Shown here: positions 1 through 64,000 of the stretch, one piece after another
How positions within the stretch are numbered: the stretch's first letter is position 1
Layout: each line of letters opens with the position of its first letter
Source: Chloroflexota bacterium
GTDB taxonomy: Bacteria; Chloroflexota; Anaerolineae; Anaerolineales; E44-bin32
Assembly (NCBI GenBank): GCA_022561215.1
Contig: JADFRQ010000012.1
Location: 1 to 64,000 of the forward strand
Length of the DNA stretch: 64,000 bases
Reading direction: 5' to 3'
The notes under the pieces: model-generated
What the model was told of the DNA's origin: nothing
Database searches by the model: none
What the model saw: the letters and a program-made list of their open reading frames with translations, nothing else
Position numbers and translations under genes: made by a program

Positions 1-81
1 ATATAACATCGAAGCGGGAAGCTTTATCCTTGGCCCGCAAAATTCAGGGAAGATCCACGGAAAGCAAAATGACGGATTGAT

Positions 82-375
82 TTAGGGGTAGATTTCTAGA
101 AGACTGGGAGCATAAAATGACCTACAGCCCAGGGGATGCGAGCAATTCAGGAGAGGTAAGTCTGGAATATCCGTTTTCTCGTATTCACCTTCCAGATGGC
201 GGCAGGCCGGGCATGCGTCTGCGGGAATGATAAAACGGATCTTTCCCACTCTTGGATTGGCCTGGAAACGCTTAAGGGCAGCCGAAGCCGGGTGGTTCGA
301 AAAATCCGTTATTCGATCCAGCAACCTGGGTTTTTCTTGCGTTCCGTTTTCGCCAAGGGAAGATTTATCGTTCAC
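82..375 (-). CDS. small cysteine-containing hypothetical protein
   Basis: A 97-residue protein of unknown function. The N-terminal half is charged and low in complexity. The C-terminal half has a CPAC pair near residue 55, then an N-C-S-H-P-x-G-C-R stretch, a Cys/His arrangement that could bind a metal. The spacing C-x2-C...H-P-x-x-C-R loosely recalls the C-terminal part of phage MuF-like head proteins, but no phage genes are nearby, so I make no functional call. It is divergent from dinB with 58 bp between the two starts. It is kept as a gene because the Cys/His pattern looks selected and no better frame covers the stretch. Confidence 0.6.
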   Translation of the reverse strand: MNDKSSLGENGTQEKPRLLDRITDFSNHPASAALKRFQANPRVGKIRFIIPADACPACRHLEGEYEKTDIPDLPLLNCSHPLGCRSFYAPSLLEIYP

Positions 376-433
376 AATTCGGGTCTCTGTGAGGCTAGGA
401 TGATTATATCAGCACAGGGGAAGAAGAGAAGCA

Positions 434-1609
434 ATGCAGCGAACCATACTGCATATTGATTTAGATGCCTTTTTCTGTTCTGTTGAACTATTGCGAAACC
501 CTGCTTTGGAAGGGAAACCTTTTATTGTGGGGGGTAAACCTGGTTCGCGAGGGGTTGTAGCTTCGGCTTCTTATTCGGCGAGAACATTCGGGATTCATTC
601 AGCGATGCCTACATCTCAGGCTGTGCGCCTTTGCCCGGAGTTGGTTATCGTACCCTCAAGTCACGGGAACTATGGAGAGTATTCTGACAATGTGATGAGT
701 TTGCTGCGCGACTCCGCGCCGATCGTTGAGCAAATTTCAATCGATGAGGCGTTCCTCGATGTCTCGGATGCGCCCGAATCCGGCGAAAGCCTCGCCCGGG
801 AGCTTCAGATAGATATCGGATCTCGCTTCGGATTGCCGACCTCTTGGGGGGTCGCAACCAGCAAGCTAGTGGCAAAAATTGGTTCCGAAATTGGAAAGCC
901 GAAGGGACTTGTTGTCATCCCTCCAGGAGGAGAAGCCAATTTCCTGGCGCCGTTGCCGGTGGATATGCTCTGGGGGATCGGTCCCAAGAGTCGAGATCGT
1001 TTCCATAAAAGTGGGATAAAAACAATTGGCGATCTGGCGGCGCTTTCTTCGGTGGAGTTATCCGCACGTTTTGGAGAACGTGGTCTAGAACTTGCAGGTA
1101 TGGCCAGAGGGGTCGATCGCAGAAAGGTGCATGAAGGTCATACGCGTCGATCAATCTCGAGTGAAAGAACATTTCCAAGGAATGTGTCGGACGAAACCGA
1201 ATTATTGCGCATGATGCGCTCGATCAGCGAAGATTTGGGAGCTCGCCTGCGGAAAAAAGGTTTGGCCGGAATTACGATTCGCTTGAAGCTGCGCTGGCCG
1301 AATTTTGAAACCATGACGCGACAAATTCGCCTAGATCAGCCTACGGATCAGGATGCCGAAATTTATACGGCGGCAGTTAAGCTATTTAAGAAATCATGGA
1401 AAAAGGGCCAGAAAGTCCGCTTATTGGGGGTCGGTGTCGCAAACTTGGGGTTGCGAATTCGTCAGTTGGACTTGTTTGATCGTTCTTGGGAAAAGGACGA
1501 GCGCTTGCTCGATGCGATCGACAAAATTCGTGCGCGTTTCGGAGGTCAGGCCTTGACGAGGGCGCGCAATTTGGAAGCAAAGGTAAGACGCCAAGAGGAA
1601 GATCCGTAG
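434..1609 (+). CDS. dinB: DNA polymerase IV (Y-family translesion polymerase)
   Basis: Error-prone Y-family polymerase that copies past damaged template bases in the cytoplasm. The 391-residue length is close to family norm. The N-terminus carries the first catalytic aspartate in HIDLDAFFCSVE. The SIDEAFLDVS motif near residue 105 supplies the second acidic pair. A helix-hairpin-helix thumb region (LWGIGPKSRDRF) follows near residue 180, and the little-finger domain fills the C-terminal third. No LexA-like operator was recognised in the 58 bp upstream, so SOS control is not shown. Start ATG at 434 follows a GAAGAGAAG stretch that can serve as a ribosome binding site. Confidence 0.93.
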   Translation: MQRTILHIDLDAFFCSVELLRNPALEGKPFIVGGKPGSRGVVASASYSARTFGIHSAMPTSQAVRLCPELVIVPSSHGNYGEYSDNVMSLLRDSAPIVEQISIDEAFLDVSDAPESGESLARELQIDIGSRFGLPTSWGVATSKLVAKIGSEIGKPKGLVVIPPGGEANFLAPLPVDMLWGIGPKSRDRFHKSGIKTIGDLAALSSVELSARFGERGLELAGMARGVDRRKVHEGHTRRSISSERTFPRNVSDETELLRMMRSISEDLGARLRKKGLAGITIRLKLRWPNFETMTRQIRLDQPTDQDAEIYTAAVKLFKKSWKKGQKVRLLGVGVANLGLRIRQLDLFDRSWEKDERLLDAIDKIRARFGGQALTRARNLEAKVRRQEEDP

Positions 1610-1664
1610 GTGGGTGAAATATCAATAGAGTATCCTGACGGGTTTAAAAAAAAGAGGAATTTGT

Positions 1665-2768
1665 ATGACTATTCGCGGTAAGGGATATTACCTTTGGAAA
1701 ATTCCCCAGGTTATGGGGGGCGACCCCAGGGCGATTGCAGAAAAGGCTGCAGATGCGGGTCTATCACACGTTCTGATAAAAATCGCCGACGGATTCGATT
1801 GGGTTTACAACTATGATAAGGAGACGGAAACCGATCTTATCCCTGCCGTGCGCGATGCTCTTCGTCAGGTGGGAATAAGCGTTTGGGGCTGGCACTACGT
1901 GCGCGGCTATCGGCCGGTCAGTGAAGCAAGATTAGCAGTTTCCAGAATGAAGGAGCTCGATCTAGACGGGTACATCATCGATGCCGAGAAAGAGTATAAG
2001 GAAAAGGGGAAGGAACGCGCCGCGCGCATGTTCATGCAGGAGCTGCGCAGCGGATTGCCGAAGGTGGCGATTGGATTGAGCACCTATCGTTATCCGCGCA
2101 TGCATGCCCAATTTCCTTTCCGCGCGTTTCTCGAAAAATGTGATTTCAACATGCCACAAGTGTATTTTGTGCAAGCGCATAACCCCGAACAACAAATCGA
2201 GCGCTGTGTCGAACAGTACAGTGAAATTGAACCATACCGGCCGATCCTCTCGACAGGTCCTGCTTACCGCCAGGGATCCTGGAAGGCGACGGGGAGTGAG
2301 ATCACTCGTTTCATGACAAAGGCGAAGGAACTTGGCCAAACCGGTGTAAACTTTTGGGCCTTTGATTTTGCGTTACGCAAGGAAATGTCGGATATTTGGG
2401 ATGCGGTAGCCGCATTTGATTGGCCGGGTGATCCACCGTTGGCCGACATGGTTGAGCGTTTAATCGGCCGCCTGAACCAGGGCGATAGCGGATTAATTGC
2501 CGGACTGTATCATAAAAATGCGGCGCACGTGACCGGTGCTCGCACGGTGGTCGGCGCGGATGCGATCAAGGAATGGTATGACATATTCACGCAACAACTG
2601 TTGCCGAATGCTTCCTTCGAGCTGACGGGGAAAAGTGGCAGCGGAAATTCACGCCACTTCACGTGGCGCGCCACCAGCGATCAAGGCGATGTGGTGGATG
2701 GCAATGACACGTTGGGTTTGCGTGATGGACGCATCCAATATCACTACACCTATTTTACGATTTCCTAA
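1665..2768 (+). CDS. TIM-barrel glycosidase-like protein fused to SnoaL-like domain
   Basis: A 367-residue two-domain protein. Residues 1 to about 255 look like a glycoside-hydrolase-type TIM barrel (repeated beta-alpha units, WGWHYVRGY, DGYIIDAEKEY, MPQVYFVQ), similar in style to GH25-like or DUF4015-like barrels. Asp and Glu in DAEKEY are plausible active-site residues. Residues about 265-367 match the NTF2/SnoaL-like cone fold (VERLIGRLNQGDSGLIAGLY, VVGADAIKEWYD, GRIQYHYTYF), which in other proteins is a ligand pocket or dimerisation unit. There is no signal peptide, so it is probably cytoplasmic. Substrate unknown. It lies 55 bp after dinB. Confidence 0.75.
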   Translation: MTIRGKGYYLWKIPQVMGGDPRAIAEKAADAGLSHVLIKIADGFDWVYNYDKETETDLIPAVRDALRQVGISVWGWHYVRGYRPVSEARLAVSRMKELDLDGYIIDAEKEYKEKGKERAARMFMQELRSGLPKVAIGLSTYRYPRMHAQFPFRAFLEKCDFNMPQVYFVQAHNPEQQIERCVEQYSEIEPYRPILSTGPAYRQGSWKATGSEITRFMTKAKELGQTGVNFWAFDFALRKEMSDIWDAVAAFDWPGDPPLADMVERLIGRLNQGDSGLIAGLYHKNAAHVTGARTVVGADAIKEWYDIFTQQLLPNASFELTGKSGSGNSRHFTWRATSDQGDVVDGNDTLGLRDGRIQYHYTYFTIS

Positions 2769-2792
2769 ATAATTCTTTTTGAGTGGATGGGG

Positions 2793-2798
2793 TAAAAT
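2793..2798 (+). promoter_or_regulatory. probable -10 box (TAAAAT) before a small ORF
   Basis: TAAAAT preceded by GG resembles an extended sigma-70 -10 element. It lies 12 bp before the AAGGAG ribosome-binding sequence at 2811-2816. No convincing -35 hexamer was found. Confidence 0.35.
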
Positions 2799-2818
2799 AC
2801 GCGCCGGATTAAGGAGAC

Positions 2819-2977
2819 ATTGTCAGAATATTCCTGGTATATGTCACGCGGCGGCTTGCTGATAGGCTGAATGCCAACTGGAGGTGGGTCATTTTACTTT
2901 TCCTTGAAGGATGGGCTGTGGCAAAGGATCATTCCGCCTGGAAAGATTTCATTACCCGCAAATTCATTGGCTTCTGA
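2819..2977 (+). CDS. candidate small protein with non-canonical ATT start
   Basis: A possible 52-residue basic, Trp-rich protein. The frame reads VRIFLVYVTRRLADRLNANW and continues with a hydrophobic WVILLFLEGWAVAKD stretch and an FITRKFIGF end, which looks like a real amphipathic or membrane-associated peptide. The only start-like codon in this frame near the AAGGAG at 2811-2816 is ATT at 2819, two bases after it. That spacing is tight. A TTG at 2820 opens another frame that stops after 16 codons. The alternative explanation is a sequencing or natural frameshift joining that TTG frame to this one. Function unknown. Confidence 0.4.
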   Translation: MVRIFLVYVTRRLADRLNANWRWVILLFLEGWAVAKDHSAWKDFITRKFIGF

Positions 2978-3095
2978 AATTAATTCAACTAAAACGGAGG
3001 GGCGGGGTTCTCCCTGCAAATTAATGAGATTGTGCGTTAAGAAACAGGGCGAAGCTTGCGCATAGCCAGTAGGGCACTCGATTTTGGCTACCTAA

Positions 3096-4256
3096 CTAGT
3101 CAGCCAGCGGGGGAAGAATTGCGTCGCACGCCGCGTTGTACCAAGCCGCCTCGAGTGGGTACTGGGCTCGAGCGTGTGCGGCGGCCTGCGCCGCGATAGA
3201 AACTGTTTCATCTAGGCTGACCCACGCCACGGTACTCCAGAAACGCGGGAGGGTCATCAAAGGATCGCCAATTTCTCTCTCAGCTTCTCCTTGAGGAATC
3301 CAATTAAACATCAGGGGTCCTTGTGGATTGGCTGTGAAACCATTTTTGTAACCTGCATCACGAGCCAATTCCACAGAACGGTTGGTGAAGTTACCCCCGG
3401 GCCAGATGTAGGCCGTGGGACGATATCCGAAATGACCCATCTGAATTGGAATGGGTGAGAATAACTCCTCACGGATGATTTGCTCGCTTGTCTCTTTAAC
3501 AATGTATTCGTGCCTGTATCCATGCGATTGGAAATCGAGGCGGCCACCTTCGGCGAGAAATTCCATCCAGTTCCAAAGATAGTCCCGCTGATCCTCGATG
3601 ATCCACGCCAGTGTAAGGGTCCAATCATTTTTCACGAGGTAGGGAAGAAATCTTTCCGTGACTCCTGGTCGTCGATCGTCAAGGATCAAAATCATTGTAC
3701 GTGGGGGTATTCGTGCATTGCTGCGCAAAAATGCATCAAGTTCTGTGGTTGTGATGGTCTCGAATCCTAATTCTCTGGCGTGGCCAAGAACAGCATCAAA
3801 ATACTCTTCGGTGATGGAGGTGTCATCGATCAATGGACGTCCAGATTTTCTAACCGTGTGAAACATTATTGGGGCCACAATTGTCCCTGGAGGGCTGCGA
3901 TCTGGATCCCAGCGCAAGCGCAGGTACTCGCAGCGATCCTGAACATACTGGACGGGTTCAACTCCTGCGTTCAGATCTTCAGGGAAAAATAATTCCCCTT
4001 CGAATGGGCTCGGAGTTGGGCGTTCTGCCGGTTCGACAGTTGTTGGAAGGGGTGTTGGCATCGTAGCTGTTGGTTGTGGGACGTTGCTCGCTCGAGGCGT
4101 TGAAGATGGTACCCGTGTGGGCGTAGGCAGATCGGATGCAGTGCAGGAGGCAAGCAAGATTCCGGCACCAACAAGAATCAAACGCAACCCTGCTCCAGGC
4201 GAACGGACCTCATTCACTCTGTTTGCGATGGAAGACAGGTTCGTAATCCATTTCAT
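3096..4256 (-). CDS. polysaccharide deacetylase family lipoprotein
   Basis: Secreted, probably lipid-anchored NodB-type carbohydrate esterase acting on cell-wall or surface polysaccharide. The N-terminus has a hydrophobic signal (LILVGAGILLASC) ending in a lipobox Cys near residue 38, then a Pro/Thr-rich linker to about residue 90. Motif 1 is present as ILILDDRR (family TFDDG, both Asp kept). Motif 2 is SHGYRH with two His three apart. Motif 3 is seen as YRPTAYIWPGG. The usual Gly after the Asp pair is Arg, which is slightly atypical. The gene is monocistronic and converges with the upstream region. An upstream Met other than the first could be the true start, because the signal peptide begins late. 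Confidence 0.85.
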   Translation of the reverse strand: MKWITNLSSIANRVNEVRSPGAGLRLILVGAGILLASCTASDLPTPTRVPSSTPRASNVPQPTATMPTPLPTTVEPAERPTPSPFEGELFFPEDLNAGVEPVQYVQDRCEYLRLRWDPDRSPPGTIVAPIMFHTVRKSGRPLIDDTSITEEYFDAVLGHARELGFETITTTELDAFLRSNARIPPRTMILILDDRRPGVTERFLPYLVKNDWTLTLAWIIEDQRDYLWNWMEFLAEGGRLDFQSHGYRHEYIVKETSEQIIREELFSPIPIQMGHFGYRPTAYIWPGGNFTNRSVELARDAGYKNGFTANPQGPLMFNWIPQGEAEREIGDPLMTLPRFWSTVAWVSLDETVSIAAQAAAHARAQYPLEAAWYNAACDAILPPLAD

Positions 4257-4619
4257 CGAAATTTATGATGTCCGCTTCTCTGGCGCTGCGCCGAGGGGAA
4301 AAAGCCAGAATGGGCCGCTGCGAGCTATGGGGTGGCTTATAGCAGAGATGAAGGGCAAATGGATGTTGGTCAACATTAGTTTACCTATGGGCTTTTTCCT
4401 CGAAAGATATCCCCGCTTCTTTCTGCAAGGGTTCTTTCACTTGCTCAGGAGGCACCGATCGCCGTCTAGTTTATCAGGTCTCTCGATGGGATCAATTAAC
4501 AATCTTCTTGCAAGCTTTCCTTAAAGCGATGCAAATAACCATAGCTGTTTCTCCACACGATTTCTCCTTTGCGGGAATGCACCTTGCCACCCGATTTGAG
4601 CTAGGTTAAAGTATAGTTT
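4257..4619. other. intergenic region between divergent genes
   Basis: A 363-bp gap holding the promoters of the divergent deacetylase and RsbU-like genes. A TATAGT at 4612-4617 could be a -10 box, but it lies only 2 bp before the ATG at 4620, too close for an ordinary leadered start. No conserved small gene was recognised. Confidence 0.4.
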
Positions 4620-6623
4620 ATGAAATCGAAAGTTAATTCCTTTGCAAAAACCCTCGCAATATCATGGAGACTACTGACAGAGGGTGAATTATTTCTGCTT
4701 TTCCCCGAGGATGATCCGCGAGATGTGCTCGGCAAGGAAATGACGCCCGAAATTGGTGATCTTTTTTCAGGGACCGCGCCCGCCTCTCAAGTTGTGATTG
4801 GCAAACATACCTGGCGTCTGGCAACGACCAATGGATTCGATCCCAAGTTTTCCTTGCTCGCATCAGCATTAAGAGATGGTCCCTGGGATGAATTGCTCCA
4901 TGGCTGGATTTCGCTGCTATCCGACTTCTCAAGAGTGGAAGATATCGCAAAGGATTTGGTCGTTGAACTCGTAAAGGCCTGGGATCGGTTAAGTTTTCTG
5001 TTCGAATTGACGAAAATTGCCGGACGTTCGTCTGGACAGGAAGAGATGCTGCATATGATTGTCGATTCCCTTGCCGAAGTAATCGATGCCGGAGACATTA
5101 TTATTAGCGTCGATTCCGTTGGGGGGAGGACAACCATTCTCTCTTCCGAAGCAGATTTTTCCATTCCTATGGAATTGTATTTAAAAATCAAACAGGCATC
5201 TTCACCCATGAGTTATTCAGATGTGAAGCGGATTTATCCTGAGGCGGAGAGGATCTACGCCGATGTCGACGATTTGATCATTGCACCGCTCCCGGCGCCT
5301 GAAGGTGCATACGGCCTGTTGGGCTTTGTTAAAACGAACAAAGGTGAATACGATGCCAGCGAAGCGCAGTTGCTTGCCTCGGTTGCAGAACATATCGGCG
5401 CGCTGATTGAAGCTTCGCAGGCGCGCCATTCGCGGGAAGATGCAGAACGCCTAGAAAGAGAATTGTCCATTGCTGCGGATATTCAAGCCAATCTTCTCCC
5501 CGTCAGGCTGCCGGAGGTCGCGGGCTGTGAGTTAAGTGCTCATCTTCAGCCAGCTCGACGTATCGGCGGCGATTTTTACGATGTAGCACATTTGAGAACT
5601 GGCGAACCAATCCTGATGCTGGCAGATGTATCTGGAAAAGGGATGCCGGCGGCGATCTTGACCGCGGTTGTGCATGCAACATTTCATGGTGAGGCTCCGT
5701 ATCAACGTGATCCTGCACAGTTGTTATCCGAAATAAATCGCTCCATTTACCCCGATCTCGAAAAAGCACAGGCTTTTGTCACAGCTGCAGTTGCCAGGAT
5801 TGATTCGGACCCGCTAAGGGTGGCCTATTCTTCTGCCGGGCATGTCGAAGCCGCCATTTGGCGCAAACGACGCCAGTGGATAGAGTTTTTGCCGGCCACA
5901 GGTTTACCGCTAGGCGTGCAACGAGTGTTAAGCTGCAGGACAAAGGAAGTTGCCCTTGATCCAGGCGATGTTCTCCTGCTCTATTCCGATGGGGTCACAG
6001 AGGCCGAGAATCGGGACGGCGAAGTGTTTGGGGCCCAAAGGCTATCGGATATAATGGAAGCCGTTCATCCGGCATCGGCGGCGGATCAGATCCTCAACAT
6101 ATTGAAGGCTGTGGAGACATTCTGCCGAGACCTTCCATTAAGAGATGACTTAACAATGGTCCTATTAAGAGCCGAGGATGATGATGCAGATGAAACCATC
6201 ATTCCCTTTGTTTTCTCAAGCGATTCAAATGCAATCAGTCCATTTGTGGAATGGGCATGGGGGAAAATATCGCCTTTCGCAACAGCCGGCGGAACACCCG
6301 ATTTAGTCGATGAATTCACGCTGGCGTTAAGCGAAGTGGTGACCAACCAAAGCAAACACGCCTACGATCGCTCGAGTGGTTTGATCATGGGTAGATTAAG
6401 TCTTTCGTCGAAAGAGTGGCGGGCTGATCTCTTCGATAGAGGCGAAGGATTTGACCCTTTTATAGGAGAAGAGTTTGAAATGGACCCTGATGATCCGCCC
6501 ATGAATGGATATGGACTTCGAATAATTAAATCGGCTCTGGATACATACAAATACGAAAGGCAACGCGATAATCGAAATCATTGGACCTTGACAAAAATAT
6601 TAATGGGAGAAGAAAGGGAATGA
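4620..6623 (+). CDS. GAF-PP2C serine phosphatase fused to RsbW-like kinase domain
   Basis: A 667-residue cytoplasmic partner-switching regulator. After an N-terminal region without a recognised domain (to about residue 120) comes a GAF-like sensor (about 125-270). The RsbU/SpoIIE phosphatase domain follows (about 278-512), with GGDFYD, ADVSGKG near 335, YSDGVTEAEN near 455 and RDDLTM near 507, all metal-binding Asp present. The C-terminus (about 525-660) is a GHKL ATPase of the anti-sigma kinase type, with the N-box LALSEVVTN and the DRGEGFDP and GYGLRII glycine boxes. One chain thus carries opposing phosphatase and kinase activities. It overlaps the STAS gene by ATGA, so the pair is translationally coupled. 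Confidence 0.9.
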   Translation: MKSKVNSFAKTLAISWRLLTEGELFLLFPEDDPRDVLGKEMTPEIGDLFSGTAPASQVVIGKHTWRLATTNGFDPKFSLLASALRDGPWDELLHGWISLLSDFSRVEDIAKDLVVELVKAWDRLSFLFELTKIAGRSSGQEEMLHMIVDSLAEVIDAGDIIISVDSVGGRTTILSSEADFSIPMELYLKIKQASSPMSYSDVKRIYPEAERIYADVDDLIIAPLPAPEGAYGLLGFVKTNKGEYDASEAQLLASVAEHIGALIEASQARHSREDAERLERELSIAADIQANLLPVRLPEVAGCELSAHLQPARRIGGDFYDVAHLRTGEPILMLADVSGKGMPAAILTAVVHATFHGEAPYQRDPAQLLSEINRSIYPDLEKAQAFVTAAVARIDSDPLRVAYSSAGHVEAAIWRKRRQWIEFLPATGLPLGVQRVLSCRTKEVALDPGDVLLLYSDGVTEAENRDGEVFGAQRLSDIMEAVHPASAADQILNILKAVETFCRDLPLRDDLTMVLLRAEDDDADETIIPFVFSSDSNAISPFVEWAWGKISPFATAGGTPDLVDEFTLALSEVVTNQSKHAYDRSSGLIMGRLSLSSKEWRADLFDRGEGFDPFIGEEFEMDPDDPPMNGYGLRIIKSALDTYKYERQRDNRNHWTLTKILMGEERE

Positions 6624-6970
6624 ATATCGAGGTTGAACACCCCAATTCTGAAAATGTAATCGTGCGTCCAAAGGGCAGAATTGATGTTGAATCAGCCCCA
6701 ATATTGAGAGATAATTTAAAATCCATTGCCAATAAATCACCGAAACTTGTGGTAGTTGATTTGAGTGAAGTTGAGTTTATCGATAGTTCCGGTTTATCTG
6801 CACTGGTCTCCGGGCTTAAAGCATTGCGTCAAGAAGGGGGATCGATCAGTTTATGCAGGCCCCATCCTCAAGCCCTAACCGCACTTCGTTTAACCTTGCT
6901 TGATCGCGTATTTCCAATATTTCCAAGTGTAGAGGAAGCGCTGGAACAAGTTAATCCGCTAATGCCCTAG
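6620..6970 (+). CDS. STAS-domain anti-sigma factor antagonist (RsbV/SpoIIAA-like)
   Basis: A 116-residue STAS protein, the likely substrate of the upstream phosphatase/kinase. The phosphorylatable serine sits in the diagnostic VEFIDSSGLSALVSGLKALR segment near residue 57. The start ATG at 6620 is chosen over an upstream in-frame ATG at 6581 because it gives the usual N-terminus, forms an ATGA overlap with the preceding stop, and follows GGAGAAGAAAGGGA. In known partner switches the unphosphorylated form releases a target by binding its kinase. Which sigma factor or other target is controlled cannot be seen here. Confidence 0.9.
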   Translation: MNIEVEHPNSENVIVRPKGRIDVESAPILRDNLKSIANKSPKLVVVDLSEVEFIDSSGLSALVSGLKALRQEGGSISLCRPHPQALTALRLTLLDRVFPIFPSVEEALEQVNPLMP

Positions 6971-6979
6971 GTTCTAATA

Positions 6980-7366
6980 GTGAAGCAACGCGTCCTTGTT
7001 GTAGATGATGAAATGTATATTTGTCAAATCGTCCGCCTCGTGCTTGAGGAAGCGGGTTATGAAGTGCTCGAAGCGAATACTGCAGAATCAGGGCTAAGGA
7101 TTCTTAAGGAAGCAATTCCCGACGCACTAACGGTTGATCTGATTATGCCCGGTCTTAAAGAGCCAGAATTTGGAGGGCTCGATTTGCTCGAAGAAATGCA
7201 ATTGGATCCGAGCATACGTGAAATCCCATCATTGTTGCTGACGGCGGCAGGGATGCGGGCAGAAAATGAGATTGAACGCGCGCTCGAGATCGGTGCGCGG
7301 GCGACGTTACGGAAGCCATTCAGCCAGCGCCAGCTTGTCGAAGCTGTGCATGGGCTTTTGAATTGA
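6980..7366 (+). CDS. stand-alone response regulator receiver protein
   Basis: A 128-residue single-domain CheY-like receiver. The acidic pair is in VLVVDDE, the phospho-acceptor Asp is in TVDLIMPG near residue 52, the signalling Thr is in LLTAAG and the Lys is in RKPF. All key residues are present. There is no output domain, so it probably works by protein-protein contact or as a phosphate sink. It starts with GTG nine bases after the STAS gene and is likely co-transcribed with it, placing two-component input next to the partner switch. Confidence 0.88.
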   Translation: MKQRVLVVDDEMYICQIVRLVLEEAGYEVLEANTAESGLRILKEAIPDALTVDLIMPGLKEPEFGGLDLLEEMQLDPSIREIPSLLLTAAGMRAENEIERALEIGARATLRKPFSQRQLVEAVHGLLN

Positions 7367-7735
7367 TCCATGCCCGCCTTCCGCCAATTTAGTGAAGCAA
7401 CAAGCGAAAAATATGATTCTCTGGCAACCATCCATCATAGCCGGGCCGTTTTCTATTTTCTCTTTGGGATAAGGCAGGAGCATGCACAGCACGCTGCGGC
7501 GCGGGGGTTAGCTTGTTGCGGGGATGAATGGCAAGTAGTATCGGGGCGGCTGTTCCCTCCTAAGAGCTTTTCCGCGGATAGTGCCCCTCCGATAAAGAGC
7601 ATTTTGCTGCGAAGTTCTGACTTAATCCCCAGGATGTGAGCTCCGACCAGCAAAACTGAAAAATGAAGTCTGTTATTTTTCCTGACCCCCATGAAAATAA
7701 GAGAAGACTCGCTAATCTTAAGAAATGCGCGCTAA
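7367..7735. other. gene-free stretch
   Basis: 369 bp with only overlapping low-quality frames. Neither strand shows a ribosome-binding site followed by a protein-like frame, and I saw no terminator or repeat. Confidence 0.4.
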
Positions 7736-8530
7736 ATGAGTGGTCTGACAATCGATCAAACGGTCCAAATCATTGCTCTGATCATGCTGATAGGGCTCGT
7801 TATATTTGCATGGATGGGTTGGCGCCAAATACAGTCTGCAAGCCGCTTACCATTTTTTATGCTGCGACGCCGCAGGATCAGCCAGGGATGGCGACTATTG
7901 ATTGTGGCCTTTTTCTTTGCGTTGTTGGTTTTGTTTACTTCTCTATTTGGAAGGCAGGTAGCCTACACGATTATCCCGCCAACACCTTCCATTACCCCAA
8001 CACCGACGATGACCCTGCTGCCTACTATCACGCTTACGCCGACGATAACGCCGATTCCGTCCATTACGCCCACTCCCTCCATCACACCAACACCGACGAT
8101 CACGGCAACTCCCGCACTGCCGCAGTTCTTTAAAGAGCAAATCGAATTTCAGTTGACACCCAATCCGCAATCTGTGTTTAGTGAAATTATTGTCGCTCAA
8201 CGGATGGGCGAATTTAACCAGCCCATCGAACCCTCCGAATCTTTTAATCTTCCACTGGGTCGGCTGTATGGAACCTTTACCTATGACAATTTAGTGGATG
8301 GCGTGCAGTGGACGTCGCTCTGGTACAAGGAGGGTGAAATAATTTGCTCAGAATCCATACCCTGGGATGGGGACACCGGGGGTTTCGGTTTTACAGACTG
8401 TGATCCTGAGATGTGGAAAACTGGCGGGTATGAGATTCGCTTATTCCTGGGAAGTGAGTGGAAGATCTCGGCCCGTTTTCGGATTGAAGAACAAACCACT
8501 AGCACGCCCAGCACAACTCCAACACCGTAG
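7736..8530 (+). CDS. membrane-anchored protein with Pro/Thr linker and beta-rich outer domain
   Basis: A 264-residue protein with two N-terminal transmembrane helices (about residues 8-28 and 48-68), then a strongly repetitive linker of T-P, T-I-T and S-I-T units (about 80-125) and a C-terminal domain of about 120 residues. The outer domain has alternating hydrophobic residues and many aromatic and Gly residues (YGTFTYDNL, WTSLWYKEG, GGYEIRLFLGSEW), which suggests a beta sandwich. Two Cys in that domain could form a disulphide. The linker pattern is common in Chloroflexota envelope proteins. No family was recognised. The distal domain is presumably extracytoplasmic. Confidence 0.75.
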   Translation: MSGLTIDQTVQIIALIMLIGLVIFAWMGWRQIQSASRLPFFMLRRRRISQGWRLLIVAFFFALLVLFTSLFGRQVAYTIIPPTPSITPTPTMTLLPTITLTPTITPIPSITPTPSITPTPTITATPALPQFFKEQIEFQLTPNPQSVFSEIIVAQRMGEFNQPIEPSESFNLPLGRLYGTFTYDNLVDGVQWTSLWYKEGEIICSESIPWDGDTGGFGFTDCDPEMWKTGGYEIRLFLGSEWKISARFRIEEQTTSTPSTTPTP

Positions 8531-8582
8531 CAGACCTCGGCAAGGCCAGCGAGGGGCAAGGGTGATTATGGTTATCTCGCCT

Positions 8583-9683
8583 CTAAGTCGATTCGTTTGC
8601 GATATCAAATGCAGCGTAAATCAGTGACTGGAGCGAGTTAAATCCTCGTTCAATCGGGTCAATTTCGATATATTCCTCAAGGCTATGTGCGCCTCCGCCT
8701 TTCGTGATGCCAACACAAACTGCGGGAAACCCCATGCTCAATGGGATGCTGGCATCTGTAGATCCTGCCTCAAGATAACAGCGCTTTACGCCGACTGCGC
8801 GCAGCGAAGATTGCGCGGCAAGGACCAGCGCATGGTCTTGGGGAAGCCCACCGATCGGACGTTCGCCGATGGTTTTCAGATGCAATTTGATTTCCGCATT
8901 TTTGTACATTAAAACAGTGTTCTCAATTTCCTTCGAAAGTTTGGCAAGGTGATCGGCATCCTCCGATCTTAAGTCAATTTCAAAGTGAGCCCGGCTGGCG
9001 ATGGTGTTGATGGTTGTGCCTCCATGCAGAATTCCAATGTTTAATGAGCTTTTCGGCGCATCGCCAAGTGGAATATTGAGAATTGATGCGCCGACCTCGA
9101 TTAAGGCATGCACAGCAGATGGGCGCCCTTTATGAATCCAGGAATGACCGCCGATTCCCTCGGCATCGAGCTGGAAACGGCGGATAGGCAAACCGCGATG
9201 GTAAATATGGCCAAACGCCATACCCTCGATAATGATGTATGCGGATACCTTTTTGCCAAATCGGGCGACGACATTTTTCATCCCCACTAGATTTCCTAGT
9301 CCTTCCTCACCAATATTCGCCACCAGCCAAATATCCCCTGGAGGTGAGTTCCCCGAAATTTCAATCGCCAATTCCACCAGGATGGCAATACCAATGGCAT
9401 TGTCCCCGACACCAGGACCAACCAGTCGGTCGGCAGTTCGGTGAGAATCCAGAGGGGCATCAATAGGAAAAACCGAATCCAAGTGAGCGCTCACGATAAC
9501 CGGATTCTGATTTCCGCCTGGAATTCGAAAGTAAACGTTGCCAATCGGATCCTGCTCTGCCGTGCCAATGGCAAGGCGGTTAAACTCCTTATGAAGCCAC
9601 GCCGCACGTGCGCCTTCTGAAAAAGTTGGCGCGGGGATAGCCTGGATGATAAGTGCACGTTCCAAAAGGGCTTCGAGATTCAC
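8583..9683 (-). CDS. M20-family metallopeptidase / amidohydrolase
   Basis: A 366-residue zinc-dependent exopeptidase or deacylase of the M20/M28 clan, acting in the cytoplasm since no signal is seen. Metal-site motifs are SAHLDSVF near residue 66, GVGDNAIG near 93 and GEEGLGN near 127. The insert IGGHSWIHKG matches the M20 dimerisation/lid domain and is followed by the conserved HGGTTIN. It starts 2 bp after the stop of the upstream PfkB kinase gene, so the two form one operon. Substrate is unknown. In an Amadori-product salvage setting it could release amino acids, but this is only a suggestion from the neighbours. Confidence 0.88.
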   Translation of the reverse strand: MNLEALLERALIIQAIPAPTFSEGARAAWLHKEFNRLAIGTAEQDPIGNVYFRIPGGNQNPVIVSAHLDSVFPIDAPLDSHRTADRLVGPGVGDNAIGIAILVELAIEISGNSPPGDIWLVANIGEEGLGNLVGMKNVVARFGKKVSAYIIIEGMAFGHIYHRGLPIRRFQLDAEGIGGHSWIHKGRPSAVHALIEVGASILNIPLGDAPKSSLNIGILHGGTTINTIASRAHFEIDLRSEDADHLAKLSKEIENTVLMYKNAEIKLHLKTIGERPIGGLPQDHALVLAAQSSLRAVGVKRCYLEAGSTDASIPLSMGFPAVCVGITKGGGAHSLEEYIEIDPIERGFNSLQSLIYAAFDIANEST

Positions 9684-9685
9684 GC

Positions 9686-10696
9686 TTATATTTCTCGAAC
9701 CGCGGGGCGTAATACCGAAAGCCTGGCCTCGGCGAGCTCGGGTAGGGCTTCGAGCGGATAAAGAGGCCCGATTCCTTCAATTGTCATCGAGGCCGATACC
9801 GATCCCCGGAGCGCGGCCTCAACCGGATCATGGGTGAGATCGAATCCCACGAGAAAACCTCCGCAAAACGAGTCGCCAGCGCCGGTAACGTCTATCATCC
9901 GGGCGGGATAAGCGGGAATATGCCAGCGACGCTTCGAATCATTATCCCAAATATATTGGCCGCGGGCACCATTTTTGATTATTGCGAATCGACATCCCAT
10001 CGCGGTAAATGCTTCGGCCATTTCCCAAATATCATAATTCATCTTGTTGAAAAATGATTGCGCCTCATCATGGCTTGGCAAAAACGCATCCAGGCCATGC
10101 AGGAGCAAGGGCAGGTCGTCATGAAAATCTGGCACCATATAACGTGCAGAAGGATCCAGGATAATGAATGGATTTCCCCTTTCCTTGATCGATTGCGGGA
10201 GCACTGCGTGGGTAACAAAATGAGCAGGCGCCATATGAACGGCTTGCAGTCGATCAAGATTTGCAGGCAGGTCCTCGGCTCGGATCGTCAGCGGGGTAAA
10301 ATTTCTGCGATCATCCTGATCCTCTGTTGAAGAGTGATAGTCGAGTAAAAACTTGGGCAAGGGATGGTTAATGCGCAGGAAATGGGATGCCGGATTCGTA
10401 TCGACTCTCTTTTCCTCTGAAAGGTAGGCATAAAAAGTGCGCGTATCGAGATGCTGGGGAAGAATATGGATCCCCTGCGTTTCAATCCCGTTACGTTCTA
10501 TTTTTTTCAACCAAACATCAGGGTAATTTGAACCCACGCGACTGATAATTCCTACGGATTCTGACCACAATCTTGCACCGGCCGCGGCAAAAACTGCATT
10601 GCCGCCCAGAACACCGAGGTGCACCTGACCATCGTGAGTGATAAAATAATCTTCCCGCATTCCCCCAATAAATAGATATTTGCTCAAATTGGTCAC
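9686..10696 (-). CDS. PfkB-family carbohydrate kinase
   Basis: A 336-residue ribokinase-fold sugar or nucleoside kinase. The GG substrate motif is present early (VLGGNAVFAAAGA near residue 30), and the ATP/anion-hole signature DVTGAGDSFCGGF lies near residue 268 with the catalytic Asp in GAGD. It starts with GTG at 10696. A TATAAT on the minus strand ends 11 nt upstream, so the mRNA may be almost leaderless. It is divergent from a SIS-domain gene and in operon with an M20 peptidase. The kinase plus SIS pairing is known from fructosamine (Frl) and amino-sugar catabolism, but the true substrate cannot be read from sequence. Confidence 0.88.
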   Translation of the reverse strand: MTNLSKYLFIGGMREDYFITHDGQVHLGVLGGNAVFAAAGARLWSESVGIISRVGSNYPDVWLKKIERNGIETQGIHILPQHLDTRTFYAYLSEEKRVDTNPASHFLRINHPLPKFLLDYHSSTEDQDDRRNFTPLTIRAEDLPANLDRLQAVHMAPAHFVTHAVLPQSIKERGNPFIILDPSARYMVPDFHDDLPLLLHGLDAFLPSHDEAQSFFNKMNYDIWEMAEAFTAMGCRFAIIKNGARGQYIWDNDSKRRWHIPAYPARMIDVTGAGDSFCGGFLVGFDLTHDPVEAALRGSVSASMTIEGIGPLYPLEALPELAEARLSVLRPAVREI

Positions 10697-10707
10697 CCTT
10701 GAAAAGG

Positions 10708-10715
10708 ATTATAAC
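10708..10715. promoter_or_regulatory. overlapping divergent -10 elements
   Basis: The sequence ATTATAAC contains TATAAT on the minus strand (10713 to 10708) for the PfkB operon and TATAAC on the plus strand (10710-10715) for the SIS gene. If both are used, RNA polymerase could serve only one direction at a time. Confidence 0.4.
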
Positions 10716-10738
10716 GATCGAGATAAGGAGGAGCAATT

Positions 10739-11842
10739 ATGATTAACTCACTTACCCAACAAATTGATCGCGCGCCTGATTACCTGGCTGCTGCCTGGCC
10801 AGCGGCTTACCAAGCCGCGTGTGCACTCCCGAAGTATAGGCTAGAAGGTTTGGATGAAATTCTACTATTGGGCTCCGGTGATTCCTATCACGCAGCTCTT
10901 GCCATTGAGATGGCAATTGCCCACTGGACTTCGAACAGGGTGCGGGCTGCTCCAGCCATGTTTGCCGGTCGTTATTTGCTGCCCCGTATGCGCGCGCGCG
11001 GCGTGCAAGGCTTGGTGGTGGGAATTAGCGCTTCAGGGGAGGTGGCTAGGACGATTGAGGCGCTAGAACTTGCCAATGATGGGGGTTTTCAGACCCTGGC
11101 CGTGACTTCGAATTCGAGGAGTACGCTCGCCATGACGGCAAACAGGATAATCAAGATTTCGGTTCCAGAAATGGAGGTGGTTCCAGGTATTCTCAGCTAC
11201 CTTGCATCCTTGCTGATGGGGTTTGCATTATGTGCGGTTTTGGCGAGTGAGCCGGCAGACGAGGAAATTACCGCGGGCATTACGCTCCTTCCTCAAATTT
11301 TGGACGATTGGGGAACTGCTCAACTCGAAAAAGTATCCCGGTTTGGAGAGAAAATAATCGGCCGGGAGCCGATCGTTTTCCTGGGCGCGGGGCCGGCCTA
11401 TGGCTCTGCCTTATTTGCTGCGGCGAAAGTTGTGGAAGCAACAGGTGTGCAAGCATGGGGTCAGGAGCTTGAAGAATGGGCGCATCTTGAATATTTTTGT
11501 GAACCCGCGGCCATGCCAACATGGTTTCTGAGCTCTGGGGGCAGGGCAAACAGTCGAGAAAACGAGCTGCTTACCGCGGCGAAGGAGATCGGCCGAAAAG
11601 TCATCATTAACCGCTGGGCGATTAAGGCCGATTTACCTCGTAGCACGATGGAGGTTCTTTCCCCATTCGGGCTTTGGCTAGGCCCCTCACTGTTCGCGGC
11701 TACATTAAGTGACCAGCTGGAGGAATCTCCCTTTCGAGGTTTTGGTGGCGGCCGCAGTGCACGGGAAGGAGGTGGGCCCAGTCGAATTCGATCAAGCGCC
11801 AGGGTAAAAAATTTTCAAGAATTAATGGAGCAGCATAAATGA
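10739..11842 (+). CDS. tandem SIS-domain sugar-phosphate isomerase/deglycase-like protein
   Basis: A 367-residue protein with two sugar-isomerase (SIS) domains, resembling the isomerase half of GlmS and the AgaS/FrlB group. The first SIS domain (about 30-180) contains LLLGSGDSYHAAL and VVGISASGEVARTIEAL, the phosphosugar-binding Ser/Thr loops. The second (about 195-330) contains FLGAGPAYGSALFAAAKVVE and the Glu of QELEEWAHLEYF. The C-terminus carries an unusual Gly/Arg/Ser-rich tail (RGFGGGRSAREGGG). There is no glutaminase domain, so it is not a glucosamine synthase. The start is supported by AAGGAGGAG before ATG 10739. Divergent from the PfkB kinase gene. Confidence 0.85.
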   Translation: MINSLTQQIDRAPDYLAAAWPAAYQAACALPKYRLEGLDEILLLGSGDSYHAALAIEMAIAHWTSNRVRAAPAMFAGRYLLPRMRARGVQGLVVGISASGEVARTIEALELANDGGFQTLAVTSNSRSTLAMTANRIIKISVPEMEVVPGILSYLASLLMGFALCAVLASEPADEEITAGITLLPQILDDWGTAQLEKVSRFGEKIIGREPIVFLGAGPAYGSALFAAAKVVEATGVQAWGQELEEWAHLEYFCEPAAMPTWFLSSGGRANSRENELLTAAKEIGRKVIINRWAIKADLPRSTMEVLSPFGLWLGPSLFAATLSDQLEESPFRGFGGGRSAREGGGPSRIRSSARVKNFQELMEQHK

Positions 11843-11948
11843 CAATACATATTTATGAAGAAGCATCCTCGTTTAAAAAATTTGAATGTTAATGCAAAGG
11901 CATTTAATGTTTTAAGGTAATTGAGAAGGGATTTATTGGCAACAATCT

Positions 11949-12020
11949 TTGCAGAGGCATTGAAAAGCGATATAATGCAATTTGGCGGCAGCGAAGAATC
12001 CCTTTTGCTGCCAATTTTTT
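11949..12020 (+). promoter_or_regulatory. promoter followed at once by terminator-like hairpin
   Basis: TTGCAG at 11949-11954, a 16-bp spacer and TATAAT at 11971-11976 make a good sigma-70 promoter. The predicted transcript starts near 11983. From 11982 it can fold TTGG...GCAG against CTGCCAA (12008-12014), directly followed by six T. This could be an attenuator or the end of a roughly 40-nt RNA ahead of the regulator gene at 12039. Confidence 0.4.
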
Positions 12021-12038
12021 ACCGCTGGGGTCTGCTGA

Positions 12039-12704
12039 ATGACGATTGCCAATGTGTTACTAATTGAAAGCGGCAGAACCAGCGTTCCCTCCTTTGCGCC
12101 AGCACTTGAAAAAAAAGGCTACTCCGTAAGCATTCATCATAAGTTAGATCGTGCGCTCAAAGCCGCAGCAAAGAAATCTCCTGATATCGTCGTTCTAGAC
12201 GCAGCCTCGATGAGAACATCAGGAACGCGCATGAGCCGCATTGTGCGATCTCAATTAAATGGATTGCCCATCATCCTGGTTTCTCCGGCGGGATCCAATC
12301 CCGATCCTGGAAACGGCGCAAGTATGACATTGATTCATCCATTTACCCCACGCAAGTTGCTCAATCGTATTGCTCGTCTCCTTCCCGGCGATGATAGTTA
12401 TATGATAGAAGTGGGACCCATCCGATTAAATTTGGCCCAACGTAAAGTATTTTCCTATGATAAAGAAGCGAGATTAACCCCTAAAGAAGCCAAGTTGCTT
12501 GAAGTTTTTATCCTCAACCCGGGTCGCTTGTTGACGCGTAAGGCTCTCATTCGCGAGGTGTGGCATACCGACTACACTGGCGATACCAGGACCCTGGATG
12601 TTCATATGAGTTGGCTCAGACAGGCGATTGAGCCGGATTCTACGCGGCCCATATTTTTGAAAACCATTCGAGGTATGGGTTACCGTTTCGATCTCCCCGA
12701 TTAA
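12039..12704 (+). CDS. OmpR/PhoB-type winged-helix regulator with atypical receiver
   Basis: A 221-residue DNA-binding response regulator. The C-terminal domain (about 125-220) is a clear OmpR winged helix (LTPKEAKLLEVFILNPGRLL, the DVHMSWLRQAIE recognition-helix region, TIRGMGYRF). The N-terminal receiver keeps the acceptor Asp in VVLDAAS near residue 51. However, the acidic pair that binds magnesium is missing (VLLIESGR instead of VDDE type) and the Lys of KPF is replaced by His (IHPF). It may therefore act without phosphorylation. No histidine kinase is adjacent. The expected DNA targets are unknown. Confidence 0.85.
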   Translation: MTIANVLLIESGRTSVPSFAPALEKKGYSVSIHHKLDRALKAAAKKSPDIVVLDAASMRTSGTRMSRIVRSQLNGLPIILVSPAGSNPDPGNGASMTLIHPFTPRKLLNRIARLLPGDDSYMIEVGPIRLNLAQRKVFSYDKEARLTPKEAKLLEVFILNPGRLLTRKALIREVWHTDYTGDTRTLDVHMSWLRQAIEPDSTRPIFLKTIRGMGYRFDLPD

Positions 12705-12869
12705 ATTGAACTAGTTTTATCCCCTATACCAGCGTGCGGCGCCCTTTGATGATTCCAACCGAGGTCCTGCATTAAATCTGGGTATGCATTAACGTGGAGG
12801 ACGAGGACAGCTTTAGACAACGGGTTGCGCAGAGAAGAGCGCCGGCGCCCATTTCTGGTATTGCAACCA

Positions 12870-14198
12870 CTATTCAATTAGAACATCGAACTCGAGGGTA
12901 CCGCTGGATCCTTCTTGATCGGAGCAGCGAACAACGACTTGATAGGCGCCCGTTTTTTCGTACGTGTGCGAGAGCGTCATCTTAAGATCATCGTCCCTCC
13001 AGCCGCGCACACTTTGATCTTGGCTGGAAAAGATCTGTCCGTCAAAATTCCAATCAACTTCAATTATATTTATACATTCTGGAAAGGGAATTATCGTTCC
13101 CCCGCGGATGCCTTTCAAAAGGATCGTTGCACTTTTACCGACAATCTGCAGATCAGCTTCTGGGTGGAAAGTATTGTTCGTTGGGTATGCGCTTGTTTGG
13201 TAGAGCTCGATTTCAGGGCGTTTGTCCATCAGCAGCAATCTGCGGTAAGCAGTCATGATAGCCAGGGGAACGGAATCACACCCGATCCATTTTCTTCCGT
13301 GGCGTTGTGCCACGCTTAATGTTGTACCTGACCCGCAGAAAAAATCGCCAATTAAATCACCAGGATTGCTTGACGCCAGAATAATGCGCTCCATGAGCGC
13401 CTCTGGTTTTTGAGTAGGGTATCCGGTTCGTTCGTTGTGCAGCCGGGCGACAACCGGGAAATACCACCAATCTTCTGGCACCTTGCCCTGCTCTAAATTG
13501 GGAACTTTTCCAAATCCTGCCTTCGTCGACGAGGCAAAGGTTTTAAGTGTCGAAGGGCTGTACGGGATTCTCACGTCATCGACATTAAACGTATATTCAC
13601 TTGACTTCGTATAGACGAGGATGGTGTCATGTTTGCGGTTGAACGCAGATCTTATGGGAGAAGGACCATGATAAACCCATATGATTTCATTCAGCAATCG
13701 ATCGCGACCAAATACCTCATCAAGCAGCACGCGCGCATACGCGGAGGCATGCCAATCCAGGTGCAAATACAAGGTACCCGTCGGGGCGAGAAGATGATGC
13801 ATTATTTTTAATCGGGGATAAAGCATATCCAGATAGTCGGCGCCATCACGCCAAGTATCTTGATAGACACGTTTGACAGCCCATTTTTCGGGACGGCGCG
13901 AGTCTTCATTTCTGCCGATGCGGGCACGGTATTGTTTTCCTGTAAGAAAAGGCGGATCTATGTATATCAGATCAAACTTTGTTTCGTATTCGGCGAGCAA
14001 ATTGGAGAAAATTTCCAGGTTATCGCCCAAGATGAGCTTGTTCCGCTCCTTGGATGGTTTCCCAAATCCGCTTAAAATCGACGTTTTGATCAGATGCCCT
14101 GCTTTGCTGACCGCCTGCTCACTGCGCGAATCCCATTGCAGGCGAGCAAAGCTCTTGTTCATCGAATCCGTTTCCCTTTTCGACTTTCGTGTAGTCAT
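12870..14198 (-). CDS. orphan DNA methyltransferase (beta-class) with PKD-like tail
   Basis: A 442-residue site-specific DNA methyltransferase, N6-adenine or N4-cytosine type. The catalytic motif IV (YIDPPFLTGKQY, D81) precedes the SAM-binding motif I (FFCGSGTT near 287), the order typical of the beta class, as in type III Mod-like enzymes. TGYPTQKPEALMERII is motif X-like. Residues about 350-442 form an extra domain ending in LSHTYEKTGAYQVVVRCSDQ, which resembles a PKD/Ig-like fold. There is no restriction gene on either side, so it is probably a solitary regulatory or protective methylase. A second start at Met13 (14162) is possible. Target sequence unknown. Confidence 0.85.
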   Translation of the reverse strand: MTTRKSKRETDSMNKSFARLQWDSRSEQAVSKAGHLIKTSILSGFGKPSKERNKLILGDNLEIFSNLLAEYETKFDLIYIDPPFLTGKQYRARIGRNEDSRRPEKWAVKRVYQDTWRDGADYLDMLYPRLKIMHHLLAPTGTLYLHLDWHASAYARVLLDEVFGRDRLLNEIIWVYHGPSPIRSAFNRKHDTILVYTKSSEYTFNVDDVRIPYSPSTLKTFASSTKAGFGKVPNLEQGKVPEDWWYFPVVARLHNERTGYPTQKPEALMERIILASSNPGDLIGDFFCGSGTTLSVAQRHGRKWIGCDSVPLAIMTAYRRLLLMDKRPEIELYQTSAYPTNNTFHPEADLQIVGKSATILLKGIRGGTIIPFPECINIIEVDWNFDGQIFSSQDQSVRGWRDDDLKMTLSHTYEKTGAYQVVVRCSDQEGSSGTLEFDVLIE

Positions 14199-14275
14199 CG
14201 ATAACCTGTGTTCATTTGAGAAATTTGGTCAGCCGGCGAAGATAAAATCGCACGTTAGCAAAAAAGCTATTGACC

Positions 14276-16048
14276 TTACATTACGTCTGGCGCCTGAATG
14301 CCCAGAAGGGCCAAGGAATTTTTCAATGTTTGTCGCGCCGCAGCTGTCAGACGCAAACGGAAGTTGCGCATGTTTTCATCCGCCCGCAGAACAGGGCAGC
14401 GTTGATAGAAATTGGTGAACTCTCTGGCCAAATCGTATACATAGTTCGCCAGGTGGAGAGGCTTATAGTCTTGCGCTGCACGTTGTACGGTCTCCGGAAG
14501 GCGAGAAAGTCGATCCAAGAGCGTAATTTCTGCCGCTTCAAGTGTGTATGCGGGCGATACCGGAGCAGGAATATCGCCAGCGCGCGCGAGGATGCTGTTC
14601 GCCCGCACATGTGCATATTGAATATAGGGAGATGCCTGTCCTTCGAAATTAAGTGCGCTTTCCCAGTCGAAAGTCGCAACCTTATTGGTATCCACAGCCA
14701 AGAGTGGGTACTTTAACCCACCCAGGGCAACGCTCAAAGCGACTTTTGCCTTGAGATCCTCGCTGAGCCCAGGATTTTTCTGCTGCACAATGTCCCGCGC
14801 GCGTTTTACTGCTTCCTGCAGAAGGTCATCAAACATAACTACCGTGCCTTCTCTTGAAGACATGGTGACGTCACCGGGGAGGTTGACGATCTCATAAGCC
14901 AGATGAAAACAATTCAGCGACTGCTTGAATCCCATTATCTCCAGGGTTTTAAATATCTGCTTCATGTACAGCGACTGGCGCACATCGATCACGTAGATGG
15001 ATCGATCAATATTCCACTCATCAAATTTTTTGATTGCCAAATGAAGATCTTTTGTTGCATAAAGCGAAGAGCCATCGCTTCGTAGGACTACGAGTACACG
15101 AAACGTTTCCTTATCCAAGCCCAACAGCTCATCTAATTTGATTGCTACGGTGCCACCATTTGGACGATCGTCCACGGCTATATTGCGCGTAATAAGTTCT
15201 TCTACCAATTTTTTCCCTGGTTCTTCGACTTCGCTTTCAAAGAAAAAGACATCAAAGTGTTCACCGAGAACTTCGTAAATTTGCATGATGCCTTCGATAC
15301 TCCACGATCTTGTCCGTTCCCACAATGCGATTAACTCGGGATCACGCGCATCCCATCGCTTATAGAGTTTTCTTGCCTCTTCTTCCATTTCGGGTTGATC
15401 TTCAACCAGCTGAGTCGCCTGCGAATAAATTTCCTGCATCCAGCGCGTGCGATCTCCTTGAGGTTCCTCGTCCTTATGAAATCGAAGATAACACCAAAGC
15501 CATTTGATCACGTGCCAGCCAATGTCGCCCCAATAATTAGCACGCACGGTTTCATATCCTGCAAACTCAAAGATGTTCGCCATTGCGCCACCAAGGATGA
15601 CATTCCGCAAATGGCCAACATGGAAGGCCTTGTGGGTATTGGGGGCGGAATATTCCACCATTACCTTTTCAGTTTTTGCATCGCCCCGGGCAAAATTTTC
15701 GCCGTCTGCAAGAATCGTGTCGACCACGCGACGAGCATAGACTTGCGGATCGATGGAAAGGTTAATATAGCCTCGGACAGCCTCAACACTCACAAAACCG
15801 GCCGGGGCGCCAATTGCCTTTACGAGAGCTTGCGCTATTTCCTGGGCGCGTTGAGGGATGTTTTTTACCCCGGAATCTTTTGCCGCAGCGTCCTTTGCCG
15901 CGGCTTGGAATCCGATGGCTGTTCCGAAGCCCCACTCGCCAGAAAAAGGTGTGGACGACCACACAATTTCTGCATCCCATTCAATTTTGAGCGATTTTAG
16001 TGTGCGAAGGATGATGGTTTCTACAGGATTAAGTTCTTCTTTAAACAT
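14276..16048 (-). CDS. argS: arginyl-tRNA synthetase
   Basis: Class I aminoacyl-tRNA synthetase charging tRNA-Arg in the cytoplasm, 590 residues. The HIGH signature appears as HVGHLRN within the APNTHKAFHVGHLRN stretch. A degenerate KMSKS-like element is seen as MSSREGTVV. The ArgS N-terminal additional domain (about 1-110) and the C-terminal DALR anticodon-binding domain (ending RLTAAARQTLKNSLALLGI) are complete. The start at ATG 16048 is preferred to the more upstream 16111, because the extra 21 residues do not look like the family and would run into the terminator hairpin at 16101-16132. Confidence 0.95.
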   Translation of the reverse strand: MFKEELNPVETIILRTLKSLKIEWDAEIVWSSTPFSGEWGFGTAIGFQAAAKDAAAKDSGVKNIPQRAQEIAQALVKAIGAPAGFVSVEAVRGYINLSIDPQVYARRVVDTILADGENFARGDAKTEKVMVEYSAPNTHKAFHVGHLRNVILGGAMANIFEFAGYETVRANYWGDIGWHVIKWLWCYLRFHKDEEPQGDRTRWMQEIYSQATQLVEDQPEMEEEARKLYKRWDARDPELIALWERTRSWSIEGIMQIYEVLGEHFDVFFFESEVEEPGKKLVEELITRNIAVDDRPNGGTVAIKLDELLGLDKETFRVLVVLRSDGSSLYATKDLHLAIKKFDEWNIDRSIYVIDVRQSLYMKQIFKTLEIMGFKQSLNCFHLAYEIVNLPGDVTMSSREGTVVMFDDLLQEAVKRARDIVQQKNPGLSEDLKAKVALSVALGGLKYPLLAVDTNKVATFDWESALNFEGQASPYIQYAHVRANSILARAGDIPAPVSPAYTLEAAEITLLDRLSRLPETVQRAAQDYKPLHLANYVYDLAREFTNFYQRCPVLRADENMRNFRLRLTAAARQTLKNSLALLGIQAPDVM

Positions 16049-16100
16049 ACGCTTTTCTGGCGGACACGGGCGATTATAGCATGGCTGCCTTGCAGTTAAA

Positions 16101-16132
16101 AGAAAAGACACACGCGGACGTGTGTCTTTTCT
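16101..16132 (-). terminator. rho-independent terminator of rpsT
   Basis: A perfect 14-bp inverted repeat (AGAAAAGACACACG and its complement) with a 4-nt loop. On the minus strand it is followed by a TTTT-rich tail, so it should end rpsT transcription before argS. The T-rich arms could also act on the opposite strand. Confidence 0.8.
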
Positions 16133-16161
16133 ATGGCCTCGAACAATTGCTTATTTCTTGC

Positions 16162-16437
16162 TCAAGATTTGTTTTTTAATGAATGGTAGCGGGCCAAAAG
16201 GCGGCTTTTTCGGCGGGCGCCATTGTTGGGGTGAAGCACACCCTTGGAAACGGCGCGATCAAGCGAACTGATGGCCCTCATCACTGCCTCTTCCGCCTTA
16301 GGTACATCTGCATTTTCAATACTCTGTCTGGCAATTTTAATATTTGTGCGCATGCGCGTAGTAATTCTTCGGTTTCTTGACCTGCGCTTTAAATTCTGTC
16401 GAATTCGCTTCTTAGCCGACATCGATGTAGCCAACAT
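16162..16437 (-). CDS. rpsT: 30S ribosomal protein S20
   Basis: Small basic protein binding 16S rRNA. The sequence shows the typical S20 pattern: an SAKKRIRQNLKRRSRNRR start, helices rich in Lys/Arg, and a HPNNGARRKSRLLARYHSL end. Start is uncertain: a GGAGGA stretch lies immediately before ATG 16437, which is too close for that codon, while TTG 16434 five bases after it, or ATG 16422, are alternatives. The protein is about 86-91 residues, as in the family. It is followed by its own terminator. Confidence 0.93.
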   Translation of the reverse strand: MLATSMSAKKRIRQNLKRRSRNRRITTRMRTNIKIARQSIENADVPKAEEAVMRAISSLDRAVSKGVLHPNNGARRKSRLLARYHSLKNKS

Positions 16438-16653
16438 TTCCTCCAATAAGAACGGTACAAAAGCGAATTCTAACGTACCCGAGACCGTCTGTCTAGATAG
16501 ATATTATTGCCGATTGAAACAGGAACCCAACAATCGTGGCCGCTTTGAATTTTGCGCGCCGACGAATGGTAGGCAACGCATTCATCTGTAGTTATTACGA
16601 TAAAATCCCAAATCGACGGCAGCCGCGATGAAAACTCACCATTTATTGATAAG

Positions 16654-18399
16654 TTACAGGTGGGGGACGGGATACCAGATAATCCTTAGACGTAGCAATT
16701 CGGATGAAGCCTTCATCCGTCGCTCCTCGGATACACCCTGCAACGCGTAGACGCGTTGCCAACTTACAATGGCGGCGAAGAAATCTGCAGGATCTTTATT
16801 CTCAAAATATTCGGCTTGCAAGGCATAGGCATCCGCTTGTAAATCAGGATTCTGCGAAATGAGAATAGCTTCCTCGATCGATTCTAATGCCAATTCGGCG
16901 TCTCCGAGATTAAAATAAAGCTTCGCGAAAGTTATCGCAACTCGATCTGATTGCGGGTCGACCTCCTTTGCAATTTCCAGGTCGATCTGTGCTTCCCCGA
17001 AATTGCCGCGCTCCAAATACAGTAGACTGCGGTTAAAGAGGGCCTCAAAGTTGCGTTCTTCAAACTGCAGCAGCTGTGAATAGGCTGCGAGCGCTCCGTC
17101 AATATCGCCAACGTTAAAGGTCGCCTGCGCTAACGATAGCAAAGCCGCAACCTCATCTGGGACGTACACAAGATAGGTGTTCAGGGGCGCGATGGCTTCA
17201 TCATAACGCCCCAGCGCGATCAGAATTTGTCCTTGTACGATATAGGCCTGTAGGATAGCAGGGTCGCCAGAAGTTCCGATAAGGACGTTATTTAACGCGC
17301 GATCATACTGCCCGGAATTGTATTGGGCGTTCGCAAGATGAACATAGATCAAAGGCGTAATTACGCCGGACTGCATCGCCGCATTTGCCGTAAGCGTCAG
17401 GGCCTCCCACTGTTGCTGGGCAGCATAAAAATCCATTACCTCCAAATAGGCGGGCATGAGAAAAGGATCAAGAGCAATTGCCTCATCGAAGGCTGAAGGC
17501 AAACTATCGGGATTATTTTGAATCTGAATCTTGCCGATTCCGAGATGCGCGGCAGCCATAAGCGGATTTAGTTCCAGGGCCCTGAGGTATTCAACTTCCG
17601 CCTCCTCCAATAATCCCAGTTGGCGATATGCTTCGCCGCGCACAAAGTACACATCGGGAATAAGTGGATCGGAAATAATCACCTGGTCCATGAGTTGAAT
17701 GCTCGATTGAAATTTACCTTCCTTAAGCGCGCTCACAGAAGAAGAATACGCTTCGTAGCCAGAATTAGGCGTGATTCCCCAATACGGAGTTTTGGTGGGT
17801 AAAACACCAACCAGTAGCGGCAAAGGGGTGCTGGCTGCATTTACAGGAACAGCGGTCCTATCGAGAACGCTCTCCACAGGAACTGGCGTGTGGGTGGCTG
17901 TTGCCGCGGGGGTGGGGCTTGGGGTACGGGTTGGCGCCCGCAAAGTTGGTGCGATCGAGGTTTCTCTGGGGCGGAAAACGAAATTGCCTACAATTACCAG
18001 GCCAACCAATGCCAGAGCGGGAATAAGAATGAGGCTTAATCGATTGCCGCCGGGAATATTTAATGCGGACCCTCTTCTTGGAGGGATAATTTTTCGATGC
18101 GGAATGTCAACGACGGCGGATAGTTCTGTTTTGCTGGGCGCATGTGCTCCCAGAATGGTTAAACCACGCAGAGCCGCTCGGTTCGTGGGATCATTCTTCA
18201 GCACAGATTTGAGGCAATAAATTCGCTCGCGTTCGGTTTCGACAACCGTGCTCATCCACAACCAGTACTCAGGATTCGATGAATCGACGCGCACGAGCTG
18301 CGTGAGCAATTCCCTCGCATGGGAATTATCTCCTGATCTCACTGCTGCAATCGCTTCAGTGAGCATGGAATCGTCGGAATTCGGCAAATCCTTCTTCAC
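16654..18399 (-). CDS. tetratricopeptide-repeat membrane protein
   Basis: A 581-residue protein with an N-terminal cytoplasmic TPR-like segment (about 10-70, AIAAVRSGDNSHARELLTQL), one transmembrane helix (about 128-148, LILIPALALVGLVIVGNF), a Pro/Thr linker (about 155-200) and a long array of TPR units (about 215-560, for example YFVRGEAYRQLGLLEEAEVE and LGRYDEAIAPLNTYLVY). The main TPR domain should lie outside the membrane and scaffold protein contacts. No enzyme motif is visible. It is divergent from the LysM lipoprotein gene. Confidence 0.88.
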   Translation of the reverse strand: MKKDLPNSDDSMLTEAIAAVRSGDNSHARELLTQLVRVDSSNPEYWLWMSTVVETERERIYCLKSVLKNDPTNRAALRGLTILGAHAPSKTELSAVVDIPHRKIIPPRRGSALNIPGGNRLSLILIPALALVGLVIVGNFVFRPRETSIAPTLRAPTRTPSPTPAATATHTPVPVESVLDRTAVPVNAASTPLPLLVGVLPTKTPYWGITPNSGYEAYSSSVSALKEGKFQSSIQLMDQVIISDPLIPDVYFVRGEAYRQLGLLEEAEVEYLRALELNPLMAAAHLGIGKIQIQNNPDSLPSAFDEAIALDPFLMPAYLEVMDFYAAQQQWEALTLTANAAMQSGVITPLIYVHLANAQYNSGQYDRALNNVLIGTSGDPAILQAYIVQGQILIALGRYDEAIAPLNTYLVYVPDEVAALLSLAQATFNVGDIDGALAAYSQLLQFEERNFEALFNRSLLYLERGNFGEAQIDLEIAKEVDPQSDRVAITFAKLYFNLGDAELALESIEEAILISQNPDLQADAYALQAEYFENKDPADFFAAIVSWQRVYALQGVSEERRMKASSELLRLRIIWYPVPHL

Positions 18400-18468
18400 T
18401 ATCTCATGCCCCAGGTCAGGAGGGTGAAGTATAGACTGAGGTATTCGTCAACGCCATTTGCTCTTTGG

Positions 18469-18474
18469 TATAAT
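18469..18474 (+). promoter_or_regulatory. -10 box (TATAAT) close to start of LysM gene
   Basis: TTTGGTATAAT is an extended -10 element. It overlaps the first in-frame ATG (18473), so that ATG cannot be the start if this promoter is used. It leaves 10 nt to the TTG at 18485, implying a near-leaderless mRNA. Confidence 0.5.
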
Positions 18475-18484
18475 GCGCTCTGCT

Positions 18485-19465
18485 TTGAATAAATTGAGCC
18501 AGTTGCTTTGGATTGTATGCTCTATTATGGTTCTTTCGCGCTGCACTACGTCGCAGATCCAGCAGCCAATCATCCCGACGGCCACCCTTTTCGCCTACGC
18601 ATCCATTATCCCTTCACAGATCGCTTCACCGATTGTCATTCCACAATCAACAGAAATTAGCCTCCGTCCATCTCCGACCCCCTTTGCCCACATTGTCGAA
18701 GCGGAGGACACATTGCTGGGAATTGCCATTCGTTATGGCCTCAATCTTGAAGAACTATTGGCCGCCAATCCTGGGATCGATCCGCGAATATTGAGCATTG
18801 ATCAACAAATCCTAATTCCTAATCCTGAGGGCGGGCCTGCAGGTAGCCTCCTTTCGACTGCTACTCCAATTCCGATCGCCCTATCAGCGGTTGCATGTTA
18901 CCGTACGGGCGTTGATGATTTATGGTGTTTGGCGAAGGCCACCAACGACAAGGGGAAGGCGATGGAAGGAATTGCCGCGGTCATTTCGCTTATCGCTGAG
19001 GATGGCCGCGTTCTGAACGCCAAGGAAGCTTTTGGTCCACTTAATCTACTACCATCCGGCAAGAGCATGCCTCTAGGTGTCTTGTTCTCTGCGCCTCCCG
19101 AAAACTTTTCATGGGCGACTGTTGCCGTTACAAGCTCTTTCGTCGCAGAGGATCCCGCAGAACGCTATTTCGAACTCGAAGTCGCCGCTGAAAGCGAAAG
19201 TGCCGGCGGATCCGGAAAAACTTGGCGCGTGAATGGCAGCATTACACTTTCTCCTGAAAGCCCGAGCGGATTGAATATTTTCTCGCTCCTTCTTGTTGCA
19301 CTGGATGCCGATGAAAATGTGGTTGGATTTCGAAAAATACTTCTTGAATCTCGGTTGGAACCAGGTGAGACCTATACATTCGCCACTGATGTATTCAGCT
19401 TGGGGCCTGCCATTGAGAAAATTGACATTCTGGCGGAAGCGATTCGGCCCGCGGAGGCGCAGTAG
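18485..19465 (+). CDS. LysM-domain lipoprotein
   Basis: Envelope lipoprotein with a peptidoglycan-binding LysM domain. From TTG 18485 it reads MNKLSQLLWIVCSIMVLSRC, a short signal peptide with a lipobox Cys at residue 20. An in-frame ATG at 18473 and a TTG at 18458 lie further upstream but overlap or precede the -10 box. After a Pro/Thr linker, LysM covers about residues 65-115 (VEAEDTLLGIAIRYGLNLEE, then ANPGI and IDQQILIPNP). The rest (about 130-326) resembles a beta-sandwich FxLYD-type domain (CYRTGVDDLWCLAKATNDKG, then VVGFRKILLESRLEPGETY). It probably anchors to murein. No enzymatic motif seen. Confidence 0.83.
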   Translation: MNKLSQLLWIVCSIMVLSRCTTSQIQQPIIPTATLFAYASIIPSQIASPIVIPQSTEISLRPSPTPFAHIVEAEDTLLGIAIRYGLNLEELLAANPGIDPRILSIDQQILIPNPEGGPAGSLLSTATPIPIALSAVACYRTGVDDLWCLAKATNDKGKAMEGIAAVISLIAEDGRVLNAKEAFGPLNLLPSGKSMPLGVLFSAPPENFSWATVAVTSSFVAEDPAERYFELEVAAESESAGGSGKTWRVNGSITLSPESPSGLNIFSLLLVALDADENVVGFRKILLESRLEPGETYTFATDVFSLGPAIEKIDILAEAIRPAEAQ

Positions 19466-19618
19466 CGAACGGAAGCGCAGTCGGGCAAGGACGCCCAACA
19501 AAGCCGCCGAAAAGGTTAACCGCCGGCAAGAAAGATTGAGATTGCGAATGAGAGAAATGCATTTCTCCGATTCAATTCTGGGCTTAAGAAGAATTGTTGA
19601 CCTTTATCTCGGTTGCCG

Positions 19619-20350
19619 ATGAATCAAGTTAAATTGGTCGAACGTGGCGAGCGAGATCAATTAATATCGCTGTTCAATTTGCGAGCAGCAAGTGACGCCA
19701 TGCTCGCCTACTACGCATTGGAACATCCCATTCAAAGGGTGAAGATATTCGTCAATTATTCTGAAAGTGGTCATCCTAGCGGATTTATTGTCGTGGCTCA
19801 AACTGGCCTTGATCTTTTTCGACCCCTGGTGCTGCCATATGTCACTGCCGAAGAAACATTGGGCAGGTTGCTTCGTGAAGCCCTTAATCCATCGCAGCCA
19901 ATCTTGCTTTTTCTTCCTCTTGAACAGCGCGGCTGGGCTGAAAAATATTTGGAAATATCCCTTTCAGCTGTTAGCGAATTATTGCGTTTAGAGGCTAATT
20001 CCTTTAATCCCCTTCTCAACGTTCTGGTAATGCCGAAGAAGGCCGCCGATGGCCTTATGCGATTCGATATTAATGCACAATCAGGCGCCCACGCCGCAGC
20101 CGGAATCAATTGGCAGGGAAAATCATTCGCCGAAGTCTATGTTGAAACAGATCACGAATCAGCCCGCAGGAAATTTGCCGACTCAGTTCTATCGGCACTC
20201 TGCAGCTATTTGCTTGAGAGAAAATTGCTGCCGTTAATTCGATACGATGAATCTGCTGCCATTAAATATGATGCCCTGCATGAAATAGGCTTTATCAGTA
20301 CCGGTTCCCGATTTTTATTTGGACAAGCAAAAAGAAAAGAGGTCGCCTGA
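19619..20350 (+). CDS. GNAT-like acetyltransferase family protein
   Basis: A 243-residue protein of weak GNAT appearance. The C-terminal part (about 165-240: AEVYVETDHESARRKFADSV, then YDALHEIGFISTGSRFLFG) fits the last strands and helices of an acetyltransferase fold, and GFISTGS resembles a GNAT end motif. The acetyl-CoA pyrophosphate loop (R/QxxGxG/A) is not obvious, so activity is uncertain. The start ATG 19619 is preferred to a TTG two codons earlier. It ends 20 bp before the GH1 gene and may be co-transcribed with it. Confidence 0.6.
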   Translation: MNQVKLVERGERDQLISLFNLRAASDAMLAYYALEHPIQRVKIFVNYSESGHPSGFIVVAQTGLDLFRPLVLPYVTAEETLGRLLREALNPSQPILLFLPLEQRGWAEKYLEISLSAVSELLRLEANSFNPLLNVLVMPKKAADGLMRFDINAQSGAHAAAGINWQGKSFAEVYVETDHESARRKFADSVLSALCSYLLERKLLPLIRYDESAAIKYDALHEIGFISTGSRFLFGQAKRKEVA

Positions 20351-20370
20351 GGGATAGCCAGGCATTGTAG

Positions 20371-21723
20371 ATGATTGCAGCCAAACTCAATTTCCCCAAG
20401 GGTTTTTTATGGGGAACAGCAACCTCAGCCCATCAAGTAGAAGGTGGCAACACCAACAATGATTGGTGGCTATGGGAACAGCAACCAGGAAGAATTTCTG
20501 ACGCCACGCGCTCTGGAAATGCATGCGAATGGTGGGATGGCAGGTGGAAAGAGGATTTTGATCGCGCCAGTTCCGGCGGACAAAACGCGCATCGGCTATC
20601 GATTGAGTGGAGCCGTGTTGAACCGACCCCTGGTGTGTGGGACGGAGAGGCGCTCATTCAGTACAGGGAAATAATAAAAGGTGCGATAAAGCGCGGCCTC
20701 ACACCTATGGTCACATTTCATCATTTCACCAATCCCGCATGGATTGCCGAACTCGGTGGTTGGGCCAACAACGAAACTGTAGCCTATTTCGAACGTTATG
20801 TGCGCAAAGCAGCCAGCAGCTTAAATGACCTTGTTAATCATTGGGTAACTTTCAATGAACCAAATACCTACCTTTACAACGCCTACATTCGAGGGACCTT
20901 CCCGCCGGCAAATCTCGATACACTTCAAGCGATTCAGGCTGCTCAGAATCTTGCCCTAGGGCATGCGGCTGCATATCATACACTGCATGAGCTGCAAGCG
21001 GAGGCATCTGTCGGCATTGCGCACACTTACTCTGATATGCAGCCTGCACACCCTGCCAATCCCATCGAACGCCGCCTCGCGAAAATGAGGGGCAATCGCT
21101 TCAACGGGCTCTTCCCCAGGCTGCTGCACGACGGCCAGCTTCGCCTTCTTGGAAAACGCATCACGCTACGAAAAGTCATGGACACCCAGGATTTTTTTGG
21201 TTTAAGTTATTTCTCCACTGAAAACGTAACCTTCGATTTACGGAATGTTAAAGAATCCTTCAGCAAGGGAATCCCTGAGGACCCGCAGGCGTGGATCGTG
21301 GAACAGGATAAACCCGGGGGAATTTTCCGTGCATTGGATTTTGCCCGATCTTTCAAGCTACCAATCTTCATCACGGCGAATGGTGTCGATGATGCCAGCG
21401 ATGAACTGCGCAGGGTGGCATTGGCCAAAAACCTGCAGGGCGTATGGAAGGCGGCCAGTTTCAATTGGAAATTGCAAGGTTACTTTCATTGGTCGCTGGT
21501 CGATCATTTTAGTTGGCAGCATGGTTGGGCAAAACACTTCGGCCTATGGGCGGTTGACCCCGAAACCCAAGCAAGAACGAAACGACCTAGCGCCGATTTC
21601 TATGCAGATATCTGCCGATCAAACAGCCTGACCTCTGAGATGGTAGCCTTGCATTCGCCAACGATTAGCGATGCACTTTTTCCTGCCGATCAGCGAAGGG
21701 AGTTCGTTGATGGTCTTTCTTGA
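20371..21723 (+). CDS. glycoside hydrolase family 1 protein lacking the nucleophile
   Basis: A 450-residue (beta/alpha)8 protein of the beta-glucosidase family GH1. It is full length, and the family pattern is clear: FLWGTATSAHQVEGG, HRLSIEWSRVEP, the acid/base Glu in WVTFNEPN (E163), and WSLVDHFSWQHGW. The nucleophile motif, normally ITENG, reads ITANG (A336, codon GCG), and the NFEW sugar-binding motif reads HFSW. Retaining hydrolysis by the usual mechanism should be lost. It may bind sugar, transfer with another donor, or be inactive. No signal peptide. It follows a GNAT-like gene by 20 bp. Confidence 0.9.
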   Translation: MIAAKLNFPKGFLWGTATSAHQVEGGNTNNDWWLWEQQPGRISDATRSGNACEWWDGRWKEDFDRASSGGQNAHRLSIEWSRVEPTPGVWDGEALIQYREIIKGAIKRGLTPMVTFHHFTNPAWIAELGGWANNETVAYFERYVRKAASSLNDLVNHWVTFNEPNTYLYNAYIRGTFPPANLDTLQAIQAAQNLALGHAAAYHTLHELQAEASVGIAHTYSDMQPAHPANPIERRLAKMRGNRFNGLFPRLLHDGQLRLLGKRITLRKVMDTQDFFGLSYFSTENVTFDLRNVKESFSKGIPEDPQAWIVEQDKPGGIFRALDFARSFKLPIFITANGVDDASDELRRVALAKNLQGVWKAASFNWKLQGYFHWSLVDHFSWQHGWAKHFGLWAVDPETQARTKRPSADFYADICRSNSLTSEMVALHSPTISDALFPADQRREFVDGLS

Positions 21724-21749
21724 TTCATCCATTCGACAAAGCGTATAAT
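21720..21749 (+). promoter_or_regulatory. promoter of tRNA-Ser
   Basis: TTGATT, an 18-bp spacer and TATAAT (21744-21749) form a plausible sigma-70 promoter about 45 bp before the tRNA. The -35 overlaps the stop of the GH1 gene. Confidence 0.5.
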
Positions 21750-21801
21750 GGTTCCCACCCGTCGGAGTGATTTGGCTCCCAAAATATCGGCAAGATTAGA
21801 T

Positions 21802-21888
21802 GGAGAGGTTGCGTAGTCTGGCCTAACGCGCGCGCCTGGAGAGCGCGTGAGCCGCAAGGTTCCGTGGGTTCGAATCCCACCCTCTCCG
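21802..21888 (+). tRNA. tRNA-Ser (anticodon GGA)
   Basis: An 87-nt class II tRNA. Acceptor arms GGAGAGG and CCTCTCC pair fully. The anticodon loop CTGGAGA gives GGA, there is a long variable arm, and the T arm is GTGGGTTCGAATCCCAC. The 3' CCA is not encoded. The neighbouring SRP RNA gene is a common arrangement. Confidence 0.95.
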
Positions 21889-21893
21889 CCTGA

Positions 21894-21917
21894 GACAGCA
21901 CGCTCGTGCTGTCTTTG
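21894..21917 (+). terminator. terminator after tRNA-Ser
   Basis: Perfect 8-bp stem GACAGCAC/GTGCTGTC with a 4-nt loop, followed by TTTGCTT. Confidence 0.7.
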
Positions 21918-21933
21918 CTTATCGGCAAGTGGG

Positions 21934-21962
21934 TTGACACTCTCTGTTACGGAAAGTATCCT
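21934..21962 (+). promoter_or_regulatory. promoter of SRP RNA
   Basis: Consensus TTGACA (21934-21939), a 17-bp spacer and TATCCT (21957-21962), 8 bp before the RNA start. One of the best promoters in the window. Confidence 0.75.
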
Positions 21963-21970
21963 CCTCGACG

Positions 21971-22078
21971 GCGCTCAGGTGGGCCCGGCGCGGCGTAGGC
22001 CTCCGAACTCCGTCAGGTCCGAAAGGAAGCAGCGGTAAGGGGGACCTACGGGTGATGTCGGGGTACCGACCTGGGCGC
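21971..22078 (+). ncRNA. ffs: signal recognition particle RNA (4.5S type)
   Basis: Short bacterial SRP RNA that binds Ffh and guides membrane-protein targeting. The conserved apical domain is present (GTCAGGTCCGAAAGGAAGCA followed by GCGGTAA). The ends GCGCTCAGG and CCTGGGCGC pair to close the long hairpin. It is about 108 nt, in the usual range. It follows tRNA-Ser and has its own strong promoter. Confidence 0.93.
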
Positions 22079-22229
22079 TATTCTCGAATCGTCAATCGCC
22101 ATTCACGTTATTCCACGGGATGATGGTGGATTCGAATCGATCGCAACCGGCAATGTCCCATAAGAACCGCTCTTTGCTTTGTGGATCTACCGAAAATACT
22201 TGTGTACGTATTATCCAAAATCCCTTTGG

Positions 22230-22235
22230 TATACT
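22230..22235 (+). promoter_or_regulatory. -10 box (TATACT) 9 nt before start codon
   Basis: TTTGGTATACT, an extended -10, ends 9 nt before ATG 22245 with no ribosome-binding site between. This suggests leaderless initiation. Confidence 0.5.
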
Positions 22236-22244
22236 GACGCTCAA

Positions 22245-23648
22245 ATGAAATTTGGCTTAAATATTCCGAGAACCATGCTAGGAGCGTTGGGGATAAGTGG
22301 TCTAATCCTGGGATTAGGGCTAACTTATTCAAGCTTCGCAGCGCCTCTTCTTATCCTGATTGATGGCCAGGAACGGGTTGTACGCACACATTCGCGCACA
22401 GTAGAGAAAGCGCTGTTGGATGCCAGGATCCAAATCCAGGATGGTGATCAAGTTTTTCCCGCACTTGACCAACCAATCGATGATATCGAGGTTATTGAAA
22501 TCCGGCGAGCAAGACAACTGCTACTTGTTATGGATGATCAACGGGTCGAAATTAATAGCGCGGCCAGCACGCTTGCGGATATCTTGAATGATGGCGGAGT
22601 CAGCCTGTTCCCAAGCGACCGCATCTGGGTAAATGGAATCCCCGCATCTGATCTCACCCAACAACTCCCGTTTTTCCCAAGACAAATTCGTTTGCTGCAG
22701 GGCCATGCGATTACCCTCGAAATTGATGGCGATGTTACCTTAATCCGCTCCTCTGCCCCAACGCTGGGGGAAGCACTCGCCGAAGCAGGTATTTACCTTT
22801 TCGAGGGCGACATTCTTCGACCGGAGGCATCCACTCCATTTGCGGGGATACAGACGGTGAGTCTGGTGCGCAGCAGAGATACAACAATCAGGATTGGATT
22901 GCAACAAATCAGAACAAGACTGGCGGCAAATTCCATTGGCGAAGCGCTCGCCGAAGTAGATCTAGCTTTGCTCGGAGCCGATTACTCAATCCCCTCGGCC
23001 TCCAGCCCGCTTCCCGAGGATGGAATGATTGAAGTAATCCGTGTCTCTGAAGAAGTCATCCTCGAGCAAACTCCGATAGCATTCGAAACCGTCTATTATC
23101 CTAATCCTGAGCTGGAGATCGATTCACAGTCGGTCGTTGAAGGAGGAAGTTTTGGGGTCTTGGCAAGCAGGGTTCGCATCCGCAAGGAACAGGGCGTTGA
23201 GGTGGCACGCGTAGTTGAAGACGAATGGGAAATGCGCAGCCCAGAACCTCGAAGGATCGGATACGGTACGGTTATTACCATCCGCAGCATCAATACGTCA
23301 GATGGCCCCCTTGAGTATTGGAGAGCGGTCCGAATGTATGCCACATCCTATTCTCCCTCGCGTGCTGGTGTTCCTGATGATTACGAATATTTCGGCATTA
23401 CGGCATGCGGCAAACAGCTTGTAAAAGGACTGGTGGCCATCGACAGGCGTTACATACCCTTCTATACACGGATGTACGTTCCCGGATACGGCTATGCGGA
23501 GGCTTGTGATACAGGAGGCGGTGTAAAGGGACGCTGGATCGATTTGGGGTATGACGACAGCAATTATGAACCTTGGCACCAGTACGTCATGGTCTATTTC
23601 CTTACTCCGGTGCCACCCCTGGATACCATCGCATGGGTTTTTCCATGA
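22245..23648 (+). CDS. RpfB/YabE-like secreted protein (DUF348, G5, 3D domains)
   Basis: A 467-residue exported cell-wall-active protein. ATG 22245 gives MKFGLNIPRTMLGALGISG with one N-terminal membrane/signal helix. Three DUF348 repeats follow (about 45-255, each with a THSRTVEKAL or SAPTLGEALAEAGI pattern). A G5 domain is next (about 270-350, ETVYYPNPELEI, then VVEDEWEMRSPEPRRIGYGT). The C-terminus is a 3D domain with its Asp residues in VAIDRRYIPFYTRMYVPGYG, CDTGGGVKG and WIDLGYDD, a murein-hydrolase fold related to MltA. Its stop overlaps the rsmA start (ATGA), matching the yabE-rsmA neighbourhood known in Firmicutes. Confidence 0.9.
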   Translation: MKFGLNIPRTMLGALGISGLILGLGLTYSSFAAPLLILIDGQERVVRTHSRTVEKALLDARIQIQDGDQVFPALDQPIDDIEVIEIRRARQLLLVMDDQRVEINSAASTLADILNDGGVSLFPSDRIWVNGIPASDLTQQLPFFPRQIRLLQGHAITLEIDGDVTLIRSSAPTLGEALAEAGIYLFEGDILRPEASTPFAGIQTVSLVRSRDTTIRIGLQQIRTRLAANSIGEALAEVDLALLGADYSIPSASSPLPEDGMIEVIRVSEEVILEQTPIAFETVYYPNPELEIDSQSVVEGGSFGVLASRVRIRKEQGVEVARVVEDEWEMRSPEPRRIGYGTVITIRSINTSDGPLEYWRAVRMYATSYSPSRAGVPDDYEYFGITACGKQLVKGLVAIDRRYIPFYTRMYVPGYGYAEACDTGGGVKGRWIDLGYDDSNYEPWHQYVMVYFLTPVPPLDTIAWVFP

Positions 23649-24508
23649 TCGAGCCTACCCAAATAAAAACCAATGCTTTTAAAAGTATTCACCCCAGAAA
23701 GCTCCTGGTGCGTTATGGACTCAAGCCCGATAAGAGCCTCGGTCAAAATTTCTTGTTTGATCGAAGTGCATTGCAAAAAATCATTCGCGCGGCGAAGCTT
23801 TCGGGCGATGAAACGGTTCTAGAAGTAGGCGCTGGATTAGGTTCATTGACGCGCCACTTGGCATCGGCTTCGGGCGAAGTAATTGCCGTCGAATTCGACC
23901 GGCGTCTCATTCCAGCTTTGCAATTTATCACGGAAGATCTGCACAATGTATCCATTATTGAAGGGGATATTCTTAAGCTGAACATAGGTGATCTCGTTAA
24001 AGGGAAACCCTATCTCGTGGTCGCCAATATTCCCTATAATCTCACATCAAAGTTGATCCGGCTGCTTCTCGAAACTCCCAGTCCAGCCGAGAACATCATC
24101 TTAACCATTCAAAAAGAGGTCGCGGAACGAATTGTTCCCCGCAAGCGTGATCTTAGTTTGCTGTCGCTTAGCGTGAGTTTATATGCAATTTCTACTATTA
24201 GGGGGAGTATTGCTGCAGGTTCGTTCTACCCGAAACCCTCGATAGATTCCCGTATTCTGGAAATCACACCATACAAAGAACCAATCGTAGATGAGGATCT
24301 TATCCCAACCTTGTTTAAAATGGCACGCGCGGCGTTCAACCAAAAAAGGAAGCAAATTAAAAACTCGCTCTGTACGGGATTAGGTGTGGAAGCGCATGTT
24401 GTAGAGCAATGGTTGCTGGCATCAGGCATCGAACCCAGCCAACGTCCGCAGACGGTTCAGCTTGAGCAATGGGCGAGCCTCGCAGGCCAAATGCGGGCCA
24501 GCACTTGA
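23645..24508 (+). CDS. rsmA: 16S rRNA (adenine1518-N6/1519-N6)-dimethyltransferase
   Basis: RsmA/KsgA, which dimethylates two adjacent adenines in the 3' helix of 16S rRNA during small-subunit maturation. 287 residues. The N-terminal LGQNFLFDRSAL and SAM-binding LEVGAGLGSLTRHLA are typical. The catalytic NIPYNLTS (NxPY motif) lies near residue 127. The C-terminal RAAFNQKRKQIKNSL is diagnostic. ATG 23645 is chosen for its ATGA overlap with the previous gene. Translational coupling to the RpfB-like gene is likely. Confidence 0.95.
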   Translation: MIEPTQIKTNAFKSIHPRKLLVRYGLKPDKSLGQNFLFDRSALQKIIRAAKLSGDETVLEVGAGLGSLTRHLASASGEVIAVEFDRRLIPALQFITEDLHNVSIIEGDILKLNIGDLVKGKPYLVVANIPYNLTSKLIRLLLETPSPAENIILTIQKEVAERIVPRKRDLSLLSLSVSLYAISTIRGSIAAGSFYPKPSIDSRILEITPYKEPIVDEDLIPTLFKMARAAFNQKRKQIKNSLCTGLGVEAHVVEQWLLASGIEPSQRPQTVQLEQWASLAGQMRAST

Positions 24509-24524
24509 TTCGTTTCCCAGGAAA

Positions 24525-25256
24525 TCATATTAAGGCTTCCAATCCGCGGTGAAGATATAATATTTGCCAAACGCGGAAGGCGGCTTCGAGCTGAATGCGC
24601 AAGGTCATCTTCGATTGGCCACTGCGGCGATCTTCAAAGTAGATTGGGCTCTCTATGATTTTAAAGCCCAATCGATGGGCGACAAACACCATCTCGATTT
24701 GAAATACATAACCCTCCGAACGTATAACCTCGAGGGGCATTTTTTCCAAGACATCGTTGCGCCACACGCGAAATCCGCCGGTGCAATCATGAATGGGTAA
24801 CTTTAAGATAGCCCGCGCATAGGAATTCCCAAATCTGGAAAGGAGTTTGCGACCCATCCCCCAGCGATCATCCAAACTACCACCTTCAATATAACGTGAT
24901 CCGATAACAAGTTCATTTCTTGTAATATGTTCTAAGAAACCAGGCAGGTAACTTGGCGAATGGGAAAAATCGCTATCCATTTGGACAATTATTTCGGCAT
25001 TTTGCTGAAAAGCGAATTTAAATCCAGCGATATACGCGGATCCTAACCCGAGCTTTTTCTGGCGATGAATTACATCCATTTTGCCAGGATTGCGAGCCGA
25101 AATCTGCTCGGCAAGCTCGCCCGTTCCATCAGGGGAGCCATCATCAACAATAACAATATTTAAATCCGAGAATGAAAGCGACCACAATTCCGTGGTTATT
25201 TGGGTCAGGTTTTCGACCTCGTTGTACGTGGGGAGTATGACGGTAATGCGGGTCAT
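24525..25256 (-). CDS. polyprenol-phosphate mannosyltransferase-like GT2
   Basis: A 243-residue DPM1-type glycosyltransferase that moves a sugar, often mannose, from a nucleotide donor to polyprenyl phosphate at the inner face of the membrane. VILPTYNEVENL and VDDGSPDGT form the nucleotide-binding part. QMDSDFSHSP has the metal-binding DxD. The C-terminal FEDRRSGQSKMTLRIQLEAA is the usual end of soluble DPM1. No transmembrane helices, as in short bacterial and eukaryotic DPM1. It converges on rsmA with 16 bp between. The product could feed the polysaccharide or protein-mannosylation pathways. Confidence 0.88.
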   Translation of the reverse strand: MTRITVILPTYNEVENLTQITTELWSLSFSDLNIVIVDDGSPDGTGELAEQISARNPGKMDVIHRQKKLGLGSAYIAGFKFAFQQNAEIIVQMDSDFSHSPSYLPGFLEHITRNELVIGSRYIEGGSLDDRWGMGRKLLSRFGNSYARAILKLPIHDCTGGFRVWRNDVLEKMPLEVIRSEGYVFQIEMVFVAHRLGFKIIESPIYFEDRRSGQSKMTLRIQLEAAFRVWQILYLHRGLEALI

Positions 25257-25429
25257 GGATTCTTATCGAAGCGCGCCATAGTGTGCACCACAACATAACG
25301 CGGCGCGAGCGAAAAAAATCTAAACTTTCTTGGATTGGGACCGTATACCTTCTTCAAGTTTTTGATGGGGAAAAGCATCTTTAATTCGAGGGTGTGGCTA
25401 GCGCGAAGCGTACCTTGGAAACATGCGGA

Positions 25430-25801
25430 TTAAATCATCGCCGTAAGATCATCTGTTGTTCGATGCATATCTAAGAAAAGCAGACCAAGTTTCGCCTGTT
25501 TTCTTGCCAGCACAGTTAACACTGCTTCGCTGCCAATGGACATCAAGATTACGAACCCACTTTCGCCGCGGATATACACTTGATCAAGTTGGCCTCTTCC
25601 CAATTCTGATGCGATACGCTCGCCAAGCGAAAGCATTGCTGCGGACATTGCCGAAACGCGGTCTTCCTCAACATCTGCAGGCAATGCGGAGGCCATCGTT
25701 AACCCATCAACACTTATCACCGCCGACGCCTCGACATCGGGAGAGGATGATTGCAAATCCCGCAGACGATCCACCATAAGTTCAGTGCGCGATTTTGTCA
25801 A
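25430..25801 (-). CDS. roadblock/LC7 domain protein
   Basis: A 123-residue roadblock/LC7 protein, a small dimeric fold that often regulates MglA-type or other small GTPases. It shows the pattern EASAVISVDGLTMASALP, then SAMSAAMLSLGERIASELG, then VYIRGESGFVILMSIG. The start is placed at TTG 25801, seven bases after GGAGGAG. The longer form from TTG 25819 would start inside that ribosome-binding sequence. No GTPase gene is next to it, so the partner is unknown. Confidence 0.85.
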   Translation of the reverse strand: MTKSRTELMVDRLRDLQSSSPDVEASAVISVDGLTMASALPADVEEDRVSAMSAAMLSLGERIASELGRGQLDQVYIRGESGFVILMSIGSEAVLTVLARKQAKLGLLFLDMHRTTDDLTAMI

Positions 25802-25974
25802 ATCTGTGCTCCTCCGCAATAGTGTTTTCCAAACTTATTTGACTGACGCTAAGAAGCATAGCGATTTTTCTCTGACAGGCAAGCATGGGAGACCTCGATA
25901 TTTTGCGCTATAATGCTCGATCGCCGGGAGGCAGCGGGCCTTCCGAAACCACTATTTGATACTTGGAGAAGCAT

Positions 25975-26637
25975 ATGCCAGAGTGGCTTGAGACGGAAAT
26001 TATTTCTATTCTTACCGACCTTTTTCAGACGATAGGTTGGGGAGGTGTTCTCGGTATCATGGCACTTGAAAGCGCCAATATTCCCATCCCCAGCGAAGTC
26101 ACCATGCCGTTGGCGGGTTGGTTACTGGTGGAAGATGTCGGCGGAACGGCGCTGCAGTCGATTTGGTTGGGGGGTCTGTGGGGTGGAATTGGATGCACCG
26201 TGGGATCACTCGCCTCGTACGCGCTCGGTGCCAGGGGTGGCCGTCCATTCCTCGCAAAGTATGGAAAATATTTAATGATCAGCCCACACGATCTTGAGCT
26301 CGCCGATAGATGGTTTGCAAAATACGGTGATCGGACGGCATTTTTCTCGCGCTTGCTTCCAATTGTTCGAACTTTTATCTCATTTCCGGCAGGGGTTGCA
26401 AGAATCCCCTTGAGGCCATTTCTTATTTATACCTTCATAGGATCTTTTATTTGGACCGCGGGGCTTTCGTATGGAGGTTTTGTTTTTGGCTCGCGCTGGG
26501 AGGAACTAAGAGCAGTAATGCGCCCCTTTGATATCCCCATTGCAATCGTCATTCTCATCGGGCTTAGTTTTTATATCTATCATCACGTGCGCCGAGGAAT
26601 TCAATCCAAAGCAGAGGATGCAACCCCTCGGTCTTGA
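25975..26637 (+). CDS. DedA family membrane protein
   Basis: A 220-residue polytopic inner-membrane protein of the DedA/SNARE-associated group, some members of which flip undecaprenyl phosphate or other lipids. Family marks are ESANIPIPSEVTMPLAGWLL near residue 35, FLAKYGKYLMIS, and the basic/Pro motif FFSRLLPIVRTFISFPAG near 120. ATG 25975 follows GGAG by six bases and is preferred over TTG 25963. The 3' end overlaps the convergent PrsW gene by 37 bp. Confidence 0.9.
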   Translation: MPEWLETEIISILTDLFQTIGWGGVLGIMALESANIPIPSEVTMPLAGWLLVEDVGGTALQSIWLGGLWGGIGCTVGSLASYALGARGGRPFLAKYGKYLMISPHDLELADRWFAKYGDRTAFFSRLLPIVRTFISFPAGVARIPLRPFLIYTFIGSFIWTAGLSYGGFVFGSRWEELRAVMRPFDIPIAIVILIGLSFYIYHHVRRGIQSKAEDATPRS

Positions 26638-27809
26638 ACCTCCAGCACCCGAGGGCTTAATCTTTTTGCGATGCGGGGCAGTGCGAAGATGGCGATGATG
26701 ACCATCCCCACAATTGCGATTGGCAATGCGTTTTCTAGCAGCCGATAGGCCTGCGTAACAGAATCTTCCACTTTGGCGCCTTCAAGAATCGCAAGGCTGA
26801 TCGCAATCGCATTCCACAGTCCATGAAAAGCGACAGCAAGAAAATAACCTAATCCCAGACGACTCCAACGTTTGCGAACGATCCCCTCTGCCAACCCCCA
26901 AGTGGCTATACCTGTTGTAAAAGCATGCATTAAGGTTGCCCCTGCGCGGGCAACCATGACGGCAAGCCAGGCATCTGTCTGTTGGGAAAGCAGAATTCCC
27001 TCGATCAATCCGTAGGAAGCGCCGCCAATCACGCCACTTAAGAAGGCTTCTGCCGGGGACAATCCGCGTCGTAACAGTGGCCAAATTACCATTGTTTTAA
27101 GCGCTTCTTCCAGCAGTGGCACAAGCAGCGAAACAAAGCCGAAGATCAGCGCAAGCACCCAGGGCATTGCCATCAGCAGTTCGGTAACCTCTGTGATCTC
27201 TGAAGAGGATAGATTTGCGAGCAGATCCAAGAGCGCACGACCCTCAATCGAGCCCGATGCTCCCAACACGAAGAGCAGCAGCACGGGGATCAATAAAATA
27301 ATCTCACTGAAAAACGCAAAAAAGGGGACCGCCCACAGACCGACGGTAAATTGGCCCCACAACCTGCGTTTCGAAAGGGCAGGACTATGTTTTCGGACGA
27401 GCAATATTGCAAAGGTGCTCGATCCACAAGCGCCCAAAATTTGTGCTGCCGGTCCCAGGATATTGGGAAATAGGCCTGCATTGAAGCCGATAAAGCCCAA
27501 ACCAAGCGCAATGGGGAAAACCGTGACGGGAATTAGCGCTGCCGCTCTGGATATTGGCCGCCGCGCATCCCGCATGCCCCGCAGACTGCGAAATCCAAAT
27601 AGAACTGCCGGGACGCCGGCAAGTGACAGAAAGATAAAAATTACAAACCATGTTGCAGTTTGAGAGGTGAGCTCAGGATTTCCCATAAGCAACGAGATCA
27701 CTGAAAATGCCCCACTTAACATGGCGATTCCCAGGGTGATCATGCTCCCGGCTATGGCAAAGATGAAGAACCACAAATCGGAGGATCTGGCTTTTCGCGG
27801 AATAGTCAT
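26601..27809 (-). CDS. PrsW-family intramembrane metalloprotease
   Basis: A 402-residue multi-pass membrane protein of the PrsW/CAAX-protease-like group. The active-site motifs are EEALKTMVIWP near residue 235 (EExxK), HAFTTGI and AFHGLWN, in order and inside predicted helices. PrsW in Bacillus cuts an anti-sigma factor during envelope stress. Whether this copy does so is unknown. Its ATG overlaps the stop of the upstream selenoprotein candidate (ATGA), so the two are translationally coupled. It converges on and overlaps the DedA gene. Confidence 0.88.
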   Translation of the reverse strand: MTIPRKARSSDLWFFIFAIAGSMITLGIAMLSGAFSVISLLMGNPELTSQTATWFVIFIFLSLAGVPAVLFGFRSLRGMRDARRPISRAAALIPVTVFPIALGLGFIGFNAGLFPNILGPAAQILGACGSSTFAILLVRKHSPALSKRRLWGQFTVGLWAVPFFAFFSEIILLIPVLLLFVLGASGSIEGRALLDLLANLSSSEITEVTELLMAMPWVLALIFGFVSLLVPLLEEALKTMVIWPLLRRGLSPAEAFLSGVIGGASYGLIEGILLSQQTDAWLAVMVARAGATLMHAFTTGIATWGLAEGIVRKRWSRLGLGYFLAVAFHGLWNAIAISLAILEGAKVEDSVTQAYRLLENALPIAIVGMVIIAIFALPRIAKRLSPRVLEVQDRGVASSALD

Positions 27810-29077
27810 CGAGACTCGACGCTCACAGTTTTGATGAATGCCTGAGGAGGTTCGAGAATATCGTCAAGTGGATCACGTTTTTCCAGGGAGGAAAGCAGTT
27901 CAAGGCCATCAATCACTCGTCCAAAAATTGTGTGCTGGCCGTCAAGTTCCGGCAACGGACGGAGTGTGATAAAAAACTTGCTTCCATTTGAATCCGATCC
28001 GCTGTTGGTGATTGCCACCATGCCAACTTCGCCAAAATCTAATCGCGGGTCGATTTCCAACTGGTAATGATATCCGGGATCACCAAAGCCGGTTCCACTT
28101 GGATCTCCCGTTTCTGCCAATACATCTTCAATAACCCTTATGAATCCATTCCCGTCAAACCAACCCTCATTCTGCAGGAACAGAAAACTGTTTACTGCAA
28201 GAGGCGCAGAATCGGGGTAAAGTTGAATGACGATCTCTCCGATATTGAGGTGAAGTCTGACAATCAAATCACTTCCGGCGGAAAGCTTCATTGGAGGATA
28301 AGCAGCAAATTGACGATTTTCATGGATTTCGAGGCGCACAAATGCTTCGAGAACAGGCAATTCAGGAGCCAGCGGAAATAGCTCATCATTTAGGAAAATG
28401 GCCGGTGTTCCGGTGAGACCCGAACTCAATGCTGCGGTGAAGGCTTCTTCCATCAATGCTGAATAACGCCCAACCGCGAGATCATCATTAAATTTATCGA
28501 TGTCGAGATCAAGCTCAATAGCGGCGATGGATAACCACCCTCTAAACGCGTCCGGGGAAAGGTCTACCCACTCATCCCATCTTTCAAACAAGATATCGTA
28601 CATGGGCCAAAACTTGCCCTGCGCGCCGGCAGCTTCGGAGGCCTGCCCTGCCAACGAGGCTTTGTCGTGGATGGATAGAAGGGGAAAATGGCGGAAAATG
28701 ACACGCAGATCATCTGGATGAAGCGCTTCGAGCTGCGCCAGCACGGGCGCAAATTGAGCACAAAATGGTCATTGAAAATCCGAGTAAAACACGAGAGAAA
28801 CTTGGGCGCTTGAGGGACCCTTACTCCACTCATTGGCGCTGATGGCTGGTATGGGAGCAGCAGTGGGAAGAGAACTTGCGGGCGGTAGGGTCGCCGTTGG
28901 GGGAAGTTGGGTCGCGGTGGGCCCGAGAACTACCGGGCTTCTGGAAATCGTCGCTGTGGTAGCCGCAGGAGTTTGTGGACTCGGCGAACACCCATAGATG
29001 AAAATTGCGATGCCCAGTGCAATGCACGACCGGGGCAATTTTCTCAATTTTGACTTTGGATCAATCGTCATAGACAT
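27806..29077 (-). CDS. candidate selenoprotein: DsbA-like lipoprotein fused to cyclophilin (in-frame TGA = Sec103)
   Basis: One 423-residue protein if TGA 28771-28769 is read as selenocysteine. Residues 1-30: signal peptide with lipobox Cys30 (IAIFIYGC). About 31-85: Pro/Thr/Ala linker. About 86-265: DsbA/thioredoxin_4 domain, with VFYSDFQ, then Sec103-P-F-C106 in place of CPxC, and the cis-Pro loop LTGTPAIFLND (Pro225). About 270-423: cyclophilin-type prolyl isomerase (FIRVIEDV with the catalytic Arg, GSKFFITL, LDGQHTIFGRVIDG). Both halves are in the same frame, and the TGA falls exactly on the nucleophilic Cys position. A hairpin follows the TGA, and a tRNA-Sec gene lies nearby. It probably acts outside the membrane in thiol redox and protein folding. 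The alternative is a chance nonsense mutation. Confidence 0.85.
28734..28751 (-). promoter_or_regulatory. bSECIS-like hairpin downstream of TGA
   Basis: On the coding strand TGCGCC-CGTGCT-GGCGCA forms a perfect 6-bp stem, extendable by a T-G pair, with a 6-nt loop containing GU. The loop begins 24 nt after the TGA, and the loop G is at +25. Known bacterial SECIS elements have a small G/GU-containing apical loop at about this distance. SelB recognition is inferred. Confidence 0.6.
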
Positions 29078-29415
29078 CTCGTCGATGGGATTCGGACGTA
29101 TCTTGTGATCTCATTCTAAATTTCTACCAATTGGCCAAAATTTACCCCAAATGAAAGTGGTTTCCATCAAAGCATGCTCCATGAGATTAGGCGAAGAGGA
29201 GCACACTTTTACCCTCCTGGGATGCGCTGCCTGCCCAAGCGTTGCGTGCTGGTGTAGGTTTTAGCATTCGCGAGCTACCCATTATCTGGATAAATCTTAG
29301 ACGTGATAGGACAAAACGCGGTTTAATCCTGCAGCGGATTCGGAGTGAATCTCGCGGAATTGTAGCAGGTTTTATTGCGCTGCGTAGTTATACAGCTCCA
29401 GCAAAAGTGCAAACC
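29078..29415. other. gene-free stretch between selenoprotein gene and tRNA-Sec
   Basis: About 340 bp between divergent transcription units. It should hold the promoter of the minus-strand lipoprotein gene, but no convincing -35/-10 pair was identified. No protein-like frame. Confidence 0.35.
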
Positions 29416-29444
29416 TTGTCACCTCCATATGCATGCGGTATGCT
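29416..29444 (+). promoter_or_regulatory. promoter of tRNA-Sec
   Basis: TTGTCA (29416-29421), a 17-bp spacer and TATGCT (29439-29444), 10 bp before the tRNA 5' end. Strong match to a sigma-70 promoter. Confidence 0.6.
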
Positions 29445-29454
29445 TTGATCCTAT

Positions 29455-29548
29455 GGGGGTGGTTGGGTCCCGGTGGGCTCCACGGTCTTCAAAATCGCTG
29501 GCGGGTCGCACAGCGGGCCGCGGTGGGTTCGACTCCCACCCACTCCCG
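29455..29548 (+). tRNA. selC: tRNA-Sec (anticodon TCA)
   Basis: A 94-nt selenocysteine tRNA that delivers Sec to UGA through SelB. The anticodon loop CTTCAAA gives TCA. The acceptor arm has eight pairs (GGGGGTGG with CCACTCCC), with a 5-bp T stem (GTGGGTTCGACTCCCAC), making the 13-bp acceptor/T stack typical of bacterial tRNA-Sec. The variable arm is very long, and the D arm carries the CGGTGGGCTCC-type sequence seen in these tRNAs. No encoded CCA. It lies 377 bp from the start of the divergent candidate selenoprotein and 21 bp before the M50 protease gene. Confidence 0.93.
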
Positions 29549-29569
29549 CTTGAGTAATTTGGGGCAAAT

Positions 29570-30796
29570 ATGCAACAAGATTCTCCACAATTGAATATTC
29601 AGCAATCCGAAGATCAACTCCTACGATCCGTGCGCGCGGTTATGCGGGTGGAGGAAGTGACCCACGGAAGTCCAGGCGATGACTTTGTTGTTCGCTTTCG
29701 AGGAAAAATATTGGGGGATTCGGAAGCTGCTTATGAGCGCTTGAACCCGGTTTTCTCTAAGCAGGGGATGACGCTGCTATTCCGTGAAGAGGATAGTGAG
29801 CATTTTGTGCAAGGAATTCCTGAGCTTGAGAAGCCCAAGCCTTCAAACCCATCGATAAACGTCCTTCTCTTTATCTTGACCTTATTTAGTGTCTTGACGG
29901 CAGGTGTCCTTTATTCACTCGAGGATATCGCCATAATCGAGGAAAGGGGCCTGATCCTGGGCATTCTTTCGCAGATCCCGATCGGCATTCCATTCGCTTT
30001 TAGCCTCTTGTCAATCCTTTTGGCGCATGAATTCGGCCATTACCTCGCCGCACGTTATCACAAGGTCCCGGTCTCGCTACCCTACTTTCTTCCTTTCCCG
30101 GTAAGTTTATTCGGAACCCTGGGTGCATTCATCAAGCTCAAGGCGCCGCCAAGAAATCGTAATGCAATTCTCGATATCGGCATTGCCGGTCCGCTGGCGG
30201 GAATGGCAGTCGCCATTCCAATTCTTTTCTTGGGGCTGGTACTTTCGGAGGTTAAGCCACTTCCGCCGACAGCCTTTGCAATGCAAGGTACCACCCTCGA
30301 GGGAAACTCGCTTCTTTACCTGGGAGCAAAATTCATCGTTACCGGGCAGTTGCTGCCGGCCCCCGCCGATTACGCCGGCCTGAACCCGGTGTTGTATTGG
30401 ATTCGTTACTTTTTTCTCGGGCTTCCCACACCAATCGGCGGCACCGACATTTTGCTGCACCCTATCGCCTGGGCGGGTTGGGCAGGATTGTTAGTGACGG
30501 CACTTAATCTTATTCCGGCCGGGCAGCTGGATGGGGGCCATGTGATGTATGTGCTTCTAGGGCAAAAAGTTCGCCGGACATGGCCGTTCATTGTGGTTTT
30601 GCTGATCGGGCTGGGGGTTGTCTGGTCTGGATGGTACCTCTGGGCGGCAATGATATTCTTTATGGGCCGAACCCATGTGCAGCCTCTTAACGAGATAACG
30701 CCGCTGGACAATCGAAGAAAATGGATTGCCATTTTTGGATTGTTGGTCTTTATCCTCGTCTTTACACCGGTCCCTTTGAGAAGTTTCCTTAATTAA
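29570..30796 (+). CDS. site-2 protease family (M50) membrane metalloprotease
   Basis: A 408-residue multi-pass intramembrane zinc protease. The zinc motif HEFGH is at residues 153-157. The third ligand lies in NLIPAGQLDGGH near residue 321. About 95 cytoplasmic residues precede the first helix, and no PDZ domain is seen, as in the EGY1/plant-like bacterial group. Such enzymes cut membrane-bound regulators or clear signal remnants. It starts 21 bp after tRNA-Sec and may be read through from the same promoter. No strong ribosome-binding site is present (GGGG at a distance of six). Confidence 0.9.
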   Translation: MQQDSPQLNIQQSEDQLLRSVRAVMRVEEVTHGSPGDDFVVRFRGKILGDSEAAYERLNPVFSKQGMTLLFREEDSEHFVQGIPELEKPKPSNPSINVLLFILTLFSVLTAGVLYSLEDIAIIEERGLILGILSQIPIGIPFAFSLLSILLAHEFGHYLAARYHKVPVSLPYFLPFPVSLFGTLGAFIKLKAPPRNRNAILDIGIAGPLAGMAVAIPILFLGLVLSEVKPLPPTAFAMQGTTLEGNSLLYLGAKFIVTGQLLPAPADYAGLNPVLYWIRYFFLGLPTPIGGTDILLHPIAWAGWAGLLVTALNLIPAGQLDGGHVMYVLLGQKVRRTWPFIVVLLIGLGVVWSGWYLWAAMIFFMGRTHVQPLNEITPLDNRRKWIAIFGLLVFILVFTPVPLRSFLN

Positions 30797-30933
30797 GTGT
30801 TCTTACTACAATCCTTTGCTTGCGCTAAATAATGACGATGGTTGGGGAAACACCTCCTCGGCGGATGTCTCACCCACATTTCGCATGTTGAAAAGCACAC
30901 AGCTGGAATGAAAAAGCGAAGCGAGGATGTGTG

Positions 30934-31410
30934 TTACGCCGCGAATTCCCCGTTTAATTTCTCTAGAACTTCCTTGCTGTGACCTTTTGGGCTAACTTTT
31001 TCGAAAACAGACTCAATGATCCCTTGTTTGTCGATAATGTAAGTCGTTCGTTTGATGCCCATGAATTCGCGTCCGAAAAATTTCTTTTCCACCCAAACGC
31101 CATACAGTTCACTGACCGCGTGATTCGAATCGGCAAGGAGAGTGAAGGGTAAATTGTACTTCTTGATAAATTTGGCCTCATCTTGCACGTTATCATGACT
31201 GACCCCTATTATTACGGCCTCTCGATCGACATACAAGCGATGGTCATCTCGAAATTCACATGCTTCTACAATACATCCAGGTGTGTCGGCACGCGGAAAA
31301 AAGTAGAGCACAATTTGTTTGCCAAGATAGTCCGATAACCGAACGTTATCTCCTGCTTGATTTTGCAGTTCAAATTCGGGTGCGATCGTGCCGACTTCAA
31401 GGATCGTCAT
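30934..31410 (-). CDS. bcp: thioredoxin-dependent thiol peroxidase (Bcp/PrxQ)
   Basis: A 158-residue peroxiredoxin that reduces hydrogen peroxide and organic peroxides in the cytoplasm. The peroxidatic cysteine is in ADTPGCIVEACEF near residue 47, and the second Cys five residues later is the usual PrxQ resolving Cys. Both are ordinary Cys codons, so this is not a second selenoprotein. FFPRADTPGC and GIKRTTYIIDKQGII are diagnostic. It lies 36 bp after the MoeA-PBP gene and is probably the last gene of that operon. Confidence 0.93.
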   Translation of the reverse strand: MTILEVGTIAPEFELQNQAGDNVRLSDYLGKQIVLYFFPRADTPGCIVEACEFRDDHRLYVDREAVIIGVSHDNVQDEAKFIKKYNLPFTLLADSNHAVSELYGVWVEKKFFGREFMGIKRTTYIIDKQGIIESVFEKVSPKGHSKEVLEKLNGEFAA

Positions 31411-31446
31411 AGTAGTGGGACTCCAGCGAATTATTTTTGAGGGATG

Positions 31447-33426
31447 TTAAGAGAAAGAAGCAACAAGCTTGCCCATTTCACGCGTATCATAGCCAGGAAT
31501 GGCATGGACCTCCTCACGAAATTGCAGCGACGCTAAAAGGTCAAACAAGGGAGTTAATAGGGTCGAGTCGGAGAATTCATTCGGTATGATAAGGTCATAA
31601 CGTTCCTCAAAAAGAGGAATAAAATCGAGGGCAAGCGCATTGGCGGCGGCCAGAATTCCCAAACCACAATCTGCTCTTCCTGAGGCAACTGCCGCTGCCA
31701 GCGTCATGTGTGTATATTCTTCCCAGGCATATCCATTGATTTCTTCTCCATTGATGCCCAATTCCGCCAGATGAAAGTCGAGCAACAGACGAGTTCCCGA
31801 ACCTCGTTGCCGGTTGACGATATGAATTTCAGGATCGCGAAGATCGTCCAGCGACTTTATTTTTCTGGGATTACCCTGGGGAATAATCAGGCCTTGCTGG
31901 CGATAAACCAGCGTGATCACATCCAACGCAGTGCCGGGGAGATATTTTTTCACGTAGCTCAAATTGTATTCGCCGGTTTCTGGATCCAAGAGATGGCTCC
32001 CGGCAGCATGTGCTTCCTTGCGCTGCAGCGCAATTAGACCTCCCATGCTTCCTATATTCGCGGAAGAAACACGAACGTTGCGCCGTGCAAGGTGCTGTGC
32101 AATCAAATCGATTGTCAGATCATGTGAGCCGAGAAAAACGATGGTCCGATCAATCTCCTCCGGTGTTCGGTATAGATAAACAGTCACTAGCTCCCCGGCC
32201 TGCATTCCCTGCACCCCACTGGGGATGCGAACAATTCCATCGGCGCGTACCAGCGACGTGATCGTGCCCGCCCCGCGAGACAATGGCGAAACAACCGTCC
32301 GTCCACCGACTTTCCCGACCGTCACCCTCAAATATTCATCATCTCCCATTTTGGAGTGAACCTTTCGGGTAAGGTTGGCTTTAAGCGTTTGTTTTTGATG
32401 CGCAGGTCGCCCCAACCATTTCGCCAGCAGAGGCTCTACGAAAATTTCGCCCGTCAACGCAGCCGAGACCGGATAGCCGGGAACACCGATTACGGGGATG
32501 CTTCCCCTGCCAGATTCTTCACTCGCTGATTGAAAATTTACCCTCAGCATACCCAAGATCACCGGGTGACCGGGGCGTATGGCAACTCCGTGGACCAGAA
32601 GCTTGCCTAAGCTGGCAACCACTTGGGATGTGAAATCTTCTGAACCTGCAGAAGAGCCAGCATTAATCAGCAGCAGATCAAAATTCTGCAGGTTTTCCTC
32701 AATCACACTTGAAATTTGGTTGAAATTGTCCGGGACGATCGGCAAGCGAGTCGATCTTCCGCCCCATTCTTCAATCTGCGCGCTTAAAACCAGCGAGTTG
32801 TATTCGATAATATCTCCAGGATTTGGATCGCTGCCGGGGGGTACAAGTTCTGACCCTGTGGGGAGTATGGCGACGCGCGGCTGTCGGCAAACATTAACAG
32901 TCGCGTGCCCGCTTCCCGCCAAGGCACCCAGGTCGACCGGGCGTATCCTATGGCCGGCGGGAAGCAAAAGCTCCGTGGCCACGATGTCTTCACCTAGCGG
33001 ACGTACATGGCTCCACGGTGCAACGGCCGACCGCAGTTGAAAAGCCTTCCATTCCGAGCGTTTTTCTTCCGGTTCCAGGGGTTCGACGTGTTCAATTGGG
33101 ATCACGGCATCGGCCCAATCGGGGATGGGATCGCCGGTATCGACATAGACGCATTGTGCCCCTATTGCAATCATTTGCGGCGAGTTTTCCGAAGCGCCTG
33201 CTGTTGTGGAAGATGGCAGCGCAAAGCCATCCATCGCTGCGCTGTGGTAGTGAGGGGAGCTAATTTTGGCCCAGATAGCTTTCGCCGTGATGCGGCCGTT
33301 GGCATGCTCCAGTGGAATTTCTTCACCTTCCAGCGCATGCCACAATCCGGCCATTTTTAGCTCATCAACAAAGAGAGACCACGCTTCGGAAAAGGGCACA
33401 TCGTGAAGGTAAATTGACTCACTCAT
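31447..33426 (-). CDS. MoeA fused to periplasmic-type substrate-binding domain
   Basis: A 659-residue fusion. Residues 1 to about 420 are a MoeA/MogA-type molybdopterin molybdotransferase (SPHYHSAAMDGFAL, VDTGDPIPDWADAVI, IGVPGYPVSA). Residues about 430-655 are a PBP-like domain of the LysR-substrate/ModA type (VFLGSHDLTIDLIAQHLARR, VNRQRGSGTRLLLDFHLAEL, AAVASGRADCGLGILAAA). This arrangement is known in bacteria and archaea. The binding domain may sense molybdate or tungstate in the cytoplasm, since no signal peptide is present. It starts 4 bp after the second moeA, so two MoeA-type proteins are made together. Confidence 0.92.
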   Translation of the reverse strand: MSESIYLHDVPFSEAWSLFVDELKMAGLWHALEGEEIPLEHANGRITAKAIWAKISSPHYHSAAMDGFALPSSTTAGASENSPQMIAIGAQCVYVDTGDPIPDWADAVIPIEHVEPLEPEEKRSEWKAFQLRSAVAPWSHVRPLGEDIVATELLLPAGHRIRPVDLGALAGSGHATVNVCRQPRVAILPTGSELVPPGSDPNPGDIIEYNSLVLSAQIEEWGGRSTRLPIVPDNFNQISSVIEENLQNFDLLLINAGSSAGSEDFTSQVVASLGKLLVHGVAIRPGHPVILGMLRVNFQSASEESGRGSIPVIGVPGYPVSAALTGEIFVEPLLAKWLGRPAHQKQTLKANLTRKVHSKMGDDEYLRVTVGKVGGRTVVSPLSRGAGTITSLVRADGIVRIPSGVQGMQAGELVTVYLYRTPEEIDRTIVFLGSHDLTIDLIAQHLARRNVRVSSANIGSMGGLIALQRKEAHAAGSHLLDPETGEYNLSYVKKYLPGTALDVITLVYRQQGLIIPQGNPRKIKSLDDLRDPEIHIVNRQRGSGTRLLLDFHLAELGINGEEINGYAWEEYTHMTLAAAVASGRADCGLGILAAANALALDFIPLFEERYDLIIPNEFSDSTLLTPLFDLLASLQFREEVHAIPGYDTREMGKLVASFS

Positions 33427-33430
33427 CGTG

Positions 33431-34672
33431 CTAAAAGAGCTCCACCACTACGTCGGATCCCGCGGGAAGGCCCGTAACCTGGGGCGGGATCCGAATTAAT
33501 CCCCCGGCACGAACAAGCGTAAAGATTAAATTCGATCGACCAAATACCGGCTCAGCGATCCAATGATCATCTTCTCGAACGAGGTTGACAGGAATATAAT
33601 CTTCCCGCCCGGCTTGTGAGTTGAGATTAATGCTTAGTTTGGCGATCAATTGTGCTTCCGGAGCAGCCCCCTCAATTCCAAGCAGATGTTGAATTAACGG
33701 ACTTACGAAGATTTTCGCGATCAGCAGCGCGCTGACTGGATTTCCTGGCAATCCAATGATCGGAATTCCATCGGCAACGGCCAGGATTGTGGGCCTGCCC
33801 GGCTTAATCGCCACGCCGTGAACCAGGACCCCGGGTTCCCCCAGTTTCTCGATGACATTCGATGTGAGATCATGTACACTCACTGATGATCCCGCAGTAA
33901 TGATAACCACCTCATCTTCCAGGTGGGCTTTTTTTGCAACTCCGAGCAGTGCCTCGAAATTATCGGGCACAATTCCCCAGCGATGAGGCTCTCCTCCGGC
34001 TTTTTCAATCAAGGAGGAAAGTGTATAGGAATTTACATCGCGAACCTGGCCCAATTGCGGATCTACTTCAGGATGTACAACTTCGTTTCCTGTGGAAAGG
34101 ATGCCTATGCGGGGTTTTTTAACGACCTCTACATCGACAAATCCAAGCGCCATTAACCCTCCAATTTCTTGCGCGCGAAGAATAGACCCAGAATGTATCA
34201 CCACATCCCCCTGGTTTACATCCTCTCCCTTCAGCAGGACGTTCTCGCCCGGAGCAACGGCCTTTAACACTTCAACCTCGTTTTCGCTTATTCTTTGCGT
34301 ATCCTCAATCATCACGACTGCATCGGCCTCATTGGGGAGCATTCCACCGGTATGAATGACGATTGATTTTGTTGGCATAAGGCTTGGCGGAGGTTTGCGG
34401 CTTCCCATCTCGATCTCGCCGATGAGATTTAGATAGACAGGAAGTGTAGATGATGCGCCAAAGGTGTCTTTCGCCAATACCGCAAACCCGTCTACCGTCG
34501 ATCTCTTAAAGGGTGGCAATGGGATAGGAGCTTTAATTGCCTTTGCTAATACTCTTCCCAGCGCCGAAGCAGTCGCGATCATTTCTGCATCGCGCGTTTT
34601 TCTTTTTGGAAGGGCATCGAACAATATAGATTTTGCTCGATGCGGAGGGATGAGTTTTAGAAATTCAGGCAA
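33431..34672 (-). CDS. moeA: molybdopterin molybdenumtransferase MoeA
   Basis: A 413-residue MoeA that inserts molybdate into adenylylated molybdopterin in the cytoplasm. Domain order is normal, with the N-terminal PPFKRSTVDGFAVLA, the HTGGMLPNEADAVVMIEDT region, the MoCF-binding domain with GILSTGNEVVHPE and ITAGSSVSVHDLTSNVIEKL, and PIIGLPGNPVSALLI. The C-terminal domain ends about residue 413. It lies between ubiA-like (2 bp upstream) and the MoeA-PBP fusion gene (4 bp downstream). In tandem pairs, one copy may handle tungsten, but this is not shown here. Confidence 0.93.
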   Translation of the reverse strand: MPEFLKLIPPHRAKSILFDALPKRKTRDAEMIATASALGRVLAKAIKAPIPLPPFKRSTVDGFAVLAKDTFGASSTLPVYLNLIGEIEMGSRKPPPSLMPTKSIVIHTGGMLPNEADAVVMIEDTQRISENEVEVLKAVAPGENVLLKGEDVNQGDVVIHSGSILRAQEIGGLMALGFVDVEVVKKPRIGILSTGNEVVHPEVDPQLGQVRDVNSYTLSSLIEKAGGEPHRWGIVPDNFEALLGVAKKAHLEDEVVIITAGSSVSVHDLTSNVIEKLGEPGVLVHGVAIKPGRPTILAVADGIPIIGLPGNPVSALLIAKIFVSPLIQHLLGIEGAAPEAQLIAKLSINLNSQAGREDYIPVNLVREDDHWIAEPVFGRSNLIFTLVRAGGLIRIPPQVTGLPAGSDVVVELF

Positions 34673-34674
34673 GG

Positions 34675-35595
34675 TTATTGCACCACAAACCCAATGATTT
34701 GCAAATATGTTGTCAGACCAAATAATGCCAATCCACTAAACGTAATTGTACGCCAGCGTGGTTTGTAGCCCTTTCGGATGCGGGATATTTGCCATACTTG
34801 GGCAACTGCCAACGGCAATGTTATGGTCATCCCGATCACCACGCGCTGCGGTAAGCCAAACAGGAATGCGGCAAGCACACTGCCAGCGGCAAAGAGGATC
34901 GCAAAATCATGCAATCGCATTGCCGTAGACCATCCAATGCGCACGAGAAGTGTTTGTTTGTCGAATTTCAGATCGTTGGAGTAGTCGGGGAGTTCGAAAA
35001 CAATCATCATCGCAAAATGAAGCGCGATGAGCGGTGTACTCGACATGATCAAGAGGCGGTGGAACTCCCCCGTCTGCAGAACGAAGGCAAAAATTGGAAG
35101 CAGGCCGGCAACCAGAACCGAAGTGGAAACTTCCCCGTAGCCTGACGTAATCAACTTTATGGGCGGAATGTTGTAAAGAAATGCTCCTAAGAATATGAGC
35201 ATAAGAATCATCCACGCTAAGACGGGAACCGATCCATTTATCAACATAAGGATTGCAATCGTGGCAGCGATTGCCAGCGAAAATGCGGCAGCGTAGAGAG
35301 CAATTCTATAGGGTAGTCCGCCGGGGCCAAGCACGCCACTGCCTCCTGTAATTGGCGTGCGGCTATCATTCGCACGATCGGCATCCGCGTCGAAGTATTC
35401 ATTGAGGTAATGGGTCATTAGTTGAATGAAGGTGACCGCAAGTTGACCGAGCAGATACAATTCTGGGTCAATGGGAATATCGAGAAAGATCAGGATCGCC
35501 GCGCCCAGGCCGTACAGAAGAAAACCCCCGAGCAAAAAGAATGGTCTACTCAGCCGAAGGAAAAGGCCCACATTGTGCATCGAGAGATTATTCAT
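34675..35595 (-). CDS. UbiA-family prenyltransferase
   Basis: A 306-residue polytopic membrane enzyme that joins a polyprenyl chain to an aromatic ring or other acceptor. The first Asp-rich motif is NEYFDADADRAND near residue 70 (NDxxDxxxD type). The second is DYSNDLKFDKQTL near residue 190. About eight or nine hydrophobic helices are visible. ATG 35595 is chosen because it overlaps the previous stop by 8 nt. The longer form has a hydrophilic extension inside the upstream gene. It could serve menaquinone synthesis (MenA-like), but the acceptor is not determined. Confidence 0.88.
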   Translation of the reverse strand: MNNLSMHNVGLFLRLSRPFFLLGGFLLYGLGAAILIFLDIPIDPELYLLGQLAVTFIQLMTHYLNEYFDADADRANDSRTPITGGSGVLGPGGLPYRIALYAAAFSLAIAATIAILMLINGSVPVLAWMILMLIFLGAFLYNIPPIKLITSGYGEVSTSVLVAGLLPIFAFVLQTGEFHRLLIMSSTPLIALHFAMMIVFELPDYSNDLKFDKQTLLVRIGWSTAMRLHDFAILFAAGSVLAAFLFGLPQRVVIGMTITLPLAVAQVWQISRIRKGYKPRWRTITFSGLALFGLTTYLQIIGFVVQ

Positions 35596-36004
35596 TCTTT
35601 TCCCATCGATAACTTTGGTCATCGTTGTCGATATGAGTTGCCAGACGCACGAGTGTAACTTCTTGACTTATGGCACGATAACCAAAGGCGACCCCAAATG
35701 GTACCAGCATCATAAGTGGCGAGGAAGTCAAATACTCGAATTTATCTTGATAGGTTGGGGAATTGGCGCGTTTATCCTGCCAATGGAATGATGCTTCCCC
35801 TTGTATCATTGTCCACACTTCATCGGCGATATCGCGCACGCGCATAATAAATTCCGATCGTGGAGAAATTGTTAAGTACTCGACGGCTTTAAGATCGCGA
35901 AGAAGATGATCTTCGTACTGATAAACCGTCAGGCGGAAGGTAGCGTCGTGATCAACGGCACGGATTTTACGCAAGTACAGATCATGGATCGAAGTCTCTA
36001 TCAT
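35588..36004 (-). CDS. RmlC-like cupin family protein
   Basis: A 138-residue protein that looks like a cupin of the RmlC/WxcM type (dTDP-sugar epimerase-like or unrelated small-molecule binding). It has FIMRVRDIADEVWTMIQGEA and FHWQDKRANSPTYQDK, with predicted all-beta content. The catalytic His/Tyr pair of RmlC is not obvious, so I do not assign epimerase activity. It starts directly after the DinB-type gene stop and overlaps the UbiA gene, so it is part of the same operon. Confidence 0.65.
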   Translation of the reverse strand: MIETSIHDLYLRKIRAVDHDATFRLTVYQYEDHLLRDLKAVEYLTISPRSEFIMRVRDIADEVWTMIQGEASFHWQDKRANSPTYQDKFEYLTSSPLMMLVPFGVAFGYRAISQEVTLVRLATHIDNDDQSYRWEKNE

Positions 36005-36496
36005 TTACTTGTGCAGCGCTTCCTGGATGTCCTGGGCATGTTCCAGTCTGTGGGAGGCAATACGCCGAAGAAAACCTTCGATTGTTAGAATATCGCCGCT
36101 GGAATGCCGACCGCTTGTATCCAGGGATGGATCCTCGAGACCATCTAAAAATTCGAGGATTTCCCTATGTGTTTTCAAAATCTGCTCACAAAAGCCGGCA
36201 ATTGTATTTCTCTCGCTCTTGCGTGCGACACTGCGGTTCCAACGTTCAAGATCAAAATCCTCGGGAACGGTCATTTTCCCTTGTGAGGCCCTGCGTGCTT
36301 GCCCTAACATTCCACTCTCGGCATCCGCAAGATGAGAGACTACATTCTGTACTGTCCAATGGTAGTCATCTGGCGCATAGACGATCTTTTCGCGATCCTC
36401 ATCCGTGAGGATTGCGAGAATAGGCCAGGACTGCGCATGTTGCGCGGCAATAAAGTCATACAAATCAGCTTTTCGATTGCCGGTGCCCTCTTTCAT
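36005..36496 (-). CDS. DinB/YfiT-type four-helix metal-binding protein
   Basis: A 163-residue DinB_2-like four-helix bundle, unrelated to DNA polymerase IV. Metal-ligand His positions are likely in NVVSHLADAE (helix 2) and in RRIASHRLEHAQDIQ at the C-terminus. Members include thiol-dependent transferases using bacillithiol or mycothiol, but most are uncharacterised. It is the first gene of a six-gene minus-strand run (DinB, cupin, UbiA, MoeA, MoeA-PBP, Bcp) with near-zero spacing. Confidence 0.82.
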   Translation of the reverse strand: MKEGTGNRKADLYDFIAAQHAQSWPILAILTDEDREKIVYAPDDYHWTVQNVVSHLADAESGMLGQARRASQGKMTVPEDFDLERWNRSVARKSERNTIAGFCEQILKTHREILEFLDGLEDPSLDTSGRHSSGDILTIEGFLRRIASHRLEHAQDIQEALHK

Positions 36497-36659
36497 CCCC
36501 CGTTCCTCCTCAATTTAATTGCGAATACGGAATGCTCTTGGCACCCGGTAGCAGGCTTTGATGATCTACTCAGAAGATATTGATGTTGCCTCTACCTGAC
36601 ATTACCCTTCAGGCGCTGCGCCAGCGTTGCCTATCGCTCGCCAGTAGACTCCAGCGATC

Positions 36660-37394
36660 TCATTCAACCAGCGACATTCCTCCATCGATTACAAGAATTT
36701 CACCCGTGATGTAGTCATTTTTTAGCAAAAATAGCAGCGCATCTGAAAGTTGATTTGCGCCATCGCGCATATTTAATAACGCTTTTTTGGAATAATTATC
36801 CCATCTCTCTATAGAAAGGCCCTCGGGTCGTAGGATGGGGCCAGGAGCGATGGCATTTACGCGGATTTCGGGCGCCAATGCTATTGCCGCAATTTTGGTT
36901 ATCATTTCCAATCCTGCTTTACTGACGCTATGGATGGGAAATCGCGCATGTGGTTTATGTCCGATAATGTCGGAGATGTTAATGATGACCCCGCCACTAG
37001 ATGATTTCATACGCACGGCCGCCTGCTGCAAACAGAAAAAGGCAGCCTTCATGTTCAGATTAATTGTACCGTCCCAATCGGATTCATTTACGTCAAGAAG
37101 GTCAATCGGTTGCAGGATTGCGGCGGAGTTGACCAGGATATCGATCGGGCCGAGAGCCTTATCGATCCGCTTGAATAGATCATCAATCTCTTTTAGATTG
37201 GTAAGATCGGCCTGCAATGCGATCGCCTCGACGTTCATATTGCGCAGGGATTGCAGGGTGGTGTGCGCCTTTTCTGCAGACCGGTTGTAGTGAATGACAA
37301 CACGACAGCCTTGCTCGGCGACTGCGTGAGCTAATTCCTTTCCCACACGATGTGCAGAACCAGTGACCAAGGCTACTTTATTCTCAAGCTCCAT
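36660..37394 (-). CDS. short-chain dehydrogenase/reductase, pteridine-reductase-like
   Basis: A 244-residue Rossmann-fold NAD(P)H oxidoreductase. The cofactor motif VTGSAHRVGKELA is typical of the FolM/PTR1 side of the family, with Arg/His after Gly suggesting NADPH. NSAAIL and INISDIIG are present. In the YxxxK catalytic motif the Tyr is replaced: the sequence reads HSVSK, His155 and Lys159. Activity may be changed. The C-terminus YITGEILVIDGGMSL is complete. It stands alone, 163 bp from the DinB-like gene and with an apparently empty 440-bp region upstream. Confidence 0.88.
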   Translation of the reverse strand: MELENKVALVTGSAHRVGKELAHAVAEQGCRVVIHYNRSAEKAHTTLQSLRNMNVEAIALQADLTNLKEIDDLFKRIDKALGPIDILVNSAAILQPIDLLDVNESDWDGTINLNMKAAFFCLQQAAVRMKSSSGGVIINISDIIGHKPHARFPIHSVSKAGLEMITKIAAIALAPEIRVNAIAPGPILRPEGLSIERWDNYSKKALLNMRDGANQLSDALLFLLKNDYITGEILVIDGGMSLVE

Positions 37395-37835
37395 AGTAAA
37401 TCCCTATAAGGCTGGCCCATCTTGCAACCGGACCGCGACTCAAGACGTGGCCTGCCGAAAACGCTCCATCTTATCGAAAACCAGACGCAAAAGCGAAGCG
37501 AGATGAAGCTTGCTGCCGGTTGCCCACAAGCATGATGACAATGCAAAGGCGAAACGAGTGGATGGTGGAATGAAGCGACATGTTCATTGGAGATTGGCTA
37601 GGCAACTGGGAGTTGCCCTGTTCCTCCCAAGCTACCAGGCGAATGCCTGATAGCCAAATGCATCGCCCGTACACGGATCGAGAATTTCGTTGATATGAAG
37701 GCGACGTGAGCTGAAGCTCGATACCAGTCGCCCCTGCACCAATGAGCAGAGCGCGGCAGTGTTGTAGATACCGAATTGCTACCATCAATAGGAGGGTGCT
37801 TGCCCTTTCGGGATTACCTCGCAAAACCAGATTCG
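37395..37835. other. gene-free stretch
   Basis: 441 bp between the SDR and proline dehydrogenase genes. It has frames of moderate length but none with protein-like composition or a ribosome-binding site. It contains short imperfect AAGCGAAGCGAG-type strings also seen near 30908, possibly debris of a dispersed repeat. Confidence 0.3.
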
Positions 37836-38789
37836 CTACCTGCGCACCAAATTGGATAGAAAAAACCAAAGATTGGCGGGTCTTTCAGCGAGTCTGCGGA
37901 CAAAGTAAGGGTACCACTGTGTTCCATAAGGAATATAAATGCGCACAGGGTAGCCCTCGTTTGCCATTTTGACCTGCAGGTTCGGCCGGATGCCATAGAG
38001 AAATTGAAATTCCAGCTGCGATTTAGTCAGCCCCAATTCCCGAGCGTGATCCCGGGCAATAATTATGCGCTTCTCATCATGTGTGGCGATCACCGTCGTG
38101 GGAGGAATTTTTCCATCACCAGGTGAGCTGCTATTCAAAGCCGCATAATCGATCATATGTCTTACAAGCAAATCGAAGTTTGCATCAACATCCCTTTTTC
38201 GTGAATAGGCAATGTTTGCAGGTTCTCGATAGGCGCCCTTAACCATTCGAATATTCGCGCCAATGTCGAGCAGATCAAGAACGTCCTGTTCGCTCCGTTT
38301 GAGATAAGATTGAATCACAACCCCAACATTCTGGTTGCCCATTGCGCGAACACGTTTGAAAATTCTAAGCGTATTTTCCAGCAGAGCAGATTCTTCCATA
38401 TCGATGCGCACAAAATTATTACACGCGGAAGCAACTTCGAGGATGTGGATTAGATTTTCCTGACAGAGATCGTAATCAAAGCCCAGACCCAATTGCGTTA
38501 ATTTTAGGGAGATTCCGGCCTTGATGTTTTCGTTTTCAAGGGCATGCAGTACGGCCGAATACGCTTCGGCGCTTGCGATCGCACCTTCGCGGTTGTCGAC
38601 ATTTTCTCCCAGCAGGTCCAGCGTTCCCCAGAAGCCTTTGGCATTCAGCTGCATGGTGGCGGAGAGCGCCTCCTTTAATGTATCTCCGGCGACAAAACGT
38701 GAAGCTGCCGCCCTAGTAAAACGCCACTGGGTAACCATCTTGCGCGCCCAGTTTGCTTGGGAGAGATAGATCAGTAATGTACGTAGCAT
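37836..38789 (-). CDS. putA-like: proline dehydrogenase
   Basis: A 317-residue monofunctional FAD-dependent proline dehydrogenase that oxidises proline to pyrroline-5-carboxylate, probably at the inner membrane surface. Family marks are KLTQLGLGFDYDLCQENL, FVRIDMEESA, GVVIQSYLKRSEQDVLDLL, IRMVKGAYREP and the C-terminal RIYIPYGTQWYPYFVRRLAE, which carries the Arg residues that bind the proline carboxylate. There is no aldehyde-dehydrogenase domain, so P5C dehydrogenase must be a separate gene outside this window. Confidence 0.92.
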   Translation of the reverse strand: MLRTLLIYLSQANWARKMVTQWRFTRAAASRFVAGDTLKEALSATMQLNAKGFWGTLDLLGENVDNREGAIASAEAYSAVLHALENENIKAGISLKLTQLGLGFDYDLCQENLIHILEVASACNNFVRIDMEESALLENTLRIFKRVRAMGNQNVGVVIQSYLKRSEQDVLDLLDIGANIRMVKGAYREPANIAYSRKRDVDANFDLLVRHMIDYAALNSSSPGDGKIPPTTVIATHDEKRIIIARDHARELGLTKSQLEFQFLYGIRPNLQVKMANEGYPVRIYIPYGTQWYPYFVRRLAERPANLWFFLSNLVRR

Positions 38790-39970
38790 GCGGGCCTACA
38801 CCTTAGAGGCTAGCTGCGGAGCGACGGTTGCGCCCAACGGTAACGCAGAACTCCGCAAGCCTGCTCCTTTTATGGGAAAGTGCCTGAATAATTCGTAACA
38901 CGCTCCGGGGTTGCTGACGAACCCGCAGTTTGCCGTGGCGAAAGATAACATGCCGGGGTTTTTAGGGAGGATGCCCCCGTGCTTGTTTTTCCGCAAATGC
39001 CAGCCATCCGCTGAAGATGCCCACTCGTTGTTATTCGGAATCTTCACTTCTGGAATAAGCTCGCCTGGGCGCGCATCGGAGTTGGTCGGCGGCGCGTTCA
39101 ATCTTTTGCAATCCATTGGCAATTAAGCTGCTCCGTTAGAAAAAGTCGACCCTCTGTGGAATGTGATCTTGAACGTGCTGCTATCTCGATCTATGGTTGT
39201 GCTCAGCGTTTGCTGAATCGGCGGGATGAGATCAAACGATCGCAGCGAAGACGCACTGAATCGAAACCACCATTTAAGAAAGTTGCACATGCGCGTGTTC
39301 GGTCGAGATTCATGCATCGAATTCTAGCAACAAACATCGAAAAATTCGAATAGGGTGCGGGCTGGAGAAAATATCGAATTCAGGTTCCAAAATGGGGATA
39401 CATTGTCCTTGAGCATTCGCATCTTTGCAGCCGACGGTATCGGCCGAAAAACATTGGGGAAATTCCGCAACAATTCAGCTAAACATAAACATTGCGCGCC
39501 ATTTCGATTTCTGCGCTTGTGCTCCGGAATGCGCGTTAATGTGTGCGCGTTCAAATGGCTCTTATCCGCGCACATGCCGTCCTATCGCCCGACCATGCGC
39601 TCGCACTTTCTTTAATCCCTCTGACACGATTCTACAGCGTTTGATATCCGTGTTGTCATGCGTAAGTAATTCACCTGTCAAATGGCCGCGACGACGAATA
39701 AAAGCCGTGGAGGAAAGCGAATAAATTTTGTAAGGTCTATGCAAGCCATCTGTAAGGCCGATGTCAGGGCAACCAACGCTAAGATGATTAGGCGAGCACG
39801 GGCAGTGTGTGGGACCTGCCCGATTTCGAATAGGTTTCGTGGTTGGTTTCTCGCGGTGCCCGAGGCCGGCACCGAGGAAATGCAAGCATATTTTGTTGGC
39901 CATCCGTGTAAGGAAGAAAAATCCGCTGCGCGATTCCATTCTTCCAATTCAAGCAAACCCGGAGATATTG
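38790..39970. other. long gene-poor region before the Tad-like genes
   Basis: About 1.18 kb without a gene I can support. Several overlapping frames of 60-125 codons exist on both strands but look random in composition. A hairpin GGTGCC/GGCACC at about 39856-39874 precedes GAGGAA and a possible 35-codon frame (39880-39987) that overlaps the TadG start. It is left uncalled. Promoter(s) for the Tad-like genes should be here. Confidence 0.35.
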
Positions 39971-41515
39971 ATGGACCTGTCTGGTAAGCAAGAGCAATCC
40001 AATTCCAATCTGAGAGAACGCGGGCAGATGATGGTGTTGTTGGCCGCGGGGATGATCGGCATTATCGGCTTCATTGGTCTGGCTGTCGACGCCGGTATTC
40101 TGTTTGCCCATGTTGGCCATCTGCGCCGGGGTGTTGACTCAGCGGCGTTATCCGCAGCCAACCAGATCCGAGAGGGCAATAGCACGAGCATGATTCAAAA
40201 CTCGGCGAAGGAATTAATTCTGCTGAATCTGCCCGGGACGGATTTAACCCTTGATGTAACGGTTGATACTTGCAGCACCGATCCATCAATTGAAGGCTGC
40301 TCATCTGGCCCACGGAAGCTCGCCAGAGTAGAAGCGAATCTAAATGTTACCCTCTCGTTTTTGCCAATCCTGGGGTTTGGCGAAATTCTTGTCACTGCCG
40401 AAGCAATTTCCGAAGCAGCTTCAGTCGACCTGATTTTGGTGCTGGATAACTCAACCTCCATGGCCTATGACACGGCGGGAATTGCCGGCCCTGGAATTAC
40501 AGATTCGGAACTGACAATCTGCAATGGCAATGCTGGCAATTCATCGACCGGTTGCCAGCCCTTTGAGGACATGCGCGCTGCAGCCAAGGGATTGGTCGAC
40601 AGTATGTATCTTTCCTATGATCGCGTAGCCCTGGTCAATTTCAGCCGTTTCGCCGGTCAGGTAAGCGGCACCATTGGCGCATCGGACGAAGCGCCCCTGC
40701 ATATCGCCGATCTCTCACTTACCTCGACGGAGGCCACCATCGATGCGGCACTCGACGCAATGCGCGTGTACCCCAATCTTGTTGCCAGCAGCATTTGCCC
40801 GGATTGGACACTACGCGCGGACGGCAACCCGGACGACCCACGCGCCTGTATGCGCACAAACATCGCTGCAGGTCTGGCAGTTGGTGGAAATGAACTGCAG
40901 ACAAATGGGCGGGAGGATTCAGTCTGGGTCGTGATTTTGCTCTCGGATGGGGTTTCCAATGCGGCATACCAAATTCCCTCCGACTTTTCTTCGCTAAGTG
41001 CCGATGCCGTCGACTGGTACTGTCCCACGGATTTCTGGCGTGCGGATACGACAGATAACCGTGTCGTTGATCTCTACGCGGGGCCATGGTGTGTTGATGG
41101 AAATCCTTATTCGGGGTACACACATCCTTCCCTGTCTGGCGATCCTGATCCCGAAGATCTCACACGCTTGTATGCCGATTGGGTCGGATGTTACCCATTG
41201 GGGATCAACAATGATTGTTCAACCGATGGACTTGGGGCAGTAATTTTTAGTATTGGACTCGGCAATGCTGTTACGAACAACCAGAACGGCGTCGAGTACC
41301 CGTGGTTTGGGGAGCAGGTTATGCGCTATATCGCGCGCGTTGGCTACGATGGTGACCCAGCCTCCGATTCCAGCAGTGATCCATGCTGGGATTTTGATGA
41401 TTCCAGCGGGAGAGGCCAGGATTGCGGCAATTATTATTATTCACCCGATGGAAGTGGTCTAACGACTATTTTCAACACCATTGGAGACAGAATCTATACC
41501 CGGCTCACACATTAG
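39971..41515 (+). CDS. TadG-like pilus-assembly protein with VWA domain
   Basis: A 514-residue protein with one N-terminal transmembrane helix after a short basic segment (RERGQMMVLLAAGMIGIIGF), then the Flp-pilus TadG_N pattern LAVDAGILFAHVGHLRRGVD followed by SAALSAA. A von Willebrand A domain starts near residue 155 with the metal site DLILVLDNSTSMAYD (DxSxS) and continues to VVILLSDGVSN. Many Cys and Asp occur in the exported part. ATG 39971 follows GGAG by six bases. It lies 30 bp before the TadE-like gene. Exact role (adhesion or pilus-associated) unknown. Confidence 0.88.
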   Translation: MDLSGKQEQSNSNLRERGQMMVLLAAGMIGIIGFIGLAVDAGILFAHVGHLRRGVDSAALSAANQIREGNSTSMIQNSAKELILLNLPGTDLTLDVTVDTCSTDPSIEGCSSGPRKLARVEANLNVTLSFLPILGFGEILVTAEAISEAASVDLILVLDNSTSMAYDTAGIAGPGITDSELTICNGNAGNSSTGCQPFEDMRAAAKGLVDSMYLSYDRVALVNFSRFAGQVSGTIGASDEAPLHIADLSLTSTEATIDAALDAMRVYPNLVASSICPDWTLRADGNPDDPRACMRTNIAAGLAVGGNELQTNGREDSVWVVILLSDGVSNAAYQIPSDFSSLSADAVDWYCPTDFWRADTTDNRVVDLYAGPWCVDGNPYSGYTHPSLSGDPDPEDLTRLYADWVGCYPLGINNDCSTDGLGAVIFSIGLGNAVTNNQNGVEYPWFGEQVMRYIARVGYDGDPASDSSSDPCWDFDDSSGRGQDCGNYYYSPDGSGLTTIFNTIGDRIYTRLTH

Positions 41516-41545
41516 GGGAGGCCGCGAAAGACGAAAGGAAATGGT

Positions 41546-42907
41546 ATGGCAATCATTAAGAAATTCGGCAAACTAATGAAAAAACGAGAGAATGGGCGGA
41601 CACTCGGGCAGGGAATGGTTGAATTTAGCATCATCCTGCCGATTGTGCTCACATCCTTCTTTACGATAATCGAGCTTGCGCGCCTTTACCATGCCTGGGT
41701 CGCCGTTGAAAACGGGGCACGATTTGGTGTGCGGTATGCCATAACAGGCGAGTTGGATACGACAAACTGCTCCGGAGGAACTTGTACGAATGAGGCCGAG
41801 GAAGACGCCGCACGCGTGGCCACAATTAAGGATGTAATTTGGGGAGGTTCGGAATCAATCCTGCGCAAAGACGAGGGGATTGGGATCAATTCGGACTCAG
41901 GCTTCTTCAATACCACAATTTGTGATCCGGATAATCTTGTGGGCCCTGCGTCGCAATATGATACCTATACTTGTACCAATGGCGAAGACGCCGGCGAACC
42001 CGGCGACCAGGTGGTCGTGATCGTGGAATACAACCATCCCATCATCGTGCCCATCATCAGCAATATTATTCCCCAAATCAGACTTACGGCCGAAAGACAA
42101 TCGATCGTGGAAACATTTCGCGTTGTGAAATCAGATTCGGCGCCAGGATATAGCCCGCCTCCTCCGCCTCCGGCGATGACGCCTCCGCCAACGAGCACAC
42201 CCGCGCCGACCGAATCCGCAGCCTACGATTACTGCGCGAATATCGTCTATGATGGCGATAATGAGTATGCGGATGTGATTTTCTGGGATCAATCCGAAAC
42301 CTACGATAAAATGTGGAAATTCGCTTTCCTGGTTTTCAACAATAACGAAATGTCCATGTATTTGACCGATTACTTCGTCGACTGGACTGGAGATGTAGAT
42401 CTGCTCTACATCAGGTATGGCTCAGATTGTCCTCCCAGTTGGTGCTCGTACAAGCTATCTGCTAAAAACATAGCGAACGGGCCGGTGTATTGCTGGACAT
42501 CGACCTCGAAAACCAGGCATTGCGGCTCCAACTCCAATGTCGAGTTCGTCTCCCGGCCTGGATGTCCTTCGGATTGTTATCCCACAGAAATTTACAACAT
42601 GTTCTGTGGAGACGGAGGGCCATGTACCTACAATGAACCATGGAGTTCAAATGCTAATCCTGTAATCACTGGCAGTAGCTACACTTTCGAGGCGCAAGCA
42701 ACCTGGACCTTTTATGCTAGCGATACTGGTGAAGCTGAAGATATTGAATGTGTAAAAACGTGGGACGTCAGCGGCAACGCCAAGGACCACTCTGGTGGGG
42801 GCAGCTCGAGCTGGCCAGATCCCACTCCAGCAGAATCAGGTGGGGGCGGTGGCGGCGGTGGCGGCGGTGGGAGCCCAACGCCTGATCCCAGCAGCCCGGA
42901 TGATTAA
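41546..42907 (+). CDS. TadE-like pseudopilin domain protein with Cys-rich and poly-Gly regions
   Basis: A 453-residue envelope protein. The N-terminus shows the TadE signature GQGMVEFSIILPIVLTSFFT with Glu in the E/x-F position and one helix. Residues about 65-200 form an exported domain with Cys pairs. A Pro/Ala/Thr linker (PPPPPAMTPPPTSTPAPTES) follows. The C-terminal part (about 230-420) is Trp- and Cys-rich, with many Asn/Gly, likely disulphide-bonded. The protein ends in an 11-Gly run and a SPTPDPSSP tail. Coupled to the TadG-like gene. No tad ATPase or prepilin peptidase is nearby. Confidence 0.85.
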   Translation: MAIIKKFGKLMKKRENGRTLGQGMVEFSIILPIVLTSFFTIIELARLYHAWVAVENGARFGVRYAITGELDTTNCSGGTCTNEAEEDAARVATIKDVIWGGSESILRKDEGIGINSDSGFFNTTICDPDNLVGPASQYDTYTCTNGEDAGEPGDQVVVIVEYNHPIIVPIISNIIPQIRLTAERQSIVETFRVVKSDSAPGYSPPPPPPAMTPPPTSTPAPTESAAYDYCANIVYDGDNEYADVIFWDQSETYDKMWKFAFLVFNNNEMSMYLTDYFVDWTGDVDLLYIRYGSDCPPSWCSYKLSAKNIANGPVYCWTSTSKTRHCGSNSNVEFVSRPGCPSDCYPTEIYNMFCGDGGPCTYNEPWSSNANPVITGSSYTFEAQATWTFYASDTGEAEDIECVKTWDVSGNAKDHSGGGSSSWPDPTPAESGGGGGGGGGGGSPTPDPSSPDD

Positions 42908-42934
42908 GCTTGGTTGAACACAATAACGTGCTAA

Positions 42935-42966
42935 CGGCCCCGCGAAAGTGGGGCCGGTCTTTTTAA
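42935..42966 (+). terminator. rho-independent terminator after Tad-like genes
   Basis: GGCCCCGC-GAAA-GTGGGGCC stem-loop with a GNRA tetraloop, then GGTCTTTTT. Confidence 0.85.
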
Positions 42967-43513
42967 AGGTTTGCGACAATCCGGTCGAGGGAATGCTCCC
43001 GAACTTTGCGGAGTGCGCAACCTGAGCGAAGCTTGGCTCTCGACATTCACCGCCGGTCCGCAGGACAAGCCCACCCCATAGCTTCGGCACTCTAGAGCGG
43101 GAGAAATTCCTGGCGCCTAATCCCTTCGGAAGCAAGAGGGGGCATGGTAACGGGCTATCGCTTGTGTTGCCTACTGCCTTTCAACACTTCTCATTTCGCG
43201 TGTGCAGCGCGGGGATCCGTATGGGCAACCGGCCATGTTTGACCCGAATGGATAAGGTAGTATTGGCAGCTGACCCTTCCCCGAGAAAAACGTACGCGTG
43301 TTTGACAATGTGCTTCAGCACGTGTTAGGCCCACTCGAAAAGATGGATAACATCCAGCCCGTCGAAAATGCCGTGCGTGGCTTATGTCTGCAAGTGGGGA
43401 AACCATCACGAACAACCCTTCCACAAATTCATACTCCCCGGCATATTCGCGCAAGAGTAATATAGGAAACTGAGCAAGAACATGAGTGGGTACAATTAGA
43501 TAAGATTCGCCGC
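42967..43513. other. gene-free stretch
   Basis: About 550 bp between the terminator and the CoxE-like gene. No convincing coding frame, RNA or repeat was seen. Confidence 0.35.
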
Positions 43514-44737
43514 GTGCGTGAAAAAATCACGCGGTTCGCCATTCGAGTAGAAAGTGATGATTCATTGATGTCCGGAAACCTGATGTTTAGTCTCGTCAAA
43601 TTCGGGCGGCTTCTTCGCCGTGAGGGATTGGATATCCATAATGGACGGATTGTAGACCTCCCCAAGGCCATTGAAACAATCGATATCGGAAATAGGGATG
43701 ATTTTTATTATGTATGCCGCATCCTGCTCATTCACCGTCATGAGGATATTGCTCTCTTCGACCAGCTCTTCCATCAATTTTGGCGCAAAAATGCGGCCCT
43801 CGAGAACAGACAGAATATAGTTCGTTACCATGATTTGCTCGCCCATCCAGGATCTGATTCTCCTGCGCCTCAAGATCGCGACTACAGACACGGAAAAATT
43901 GAGGATCGGGAGGCAGATCGCGAACTTCCCAAAACCCTCGAACTGACGTCAACCTATAGCGCCCGCGAAGCGCTTCGCCGCAAAGATTTCGCAGAATTGA
44001 CCGGCGAGGAAATCGACGACGTCAAACAGTTGATTGCTGCACTTGTTTGGAAGTTGGGAGAAAAGCGAACTCGCCGTCACCTGCCCGGCTCCGGTCCGCG
44101 GCTTGATATGCGACGAACGTTCCGAAATAATTTGCGCTACGGAGGAGAAATAATGGAGTGGCAACGCCGGAGCCCAAAATTCAAACCTCGCCCACTCGTC
44201 ATCCTTGCTGATATAAGCGGATCGATGGAACGCTATACGCGCATGTTCCTGCATTTTATGTACAGCTTGAGCTGGGGATTATCGCAGCGTGTTGAAGTTT
44301 TCGTCTTCAGTACTCGTTTGTCACGTATTACGCGTCAATTACGCAATCGCAACCTGGAGCTGGCGTTAAAAGACATCGCCCAGCATGTCCCTGACTGGGC
44401 AGGGGGGACGCGAATCGGTGCCGCCCTAAAGACCTTCAACTTTGATTGGGCGCGACGAGTGGTAAGGAGTAGGGCGGTGGTGCTTTTTATTAGTGATGGC
44501 TGGGATCGCGGGGACCCGCTGCAAATGGGCTTGGAAATGGCCCGATTGCAACGCAGCTGCCATCGCCTCATTTGGCTCAACCCTCTCTTGGGTTCTCGTG
44601 ATTTCGAGCCGCGCACACGCGGCACCCAGGCAGCGCTTGGCTACGTGGATGATTTCCTCCCCGTACATAACCTTTCGAGTTTGGAAAATTTGGCTAATTA
44701 CCTGGCACTCTTAACTCCGAAACCCTCTAGACGATAG
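43514..44737 (+). CDS. CoxE-like VWA-domain protein
   Basis: A 407-residue protein of the VWA/CoxE group, whose members often work with MoxR AAA ATPases to mature metalloenzymes. The N-terminal part has the usual KFGRLLRREGLDIHNGRIVD and YYVCRILLIHRHEDIALFD. The VWA domain begins near residue 218 with the metal site VILADISGSMERYTRMFLHF and continues with VFVFSTRLSRIT, WAGGTRIGAAL and VVLFISDGWDRG. The start is GTG 43514, or ATG 43568 giving a form 18 residues shorter. No MoxR gene is adjacent. Confidence 0.87.
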   Translation: MREKITRFAIRVESDDSLMSGNLMFSLVKFGRLLRREGLDIHNGRIVDLPKAIETIDIGNRDDFYYVCRILLIHRHEDIALFDQLFHQFWRKNAALENRQNIVRYHDLLAHPGSDSPAPQDRDYRHGKIEDREADRELPKTLELTSTYSAREALRRKDFAELTGEEIDDVKQLIAALVWKLGEKRTRRHLPGSGPRLDMRRTFRNNLRYGGEIMEWQRRSPKFKPRPLVILADISGSMERYTRMFLHFMYSLSWGLSQRVEVFVFSTRLSRITRQLRNRNLELALKDIAQHVPDWAGGTRIGAALKTFNFDWARRVVRSRAVVLFISDGWDRGDPLQMGLEMARLQRSCHRLIWLNPLLGSRDFEPRTRGTQAALGYVDDFLPVHNLSSLENLANYLALLTPKPSRR

Positions 44738-45070
44738 TGGAAGTTTGTTTCACTTTAAGTGATAAAGATTCGGCGTCTGATTTTAAGGGTACTGGGTTAT
44801 GGAGATCGCAAGTGCCGCTCACAATATGGAGATTGATTCGAGTTAACGTTTTGCGGGAAGTAGCAATGTCGAATTTTGTCATTGGCTCCCGTGGAGCAGG
44901 TATAGATCATCCTATCTCGCGATTCCAGACATGATCAGATTATTAAGGCGCCGGAAGGAGGCTAGAATCAATCCCCCAAATTTGCTTCAAAGTTAAGCGC
45001 AGTCCAATGCGCTGATTGCATAATCCTGGTTTAATTTACACTATAATTTTTCCAATAGCCATTTTCTGGG
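44738..45070. other. intergenic region upstream of polysaccharide cluster
   Basis: 333 bp without a supported gene. TATAAT at 45043-45048, 22 bp before ATG 45071, is the probable -10 box of the cluster. No clear -35 or operator was identified. Confidence 0.45.
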
Positions 45071-46132
45071 ATGTTGAAGAAGGCGGAAGTGGGGCGTATG
45101 GCTGCTATCGTCGTCAACTCTCGTTATGAGAGTCGGCCAATCACGGGTGTTGAGCGCTATGCCAGGGAAGTAATTAAGCGCCTCGGCCCAAAAGTGAGCA
45201 TAATTAAACCACGTCGAAGGCTTCGTGGAATTCAAGGTCATCTTTGGGAGCAAATCGAACTGCCGCGACAACTTGAAGGTGGCGAAGTTTTGTGGTCGCC
45301 GGCAAACACGGGGCCGTTAAAAATCGAGCACCAAGTTGTCACCATCCACGATATCAGTCCGCTAGATCATCCTGAATGGTATGCCCCGGCATTTGTCGCC
45401 TGGTATCGTTTCTTGATGCCTCGATTGGCAAAACGCGTGAGAAAAGTCATTACCGATTCGCAATTTTCAAAAGGACGTATTATTGAGCGTTTGGCGATCG
45501 ATGAGAAAAAAGTAATCTCGATACCCTGCGGGGTTGATCAAGCCAAGTTTCACCCCTATAAGAAAGATGAAGCCGCTCAAATTCGGGAAAAATACGCACT
45601 CCGCGAGCCCTATCTCCTGGCAGTTGGTTCCCTTAACCCGCGTAAGAACCTCAATACGCTATTTCGGGCGTGGAGGAAAATCGGGTATTCGCTCGACGGG
45701 ATGATGTTGGTGATTGTGGGGTCCGCTGGGCGAGCCTTCAAATCGCTTGAGCTTGACAATCTGCCGAAGCAGGTAAGATTCTTGGGCTACATCAATGATG
45801 ATGATTTGCCTTTGTTGTATGCCTCCGCGCGCTGTTTTATCTTCCCAAGTTACTATGAGGGTTTTGGGTTGCCCATCCTGGAAGCCATGGCGTGCGGAGT
45901 TCCCGTGATCGCCTCCAAGGCGACAGCATTGCCGGAGGTTTTGGGAGACGCTGGAATTCAATTTGATCCCACGGATGTTGATGAGCTTGCAGCGGATATC
46001 AGGCATGTAATCGATGACGAAATGCTTTCCCGCGATCTAGTGCAGAGGGGACTGCAACGTGCAAAAGAGTACTCGTGGGAGCAGACGCGTGATCAAATTT
46101 GGGCTGTATTGAACGAACCATGGGCGGACTAA
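45071..46132 (+). CDS. GT4-family glycosyltransferase
   Basis: A 353-residue GT-B fold retaining glycosyltransferase of family 4, probably using a nucleotide sugar to extend a surface polysaccharide on the cytoplasmic side. The N-terminal acceptor half holds RPITGVERYAREV. The donor half has LLAVGSLNPRKNLNTLFRAW and the E(x7)E motif YEGFGLPILEAMACGVPVIA. An alternative start at Met10 (45098) is possible. It is first in a dense same-strand series running to 57666. Confidence 0.9.
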   Translation: MLKKAEVGRMAAIVVNSRYESRPITGVERYAREVIKRLGPKVSIIKPRRRLRGIQGHLWEQIELPRQLEGGEVLWSPANTGPLKIEHQVVTIHDISPLDHPEWYAPAFVAWYRFLMPRLAKRVRKVITDSQFSKGRIIERLAIDEKKVISIPCGVDQAKFHPYKKDEAAQIREKYALREPYLLAVGSLNPRKNLNTLFRAWRKIGYSLDGMMLVIVGSAGRAFKSLELDNLPKQVRFLGYINDDDLPLLYASARCFIFPSYYEGFGLPILEAMACGVPVIASKATALPEVLGDAGIQFDPTDVDELAADIRHVIDDEMLSRDLVQRGLQRAKEYSWEQTRDQIWAVLNEPWAD

Positions 46133-46136
46133 GAGC

Positions 46137-47309
46137 ATGATCCATAATAATTTCTCGCTGGCATTTATCCATGATTGGTTGACGATAAAGGGTGGATCCG
46201 AGAAAGTGCTTCAGGTGCTGCTCCATATGTACCCGAAAGCGCCAGTTTATACTCTCGTTTATGCAGCTAATGTATTTGCCAATCACCCCGTTACGGATCA
46301 CGAAATAACGACCTCCTTCATCAACAAACTCCCTCGAGCTCAAACCAAATATCGAAGTTATCTGCCCCTCATGCCGTTGGCGATTGAGCAATTTGATCTC
46401 CAGGATTATCAGGTGCTCCTATCATCGAGTCACGCGGTGGCCCACGGAATTCTTCCGGCTGCGGATCAGCTCCATATAAACTATATCTATACGCCTGTAC
46501 GTTACGCTTGGCGGCTTTATCATGATTATATTATTGAGGCCAATCTGAATTCCGGGATTCGGGGAGCCATGGCGAAGGTCATTCTTCATTATTTGCGCCT
46601 GTGGGATCTCGCCGCTTCGCAGCGCGTGGATAAATTTATTTCGATTTCTCATTGGGTCTCGAAAAATGTGTGGCGCGCTTATCGGCGCAAAAGCAAGGTT
46701 ATCTACCCACCCGTTGATGTTGATCTTTTTCGACCTCAGCATCCTCGAGCAGACTACTACATAACCGTTTCTAGACTGGTTCCCAACAAGAAAATTGCCA
46801 TGATCATTGACGTGTTTTCAAAATTGGATTACCCCCTGATGGTTATTGGCGATGGACCGGAACTCGAAAACCTGTCATCCCTGGCTACGCCAAATATTGA
46901 TATTTTAGGTTGGCAATCCGATGAGGTTGTGCGCGAGATGCTGGGAAGGGCCAAGGCATTTATCCAGGTGGCCGAAGAGGATTTTGGCATCGCCTCCGTA
47001 GAGGCACAAGCGTCGGGATGTCCCGTCATCGCATTTGGCCGCGGTGGAGTTCTCGAAACTGTCATACCTGGGAAAACCGGAGTTTTTTTTGATGAACAGA
47101 TCCCAGCGAGTCTTCAAAAAGTTGTACAGGATTTTGAATCCGGCGCCTATAAATTTAAAACCACCGATCTCCTGGCCAACGTCGAGCGATTTCGTAGAGA
47201 ACGATTTGAACTCGAATTCGGCGATTTTGTGGATCGTGCGTGGGAAGAGTTTGTGATCGATCCTCAATTTACGACGGAGCATGGTTCAAACGCTGAAGCG
47301 CGGCCTTGA
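46137..47309 (+). CDS. GT4-family glycosyltransferase (mannosyltransferase-like)
   Basis: A 390-residue GT-B glycosyltransferase, similar in style to WbaZ-type mannosyltransferases. The N-terminus FIHDWLTIKGGSEKVLQVLL is typical. The donor domain has ITVSRLVPNKKIAMIIDVF, VIGDGPELENL and EEDFGIASVEAQASGCPVIA with both Glu. It starts 4 bp after the previous GT gene, so the two are made together. The sugar specificity is inferred only from similarity of pattern. Confidence 0.9.
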   Translation: MIHNNFSLAFIHDWLTIKGGSEKVLQVLLHMYPKAPVYTLVYAANVFANHPVTDHEITTSFINKLPRAQTKYRSYLPLMPLAIEQFDLQDYQVLLSSSHAVAHGILPAADQLHINYIYTPVRYAWRLYHDYIIEANLNSGIRGAMAKVILHYLRLWDLAASQRVDKFISISHWVSKNVWRAYRRKSKVIYPPVDVDLFRPQHPRADYYITVSRLVPNKKIAMIIDVFSKLDYPLMVIGDGPELENLSSLATPNIDILGWQSDEVVREMLGRAKAFIQVAEEDFGIASVEAQASGCPVIAFGRGGVLETVIPGKTGVFFDEQIPASLQKVVQDFESGAYKFKTTDLLANVERFRRERFELEFGDFVDRAWEEFVIDPQFTTEHGSNAEARP

Positions 47310-47451
47310 ATACTTTGGGTTTACGTTTGAATAGGAGCATATTCTGACCACGCATAAGGGAATAATTGTTAATTGGAAGCTCCCCCTACCATCCCGACAG
47401 GATCGATCATCAGTTTTCAAAGCCCTCGCTCTTGGATCCTTTTCGGCTACC

Positions 47452-48741
47452 TTGATTTTTATACCTTTTCGTCTTTTTTTTCTTCTCCAAGCACGTCCGT
47501 TGGATGGGATTTATAGCGGGTACACAGATTTTCAGTTCTTTGTCAGCGATGGCTTCGGATTGTTAACACTGGCTTTTTGGGGAATTAGCCGATTCCTTCA
47601 TCGTCAAAAACTGTCGAAAGGTCCCATCTTCCTGACGATACCCATCATTGGCCTCACGCTGTTGGCTTTGCTAAGCGCACCGGGTTCCTTAGATCCAGGC
47701 CTCTCGATCTACCACGGGCTCCGTCTCATCTTGCTAGCCCTTCTCTATTTGTATGTGTTGAATGAAATTACCCATCTTCATCAGGTAGTTTTCCCCCTGG
47801 TGGTCCAGATATTGATCCAGAGTGTTATCGCGATTGGCCAAATATTCAACCAACGCTCCTTGGGATTAAGTGTGATCGGCGAGGTGGAGCTTGAGCCGCT
47901 GTGGCCAGGCATAAGTATTGTGTTGTCAGAGGCACGATTGTCGCTGCGAGCCTACGGATTGAGTGATCATCCGAATATCCTGGGAGGAAGCTTGGCCTTT
48001 AGTCTATTACTCATAATTGCTTGGTATATTCAGAAGAATAAGTTGCGCAGGGCAGCATGGGTCGCCATCATGATCTTGGGCAGCGTGGCCTTGTTTCTCA
48101 CCTACTCGAGATCCGCGTGGCTTGCTTTCCTGGCCGGCTCAATCGCAACCGCCTTTCTACTTTACCGCAAGAAGTTAAACAAATCGCTCCGGCGCTGGCT
48201 ATTTATAACTCTCACGCTTTCGATTGCACTTTTGCCCATCCTGTGGATGAATGCTGATTTCCTGGCGGCTCGCTTGGGCCTGAAAAATTCGTTTCGACTG
48301 TTGCGGACCGAGTCGACCTCGCTATATCAACGAGAAGTATTATTTCGTGCTGCGGCTGAGGTATTCATTGAAAATAGTATCTCCGGAGTGGGGTTGGGAA
48401 CGATGCCCCAGGCCATTCAACTTAATAACCCGCAGTTTAGATTCTTTTCCCAGCCGGCACACTTTGCCCTGCTGGACGTCGCCGGAGAGATCGGCTTGTT
48501 GGGTGCGTTTTTTTATGCCGTGATATTAATCGGCCCTTGGCTGCGCCTGGGAATAAATTCTCGCGTGGTCCTGTCTAAAGACTTAATTGCAACATCGGCG
48601 GTTTTGTTGGCGATTACGGTTGTTGGCCTATTCGATTACTACCCCTGGTTATTGGCTCCGGGCCGTCTGTGGCAATGGATCATTTGGGGGTTGTGGGCCA
48701 GAACTTATCTAGATTCCCAGAGAGGGCAATCGATTGTTTGA
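47452..48741 (+). CDS. O-antigen ligase/polymerase-like membrane protein
   Basis: A 429-residue polytopic protein of the Wzy/WaaL type with about ten to twelve hydrophobic helices. The central motif SDHPNILGGSLAFSLLL and the later SISGVGLGTMPQAI, with conserved Arg and His-like positions in the large outer loop, fit the Wzy_C family. It would polymerise or attach sugar repeat units at the outer face. Start uncertain: TTG 47452 lacks a ribosome-binding site. The same frame extends to CTG 47344, six bases after AGGAG (47333-47337), which would add 36 residues completing the first helix. It overlaps the next gene by 8 nt. Confidence 0.87.
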   Translation: MIFIPFRLFFLLQARPLDGIYSGYTDFQFFVSDGFGLLTLAFWGISRFLHRQKLSKGPIFLTIPIIGLTLLALLSAPGSLDPGLSIYHGLRLILLALLYLYVLNEITHLHQVVFPLVVQILIQSVIAIGQIFNQRSLGLSVIGEVELEPLWPGISIVLSEARLSLRAYGLSDHPNILGGSLAFSLLLIIAWYIQKNKLRRAAWVAIMILGSVALFLTYSRSAWLAFLAGSIATAFLLYRKKLNKSLRRWLFITLTLSIALLPILWMNADFLAARLGLKNSFRLLRTESTSLYQREVLFRAAAEVFIENSISGVGLGTMPQAIQLNNPQFRFFSQPAHFALLDVAGEIGLLGAFFYAVILIGPWLRLGINSRVVLSKDLIATSAVLLAITVVGLFDYYPWLLAPGRLWQWIIWGLWARTYLDSQRGQSIV

Positions 48742-50233
48742 CTACATTCTCATCCCCGCTGCGATCCTTTACCTATCGGTCGTAGGATCCCTATTTCTCT
48801 ACGGGCTCAATTTTTATTATTTGACGTATCTATCGATTAAGCAAAAGAGTTTCCCGCCTCTGGGGTCGCAGTCAAGTCGAAAATGGCCCAAGGTGACCGT
48901 GCAACTACCCATCTATAATGAAATGTATGTAGCAACGCGTTTGATCGATGCGGCGGCAGCCCTTGATTATCCGCGGCAGAAACTTGAAATCCAGGTCCTG
49001 GATGATTCGACCGATGAAACTTTTCATATCGCGGCAAATGTCGTCAGACATTGGAAGAATAAGGGTTTGAATATCGTCCACTTGCACCGCACGAACCGGG
49101 ATGGTTTCAAAGCAGGGGCATTGCGGGAAGGGCTGAAATGTGCATTGGGGGAGTTTACGGCGATTTTCGATGCAGATTTTATTCCCCCACAAGATTTTCT
49201 CAAAAAAACCATTCCTTACTTTGATTCTCTTGATGTTGCCTTTGTACAGACACGCTGGGAACACGTCAACAAAGCTTATTCCACTCTTACACTCTTGCAA
49301 TCGCTTTCACTTGATGCGCATTTCATCGTTGAGCAATATTCGCGTAGTCAGGCAGGTTATTGGTTTAATTTTAATGGCACCGCGGGTGTGTGGCGCAAGG
49401 CGGCCATTGAAGATGCGGGTGGCTGGATGGCAAGGACACTCACCGAAGATTTAGATTTGTCTTACCGCGCCTTTTTGAAAGGGTGGCGCGCGGTATATCT
49501 CCCCAATGTAAGAGTCCCGGCTGAATTGCCGGTGACCTTCAGCGCTTATCGCCAACAGCAACAGCGCTGGGCGCAAGGAAGTCTCGCATGCGCGGCATTA
49601 CTGCTGCCCAGGATATGGCGCAAGCACATCCCCTTGCGAGTGAAGATCCAAAGCACTTTTCATCTTACCGGATATTTGGTGCACTTGCTGCTTTTTGCGT
49701 ACTGCATCCTCTACCCCCTTCTAATTGTGGTTTCGTTGAATTATGCCGGCCTCATTTCAATTTTTGGGATTGCTTTGTTTTTCAACGTTACTTCACTCGC
49801 GCCAACGGCCCTATTCCTTGTGGCGCAATACAGATTGGGGAGTCGCTGGTGGAAGATCTTTCCCATGGTGCTGCTATTTTCAGCATTTGGTGGCGGGATG
49901 ATGTTGAACACCGTTCGTGCTGTTATTCAGTTATTAAGACATGAAAAAAAGGTTTTTGAGCGGACTCCCAAATTGGGAATTGTTCGCAAAGGTGAGACAT
50001 TCTCCAATAAAAACTATCAGCTAAAGTTGGATCGCCTCGTTTATGCAGAGGCATTATTTGGTGTGATGAATCTCTTTACGGCAGCCCTGGCACTACAATT
50101 TCATCATTGGTTAATCGCCGTGTACGCAGCGCTGTTTGGATTCGGGTTGTTATTTGTTTCTGGCACCTCCATTATCCAGCACGTCCGTATTTACGTGGAT
50201 CGACGTCGCGTCTCCTCGTTGAGCAAAACATGA
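48734..50233 (+). CDS. membrane GT2 glycosyltransferase (cellulose synthase/mannan synthase-like)
   Basis: A 499-residue processive-type family 2 glycosyltransferase with one N-terminal and several C-terminal transmembrane helices. The catalytic parts are VTVQLPIYNE, VLDDSTDET, FDADFIPP (DxD), TEDLDLSYRAFLKGW (TED) and QQQQRWAQGS (QxxRW). All residues needed for polymerising a beta-linked glycan are present, as in CslA-type glucomannan synthases. It sits between the ligase-like gene and a nucleotidyltransferase-like gene with overlaps on both sides. Confidence 0.92.
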   Translation: MFDYILIPAAILYLSVVGSLFLYGLNFYYLTYLSIKQKSFPPLGSQSSRKWPKVTVQLPIYNEMYVATRLIDAAAALDYPRQKLEIQVLDDSTDETFHIAANVVRHWKNKGLNIVHLHRTNRDGFKAGALREGLKCALGEFTAIFDADFIPPQDFLKKTIPYFDSLDVAFVQTRWEHVNKAYSTLTLLQSLSLDAHFIVEQYSRSQAGYWFNFNGTAGVWRKAAIEDAGGWMARTLTEDLDLSYRAFLKGWRAVYLPNVRVPAELPVTFSAYRQQQQRWAQGSLACAALLLPRIWRKHIPLRVKIQSTFHLTGYLVHLLLFAYCILYPLLIVVSLNYAGLISIFGIALFFNVTSLAPTALFLVAQYRLGSRWWKIFPMVLLFSAFGGGMMLNTVRAVIQLLRHEKKVFERTPKLGIVRKGETFSNKNYQLKLDRLVYAEALFGVMNLFTAALALQFHHWLIAVYAALFGFGLLFVSGTSIIQHVRIYVDRRRVSSLSKT

Positions 50234-51156
50234 CCAGTATGCAATATGCAAGATCGACGAGCACTTATTCCATTCCTTCATCTTCCATTGTGGAGGATGC
50301 CATACGCAGCACCCTAATCTATGCCGATGTGTTTGATTTTCCCCTAACTGTGGATGAAATATATCGCTATTTGATCGGTCTCGACGCTTCCAGGAATGAA
50401 ATAAAAGCGCAGCTGAATGAACGGTTGTTGCCGGGGGGACGAGTGATGCGCAGAGGGGGTTACTTCATGTTGCCGGGAAGGGGGATTATTGGGGATCGGC
50501 GAGAGAGTAGGGAATACGCTGCCAAACAAATGCAGGGGCGGGCTATTCGGTTTGGTAGGTGGATCTCGCATCTGCCATTTATCCGAATGGTGGCTCTTAC
50601 AGGATCATTGGCTGCGCTCAATCATCGATCGAAGGAGGATTTTGACTACTTCATCATTACCGAGCAAGGCTACTTGTGGCTGGCGCGCGGATTTATTCTG
50701 CTGCTAAATCGATTCGTTTCCAATGGTCGATCTAACCTATGCCCGAATTACCTCATCAGCGAAAATAATTTGGCGCTGGCCGAGCGTGATCTCTATACGG
50801 CACAAGAACTTGTGCGTATGATCCTCATTTCCGGGGAGGAAACCTATGCGCGTTTGAGGGATGAAAATCGCTGGGCTGATAAATTTTTGCCGAATGCTTC
50901 CGGCCCCCCTCAAGCACCGTTGCGCTCAAATTCTCGCAGGAAGCCATTGCAGATTCTTCTCGAGCCACTGCTTAAATCGCCTATTGGCCGTCGAATGGAA
51001 GCATGGGAGATGCAGCGTAAAATTGCAAAACTAAGCGAATTAGATAACTTTGGCGATGAGGTCGGTCTGAGTGCAGATCAATGCAAGGGTCATTTTGATG
51101 GCCATCGCGCCCGGACAATGGAAGCGTACGCAAAAAAATTAGCCGATTACGTTTGA
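50230..51156 (+). CDS. nucleotidyltransferase-fold protein
   Basis: A 308-residue protein with a winged-helix-like N-terminus (about 20-100, STLIYADVFDFPLTVDEIYR) and a nucleotidyltransferase-type core: ALTGSLAALNHRSKEDFDYF has the GS motif and acidic pair of the polymerase-beta superfamily. The C-terminal helices are charged. Substrate unknown. Several Chloroflexota and actinobacterial polysaccharide clusters have this type of gene next to radical-SAM genes. ATG 50230 overlaps the previous stop by ATGA. Confidence 0.75.
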   Translation: MTSMQYARSTSTYSIPSSSIVEDAIRSTLIYADVFDFPLTVDEIYRYLIGLDASRNEIKAQLNERLLPGGRVMRRGGYFMLPGRGIIGDRRESREYAAKQMQGRAIRFGRWISHLPFIRMVALTGSLAALNHRSKEDFDYFIITEQGYLWLARGFILLLNRFVSNGRSNLCPNYLISENNLALAERDLYTAQELVRMILISGEETYARLRDENRWADKFLPNASGPPQAPLRSNSRRKPLQILLEPLLKSPIGRRMEAWEMQRKIAKLSELDNFGDEVGLSADQCKGHFDGHRARTMEAYAKKLADYV

Positions 51157-51163
51157 AACATCT

Positions 51164-52681
51164 ATGATAGATATCTTGTTCGGTCAATCCTACTTTCTCA
51201 AGTTTGACCCCAAACTCTGGGAGGCCATGCAGCCTTATCCCCCGCTTGGTACATTGTATGCCGCCAGCTATCTTCGCCAGGGTGGCTACAGCGTGGCATT
51301 ATTCGATGCCATGCTGGCAGGATCCGAGGCTGAGTGGGCAGAAAGCCTGGATTCGCAGAAGCCGACGTACGCAGTAATTTACGAGGATAATTTCAATTAT
51401 TTAACCAAAATGTGCCTCTTGCGCATGCGCAGTGCGGCCTTCTTAATGTGCGCGATGGCCAAGCAACGCGGTTGTATCGTGATTGTTGCCGGATCGGACG
51501 CGACCGATCATTTCGAGAATTATCTATCACACGGCGCAGATTTTGTCTTGATTGGGGAGGGAGAGGAAACGCTGCATGAGCTCCTGAGCGCGTTGTCCGG
51601 TAAAGCTGAGAAGCCTCTTAATACAATTCAAGGGCTCGCATATTCTGAGGGGGAGGTTGTTGTAAAAACTACCCGCCGTCCCGATATTCGAGATTTAGAT
51701 GCTCTGCCTTTTCCGGCATGGGATTTGGTGGATATCGAGGCCTATCGGGATATTTGGCTAAAACGGCACGGCTACTTTTCAATGAATATGGTGACCACGA
51801 GAGGCTGTCCCTTTCATTGCAATTGGTGTGCAAAACCCATTTGGGGCCAGCGCTATAATGCTCGCAGTCCACAGAATGTGGTGGACGAGATGATTTGGCT
51901 AAAAGAGAACTTCCAACCCGATCATCTTTGGTTTGTCGACGATATCTTCGGATTGAAGCCTGATTGGACCAGGCAATTCGCCCATCGATTACGGGCGGTT
52001 CAATTCCGCATTCCCTTCAAGTGCCTCCATCGCGCCGACCTGCTGCTGCGCGAAGGTGAAGTTGAGGCGCTCAGGGATTCAGGCTGCACTATTGTCTGGA
52101 TAGGTGCTGAATCTGGATCCCAAAAAATCCTGAATGCCATGGAGAAGGGCACCAAGATAGAGCAGATTTACGAAGTCACCCGGCGCTTGCACGCGGCGCA
52201 TATCCAGGTGGGTTTCTTTCTACAATTTGGCTATCCCGGCGAAAGCATGGCGGATATAAGAAGGACCCTACAAATGGTACGCATCGCTAAGCCGGATGAT
52301 ATCGGAATATCTGTCTCCTATCCGCTTCCGGGAACAAAATTTTTTGATGCGGTGAAAGATCAATTGGGGGCAAAACAAAATTGGATCGTCTCGGATGATC
52401 TCGAGATGATGTACCAGGGGCCGTTTTCCACCTTGTTCTACAGGGTATTGCATACCATTGTGCACAAGGAATTTCGTTCGCGTCTATTTATTGCCCGAAT
52501 GAGGGCTGGAAAAGGCATTCGTCTGCGTGCAATTCTCAGGTACTTTTATTATCAATTCACATTGCCATTGGGGAGGTGGAGGTTGAACAGGCTGGCCAAA
52601 AGTCATCATCTAGGGATGATGAGCACATCAACAAATTCAAGCTGGAAATCTGCTTCCACTCCCACTCCCCAAAATGAGTAA
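51164..52681 (+). CDS. B12-binding-domain radical SAM protein
   Basis: A 505-residue radical SAM enzyme with an N-terminal cobalamin-binding-like domain (about 1-160, MIDILFGQSYF, YPPLGTLYAASYLRQGGYSV) and a radical SAM core whose iron-sulfur cysteines lie in TRGCPFHCNWCAKPIWG near residue 220 (CxxxCxxC). GAESGSQKILNAMEKGT and the GYPGES motif follow. Members methylate unreactive carbons or rearrange lipids and sugars. Here it probably modifies a sugar or lipid carrier of the cluster. Its end overlaps the next methyltransferase gene by 8 nt. Confidence 0.9.
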   Translation: MIDILFGQSYFLKFDPKLWEAMQPYPPLGTLYAASYLRQGGYSVALFDAMLAGSEAEWAESLDSQKPTYAVIYEDNFNYLTKMCLLRMRSAAFLMCAMAKQRGCIVIVAGSDATDHFENYLSHGADFVLIGEGEETLHELLSALSGKAEKPLNTIQGLAYSEGEVVVKTTRRPDIRDLDALPFPAWDLVDIEAYRDIWLKRHGYFSMNMVTTRGCPFHCNWCAKPIWGQRYNARSPQNVVDEMIWLKENFQPDHLWFVDDIFGLKPDWTRQFAHRLRAVQFRIPFKCLHRADLLLREGEVEALRDSGCTIVWIGAESGSQKILNAMEKGTKIEQIYEVTRRLHAAHIQVGFFLQFGYPGESMADIRRTLQMVRIAKPDDIGISVSYPLPGTKFFDAVKDQLGAKQNWIVSDDLEMMYQGPFSTLFYRVLHTIVHKEFRSRLFIARMRAGKGIRLRAILRYFYYQFTLPLGRWRLNRLAKSHHLGMMSTSTNSSWKSASTPTPQNE

Positions 52682-53480
52682 AGAGTTCGCTACTGTAGCG
52701 GAGGCTTTTTCCAAGAAAGCCCTGGTTTATGATCGCTTTGGCGAAAATCATCCCAACTTAACGCGCATGCGCGAGATCGTGTACAAACATGTATTATCCC
52801 TTATCGAACCAGGATCCAAGATGCTTGAAATTAACGCCGGAACCGGGACCGATGCAAGTGCCTTCGCCTCGCAAGGTTTTCGAATCCACGCAACCGACAT
52901 TTCGAGAGAAATGGTGAACAATATCGATGAAAAGATCAGGGTGCACGGCCTTGATTCGAATTTGAGCTCACAACAGATTTCCTTTACCGAGCTCCATCGA
53001 GTGAATCATCAACCTTTTCAATACATTCTCTCCAATTTGGGCGGGTTGAACTGCATCTCGAGTCTCGATGAGGTTGTTGAGGGGATTTCATCGATTTTGA
53101 CTCCGGGTGGCATTGTGACCGTTGTAATCATGCCCCCCATTTGTCCCTGGGAGTGGTTTGCGCTGCTGCGCGGTGATACCAAAACGGCCACCCGCAGGTT
53201 GCACGCCGATGGTGTACTTGCCAATATCGAGGGGGTTCAATTTATGACCTACTACCATACACCTGGGCAAGTGCGTGAATCCTTCGGAAGTGATTATGTA
53301 CCGCTCAAACGCAGCGCTCTTTCTTTGTTTTCCCCGCCGGCCGACAATAAGAAATTCCCCCGCAAACACCCAAACTTGTACCGAATTCTGGTTAAGCTAG
53401 ACCAGCTATTGGGCCACCATCCACCCTTTAACAATTGGGGGGATTTTTTCATCGCTTCCTATAAATTTCAGCCGAAATGA
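52674..53480 (+). CDS. class I SAM-dependent methyltransferase
   Basis: A 268-residue methyltransferase with the SAM-binding motif MLEINAGTGTDASAFASQG near residue 45, acidic loop HATDISREMV, and motif IV/VI equivalents in YILSNLGGLNCISSLDE and ILTPGGIVTVVIMPP. Substrate not known, but the placement between the radical SAM gene and a second methyltransferase suggests O- or C-methylation of a glycan or lipid. Both gene junctions overlap (8 and 4 nt). Confidence 0.87.
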   Translation: MSKEFATVAEAFSKKALVYDRFGENHPNLTRMREIVYKHVLSLIEPGSKMLEINAGTGTDASAFASQGFRIHATDISREMVNNIDEKIRVHGLDSNLSSQQISFTELHRVNHQPFQYILSNLGGLNCISSLDEVVEGISSILTPGGIVTVVIMPPICPWEWFALLRGDTKTATRRLHADGVLANIEGVQFMTYYHTPGQVRESFGSDYVPLKRSALSLFSPPADNKKFPRKHPNLYRILVKLDQLLGHHPPFNNWGDFFIASYKFQPK

Positions 53481-54430
53481 GTGCACCAGAATTCGTTTGT
53501 CCGCTCTGTAAATCCTCTCTGGTCGCAATTCATGATGCATTATTGCGCTGCACGACTGATGGTCTGGAATATAGAAAAGAAAACTCCATTTGGCATTTTA
53601 TTCCAGCCGTCCGGCTTGCGCGTTACGAACGTTTCATTGACGAATATGAAATGATCCGGGTGGCAGAAGGCCGCGGTTCCAATGACGCGGATTATTATCG
53701 GTCGCTGCCATTCCAGGACACAAGCAAAAAATTTGAAAAACAGTGGGCGATCCGAGCAAAAAGTTTCCAGTCCCTGGTCAAACAATTTATCATCCCGATG
53801 GAAGCCGAACGAGACGAGCCCTTACGCATCCTCGATTTAGGTGCAGGCAATAGCTGGTTGGCCAACCGGCTGGCCTTGCGGGCGAATCATGTCACGGCGG
53901 TTGATTTGTTATTAAATTCTTATGATGGCTTGGGGGCACGCGTTTATTACGAAACAGAATTTACATCGGTTCAAGCTGAATTTGATTATTTGCCTTTCGG
54001 AGAGAACTCCTTCGACCTATCGATTTACAATTCTTCACTACATTATTCAACTAGCTATCATGACACGTTAAAGGAGGCCGTACGCGTCCTGAAACCAGAA
54101 GGCCAGATTGTGATCATCGATTCGCCGCTCTATAAAAATGAGCAAAGCGGGATTCAAATGCTCTCGGAACGTGAAGAATATTTCTTGGCTACTTTTGGAA
54201 TTAAATCAAATGCCATGCAGAGCAAAGGTTTCTTGACCTATTCCAAATTGGAACAATTGGCTGATCAATTATCCCTGGAGATCGATTTTATTACCCCGAA
54301 TTACGGCCTTGCGTGGAGCATGCGACCCTTCATCGCCAGGATTCGCAGAACCCGCGAACCGGCGACATTTTCACTCATCCGCGCGCAAACCCGTGCCGGA
54401 GCTACTCCTTCCCCTCGAATTTCGCCCTAG
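53477..54430 (+). CDS. methyltransferase with N-terminal Trm112-like zinc ribbon
   Basis: A 317-residue class I methyltransferase. The N-terminus (about 7-45) has CPLCKSSL, then a Cys later (LRCTTDGLEY), resembling a Trm112/zinc-ribbon module. The catalytic domain has LRILDLGAGNSWLANRLALR near residue 118, FDLSIYNSSLHYS and VRVLKPEGQIVIIDSP. The ATG overlaps the previous stop by 4 nt, and its stop is directly followed by the flippase ATG. Substrate is unknown. Confidence 0.85.
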   Translation: MSAPEFVCPLCKSSLVAIHDALLRCTTDGLEYRKENSIWHFIPAVRLARYERFIDEYEMIRVAEGRGSNDADYYRSLPFQDTSKKFEKQWAIRAKSFQSLVKQFIIPMEAERDEPLRILDLGAGNSWLANRLALRANHVTAVDLLLNSYDGLGARVYYETEFTSVQAEFDYLPFGENSFDLSIYNSSLHYSTSYHDTLKEAVRVLKPEGQIVIIDSPLYKNEQSGIQMLSEREEYFLATFGIKSNAMQSKGFLTYSKLEQLADQLSLEIDFITPNYGLAWSMRPFIARIRRTREPATFSLIRAQTRAGATPSPRISP

Positions 54431-55711
54431 ATGACTTTTGATCCCCGTGCGATCGCGGTCCGCCTGGCGCGTAACAGCGGCTGGCTCCTGTTCTCCAGAT
54501 TAATCAGCCAGGGGTTGGCGGTCCTATTTACGGTTCTTGTCGCCCGCAGTTTGGGAAATGCGGGATTGGGACAGTTCGCGTTGATTAGTTCCATTATCCT
54601 CTTCGGGAATATTCTTACGACGTTCGGGCTGGATACCCATTTGATCCGCAGCATCGCCGGCAAACAGAGCACCAACCCCGAGACTCTTTCTGGAGTGGTT
54701 TGGATTCAACTGATACTCACTACTGGATTTATCCTACTGCTCGTTATTTTTTCAGCCTCTCTTCCTCAGGTCCTCGCCAATACGCGGACTGCTCTTTTGT
54801 TGTACAGCTTTTCTCTTGTGCCCTCGGCCTTTTACACAGTTTATAGCGCTGCATTTAGAGCCTATGAACGAATGGATCTGTTTGCAGGCGGAAGCTTGCT
54901 CTTAATCGGCCTGCAAACGGCCGGTGCTGCCGTCCTATTTTTTTCCGGTGGCAGCTTACTGCAACTCATCGCCGTCGTCGTTTTCTCACAATTTATGGCC
55001 GCCTTTTATGGACGCCTGATGAGTACCAAACATCTTCCCGCGTTCAAGATACGGATATTTGCTTCCTCGAGTGTGCTGAAAGAACTGCTGAGACTGGGAT
55101 GGCCGTTGGCGTTGCTTTCCGGGCTAGGATTCCTTACGCAGCGTACGGGCATCTTTTTGTTATCCCTGCTTGTCGATGAAGGGACGACGGGTTTGTACGC
55201 TGCGGCTCTGAAGGTCGCCGAATCATTCAAAATAATTCCCTATGCGTTGCTGGGTTCACTGTTCCCCGTGATAGCTACTTTTTCCCAGGGGAGGAGCAGA
55301 CGTCAACCCGAATCCCGGGCTGCAATAGCCTATTTGAGGCGTATCACTGTACTGCTGATAACACTCGGGATCGCATTCTCGATTCTTGTAAGCATTTTTG
55401 CAATGCCCATAATCGAGTTACTCTTTGGGGATGAATTCATCCCGGCAATTCCGGCGTTGCGAATTCTCATTTGGATGGTTGTTCCTTATGTTTACAACGC
55501 CAGAGTAACCCTCGACCTTGTTGTACAAGGAAAGGAACGATTAGCCACTTTCGTAACGGGGCTTTCATTGCTTCTTTCGTACATTATTTACTACCTGCTG
55601 ATTTCCACTTTTGGTTTAGTGGGTGCCGCCGTGGCGACGCTTGTCGTCGAAATTCTTCAGGCACTTTTCTTCCTGCTGCTCCGTCGAAATCGGGCCCTCT
55701 TGCATAGCTGA
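54431..55711 (+). CDS. polysaccharide flippase (Wzx-like, MOP superfamily)
   Basis: A 426-residue protein with about twelve to fourteen transmembrane helices, likely moving lipid-linked repeat units across the membrane. The N-terminus NSGWLLFSRLISQGLAVLFT, then VARSLGNAGLGQFALIS, and a second half beginning RLGWPLALLSGLGFLTQRTG are typical of RfbX/Wzx members. With a Wzy/WaaL-like gene and several GTs in the same operon, a Wzx/Wzy-type route is plausible. The start codon directly abuts the preceding stop. Confidence 0.9.
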   Translation: MTFDPRAIAVRLARNSGWLLFSRLISQGLAVLFTVLVARSLGNAGLGQFALISSIILFGNILTTFGLDTHLIRSIAGKQSTNPETLSGVVWIQLILTTGFILLLVIFSASLPQVLANTRTALLLYSFSLVPSAFYTVYSAAFRAYERMDLFAGGSLLLIGLQTAGAAVLFFSGGSLLQLIAVVVFSQFMAAFYGRLMSTKHLPAFKIRIFASSSVLKELLRLGWPLALLSGLGFLTQRTGIFLLSLLVDEGTTGLYAAALKVAESFKIIPYALLGSLFPVIATFSQGRSRRQPESRAAIAYLRRITVLLITLGIAFSILVSIFAMPIIELLFGDEFIPAIPALRILIWMVVPYVYNARVTLDLVVQGKERLATFVTGLSLLLSYIIYYLLISTFGLVGAAVATLVVEILQALFFLLLRRNRALLHS

Positions 55712-55717
55712 TATAAT
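55712..55717 (+). promoter_or_regulatory. -10 box (TATAAT) 9 nt before start codon
   Basis: TATAAT immediately after the flippase stop and 9 nt before ATG 55727, with no ribosome-binding site between. It gives the last two genes a possible own, leaderless promoter. Confidence 0.45.
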
Positions 55718-55726
55718 CGCTGCGCA

Positions 55727-56503
55727 ATGCCTTTTCCCAATACTCCAGAGAAAATATCCTTCCAATCCACGCTTAATGCCAAACAGGTGTTCGCCGCGCG
55801 CATGCAGAGCAAGAAAATCGGCACAATAAATTCACCGCAGGGGGTGATATTCCTTTACCAGAACAGCCTCATTAAGCACATTAAGAAAAAACACAAACTT
55901 TCAAGGAAAAGTTCAATTTTCTTTGGGGACTACTACACGCTCACGGGGATTAACGGTGGGGTGGGCTTGATCTCCAATTTTGGAATTGGATCCCCGGTTA
56001 CAGCCGTACTAGTGGAAGAATTGGCGGCCTGGGGAGTGAAAAATTTTATCCTGGTCGGTTTGGCCGGCGCATTGGACGAAAGGCTGCCGAGCGCTGCCCT
56101 TGTCGTTTGTGACCGGACCATCCGTGATGAAGGCACATCACACCATTATTTGCCCCCAGGCAGATTGGCAAACCCCTCGCCTCATTTGACAAAAAAACTA
56201 TCCAAGAATCTCACCGCGATGGGGATCAAACACAAAATTGGTGGGAGCTGGACAACCGATGCTCCCTACAGAGAAACGCATGAAGAGATTTTGGCGTATA
56301 GACGGGAAGGAATTCTCACGGTGGAGATGGAAGCTGCCGCGTTATTCGCGGTTTCCCAAACCCTGGGCTTAAACTCTGCGGCGGCATTCGCAATTGGCGA
56401 TGCCTATAACGGCCAATCATGGACCATCGATTTTGATCACGCTAAAATAACGGGTAGTCTTTTGCAATTGTTCGACGCTGCGTTACGGTCTCTCCCATCT
56501 TGA
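55727..56503 (+). CDS. nucleoside phosphorylase (PNP/UDP family)
   Basis: A 258-residue phosphorylase of the PNP/UDP superfamily, cleaving a nucleoside with phosphate in the cytoplasm. It has ISNFGIGSPVTAVLVEELAA (phosphate- and ribose-binding), VGLAGALD, and the ribose-binding ILTVEMEAAALFAV near residue 205. DAYNG at the end matches the family. Its presence inside a polysaccharide cluster is unexpected. It may recycle nucleosides or serve a nucleoside-linked sugar. It overlaps the last GT gene by 4 nt. Confidence 0.85.
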   Translation: MPFPNTPEKISFQSTLNAKQVFAARMQSKKIGTINSPQGVIFLYQNSLIKHIKKKHKLSRKSSIFFGDYYTLTGINGGVGLISNFGIGSPVTAVLVEELAAWGVKNFILVGLAGALDERLPSAALVVCDRTIRDEGTSHHYLPPGRLANPSPHLTKKLSKNLTAMGIKHKIGGSWTTDAPYRETHEEILAYRREGILTVEMEAAALFAVSQTLGLNSAAAFAIGDAYNGQSWTIDFDHAKITGSLLQLFDAALRSLPS

Positions 56504-57666
56504 TCGCGCCGGCAATCGTCATATCCGCATATTCCAGACCTGATGCATTAGGCAGGTTGCTTAGCTCCCTCGAAAATTCAAGATATCCACCCGACGCAAA
56601 TGTCAAGTTAATCATATCCATCGATAAGGGTGAGGCTGTCGCAGTTGATAATGTGGCCAAGGACTTTCAATGGAACCATGGCGAGGTGGAAATTATCCTG
56701 CATGATCGGCATCTGGGACTGTTCGACCAGTTCCTCTTCTGCGGTGACCTCAGTGCGCGGCATGGCCAGGTCCTTCTTCTTGAAGACGACCTGATCGTCT
56801 CGCCCTTTTTTTACACCTACGCTACAGCTGCTCTATCGGCGTTTGCTGAAGTAGGTAAAATCGCCGGCATCTCTCTTTATGCCATCTGGTTCAACGGGTA
56901 TACGCATCATCCCTTTCAGCCGATTGCGGATGGCGGAGATAACTTTTTCCTGCAGATTCCCATTTCGCATGGCATGGCGATTTCAGCGGCTCAATGGACG
57001 CGCTGGCGTGAATGGTTGAGAGCAAACTCGCCTGAGGTCAGTGTAGATGACCCGATCCATGAAATGTTCGCAAAATTTGAAGCAGATGAGTGGTTCCCCT
57101 CCATGACGCATTATCTCGCGGCAACGGATCAATATTTCGTCTATCCGCGTCGATCTTTATCCACCAATATGGGTGAGACCGGCACTCATTTTTCATCATC
57201 GACAAACTACTTTCAAGTCCCGCTGCAAATGGCTGAACGCACATATGCCTTTCGTTCCTTTGATGATGCGCTTGCCGTATACGATTCGTTTTACGAAATC
57301 TTGCCCTCGAGGCTAGACAGGCTGACCGATAAATTTCGTGATTACGAATACCAAGTGGATCTAAATGGCACGAAATCAGGATCGAAATTAACCGCGCCCT
57401 ATGTACTCTCGACCAGGCCCTCCAGGAAAAACATCTTTAGCTTCGGAAAATCAATGCGGCCATTGGAAGCCAATAGCATCCATGATATCGAAGGGGAAGG
57501 AATTACCTTTAGCAGGCGAGAGGATTTGCGCTGGGGCTGGTTTGCCGAACTGTCTATGAAGGAGAGCAACTACGCTTACTTCACACGTGGACTGCGACCT
57601 TCATTCTTCACGCTGCTGGCGTATCGGCTGCTTAATAAGGCAAGACATCTTCTGCGTAGGTCGTAA
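56500..57666 (+). CDS. GT-A-type glycosyltransferase family protein
   Basis: A 388-residue protein with a GT2/GT-A fold start (IAPAIVISAYSRPDALGRLL, then LIISIDKGE) and a metal motif in VLLLEDDLIVSP, similar to alpha-1,3-mannosyl/GlcNAc-transferase-like bacterial enzymes. The C-terminal third (FRDYEYQVDLNGTKSGSKL, then FSRREDLRWGWFAEL) is not recognised. It starts with TTG overlapping the previous stop (TTGA). It is the last gene of the cluster before the degenerate region. Confidence 0.78.
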   Translation: MIAPAIVISAYSRPDALGRLLSSLENSRYPPDANVKLIISIDKGEAVAVDNVAKDFQWNHGEVEIILHDRHLGLFDQFLFCGDLSARHGQVLLLEDDLIVSPFFYTYATAALSAFAEVGKIAGISLYAIWFNGYTHHPFQPIADGGDNFFLQIPISHGMAISAAQWTRWREWLRANSPEVSVDDPIHEMFAKFEADEWFPSMTHYLAATDQYFVYPRRSLSTNMGETGTHFSSSTNYFQVPLQMAERTYAFRSFDDALAVYDSFYEILPSRLDRLTDKFRDYEYQVDLNGTKSGSKLTAPYVLSTRPSRKNIFSFGKSMRPLEANSIHDIEGEGITFSRREDLRWGWFAELSMKESNYAYFTRGLRPSFFTLLAYRLLNKARHLLRRS

Positions 57667-57743
57667 TACATTTGTAAGCGAGGGGAGGTGGGTCTCGTTG
57701 GTCCGATAGATCTTGACAATTGAGAAAGACCATTGGGGAGCCG

Positions 57744-57820
57744 GGAAAAAATTATTCTCGTGTGTAAAAGTGGCCATGAGCCCCGCTAGCGCAATTGGCA
57801 GAGCAACTGACTCTTAATCA
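57744..57820 (+). repeat. direct repeat, copy 1 (tRNA-Lys 5' region)
   Basis: 77 bp nearly identical, with about nine differences by eye, to 63343-63419. It spans the upstream region and 5' half of tRNA-Lys. The two copies are about 5.6 kb apart in the same orientation and bracket the degenerate block. Confidence 0.75.
57780..57820 (+). pseudogene. truncated tRNA-Lys 5' half
   Basis: Matches the first 41 nt of the tRNA at 63379, up to the anticodon stem (CTGACTCTTAATCA), with changes in the acceptor and D stems. It then breaks off into unrelated sequence 12 bp before the next tRNA. Cannot form a tRNA. Confidence 0.8.
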
Positions 57821-57832
57821 TAGCGGCGCATA

Positions 57833-57908
57833 GGCCCCATAGCTCAATTGGCAGAGCACGCGACTCTTAATCGTTAGGTTCCAGGTTCGAGTCCTGGTGG
57901 GGTCACCA
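57833..57908 (+). tRNA. tRNA-Lys (anticodon CTT)
   Basis: Complete tRNA with acceptor GGCCCCA/TGGGGTC (one G-T pair), anticodon loop CTCTTAA (CTT), T arm CCAGGTTCGAGTCCTGG and an encoded CCA, unlike the other tRNAs in the window. The anticodon stem contains weak pairs. Its body differs clearly from the tRNA-Lys at 63379, so it is a different lineage of the same isoacceptor. Confidence 0.85.
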
Positions 57909-57943
57909 AAGTCTGTATAAACTTCTGCCGGTCCTGAGACAGG

Positions 57944-57984
57944 AAAGAGAAAAGAGCTTACTTAATTAGCAAGCTCCTCTCTTT
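57944..57984. terminator. hairpin after tRNA-Lys
   Basis: AAAGAGAAAAGAGCTT pairs imperfectly with AAGCTCCTCTCTTT around an 11-nt loop. It could terminate in either direction. Confidence 0.5.
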
Positions 57985-58100
57985 GCTCGAATTCGCTGGT
58001 ATCTATGGAACTGATTGCATCCCGTTGTAAGCGCGGACAATAATAATTCGCATTACTTGAATAACTACGTTTTGGATAGCGTGTAATCCGCTAGACAGAA

Positions 58101-58541
58101 TTATTGATCGACTGGCGGAAAATCGAGCATTTCCTCCACATTCCAAGAAACTGCAATTCCAAACCATTTCTCAAATAGTGATTGCCACGTCCCATCGGCG
58201 ATCATTTCGCGTAGTACACTGTTAACCTCATCGCGAAGATCTTCATCTCCCAGCGGAAATGCAACGCCCATCGGACCGAGTAGGGAATTGTCCGTTAAAA
58301 GCGTCATCATATCCGGGTCCATAAAGCTCGCCAATTGAACCCAATCGAGATAAAGCGCCGCAGCGTGTCTAAATCCATTATTAAGTCCAATTCCGCCGAG
58401 TGCTTCATCCATGTCCGAATAGCCAATTACATCAAACGTGAAACCAAGCGCATCCGCCACTTCGTTTAACCCGTCCGCCATAAAAACGAGTGTTGCAATG
58501 GTTTCACCATCTAAATCTGAAATGGAGCTAAAACCTTCACC
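58101..58541 (-). pseudogene. 5'-truncated amino-acid ABC transporter binding protein
   Basis: The C-terminal part of a SBP_bac_3-type solute-binding protein. The frame runs from GFSSISDLDGETIATLVF to MADGLNEVADALG, then ALYLDWVQLASF, a late GVAFPLGDEDLRDEVNSVLR and WQSLFEKWFG, all typical of the family. Upstream of 58541 there is an in-frame TAG, and the signal peptide and N-lobe are absent. No start with a ribosome-binding site is present. It is a remnant, not a working gene. No permease or ATPase is adjacent. Confidence 0.75.
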
Positions 58542-58795
58542 CTAGTGTGTGAGAAAACTATCCCCTCATAACAAGTAGCCACCCTAAAATAACGCAGGTT
58601 CCTCGCGAGAAGCGGTGTGCATCACCGCGCGCACAAACATGTCAACTCAGAGTCAAACAAAGCCACACCAGGGAGCTCTGTTCAAGTCACAAGATAAAGG
58701 GGCTTTCTATCCGAAATACCGCTCTTATCGAACGCAGTCATCCATATTCCCTTTTCCCTGAGATATCTGCTCTGAAGAGTACCACCCTACCTAAA

Positions 58796-59518
58796 CTAAT
58801 CATAACCGCGGAACAGCTCATAGCGGATGTGTTCGGAAGAGATGCCGATGGCAGTGAGTGTCTGCAATATGTTCTTGACCATATTTGGTGGACCGGCCAC
58901 ATAGTAGATAGCATCGGATCGTGTAGAGGCAACTTCGCGCAAAAGGTCTTCATCAATGCGCCCAACGCGATAATCCCACAGAGGAGTTGACGGCGGGTTG
59001 TTGATGACGTATAAGATTTCCAGCGCGGGGTTTGCTTCCGAGAGCGTATCAAGTTGCTGCTTAAAGGGAATATCTTCAATGCTATTATTACCATACAAAA
59101 GCATCACCTGCGTCTTAAGACCTTCATCCGCGATGAAATCGGTCATACTTGTAAAGGGCGTGATCCCAATTCCGCCTGCAATAAAGACTGCCGCTTTATC
59201 CGCTTCAAGTAAAAATTTCCCTTTCGGTCCAATCAAATTGATGTGATCGCCCTTTTGCAACGAGAGGAAAGTTTTCTTGAAATCGCTATCGGACCGGCGA
59301 GTAGCCCATTGCAGATAATCTCGGGAGGGCGAGCTAGCAATCGACATAGCGTGTCTTTGAGGGCCGTAATCTTTTTCAATCATGAGAAGAACTGACTGGC
59401 TTGCTAAGAAGGAAAAGCCATCAGGCTTAGCAACTTTGATTGAGTAGGTCGAAGCCGTCAATTGCTTAGTTTCCAAAACTTCCGCTAACATTGGTTCGGG
59501 TCTTTTGTCTTTTAACAT
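58796..59518 (-). CDS. ferredoxin-NADP reductase-like FAD oxidoreductase
   Basis: A 240-residue FNR-superfamily flavoprotein. The FAD-binding barrel has RHAMSIASSPS (RxYS type, with Ala-Met-Ser) near residue 55. The NAD(P) domain has FIAGGIGITPFTSM near 112, MLLYGNNS and YVAGPPNMVKN near 208. There is no [2Fe-2S] domain, so electrons must pass to a separate carrier. It lies 38 bp after the DUF6069-like gene in the same operon. It appears intact although neighbouring genes are broken. Confidence 0.88.
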   Translation of the reverse strand: MLKDKRPEPMLAEVLETKQLTASTYSIKVAKPDGFSFLASQSVLLMIEKDYGPQRHAMSIASSPSRDYLQWATRRSDSDFKKTFLSLQKGDHINLIGPKGKFLLEADKAAVFIAGGIGITPFTSMTDFIADEGLKTQVMLLYGNNSIEDIPFKQQLDTLSEANPALEILYVINNPPSTPLWDYRVGRIDEDLLREVASTRSDAIYYVAGPPNMVKNILQTLTAIGISSEHIRYELFRGYD

Positions 59519-59556
59519 AGTGGTTTTTCCATTTGATATTGTGTGTGGATGTCGTT

Positions 59557-60018
59557 TTACTTTTCGCGCCCCAACCTGGTCAGTACCCCAATAATCAACG
59601 CACTAGCGGGAAAGTGCATCAGGCTTAGGCCAATTTTAGTTGAATTGGCGACATTCGACGGCAGGGAGAGTGGGAGAGTAAACGAACTTGCGAACACTAC
59701 AACCGAAATAATCCAAAACACTCGAAAGGGTCGAGATAGAAATCTGCCAAGAATGGCCAAGAGTATCGTTGCTCCAATAGCGGGAACAACATTAAAGATG
59801 ATAATCACCGCCGCCGGGAGTGCTCGCAATGCGCCGCTAGGACCTCCCATTGGTATGATGTATGGAATATCAAACGCAGCCTTGGTAACCCAGAAGTAAA
59901 CAAGATTGAAACTAGCTGCGCCAACTGCCGCAATCAGCCCAACCCGCCACAGTTTATTAATCGGGACGACTCCTTCATTTTGGGTAAAAATGCTTGCCTT
60001 ATTTGTTGAGGTTGACAA
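59557..60018 (-). CDS. four-helix membrane protein (DUF6069-like)
   Basis: A 153-residue protein with four hydrophobic helices, similar in pattern to DUF6069 proteins of unknown function (WRVGLIAAVGAASFNLVYFW, then IPMGGPSGALRALPAAVIII). The start is TTG 60018, preceded by AAGGAGG at the proper distance. An upstream in-frame Met lies before the ribosome-binding sequence and is unlikely. It is probably co-transcribed with the FNR-like gene. Confidence 0.75.
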   Translation of the reverse strand: MSTSTNKASIFTQNEGVVPINKLWRVGLIAAVGAASFNLVYFWVTKAAFDIPYIIPMGGPSGALRALPAAVIIIFNVVPAIGATILLAILGRFLSRPFRVFWIISVVVFASSFTLPLSLPSNVANSTKIGLSLMHFPASALIIGVLTRLGREK

Positions 60019-60158
60019 AATTTTCCTCCTTAAGCATTGTTGTATTGGCAATTATTCACGAGCAATTACTTCTGCAAGATACGAGGATTTGGCAATTAAC
60101 TCCTTTGAGAATAAACACGGTAATTTCTGAAGAACTAAGCAAGTCCTTGTTGTTTCAC

Positions 60159-60341
60159 TTAGGATGCTGGTGGAGGTGGTTCCTCCAGATCCACTTCATA
60201 AAAATAACACCAGTCCCAATTTTCGCCCGGTTCGGCCGATTGAATAATCGCGTGTTTTGTCTCGCTAAAATGCTGGCGCGTGGCGATGGGGGGACGAGTC
60301 ACAACATCCCACAGATCCCCTTCTACAATTTCTTTTCTCAA
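60159..60341 (-). pseudogene. frameshifted UBP-type zinc-finger protein
   Basis: One frame gives HFSETKHAIIQSAEPGENWD followed by WCYFYEV, the end of the ubiquitin-binding-type (UBP) zinc finger found in bacteria. The preceding zinc-binding part is in another frame (CRRGSVGCCDSSPHRHA). Joining them needs a one-base shift near 60280, so the gene is broken. The N-terminal part is missing or has a stop. It lies upstream of the DUF6069-like and FNR-like genes, with which it probably once formed an operon. Confidence 0.7.
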
Positions 60342-60351
60342 TGTTTCTTAG

Positions 60352-61472
60352 CAATATTAAGAACAAACCAAGTTCGGTTCTCGATTTTCCAAGTCAATGT
60401 TTATCTCTTTCTGTTTGGTTACCTCTGCTTCTCACTTGGAATTGATTATTATAGGCACTGAATACTCAGGCGGCTTATATTTAGCCGGCTAAGTTACCAA
60501 GAAAAAAACAACACTACTATTCATGGGGAAGGGTCTATTATAATTGGTTACAAAAACGTCTATGTACACCTTTTTTCTCGAGTATAAAGTTAGCGAGGGC
60601 ACATTACTCAAGCTGTTCCCACGCTTGTTTTGCAGCGGCCTTAATGTCACCAGCTTTTTGGGTGAGTTGGACGAGCTAGAAACGGCCATCCTGTTTATCT
60701 CCCCAACTAGTTACCCATACGGCCCTTCCAATACGCTGAATCATCCATTTGCCCTTTACCAACTTTATGCGCAGGCCATTAGCCAGCTCCGATTACGTTA
60801 ATTTGTCTTCTTGCCACAGGAATTGCAGCAACATTTCCTGGCTGGCGTGCAACCGAACATCCATCAACAACCTGTTCGAACAAGGACGATGTCCTACTCC
60901 AACTCGCGCAAGTGCGAAGCTGATCATCTCAGAAATTGGCTAAGGAGTAATGTACATATTGTCGCGCTCATTTTTACTTAGCCGACTAAGATATTTATCA
61001 GATAAATACTATCCTGTCAACCTATTTTTTAGCTCCAAGTAAATTGTCCAACGTTTCGATGGAAACGTAGCCTCTCACTTGATATCAAGATCAGGTATTG
61101 AGAGCAGCGGATATCCTCCCAGCAAATATCAAATTGACTCAAGATTATCAAGGGGATCCTGAAATAGCTGCTCATAGCACTACATCTCGATTACGGCCGA
61201 CTCTAAATTTTCTTTTTTCTCTCTGGATTTATTCGAAACATATTCAACATGGATCTTTACAGCTTCCCCCATGCGAGAAGCTCTCTTTTGAGGCAACTCT
61301 TCATATATGAATCCGATAGAAACCATCCGATTTTTCTCCCACTATTTATTACACATCCCGCAATATTGCTGTGTTTCTCTGTTTATCCTCGATATCAATA
61401 CGAATCTGCCTCGCAAATCGTATGGTAACTTGGAATGACTACTCCTATATAAAACCATCTTGTGGCCTGCGA
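60352..61472. other. AT-rich degenerate intergenic region
   Basis: About 1.1 kb with no intact gene. It contains one recognisable decayed frame on the minus strand (listed separately) and otherwise AT-rich sequence without obvious promoter, RNA or repeat. Confidence 0.4.
60604..60877 (-). pseudogene. decayed gene remnant of unknown family
   Basis: Two frames give protein-like sequence in series: EQVVDGCSVARQPGNVAAIP and VARRQINVIGAG, then after a shift SELANGLRIKLVKGKWMIQR and IGRAVWVTSWGDKQDGRF, a TAG, then LVQLTQKAGDIKAAAKQAWE ending in a stop. The continuity suggests a former gene with one frameshift and one stop. I do not recognise the family. Confidence 0.35.
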
Positions 61473-61730
61473 ATGACAGATGATTTCTCAGCAGAGGAAG
61501 AGGTTTTTAGGATTAGGGAAATGCGCTCATAATCAGTTGATGAGTTCGCTTTTGTCATCGAGACGGGAGACCCGATGCTCATACAGGCGCCACTTTTGGA
61601 TGATGACTGGCATAAATCCTGTGTCCTCGTAGAGATCATTATTGAAGAGTTGGGCTCGTTTTATTTCGACTTCTTCACCGGCTACTTCGATGATGCCGCC
61701 CTCGAAGCTCGACGCGACTTACTACCTTAA
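61473..61730 (+). pseudogene. interrupted acidic hypothetical ORF
   Basis: ATG 61473 opens MTDDFSAEEEVFRIREMRS, then an in-frame TAA, then continues SVDEFAFVIETGDPMLIQAP and on to FDDAALEARRDLLP. The two parts are consistent in composition (acidic, aromatic). The TAA is not a recoding context, so this is probably a pseudogene. Family unknown. Confidence 0.3.
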
Positions 61731-61853
61731 AATGAAAAAGTCTGCGTCTTCAGTCCTTATGGGACGCTTTTCGGTGTCAGGTAGAGTGGGATCTCTAATG
61801 TTGAGAAACAAGAAAGGCTTTCCGGTTAAAATGTAGTTAATAAGTTAAAGTAG

Positions 61854-62852
61854 ATGCTGGTTATGTTTTTGAGGAAACTCATCATACTGTTTGTTCTCGG
61901 GATAAGTGCGTCGATAGTTTCTTGCAGGCTTACCCAGGAAGAAATGGATGCCACCGCCACTCAGGTTACTGCAGATGTCTATTTACATCTAACAGCGTAC
62001 GCACCAACTATTACGCTTACACCTTTCCCTACATCGATGTCAACTCCCACACCCACCCCCACACCCAGTCCCACCCCAATACCTGCTGTTCCTGTCCTGC
62101 TGCGCGCGCACTCCCATAACGACTTTCAACATGGACGGCCCTTATACCATGCGCTGGGACAAGGTTTTATTAGCATAGAGTTCGACATTATTCTTGGAGT
62201 CGACCGGTTATGGGTGGGCCATGATAGCTCCAATCTGCGCTCGGACCGGACACTACGATCCCTTTACCTTGATCCGCTGCGCGAAAGGATCGGGCAGATC
62301 GGTGGGAGCGTATATCCATCCGGGGCTCAGTTGACATTGCTAATCGATATCAAGTCAAAAGCAGAACCAACGTACGAACTCCTTCGAGAGATTCTGAAAG
62401 ATTACAAAGACATACTGACCACCTTCGGGCCCAATGATGAGGTGACGAAAGGACCAATCTTGGTAATAATTTCAGGAAATCGGCCGCGCGATCTGATGGA
62501 ACGCGAGGCTGTTCGGTATGCGGCCTACGACGGCAGACTTGATGATATCGGATCTGGAGTCCCGTCAGCCTTCATCCCATTGATTAGCGCTAATTGGACC
62601 AGGCATTTCACCTGGAATGGTGATGGGCCGATGCCGGAGGAAGAACGCCAAAAACTAAGGACTATTGTGGAAGTGGCACACCTGAATGGCCAGAAGGTAC
62701 GATTCTGGGCTACCCCGGATGATCCATTACCTGCGCGCGAGATCGTCTGGCAGGAGCTAATCGCGGCAGGTGTAGAATTGATTAGCACGGACGATTTACT
62801 GGGCTTACGACAGTATCTTCTTGAGAACGACCCATGGTTGCTAGAAGATTGA
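61854..62852 (+). CDS. PI-PLC-like phosphodiesterase lipoprotein (AIM6-like)
   Basis: A 332-residue exported lipoprotein. The signal peptide ends in SASIVSC (lipobox Cys near residue 24). A Thr/Pro linker covers about 50-80. The catalytic domain (about 83-330) is a PI-PLC/GDPD-type TIM barrel related to the fungal AIM6 group, with RAHSHNDFQHGRPLYHAL containing the two catalytic His, EFDIILGVDRLWVGHD with acidic metal ligands, LLIDIKSKAE, and a late VRFWATPDDP. Likely calcium-dependent phosphodiesterase of unknown substrate. It looks intact, in contrast to its surroundings. Confidence 0.85.
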   Translation: MLVMFLRKLIILFVLGISASIVSCRLTQEEMDATATQVTADVYLHLTAYAPTITLTPFPTSMSTPTPTPTPSPTPIPAVPVLLRAHSHNDFQHGRPLYHALGQGFISIEFDIILGVDRLWVGHDSSNLRSDRTLRSLYLDPLRERIGQIGGSVYPSGAQLTLLIDIKSKAEPTYELLREILKDYKDILTTFGPNDEVTKGPILVIISGNRPRDLMEREAVRYAAYDGRLDDIGSGVPSAFIPLISANWTRHFTWNGDGPMPEEERQKLRTIVEVAHLNGQKVRFWATPDDPLPAREIVWQELIAAGVELISTDDLLGLRQYLLENDPWLLED

Positions 62853-63342
62853 TATCCGCATTATCGCTAATCGCCCCGTATCCCTGTCAAAGGATGTGTG
62901 CAATGAGAATATTCTTGATGTTTCGATCGGCCGCGACCCTAATGGCTTCCTCAGCTCGGCAATCTTCTGGGGCAATTCGTCAAAGATGTCGTTTAGTCTT
63001 GGGTAAGCAGACTGGTGTTCCGCGAATGGTGCCCGGATGATGGCTTTGGTGACAACCTCATTGCGTTATCCCCGCTTTTGTTCGCTGACTCAGAACCGCC
63101 TCTTGATGCCTCCCTGATCATCAAGGAAATACCCAGCTTTCAATTGTGGAAAATCAGAAATTTGTGGCGCTGAATTGCTGCCCACGAGGATATTAACCTT
63201 CATTCATCAAATTGATGACGTTTTGGTTGCTCAACAAACTCAGACGGCTTCTGAATGAGATGCAATACTCATGTCTGTGAGCGGAAAAAGGATAATGGGG
63301 TTCTATTGCTCTGCACCTTTGATGGAGATGATTTGATACCCT
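62853..63342. other. gene-free stretch
   Basis: About 490 bp with no convincing frame, RNA or repeat. It precedes the repeat upstream of tRNA-Lys. Confidence 0.35.
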
Positions 63343-63451
<109 letters not shown>

Positions 63452-63460
63452 CAAAAAAAT

Positions 63461-63484
63461 ACCAGGGTTGACCTGGTTTTTTTT
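63461..63484 (+). terminator. terminator after tRNA-Lys
   Basis: ACCAGG-GTTGA-CCTGGT stem-loop followed by seven T. Confidence 0.8.
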
Positions 63485-63551
63485 ATGATCATCTAATGAT
63501 CGAATGGAGTTTTGCGAAGCAAAATCTCCTTGGTGACACGCAGGGTCACAC

Positions 63552-63570
63552 CGAGTCCTATGCGGGTCAC
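63552..63570 (+). repeat. att-like direct repeat of tRNA-Lys 3' end
   Basis: CGAGTCCTATGCGGGTCAC, an exact 19-bp copy of the tRNA-Lys 3' end at 63434-63452, followed by CA so that a CCA appears. It lies 118 bp downstream. Such tRNA-end copies are typical of integrase attachment sites, but no integrase is in view. Confidence 0.6.
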
Positions 63571-63690
63571 CAATATCTTTGGTGACATCCGACGGGGTTG
63601 AAGTAGCAAAGAGAAAGTGGCAGTTTAGGAAGCAGTTAAATTCCTAATGAACCGGCTCGGCCGGTAATTCGGCCTTGAGTGGATTATTTC

Positions 63691-63893
63691 CTTGTTCCCA
63701 CGCGGGAGCGTGGGAACCAGAGGAAGGGAGCACTCTTGTGTGATAGGAGTTCTCTCATACCCACTTTTCTGCGTGGGTACGCCAATTCCCTAGTTCCCAC
63801 GCGGGAGCGTGGGAACAAGAGGATGTGCACTGAAGGGAGTTCTCTTAGCTGATAGGAGTTCTCTCGTACTCACGCTCCTGCGTGGGCACGGGA
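63691..63893. repeat. tandem palindromic repeat (REP-like), two units
   Basis: Two units of about 100 bp. Each contains a perfect inverted repeat GTTCCCACGC-GGGA-GCGTGGGAAC (63694-63717 and 63793-63816), then GATAGGAGTTCTCTC, then a second half-palindrome with TGCGTGGG. Hairpins of this type are found scattered in many bacterial genomes. Confidence 0.8.
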
Positions 63894-63972
63894 GGAATGT
63901 CCGCGAGTTGTACACGGTCAGTTGGATGTACACATGGGATAAAATTGTCGGACATCTTTTGAGAAGTTAACA

Positions 63973-64000
63973 ATGACAGATCTGGGAAAGCCCTTTTCGG
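63973..64000 (+). CDS. possible partial CDS at window edge
   Basis: ATG 63973 opens MTDLGKPFS and runs off the window. TAAAAT at about 63940-63945 could be its -10 box. Too short to assign. Its position after a palindromic repeat, and TGTCCG near 63899 facing CGGACA near 63951, could suggest the edge of a mobile element. Confidence 0.25.

Follow-up and report, generated by a model that had tools for sequence, protein, structure and literature searches.

A DsbA-cyclophilin fusion gene of an Anaerolineales bacterium as a probable selenoprotein gene with its own SECIS hairpin

The stretch of DNA analysed here, referred to as the window, comprises 64,000 nucleotides of contig JADFRQ010000012.1 (assembly GCA_022561215.1) of a Chloroflexota bacterium. 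On its minus strand lies a gene which, in all likelihood, codes for an exported and probably lipid-anchored selenoprotein: the in-frame UGA codon 103 would be decoded as selenocysteine (Sec), a DsbA-like domain would perform thiol-disulfide exchange through a UxxC site, and a cyclophilin-type domain would act on the same client proteins. The comparisons presented below support a real selenoprotein gene, in which the UGA would be recoded by means of a local SECIS hairpin and from which we infer the incorporation of selenium. The features of the locus are given in Table 1.

Table 1. Features of the fusion gene and its surroundings, in window positions
Feature	Position	Strand	Description and evidence
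Coding sequence of the predicted Sec-containing DsbA-cyclophilin lipoprotein	27806..29077	-	423 aa + stop; translation, Pfam domains, homologues across residues 1-423
UGA codon, predicted selenocysteine 103	28769..28771	-	First position of CxxC (U-P-F-C); translation, same column in 34 genomes
Putative signal peptide, lipobox ending at Cys30 (IYGC)	28988..29077	-	Sequence and alignment
Pro/Thr/Ser-rich linker, predicted disordered	28838..28987	-	Sequence; pLDDT < 50 for residues 1-72
DsbA-like thioredoxin-fold domain (Thioredoxin_4 / DSBA)	28349..28822	-	Residues 86-243; Pfam, model
Cyclophilin-type peptidyl-prolyl isomerase domain	27872..28261	-	Residues 273-402; Pfam, PDB profile, fold match
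Predicted SECIS hairpin	28733..28752	-	7-bp stem (UUGCGCC / GGCGCAG), 6-nt loop CGUGCU at 28745-28740; folding, covariation, synonymous-codon test
tRNA-Sec gene (selC)	29455..29547	+	Rfam RF01852, 66.3 bits; ARAGORN tRNA-SeC(tca)

Gene structure and protein domains

The coding sequence starts with an ATG at 29077 and ends with a TGA at 27808-27806, and codon 103 (28771-28769) is the sole internal TGA of its 423-codon frame. Minus-strand translation gives exactly what the initial annotation had described, namely two same-frame segments split by a single TGA that stands for the first Cys of the DsbA-like CxxC motif, in the context VFYSDFQ-U-PFCAQF. The second Cys of the motif (Cys106) is present, and the cis-Pro loop, which had also been called intact, contains a candidate cis-Pro, Pro225 (GTP), which is invariant in the alignment. 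Without recoding, i.e. with standard table 11, the ORF list contains two pieces, 29077-28769 (102 aa) and 28744-27806 (312 aa), in line with the expectation that standard annotation would split the gene.

At the N-terminus, the IYGC of residues 27-30 departs from the lipobox pattern at position -2; at the same place, relatives carry IAAC, LSAC or IPAC, which are of the canonical type (alignment, without a predictor). Judging from this region, the protein is probably exported and lipid-anchored. The DsbA-like domain scored 66.8 bits with PF13462 and 53.4 bits with PF01323 (gathering cut-offs of 23.2 and 25.6, respectively), while the cyclophilin domain reached 112 bits with PF00160 vs. a cut-off of 21.7. 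In the structure model, pLDDT exceeds 90 over most of both domains and a helix (residues 104-119) begins right after Sec103, so that this residue would stand at the N-terminus of the active-site helix. The best 50 matches of the fold search were mainly cyclophilins, since these outscore the DsbA domain.

At the other end of the gene, the stop codon shares the sequence ATGA (27806-27809) with the start codon of the following gene on the same strand, which codes for a PrsW-like protease (27809-26601). This overlap suggests that the two genes may be translationally coupled.

Conservation of the UGA codon among homologues

The DsbA-cyclophilin fusion was found in 24 of the 27 genomes of the source genome's family and in 151 of the 201 genomes of the order (match E <= 1e-60), the named relatives that carry it being Chloroflexi and Anaerolineae. 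One TGA lies inside the match in 34 genomes of the order, including the source genome. All 34 TGA forms were aligned with 35 other homologues, and in each of the 34 the TGA lies in the residue-103 column. As for the 35 non-TGA homologues, this column is occupied by TGC or TGT in 26 and by a Ser codon in nine. The homologue comparison proposed in the initial annotation thus returned no random residues but Cys or Sec, with Ser in a single family. Three more fusion genes, from other families of the class (L187, L188 and L199), also show a TGA in place of the active-site Cys. On the basis of this alignment, the placement of the TGA on the catalytic Cys is estimated to be far beyond chance.

Between close relatives, the differences downstream of the UGA are biased to third codon positions, and the bias is found on both sides of the UGA. 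As this is the pattern of translated genes, selection at the protein level continues past the UGA. These observations bear on a rival reading, in which the UGA really terminates translation, results from a sequencing error or reflects decay, the locus being then a pseudogene or two separate genes. Even though table 11 does yield two ORFs, the same TGA column is present in 33 other genomes, which excludes the sequencing error envisaged at the outset; in addition, protein-level selection goes on downstream and the UGA is followed by a hairpin that exceeds coding need (see below). This reading was therefore rejected and its probability is considered minimal.

The SECIS hairpin

In all 34 Sec forms, a stem-loop begins 16 nt past the UGA. 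Counting the T of the UGA as position 1, positions 20-26 pair with positions 33-39 and enclose a six-base loop, which reads CGUGNU in 34/34 sequences, only the fifth base being variable. Two-sided changes were observed at pairs 24-35 (GC to AU or UA), 22-37 (GC to CG) and 21-38 (UA to CG). As a whole, 96.6% of the cells are paired vs. 92.5% in shuffles, with none of the 500 shuffles as good and no slid register close. One or two stem mismatches are present in a few members (L138, L141, L147, L148 and L154).

The hairpin is missing from 34 of the 35 Cys/Ser homologues, and its mean energy is -10.5 kcal/mol in the Sec forms vs. -3.3 in the Cys/Ser forms (Mann-Whitney P = 2e-11). Compared with synonymous recodings of the same protein, a better fold (P <= 0.05) was obtained for 30 of the 34 Sec genes vs. 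4 of the 35 others. The hairpin thus exceeds the coding need and is kept for its own sake. Taken alone, the single-sequence 50-nt fold gives z = -1.16, and it is on the comparative tests that the SECIS assignment rests. The small, G-containing apical loop agrees with the way in which bacterial SECIS elements are described in PMC1088965. From its pattern of conservation, the hairpin is identified as a bacterial SECIS element.

Concerning the three fusion genes found elsewhere in the class, the TGA at the same motif is accompanied by hairpins of different sequence. When the SECIS model was run against the whole source genome, the present gene was the sole confident match (E 2e-16, the next one being at 0.06); the model is therefore specific to this gene and picks up no other selenoproteins, not even selD.

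Selenocysteine machinery and genomic context

The source genome (3.39 Mb, 126 contigs, 91% complete) contains selA (one strong match, E 8e-135), selB (344 bits vs. a curated cut-off of 242) and selD (368 bits). The three genes for which the initial annotation had suggested looking were thus all found, together with tRNA-Sec. An in-frame TGA, at CAG-U-ASK, is also present within selD (C72:75817-76746, L185), with a strong hairpin after it, which makes selD a selenoprotein gene in its own right and gives the Sec machinery another client. Among the 34 Sec-form genomes, SelA was found in 31; the three in which it was not found (G005, G020 and G124) are all 80% complete or less.

These genes argue against a second reading, in which the UGA would be read through as Cys or another standard amino acid, either by general reassignment or by a tRNA-Sec that is otherwise charged. 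It is true that most homologues have Cys at this position, and that under selenium shortage Cys can take the place of Sec at UGA. Nevertheless, selA, selB, selD and tRNA-Sec are all present, and UGA is still a stop, as it ends this gene and many of its relatives at the same place; general reassignment, under which the SECIS hairpin would moreover be needless, was rejected for this reason. Read-through as a standard amino acid is thus held to be very unlikely, and decoding of the UGA as Sec is retained.

The tRNA-Sec gene is divergent from the fusion gene, on the opposite strand and 378 bp upstream of its start. The same arrangement was observed in 21 of the 24 fusion-bearing genomes of the source's family, Cys and Ser forms included (L012-L034), while outside this family tRNA-Sec adjoins the fusion gene only in L166. 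Directly downstream of tRNA-Sec, the window carries a gene for an M50 family membrane peptidase (29570-30796, plus strand).

A second DsbA-like hit with one TGA was obtained in the same genome (C20:665-2600, L184). It was rejected as a selenoprotein, as its TGA precedes the start codon and its motif reads CPYC. By eye, this DsbA-like domain is fused to an apparent NhaA-type Na+/H+ antiporter.

Distribution of the Sec, Cys and Ser forms

In a tree computed without the residue-103 column, the Sec, Cys and Ser forms are intermingled, and parsimony requires a minimum of 14 changes of the Sec label, six of which are forced by well-supported branches. Since the tree is unrooted and covers a sample of the Cys forms from outside the source's family, these counts do not separate gains from losses. 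Close relatives can differ at this residue, as illustrated by L139 (Sec) beside L158 (Cys). The homologue L128 has a TGC codon (Cys; codon at 2460) yet a perfect SECIS hairpin, and so looks like the relic of a Sec-to-Cys change that took place recently.

In nine relatives, all in the source's family (L019-L023, L027, L029, L031 and L034), the Sec position is occupied by Ser, and tRNA-Sec is still adjacent to most of these nine genes. A Cys is present four residues upstream (YCDFQS) in L019-L023 and L031. Some Ser forms have lost both redox residues (SPAG in L029, SPAS in L034) and keep the two-domain protein. The maintenance of the protein where the residue is Ser, in some cases without either Cys, suggests that part of its function may be independent of the redox site.

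Proposed mechanism

During translation, SelB with tRNA-Sec would decode UGA codon 103 as selenocysteine, under the direction of the SECIS hairpin with its 16 unpaired nt, 7-bp stem and G-containing 6-nt loop. From fold and motif, Sec103 would be the N-terminal nucleophile of the UxxC site and form a selenenylsulfide with Cys106, and the DsbA-like domain would conduct thiol-disulfide (selenenylsulfide) exchange on exported proteins. The cyclophilin domain, for its part, would act on the X-Pro bonds of the same clients, giving a folding factor with two activities outside the membrane.

As regards the redox partner, the genome encodes a VKOR family member as well as DsbD_TM (CcdA/DsbD-type) family members, so that the cycle may run in the oxidising or in the reducing direction, with membrane proteins of one or the other type as putative partners. 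Of the catalytic residues of CypA, R55, F113 and H126 have conserved equivalents in the cyclophilin domain, while the positions of F60, M61 and Q63 are occupied by V, L and E, respectively (by eye, against the PDB profile alignment). The isomerase may be weak, because the equivalent of Gln63 of CypA is Glu.

The same residues bear on a third reading, in which the protein is a selenoprotein whose DsbA-like domain is mainly peroxidase-like or serves reductive repair, the cyclophilin part being a binding module only. A lower redox potential and a preference for reductive or peroxide chemistry are properties conferred by Sec; the Glu at the Gln63 equivalent and the CcdA/DsbD-type proteins encoded in the genome also go in this direction. 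However, a VKOR-type oxidant is encoded too, and the fusion to a prolyl isomerase speaks for a role in protein folding. This reading is a real but rather unlikely alternative. Greater weight is given to a bifunctional extracytoplasmic folding factor, which would combine selenium chemistry and prolyl isomerisation in one lipid-anchored chain and belong to a family that has repeatedly exchanged Sec, Cys and Ser at a single position, with tRNA-Sec adjacent in one bacterial family; this full account is judged to have about an even chance of being correct.

Comparison with known systems

UxxC DsbA and DsbG-like selenoproteins are already described and figure in published lists (PMC1088965, PMC2398784, PMC9312934 and PMC13188914). 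The best NCBIfam match of the present protein is NF041057 (Rcas_1661 family thioredoxin-like (seleno)lipoprotein, DsbG-like), over residues 33-234 with 60.3 bits, well below the curated cut-off of 190. This family, which appears as a UxxC selenoprotein family in PMC13188914, likewise consists of thioredoxin-like UxxC lipoproteins; unlike the fusion protein, its model of 247 positions leaves no room for a cyclophilin domain. The DsbA-like selenoproteins known from marine metagenomes (UxxC, PF01323) also have a DSBA-fold domain in which Sec takes the first CxxC position, together with a SECIS element (PMC1088965, PMC2398784). The fusions described for them, in the accessible text of these papers, concern Prx, Prx-like, UGSC-containing protein and SelD, and no cyclophilin fusion was found there.

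The initial annotation knew of no described selenoprotein with the DsbA-cyclophilin order. This is in agreement with our literature searches, which reached only a minority of the subscription papers and found neither a cyclophilin-fused selenoprotein nor selenoproteins of Anaerolineae. The combination of DsbA and cyclophilin would thus add a selenoprotein architecture that was not found described in the lists and papers covered by these searches. The fusion is common in one order of apparently uncultured Chloroflexota, and plain ORF calling would split its Sec form. With close relatives that carry Sec, Cys or Ser at a single catalytic residue (L139/L158, L128), the family allows a direct test of what an exported enzyme gains from Sec and at what cost; should the reading as a bifunctional folding factor be true, these relatives would form a natural series for examining the benefit of Sec outside the cell and the reasons for its loss.

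Among proteins with only one of the two domains, the cyclophilin-type isomerases (PF00160), such as PpiA of M. tuberculosis (1w74) and PPIL1 (2x7k), have the same fold as the C-terminal domain according to the sequence profile and the fold search (TM-score by target length of ~0.8). They differ from the fusion protein in having neither a DsbA-like domain nor Sec, and their Gln63 equivalent is replaced by Glu in the latter. The Cys-form DsbA-cyclophilin fusions of Chloroflexi and Anaerolineae (e.g. L041-L044) have the same domain order and 40-45% identity to the present protein, but carry TGC in place of the UGA and lack the SECIS hairpin.
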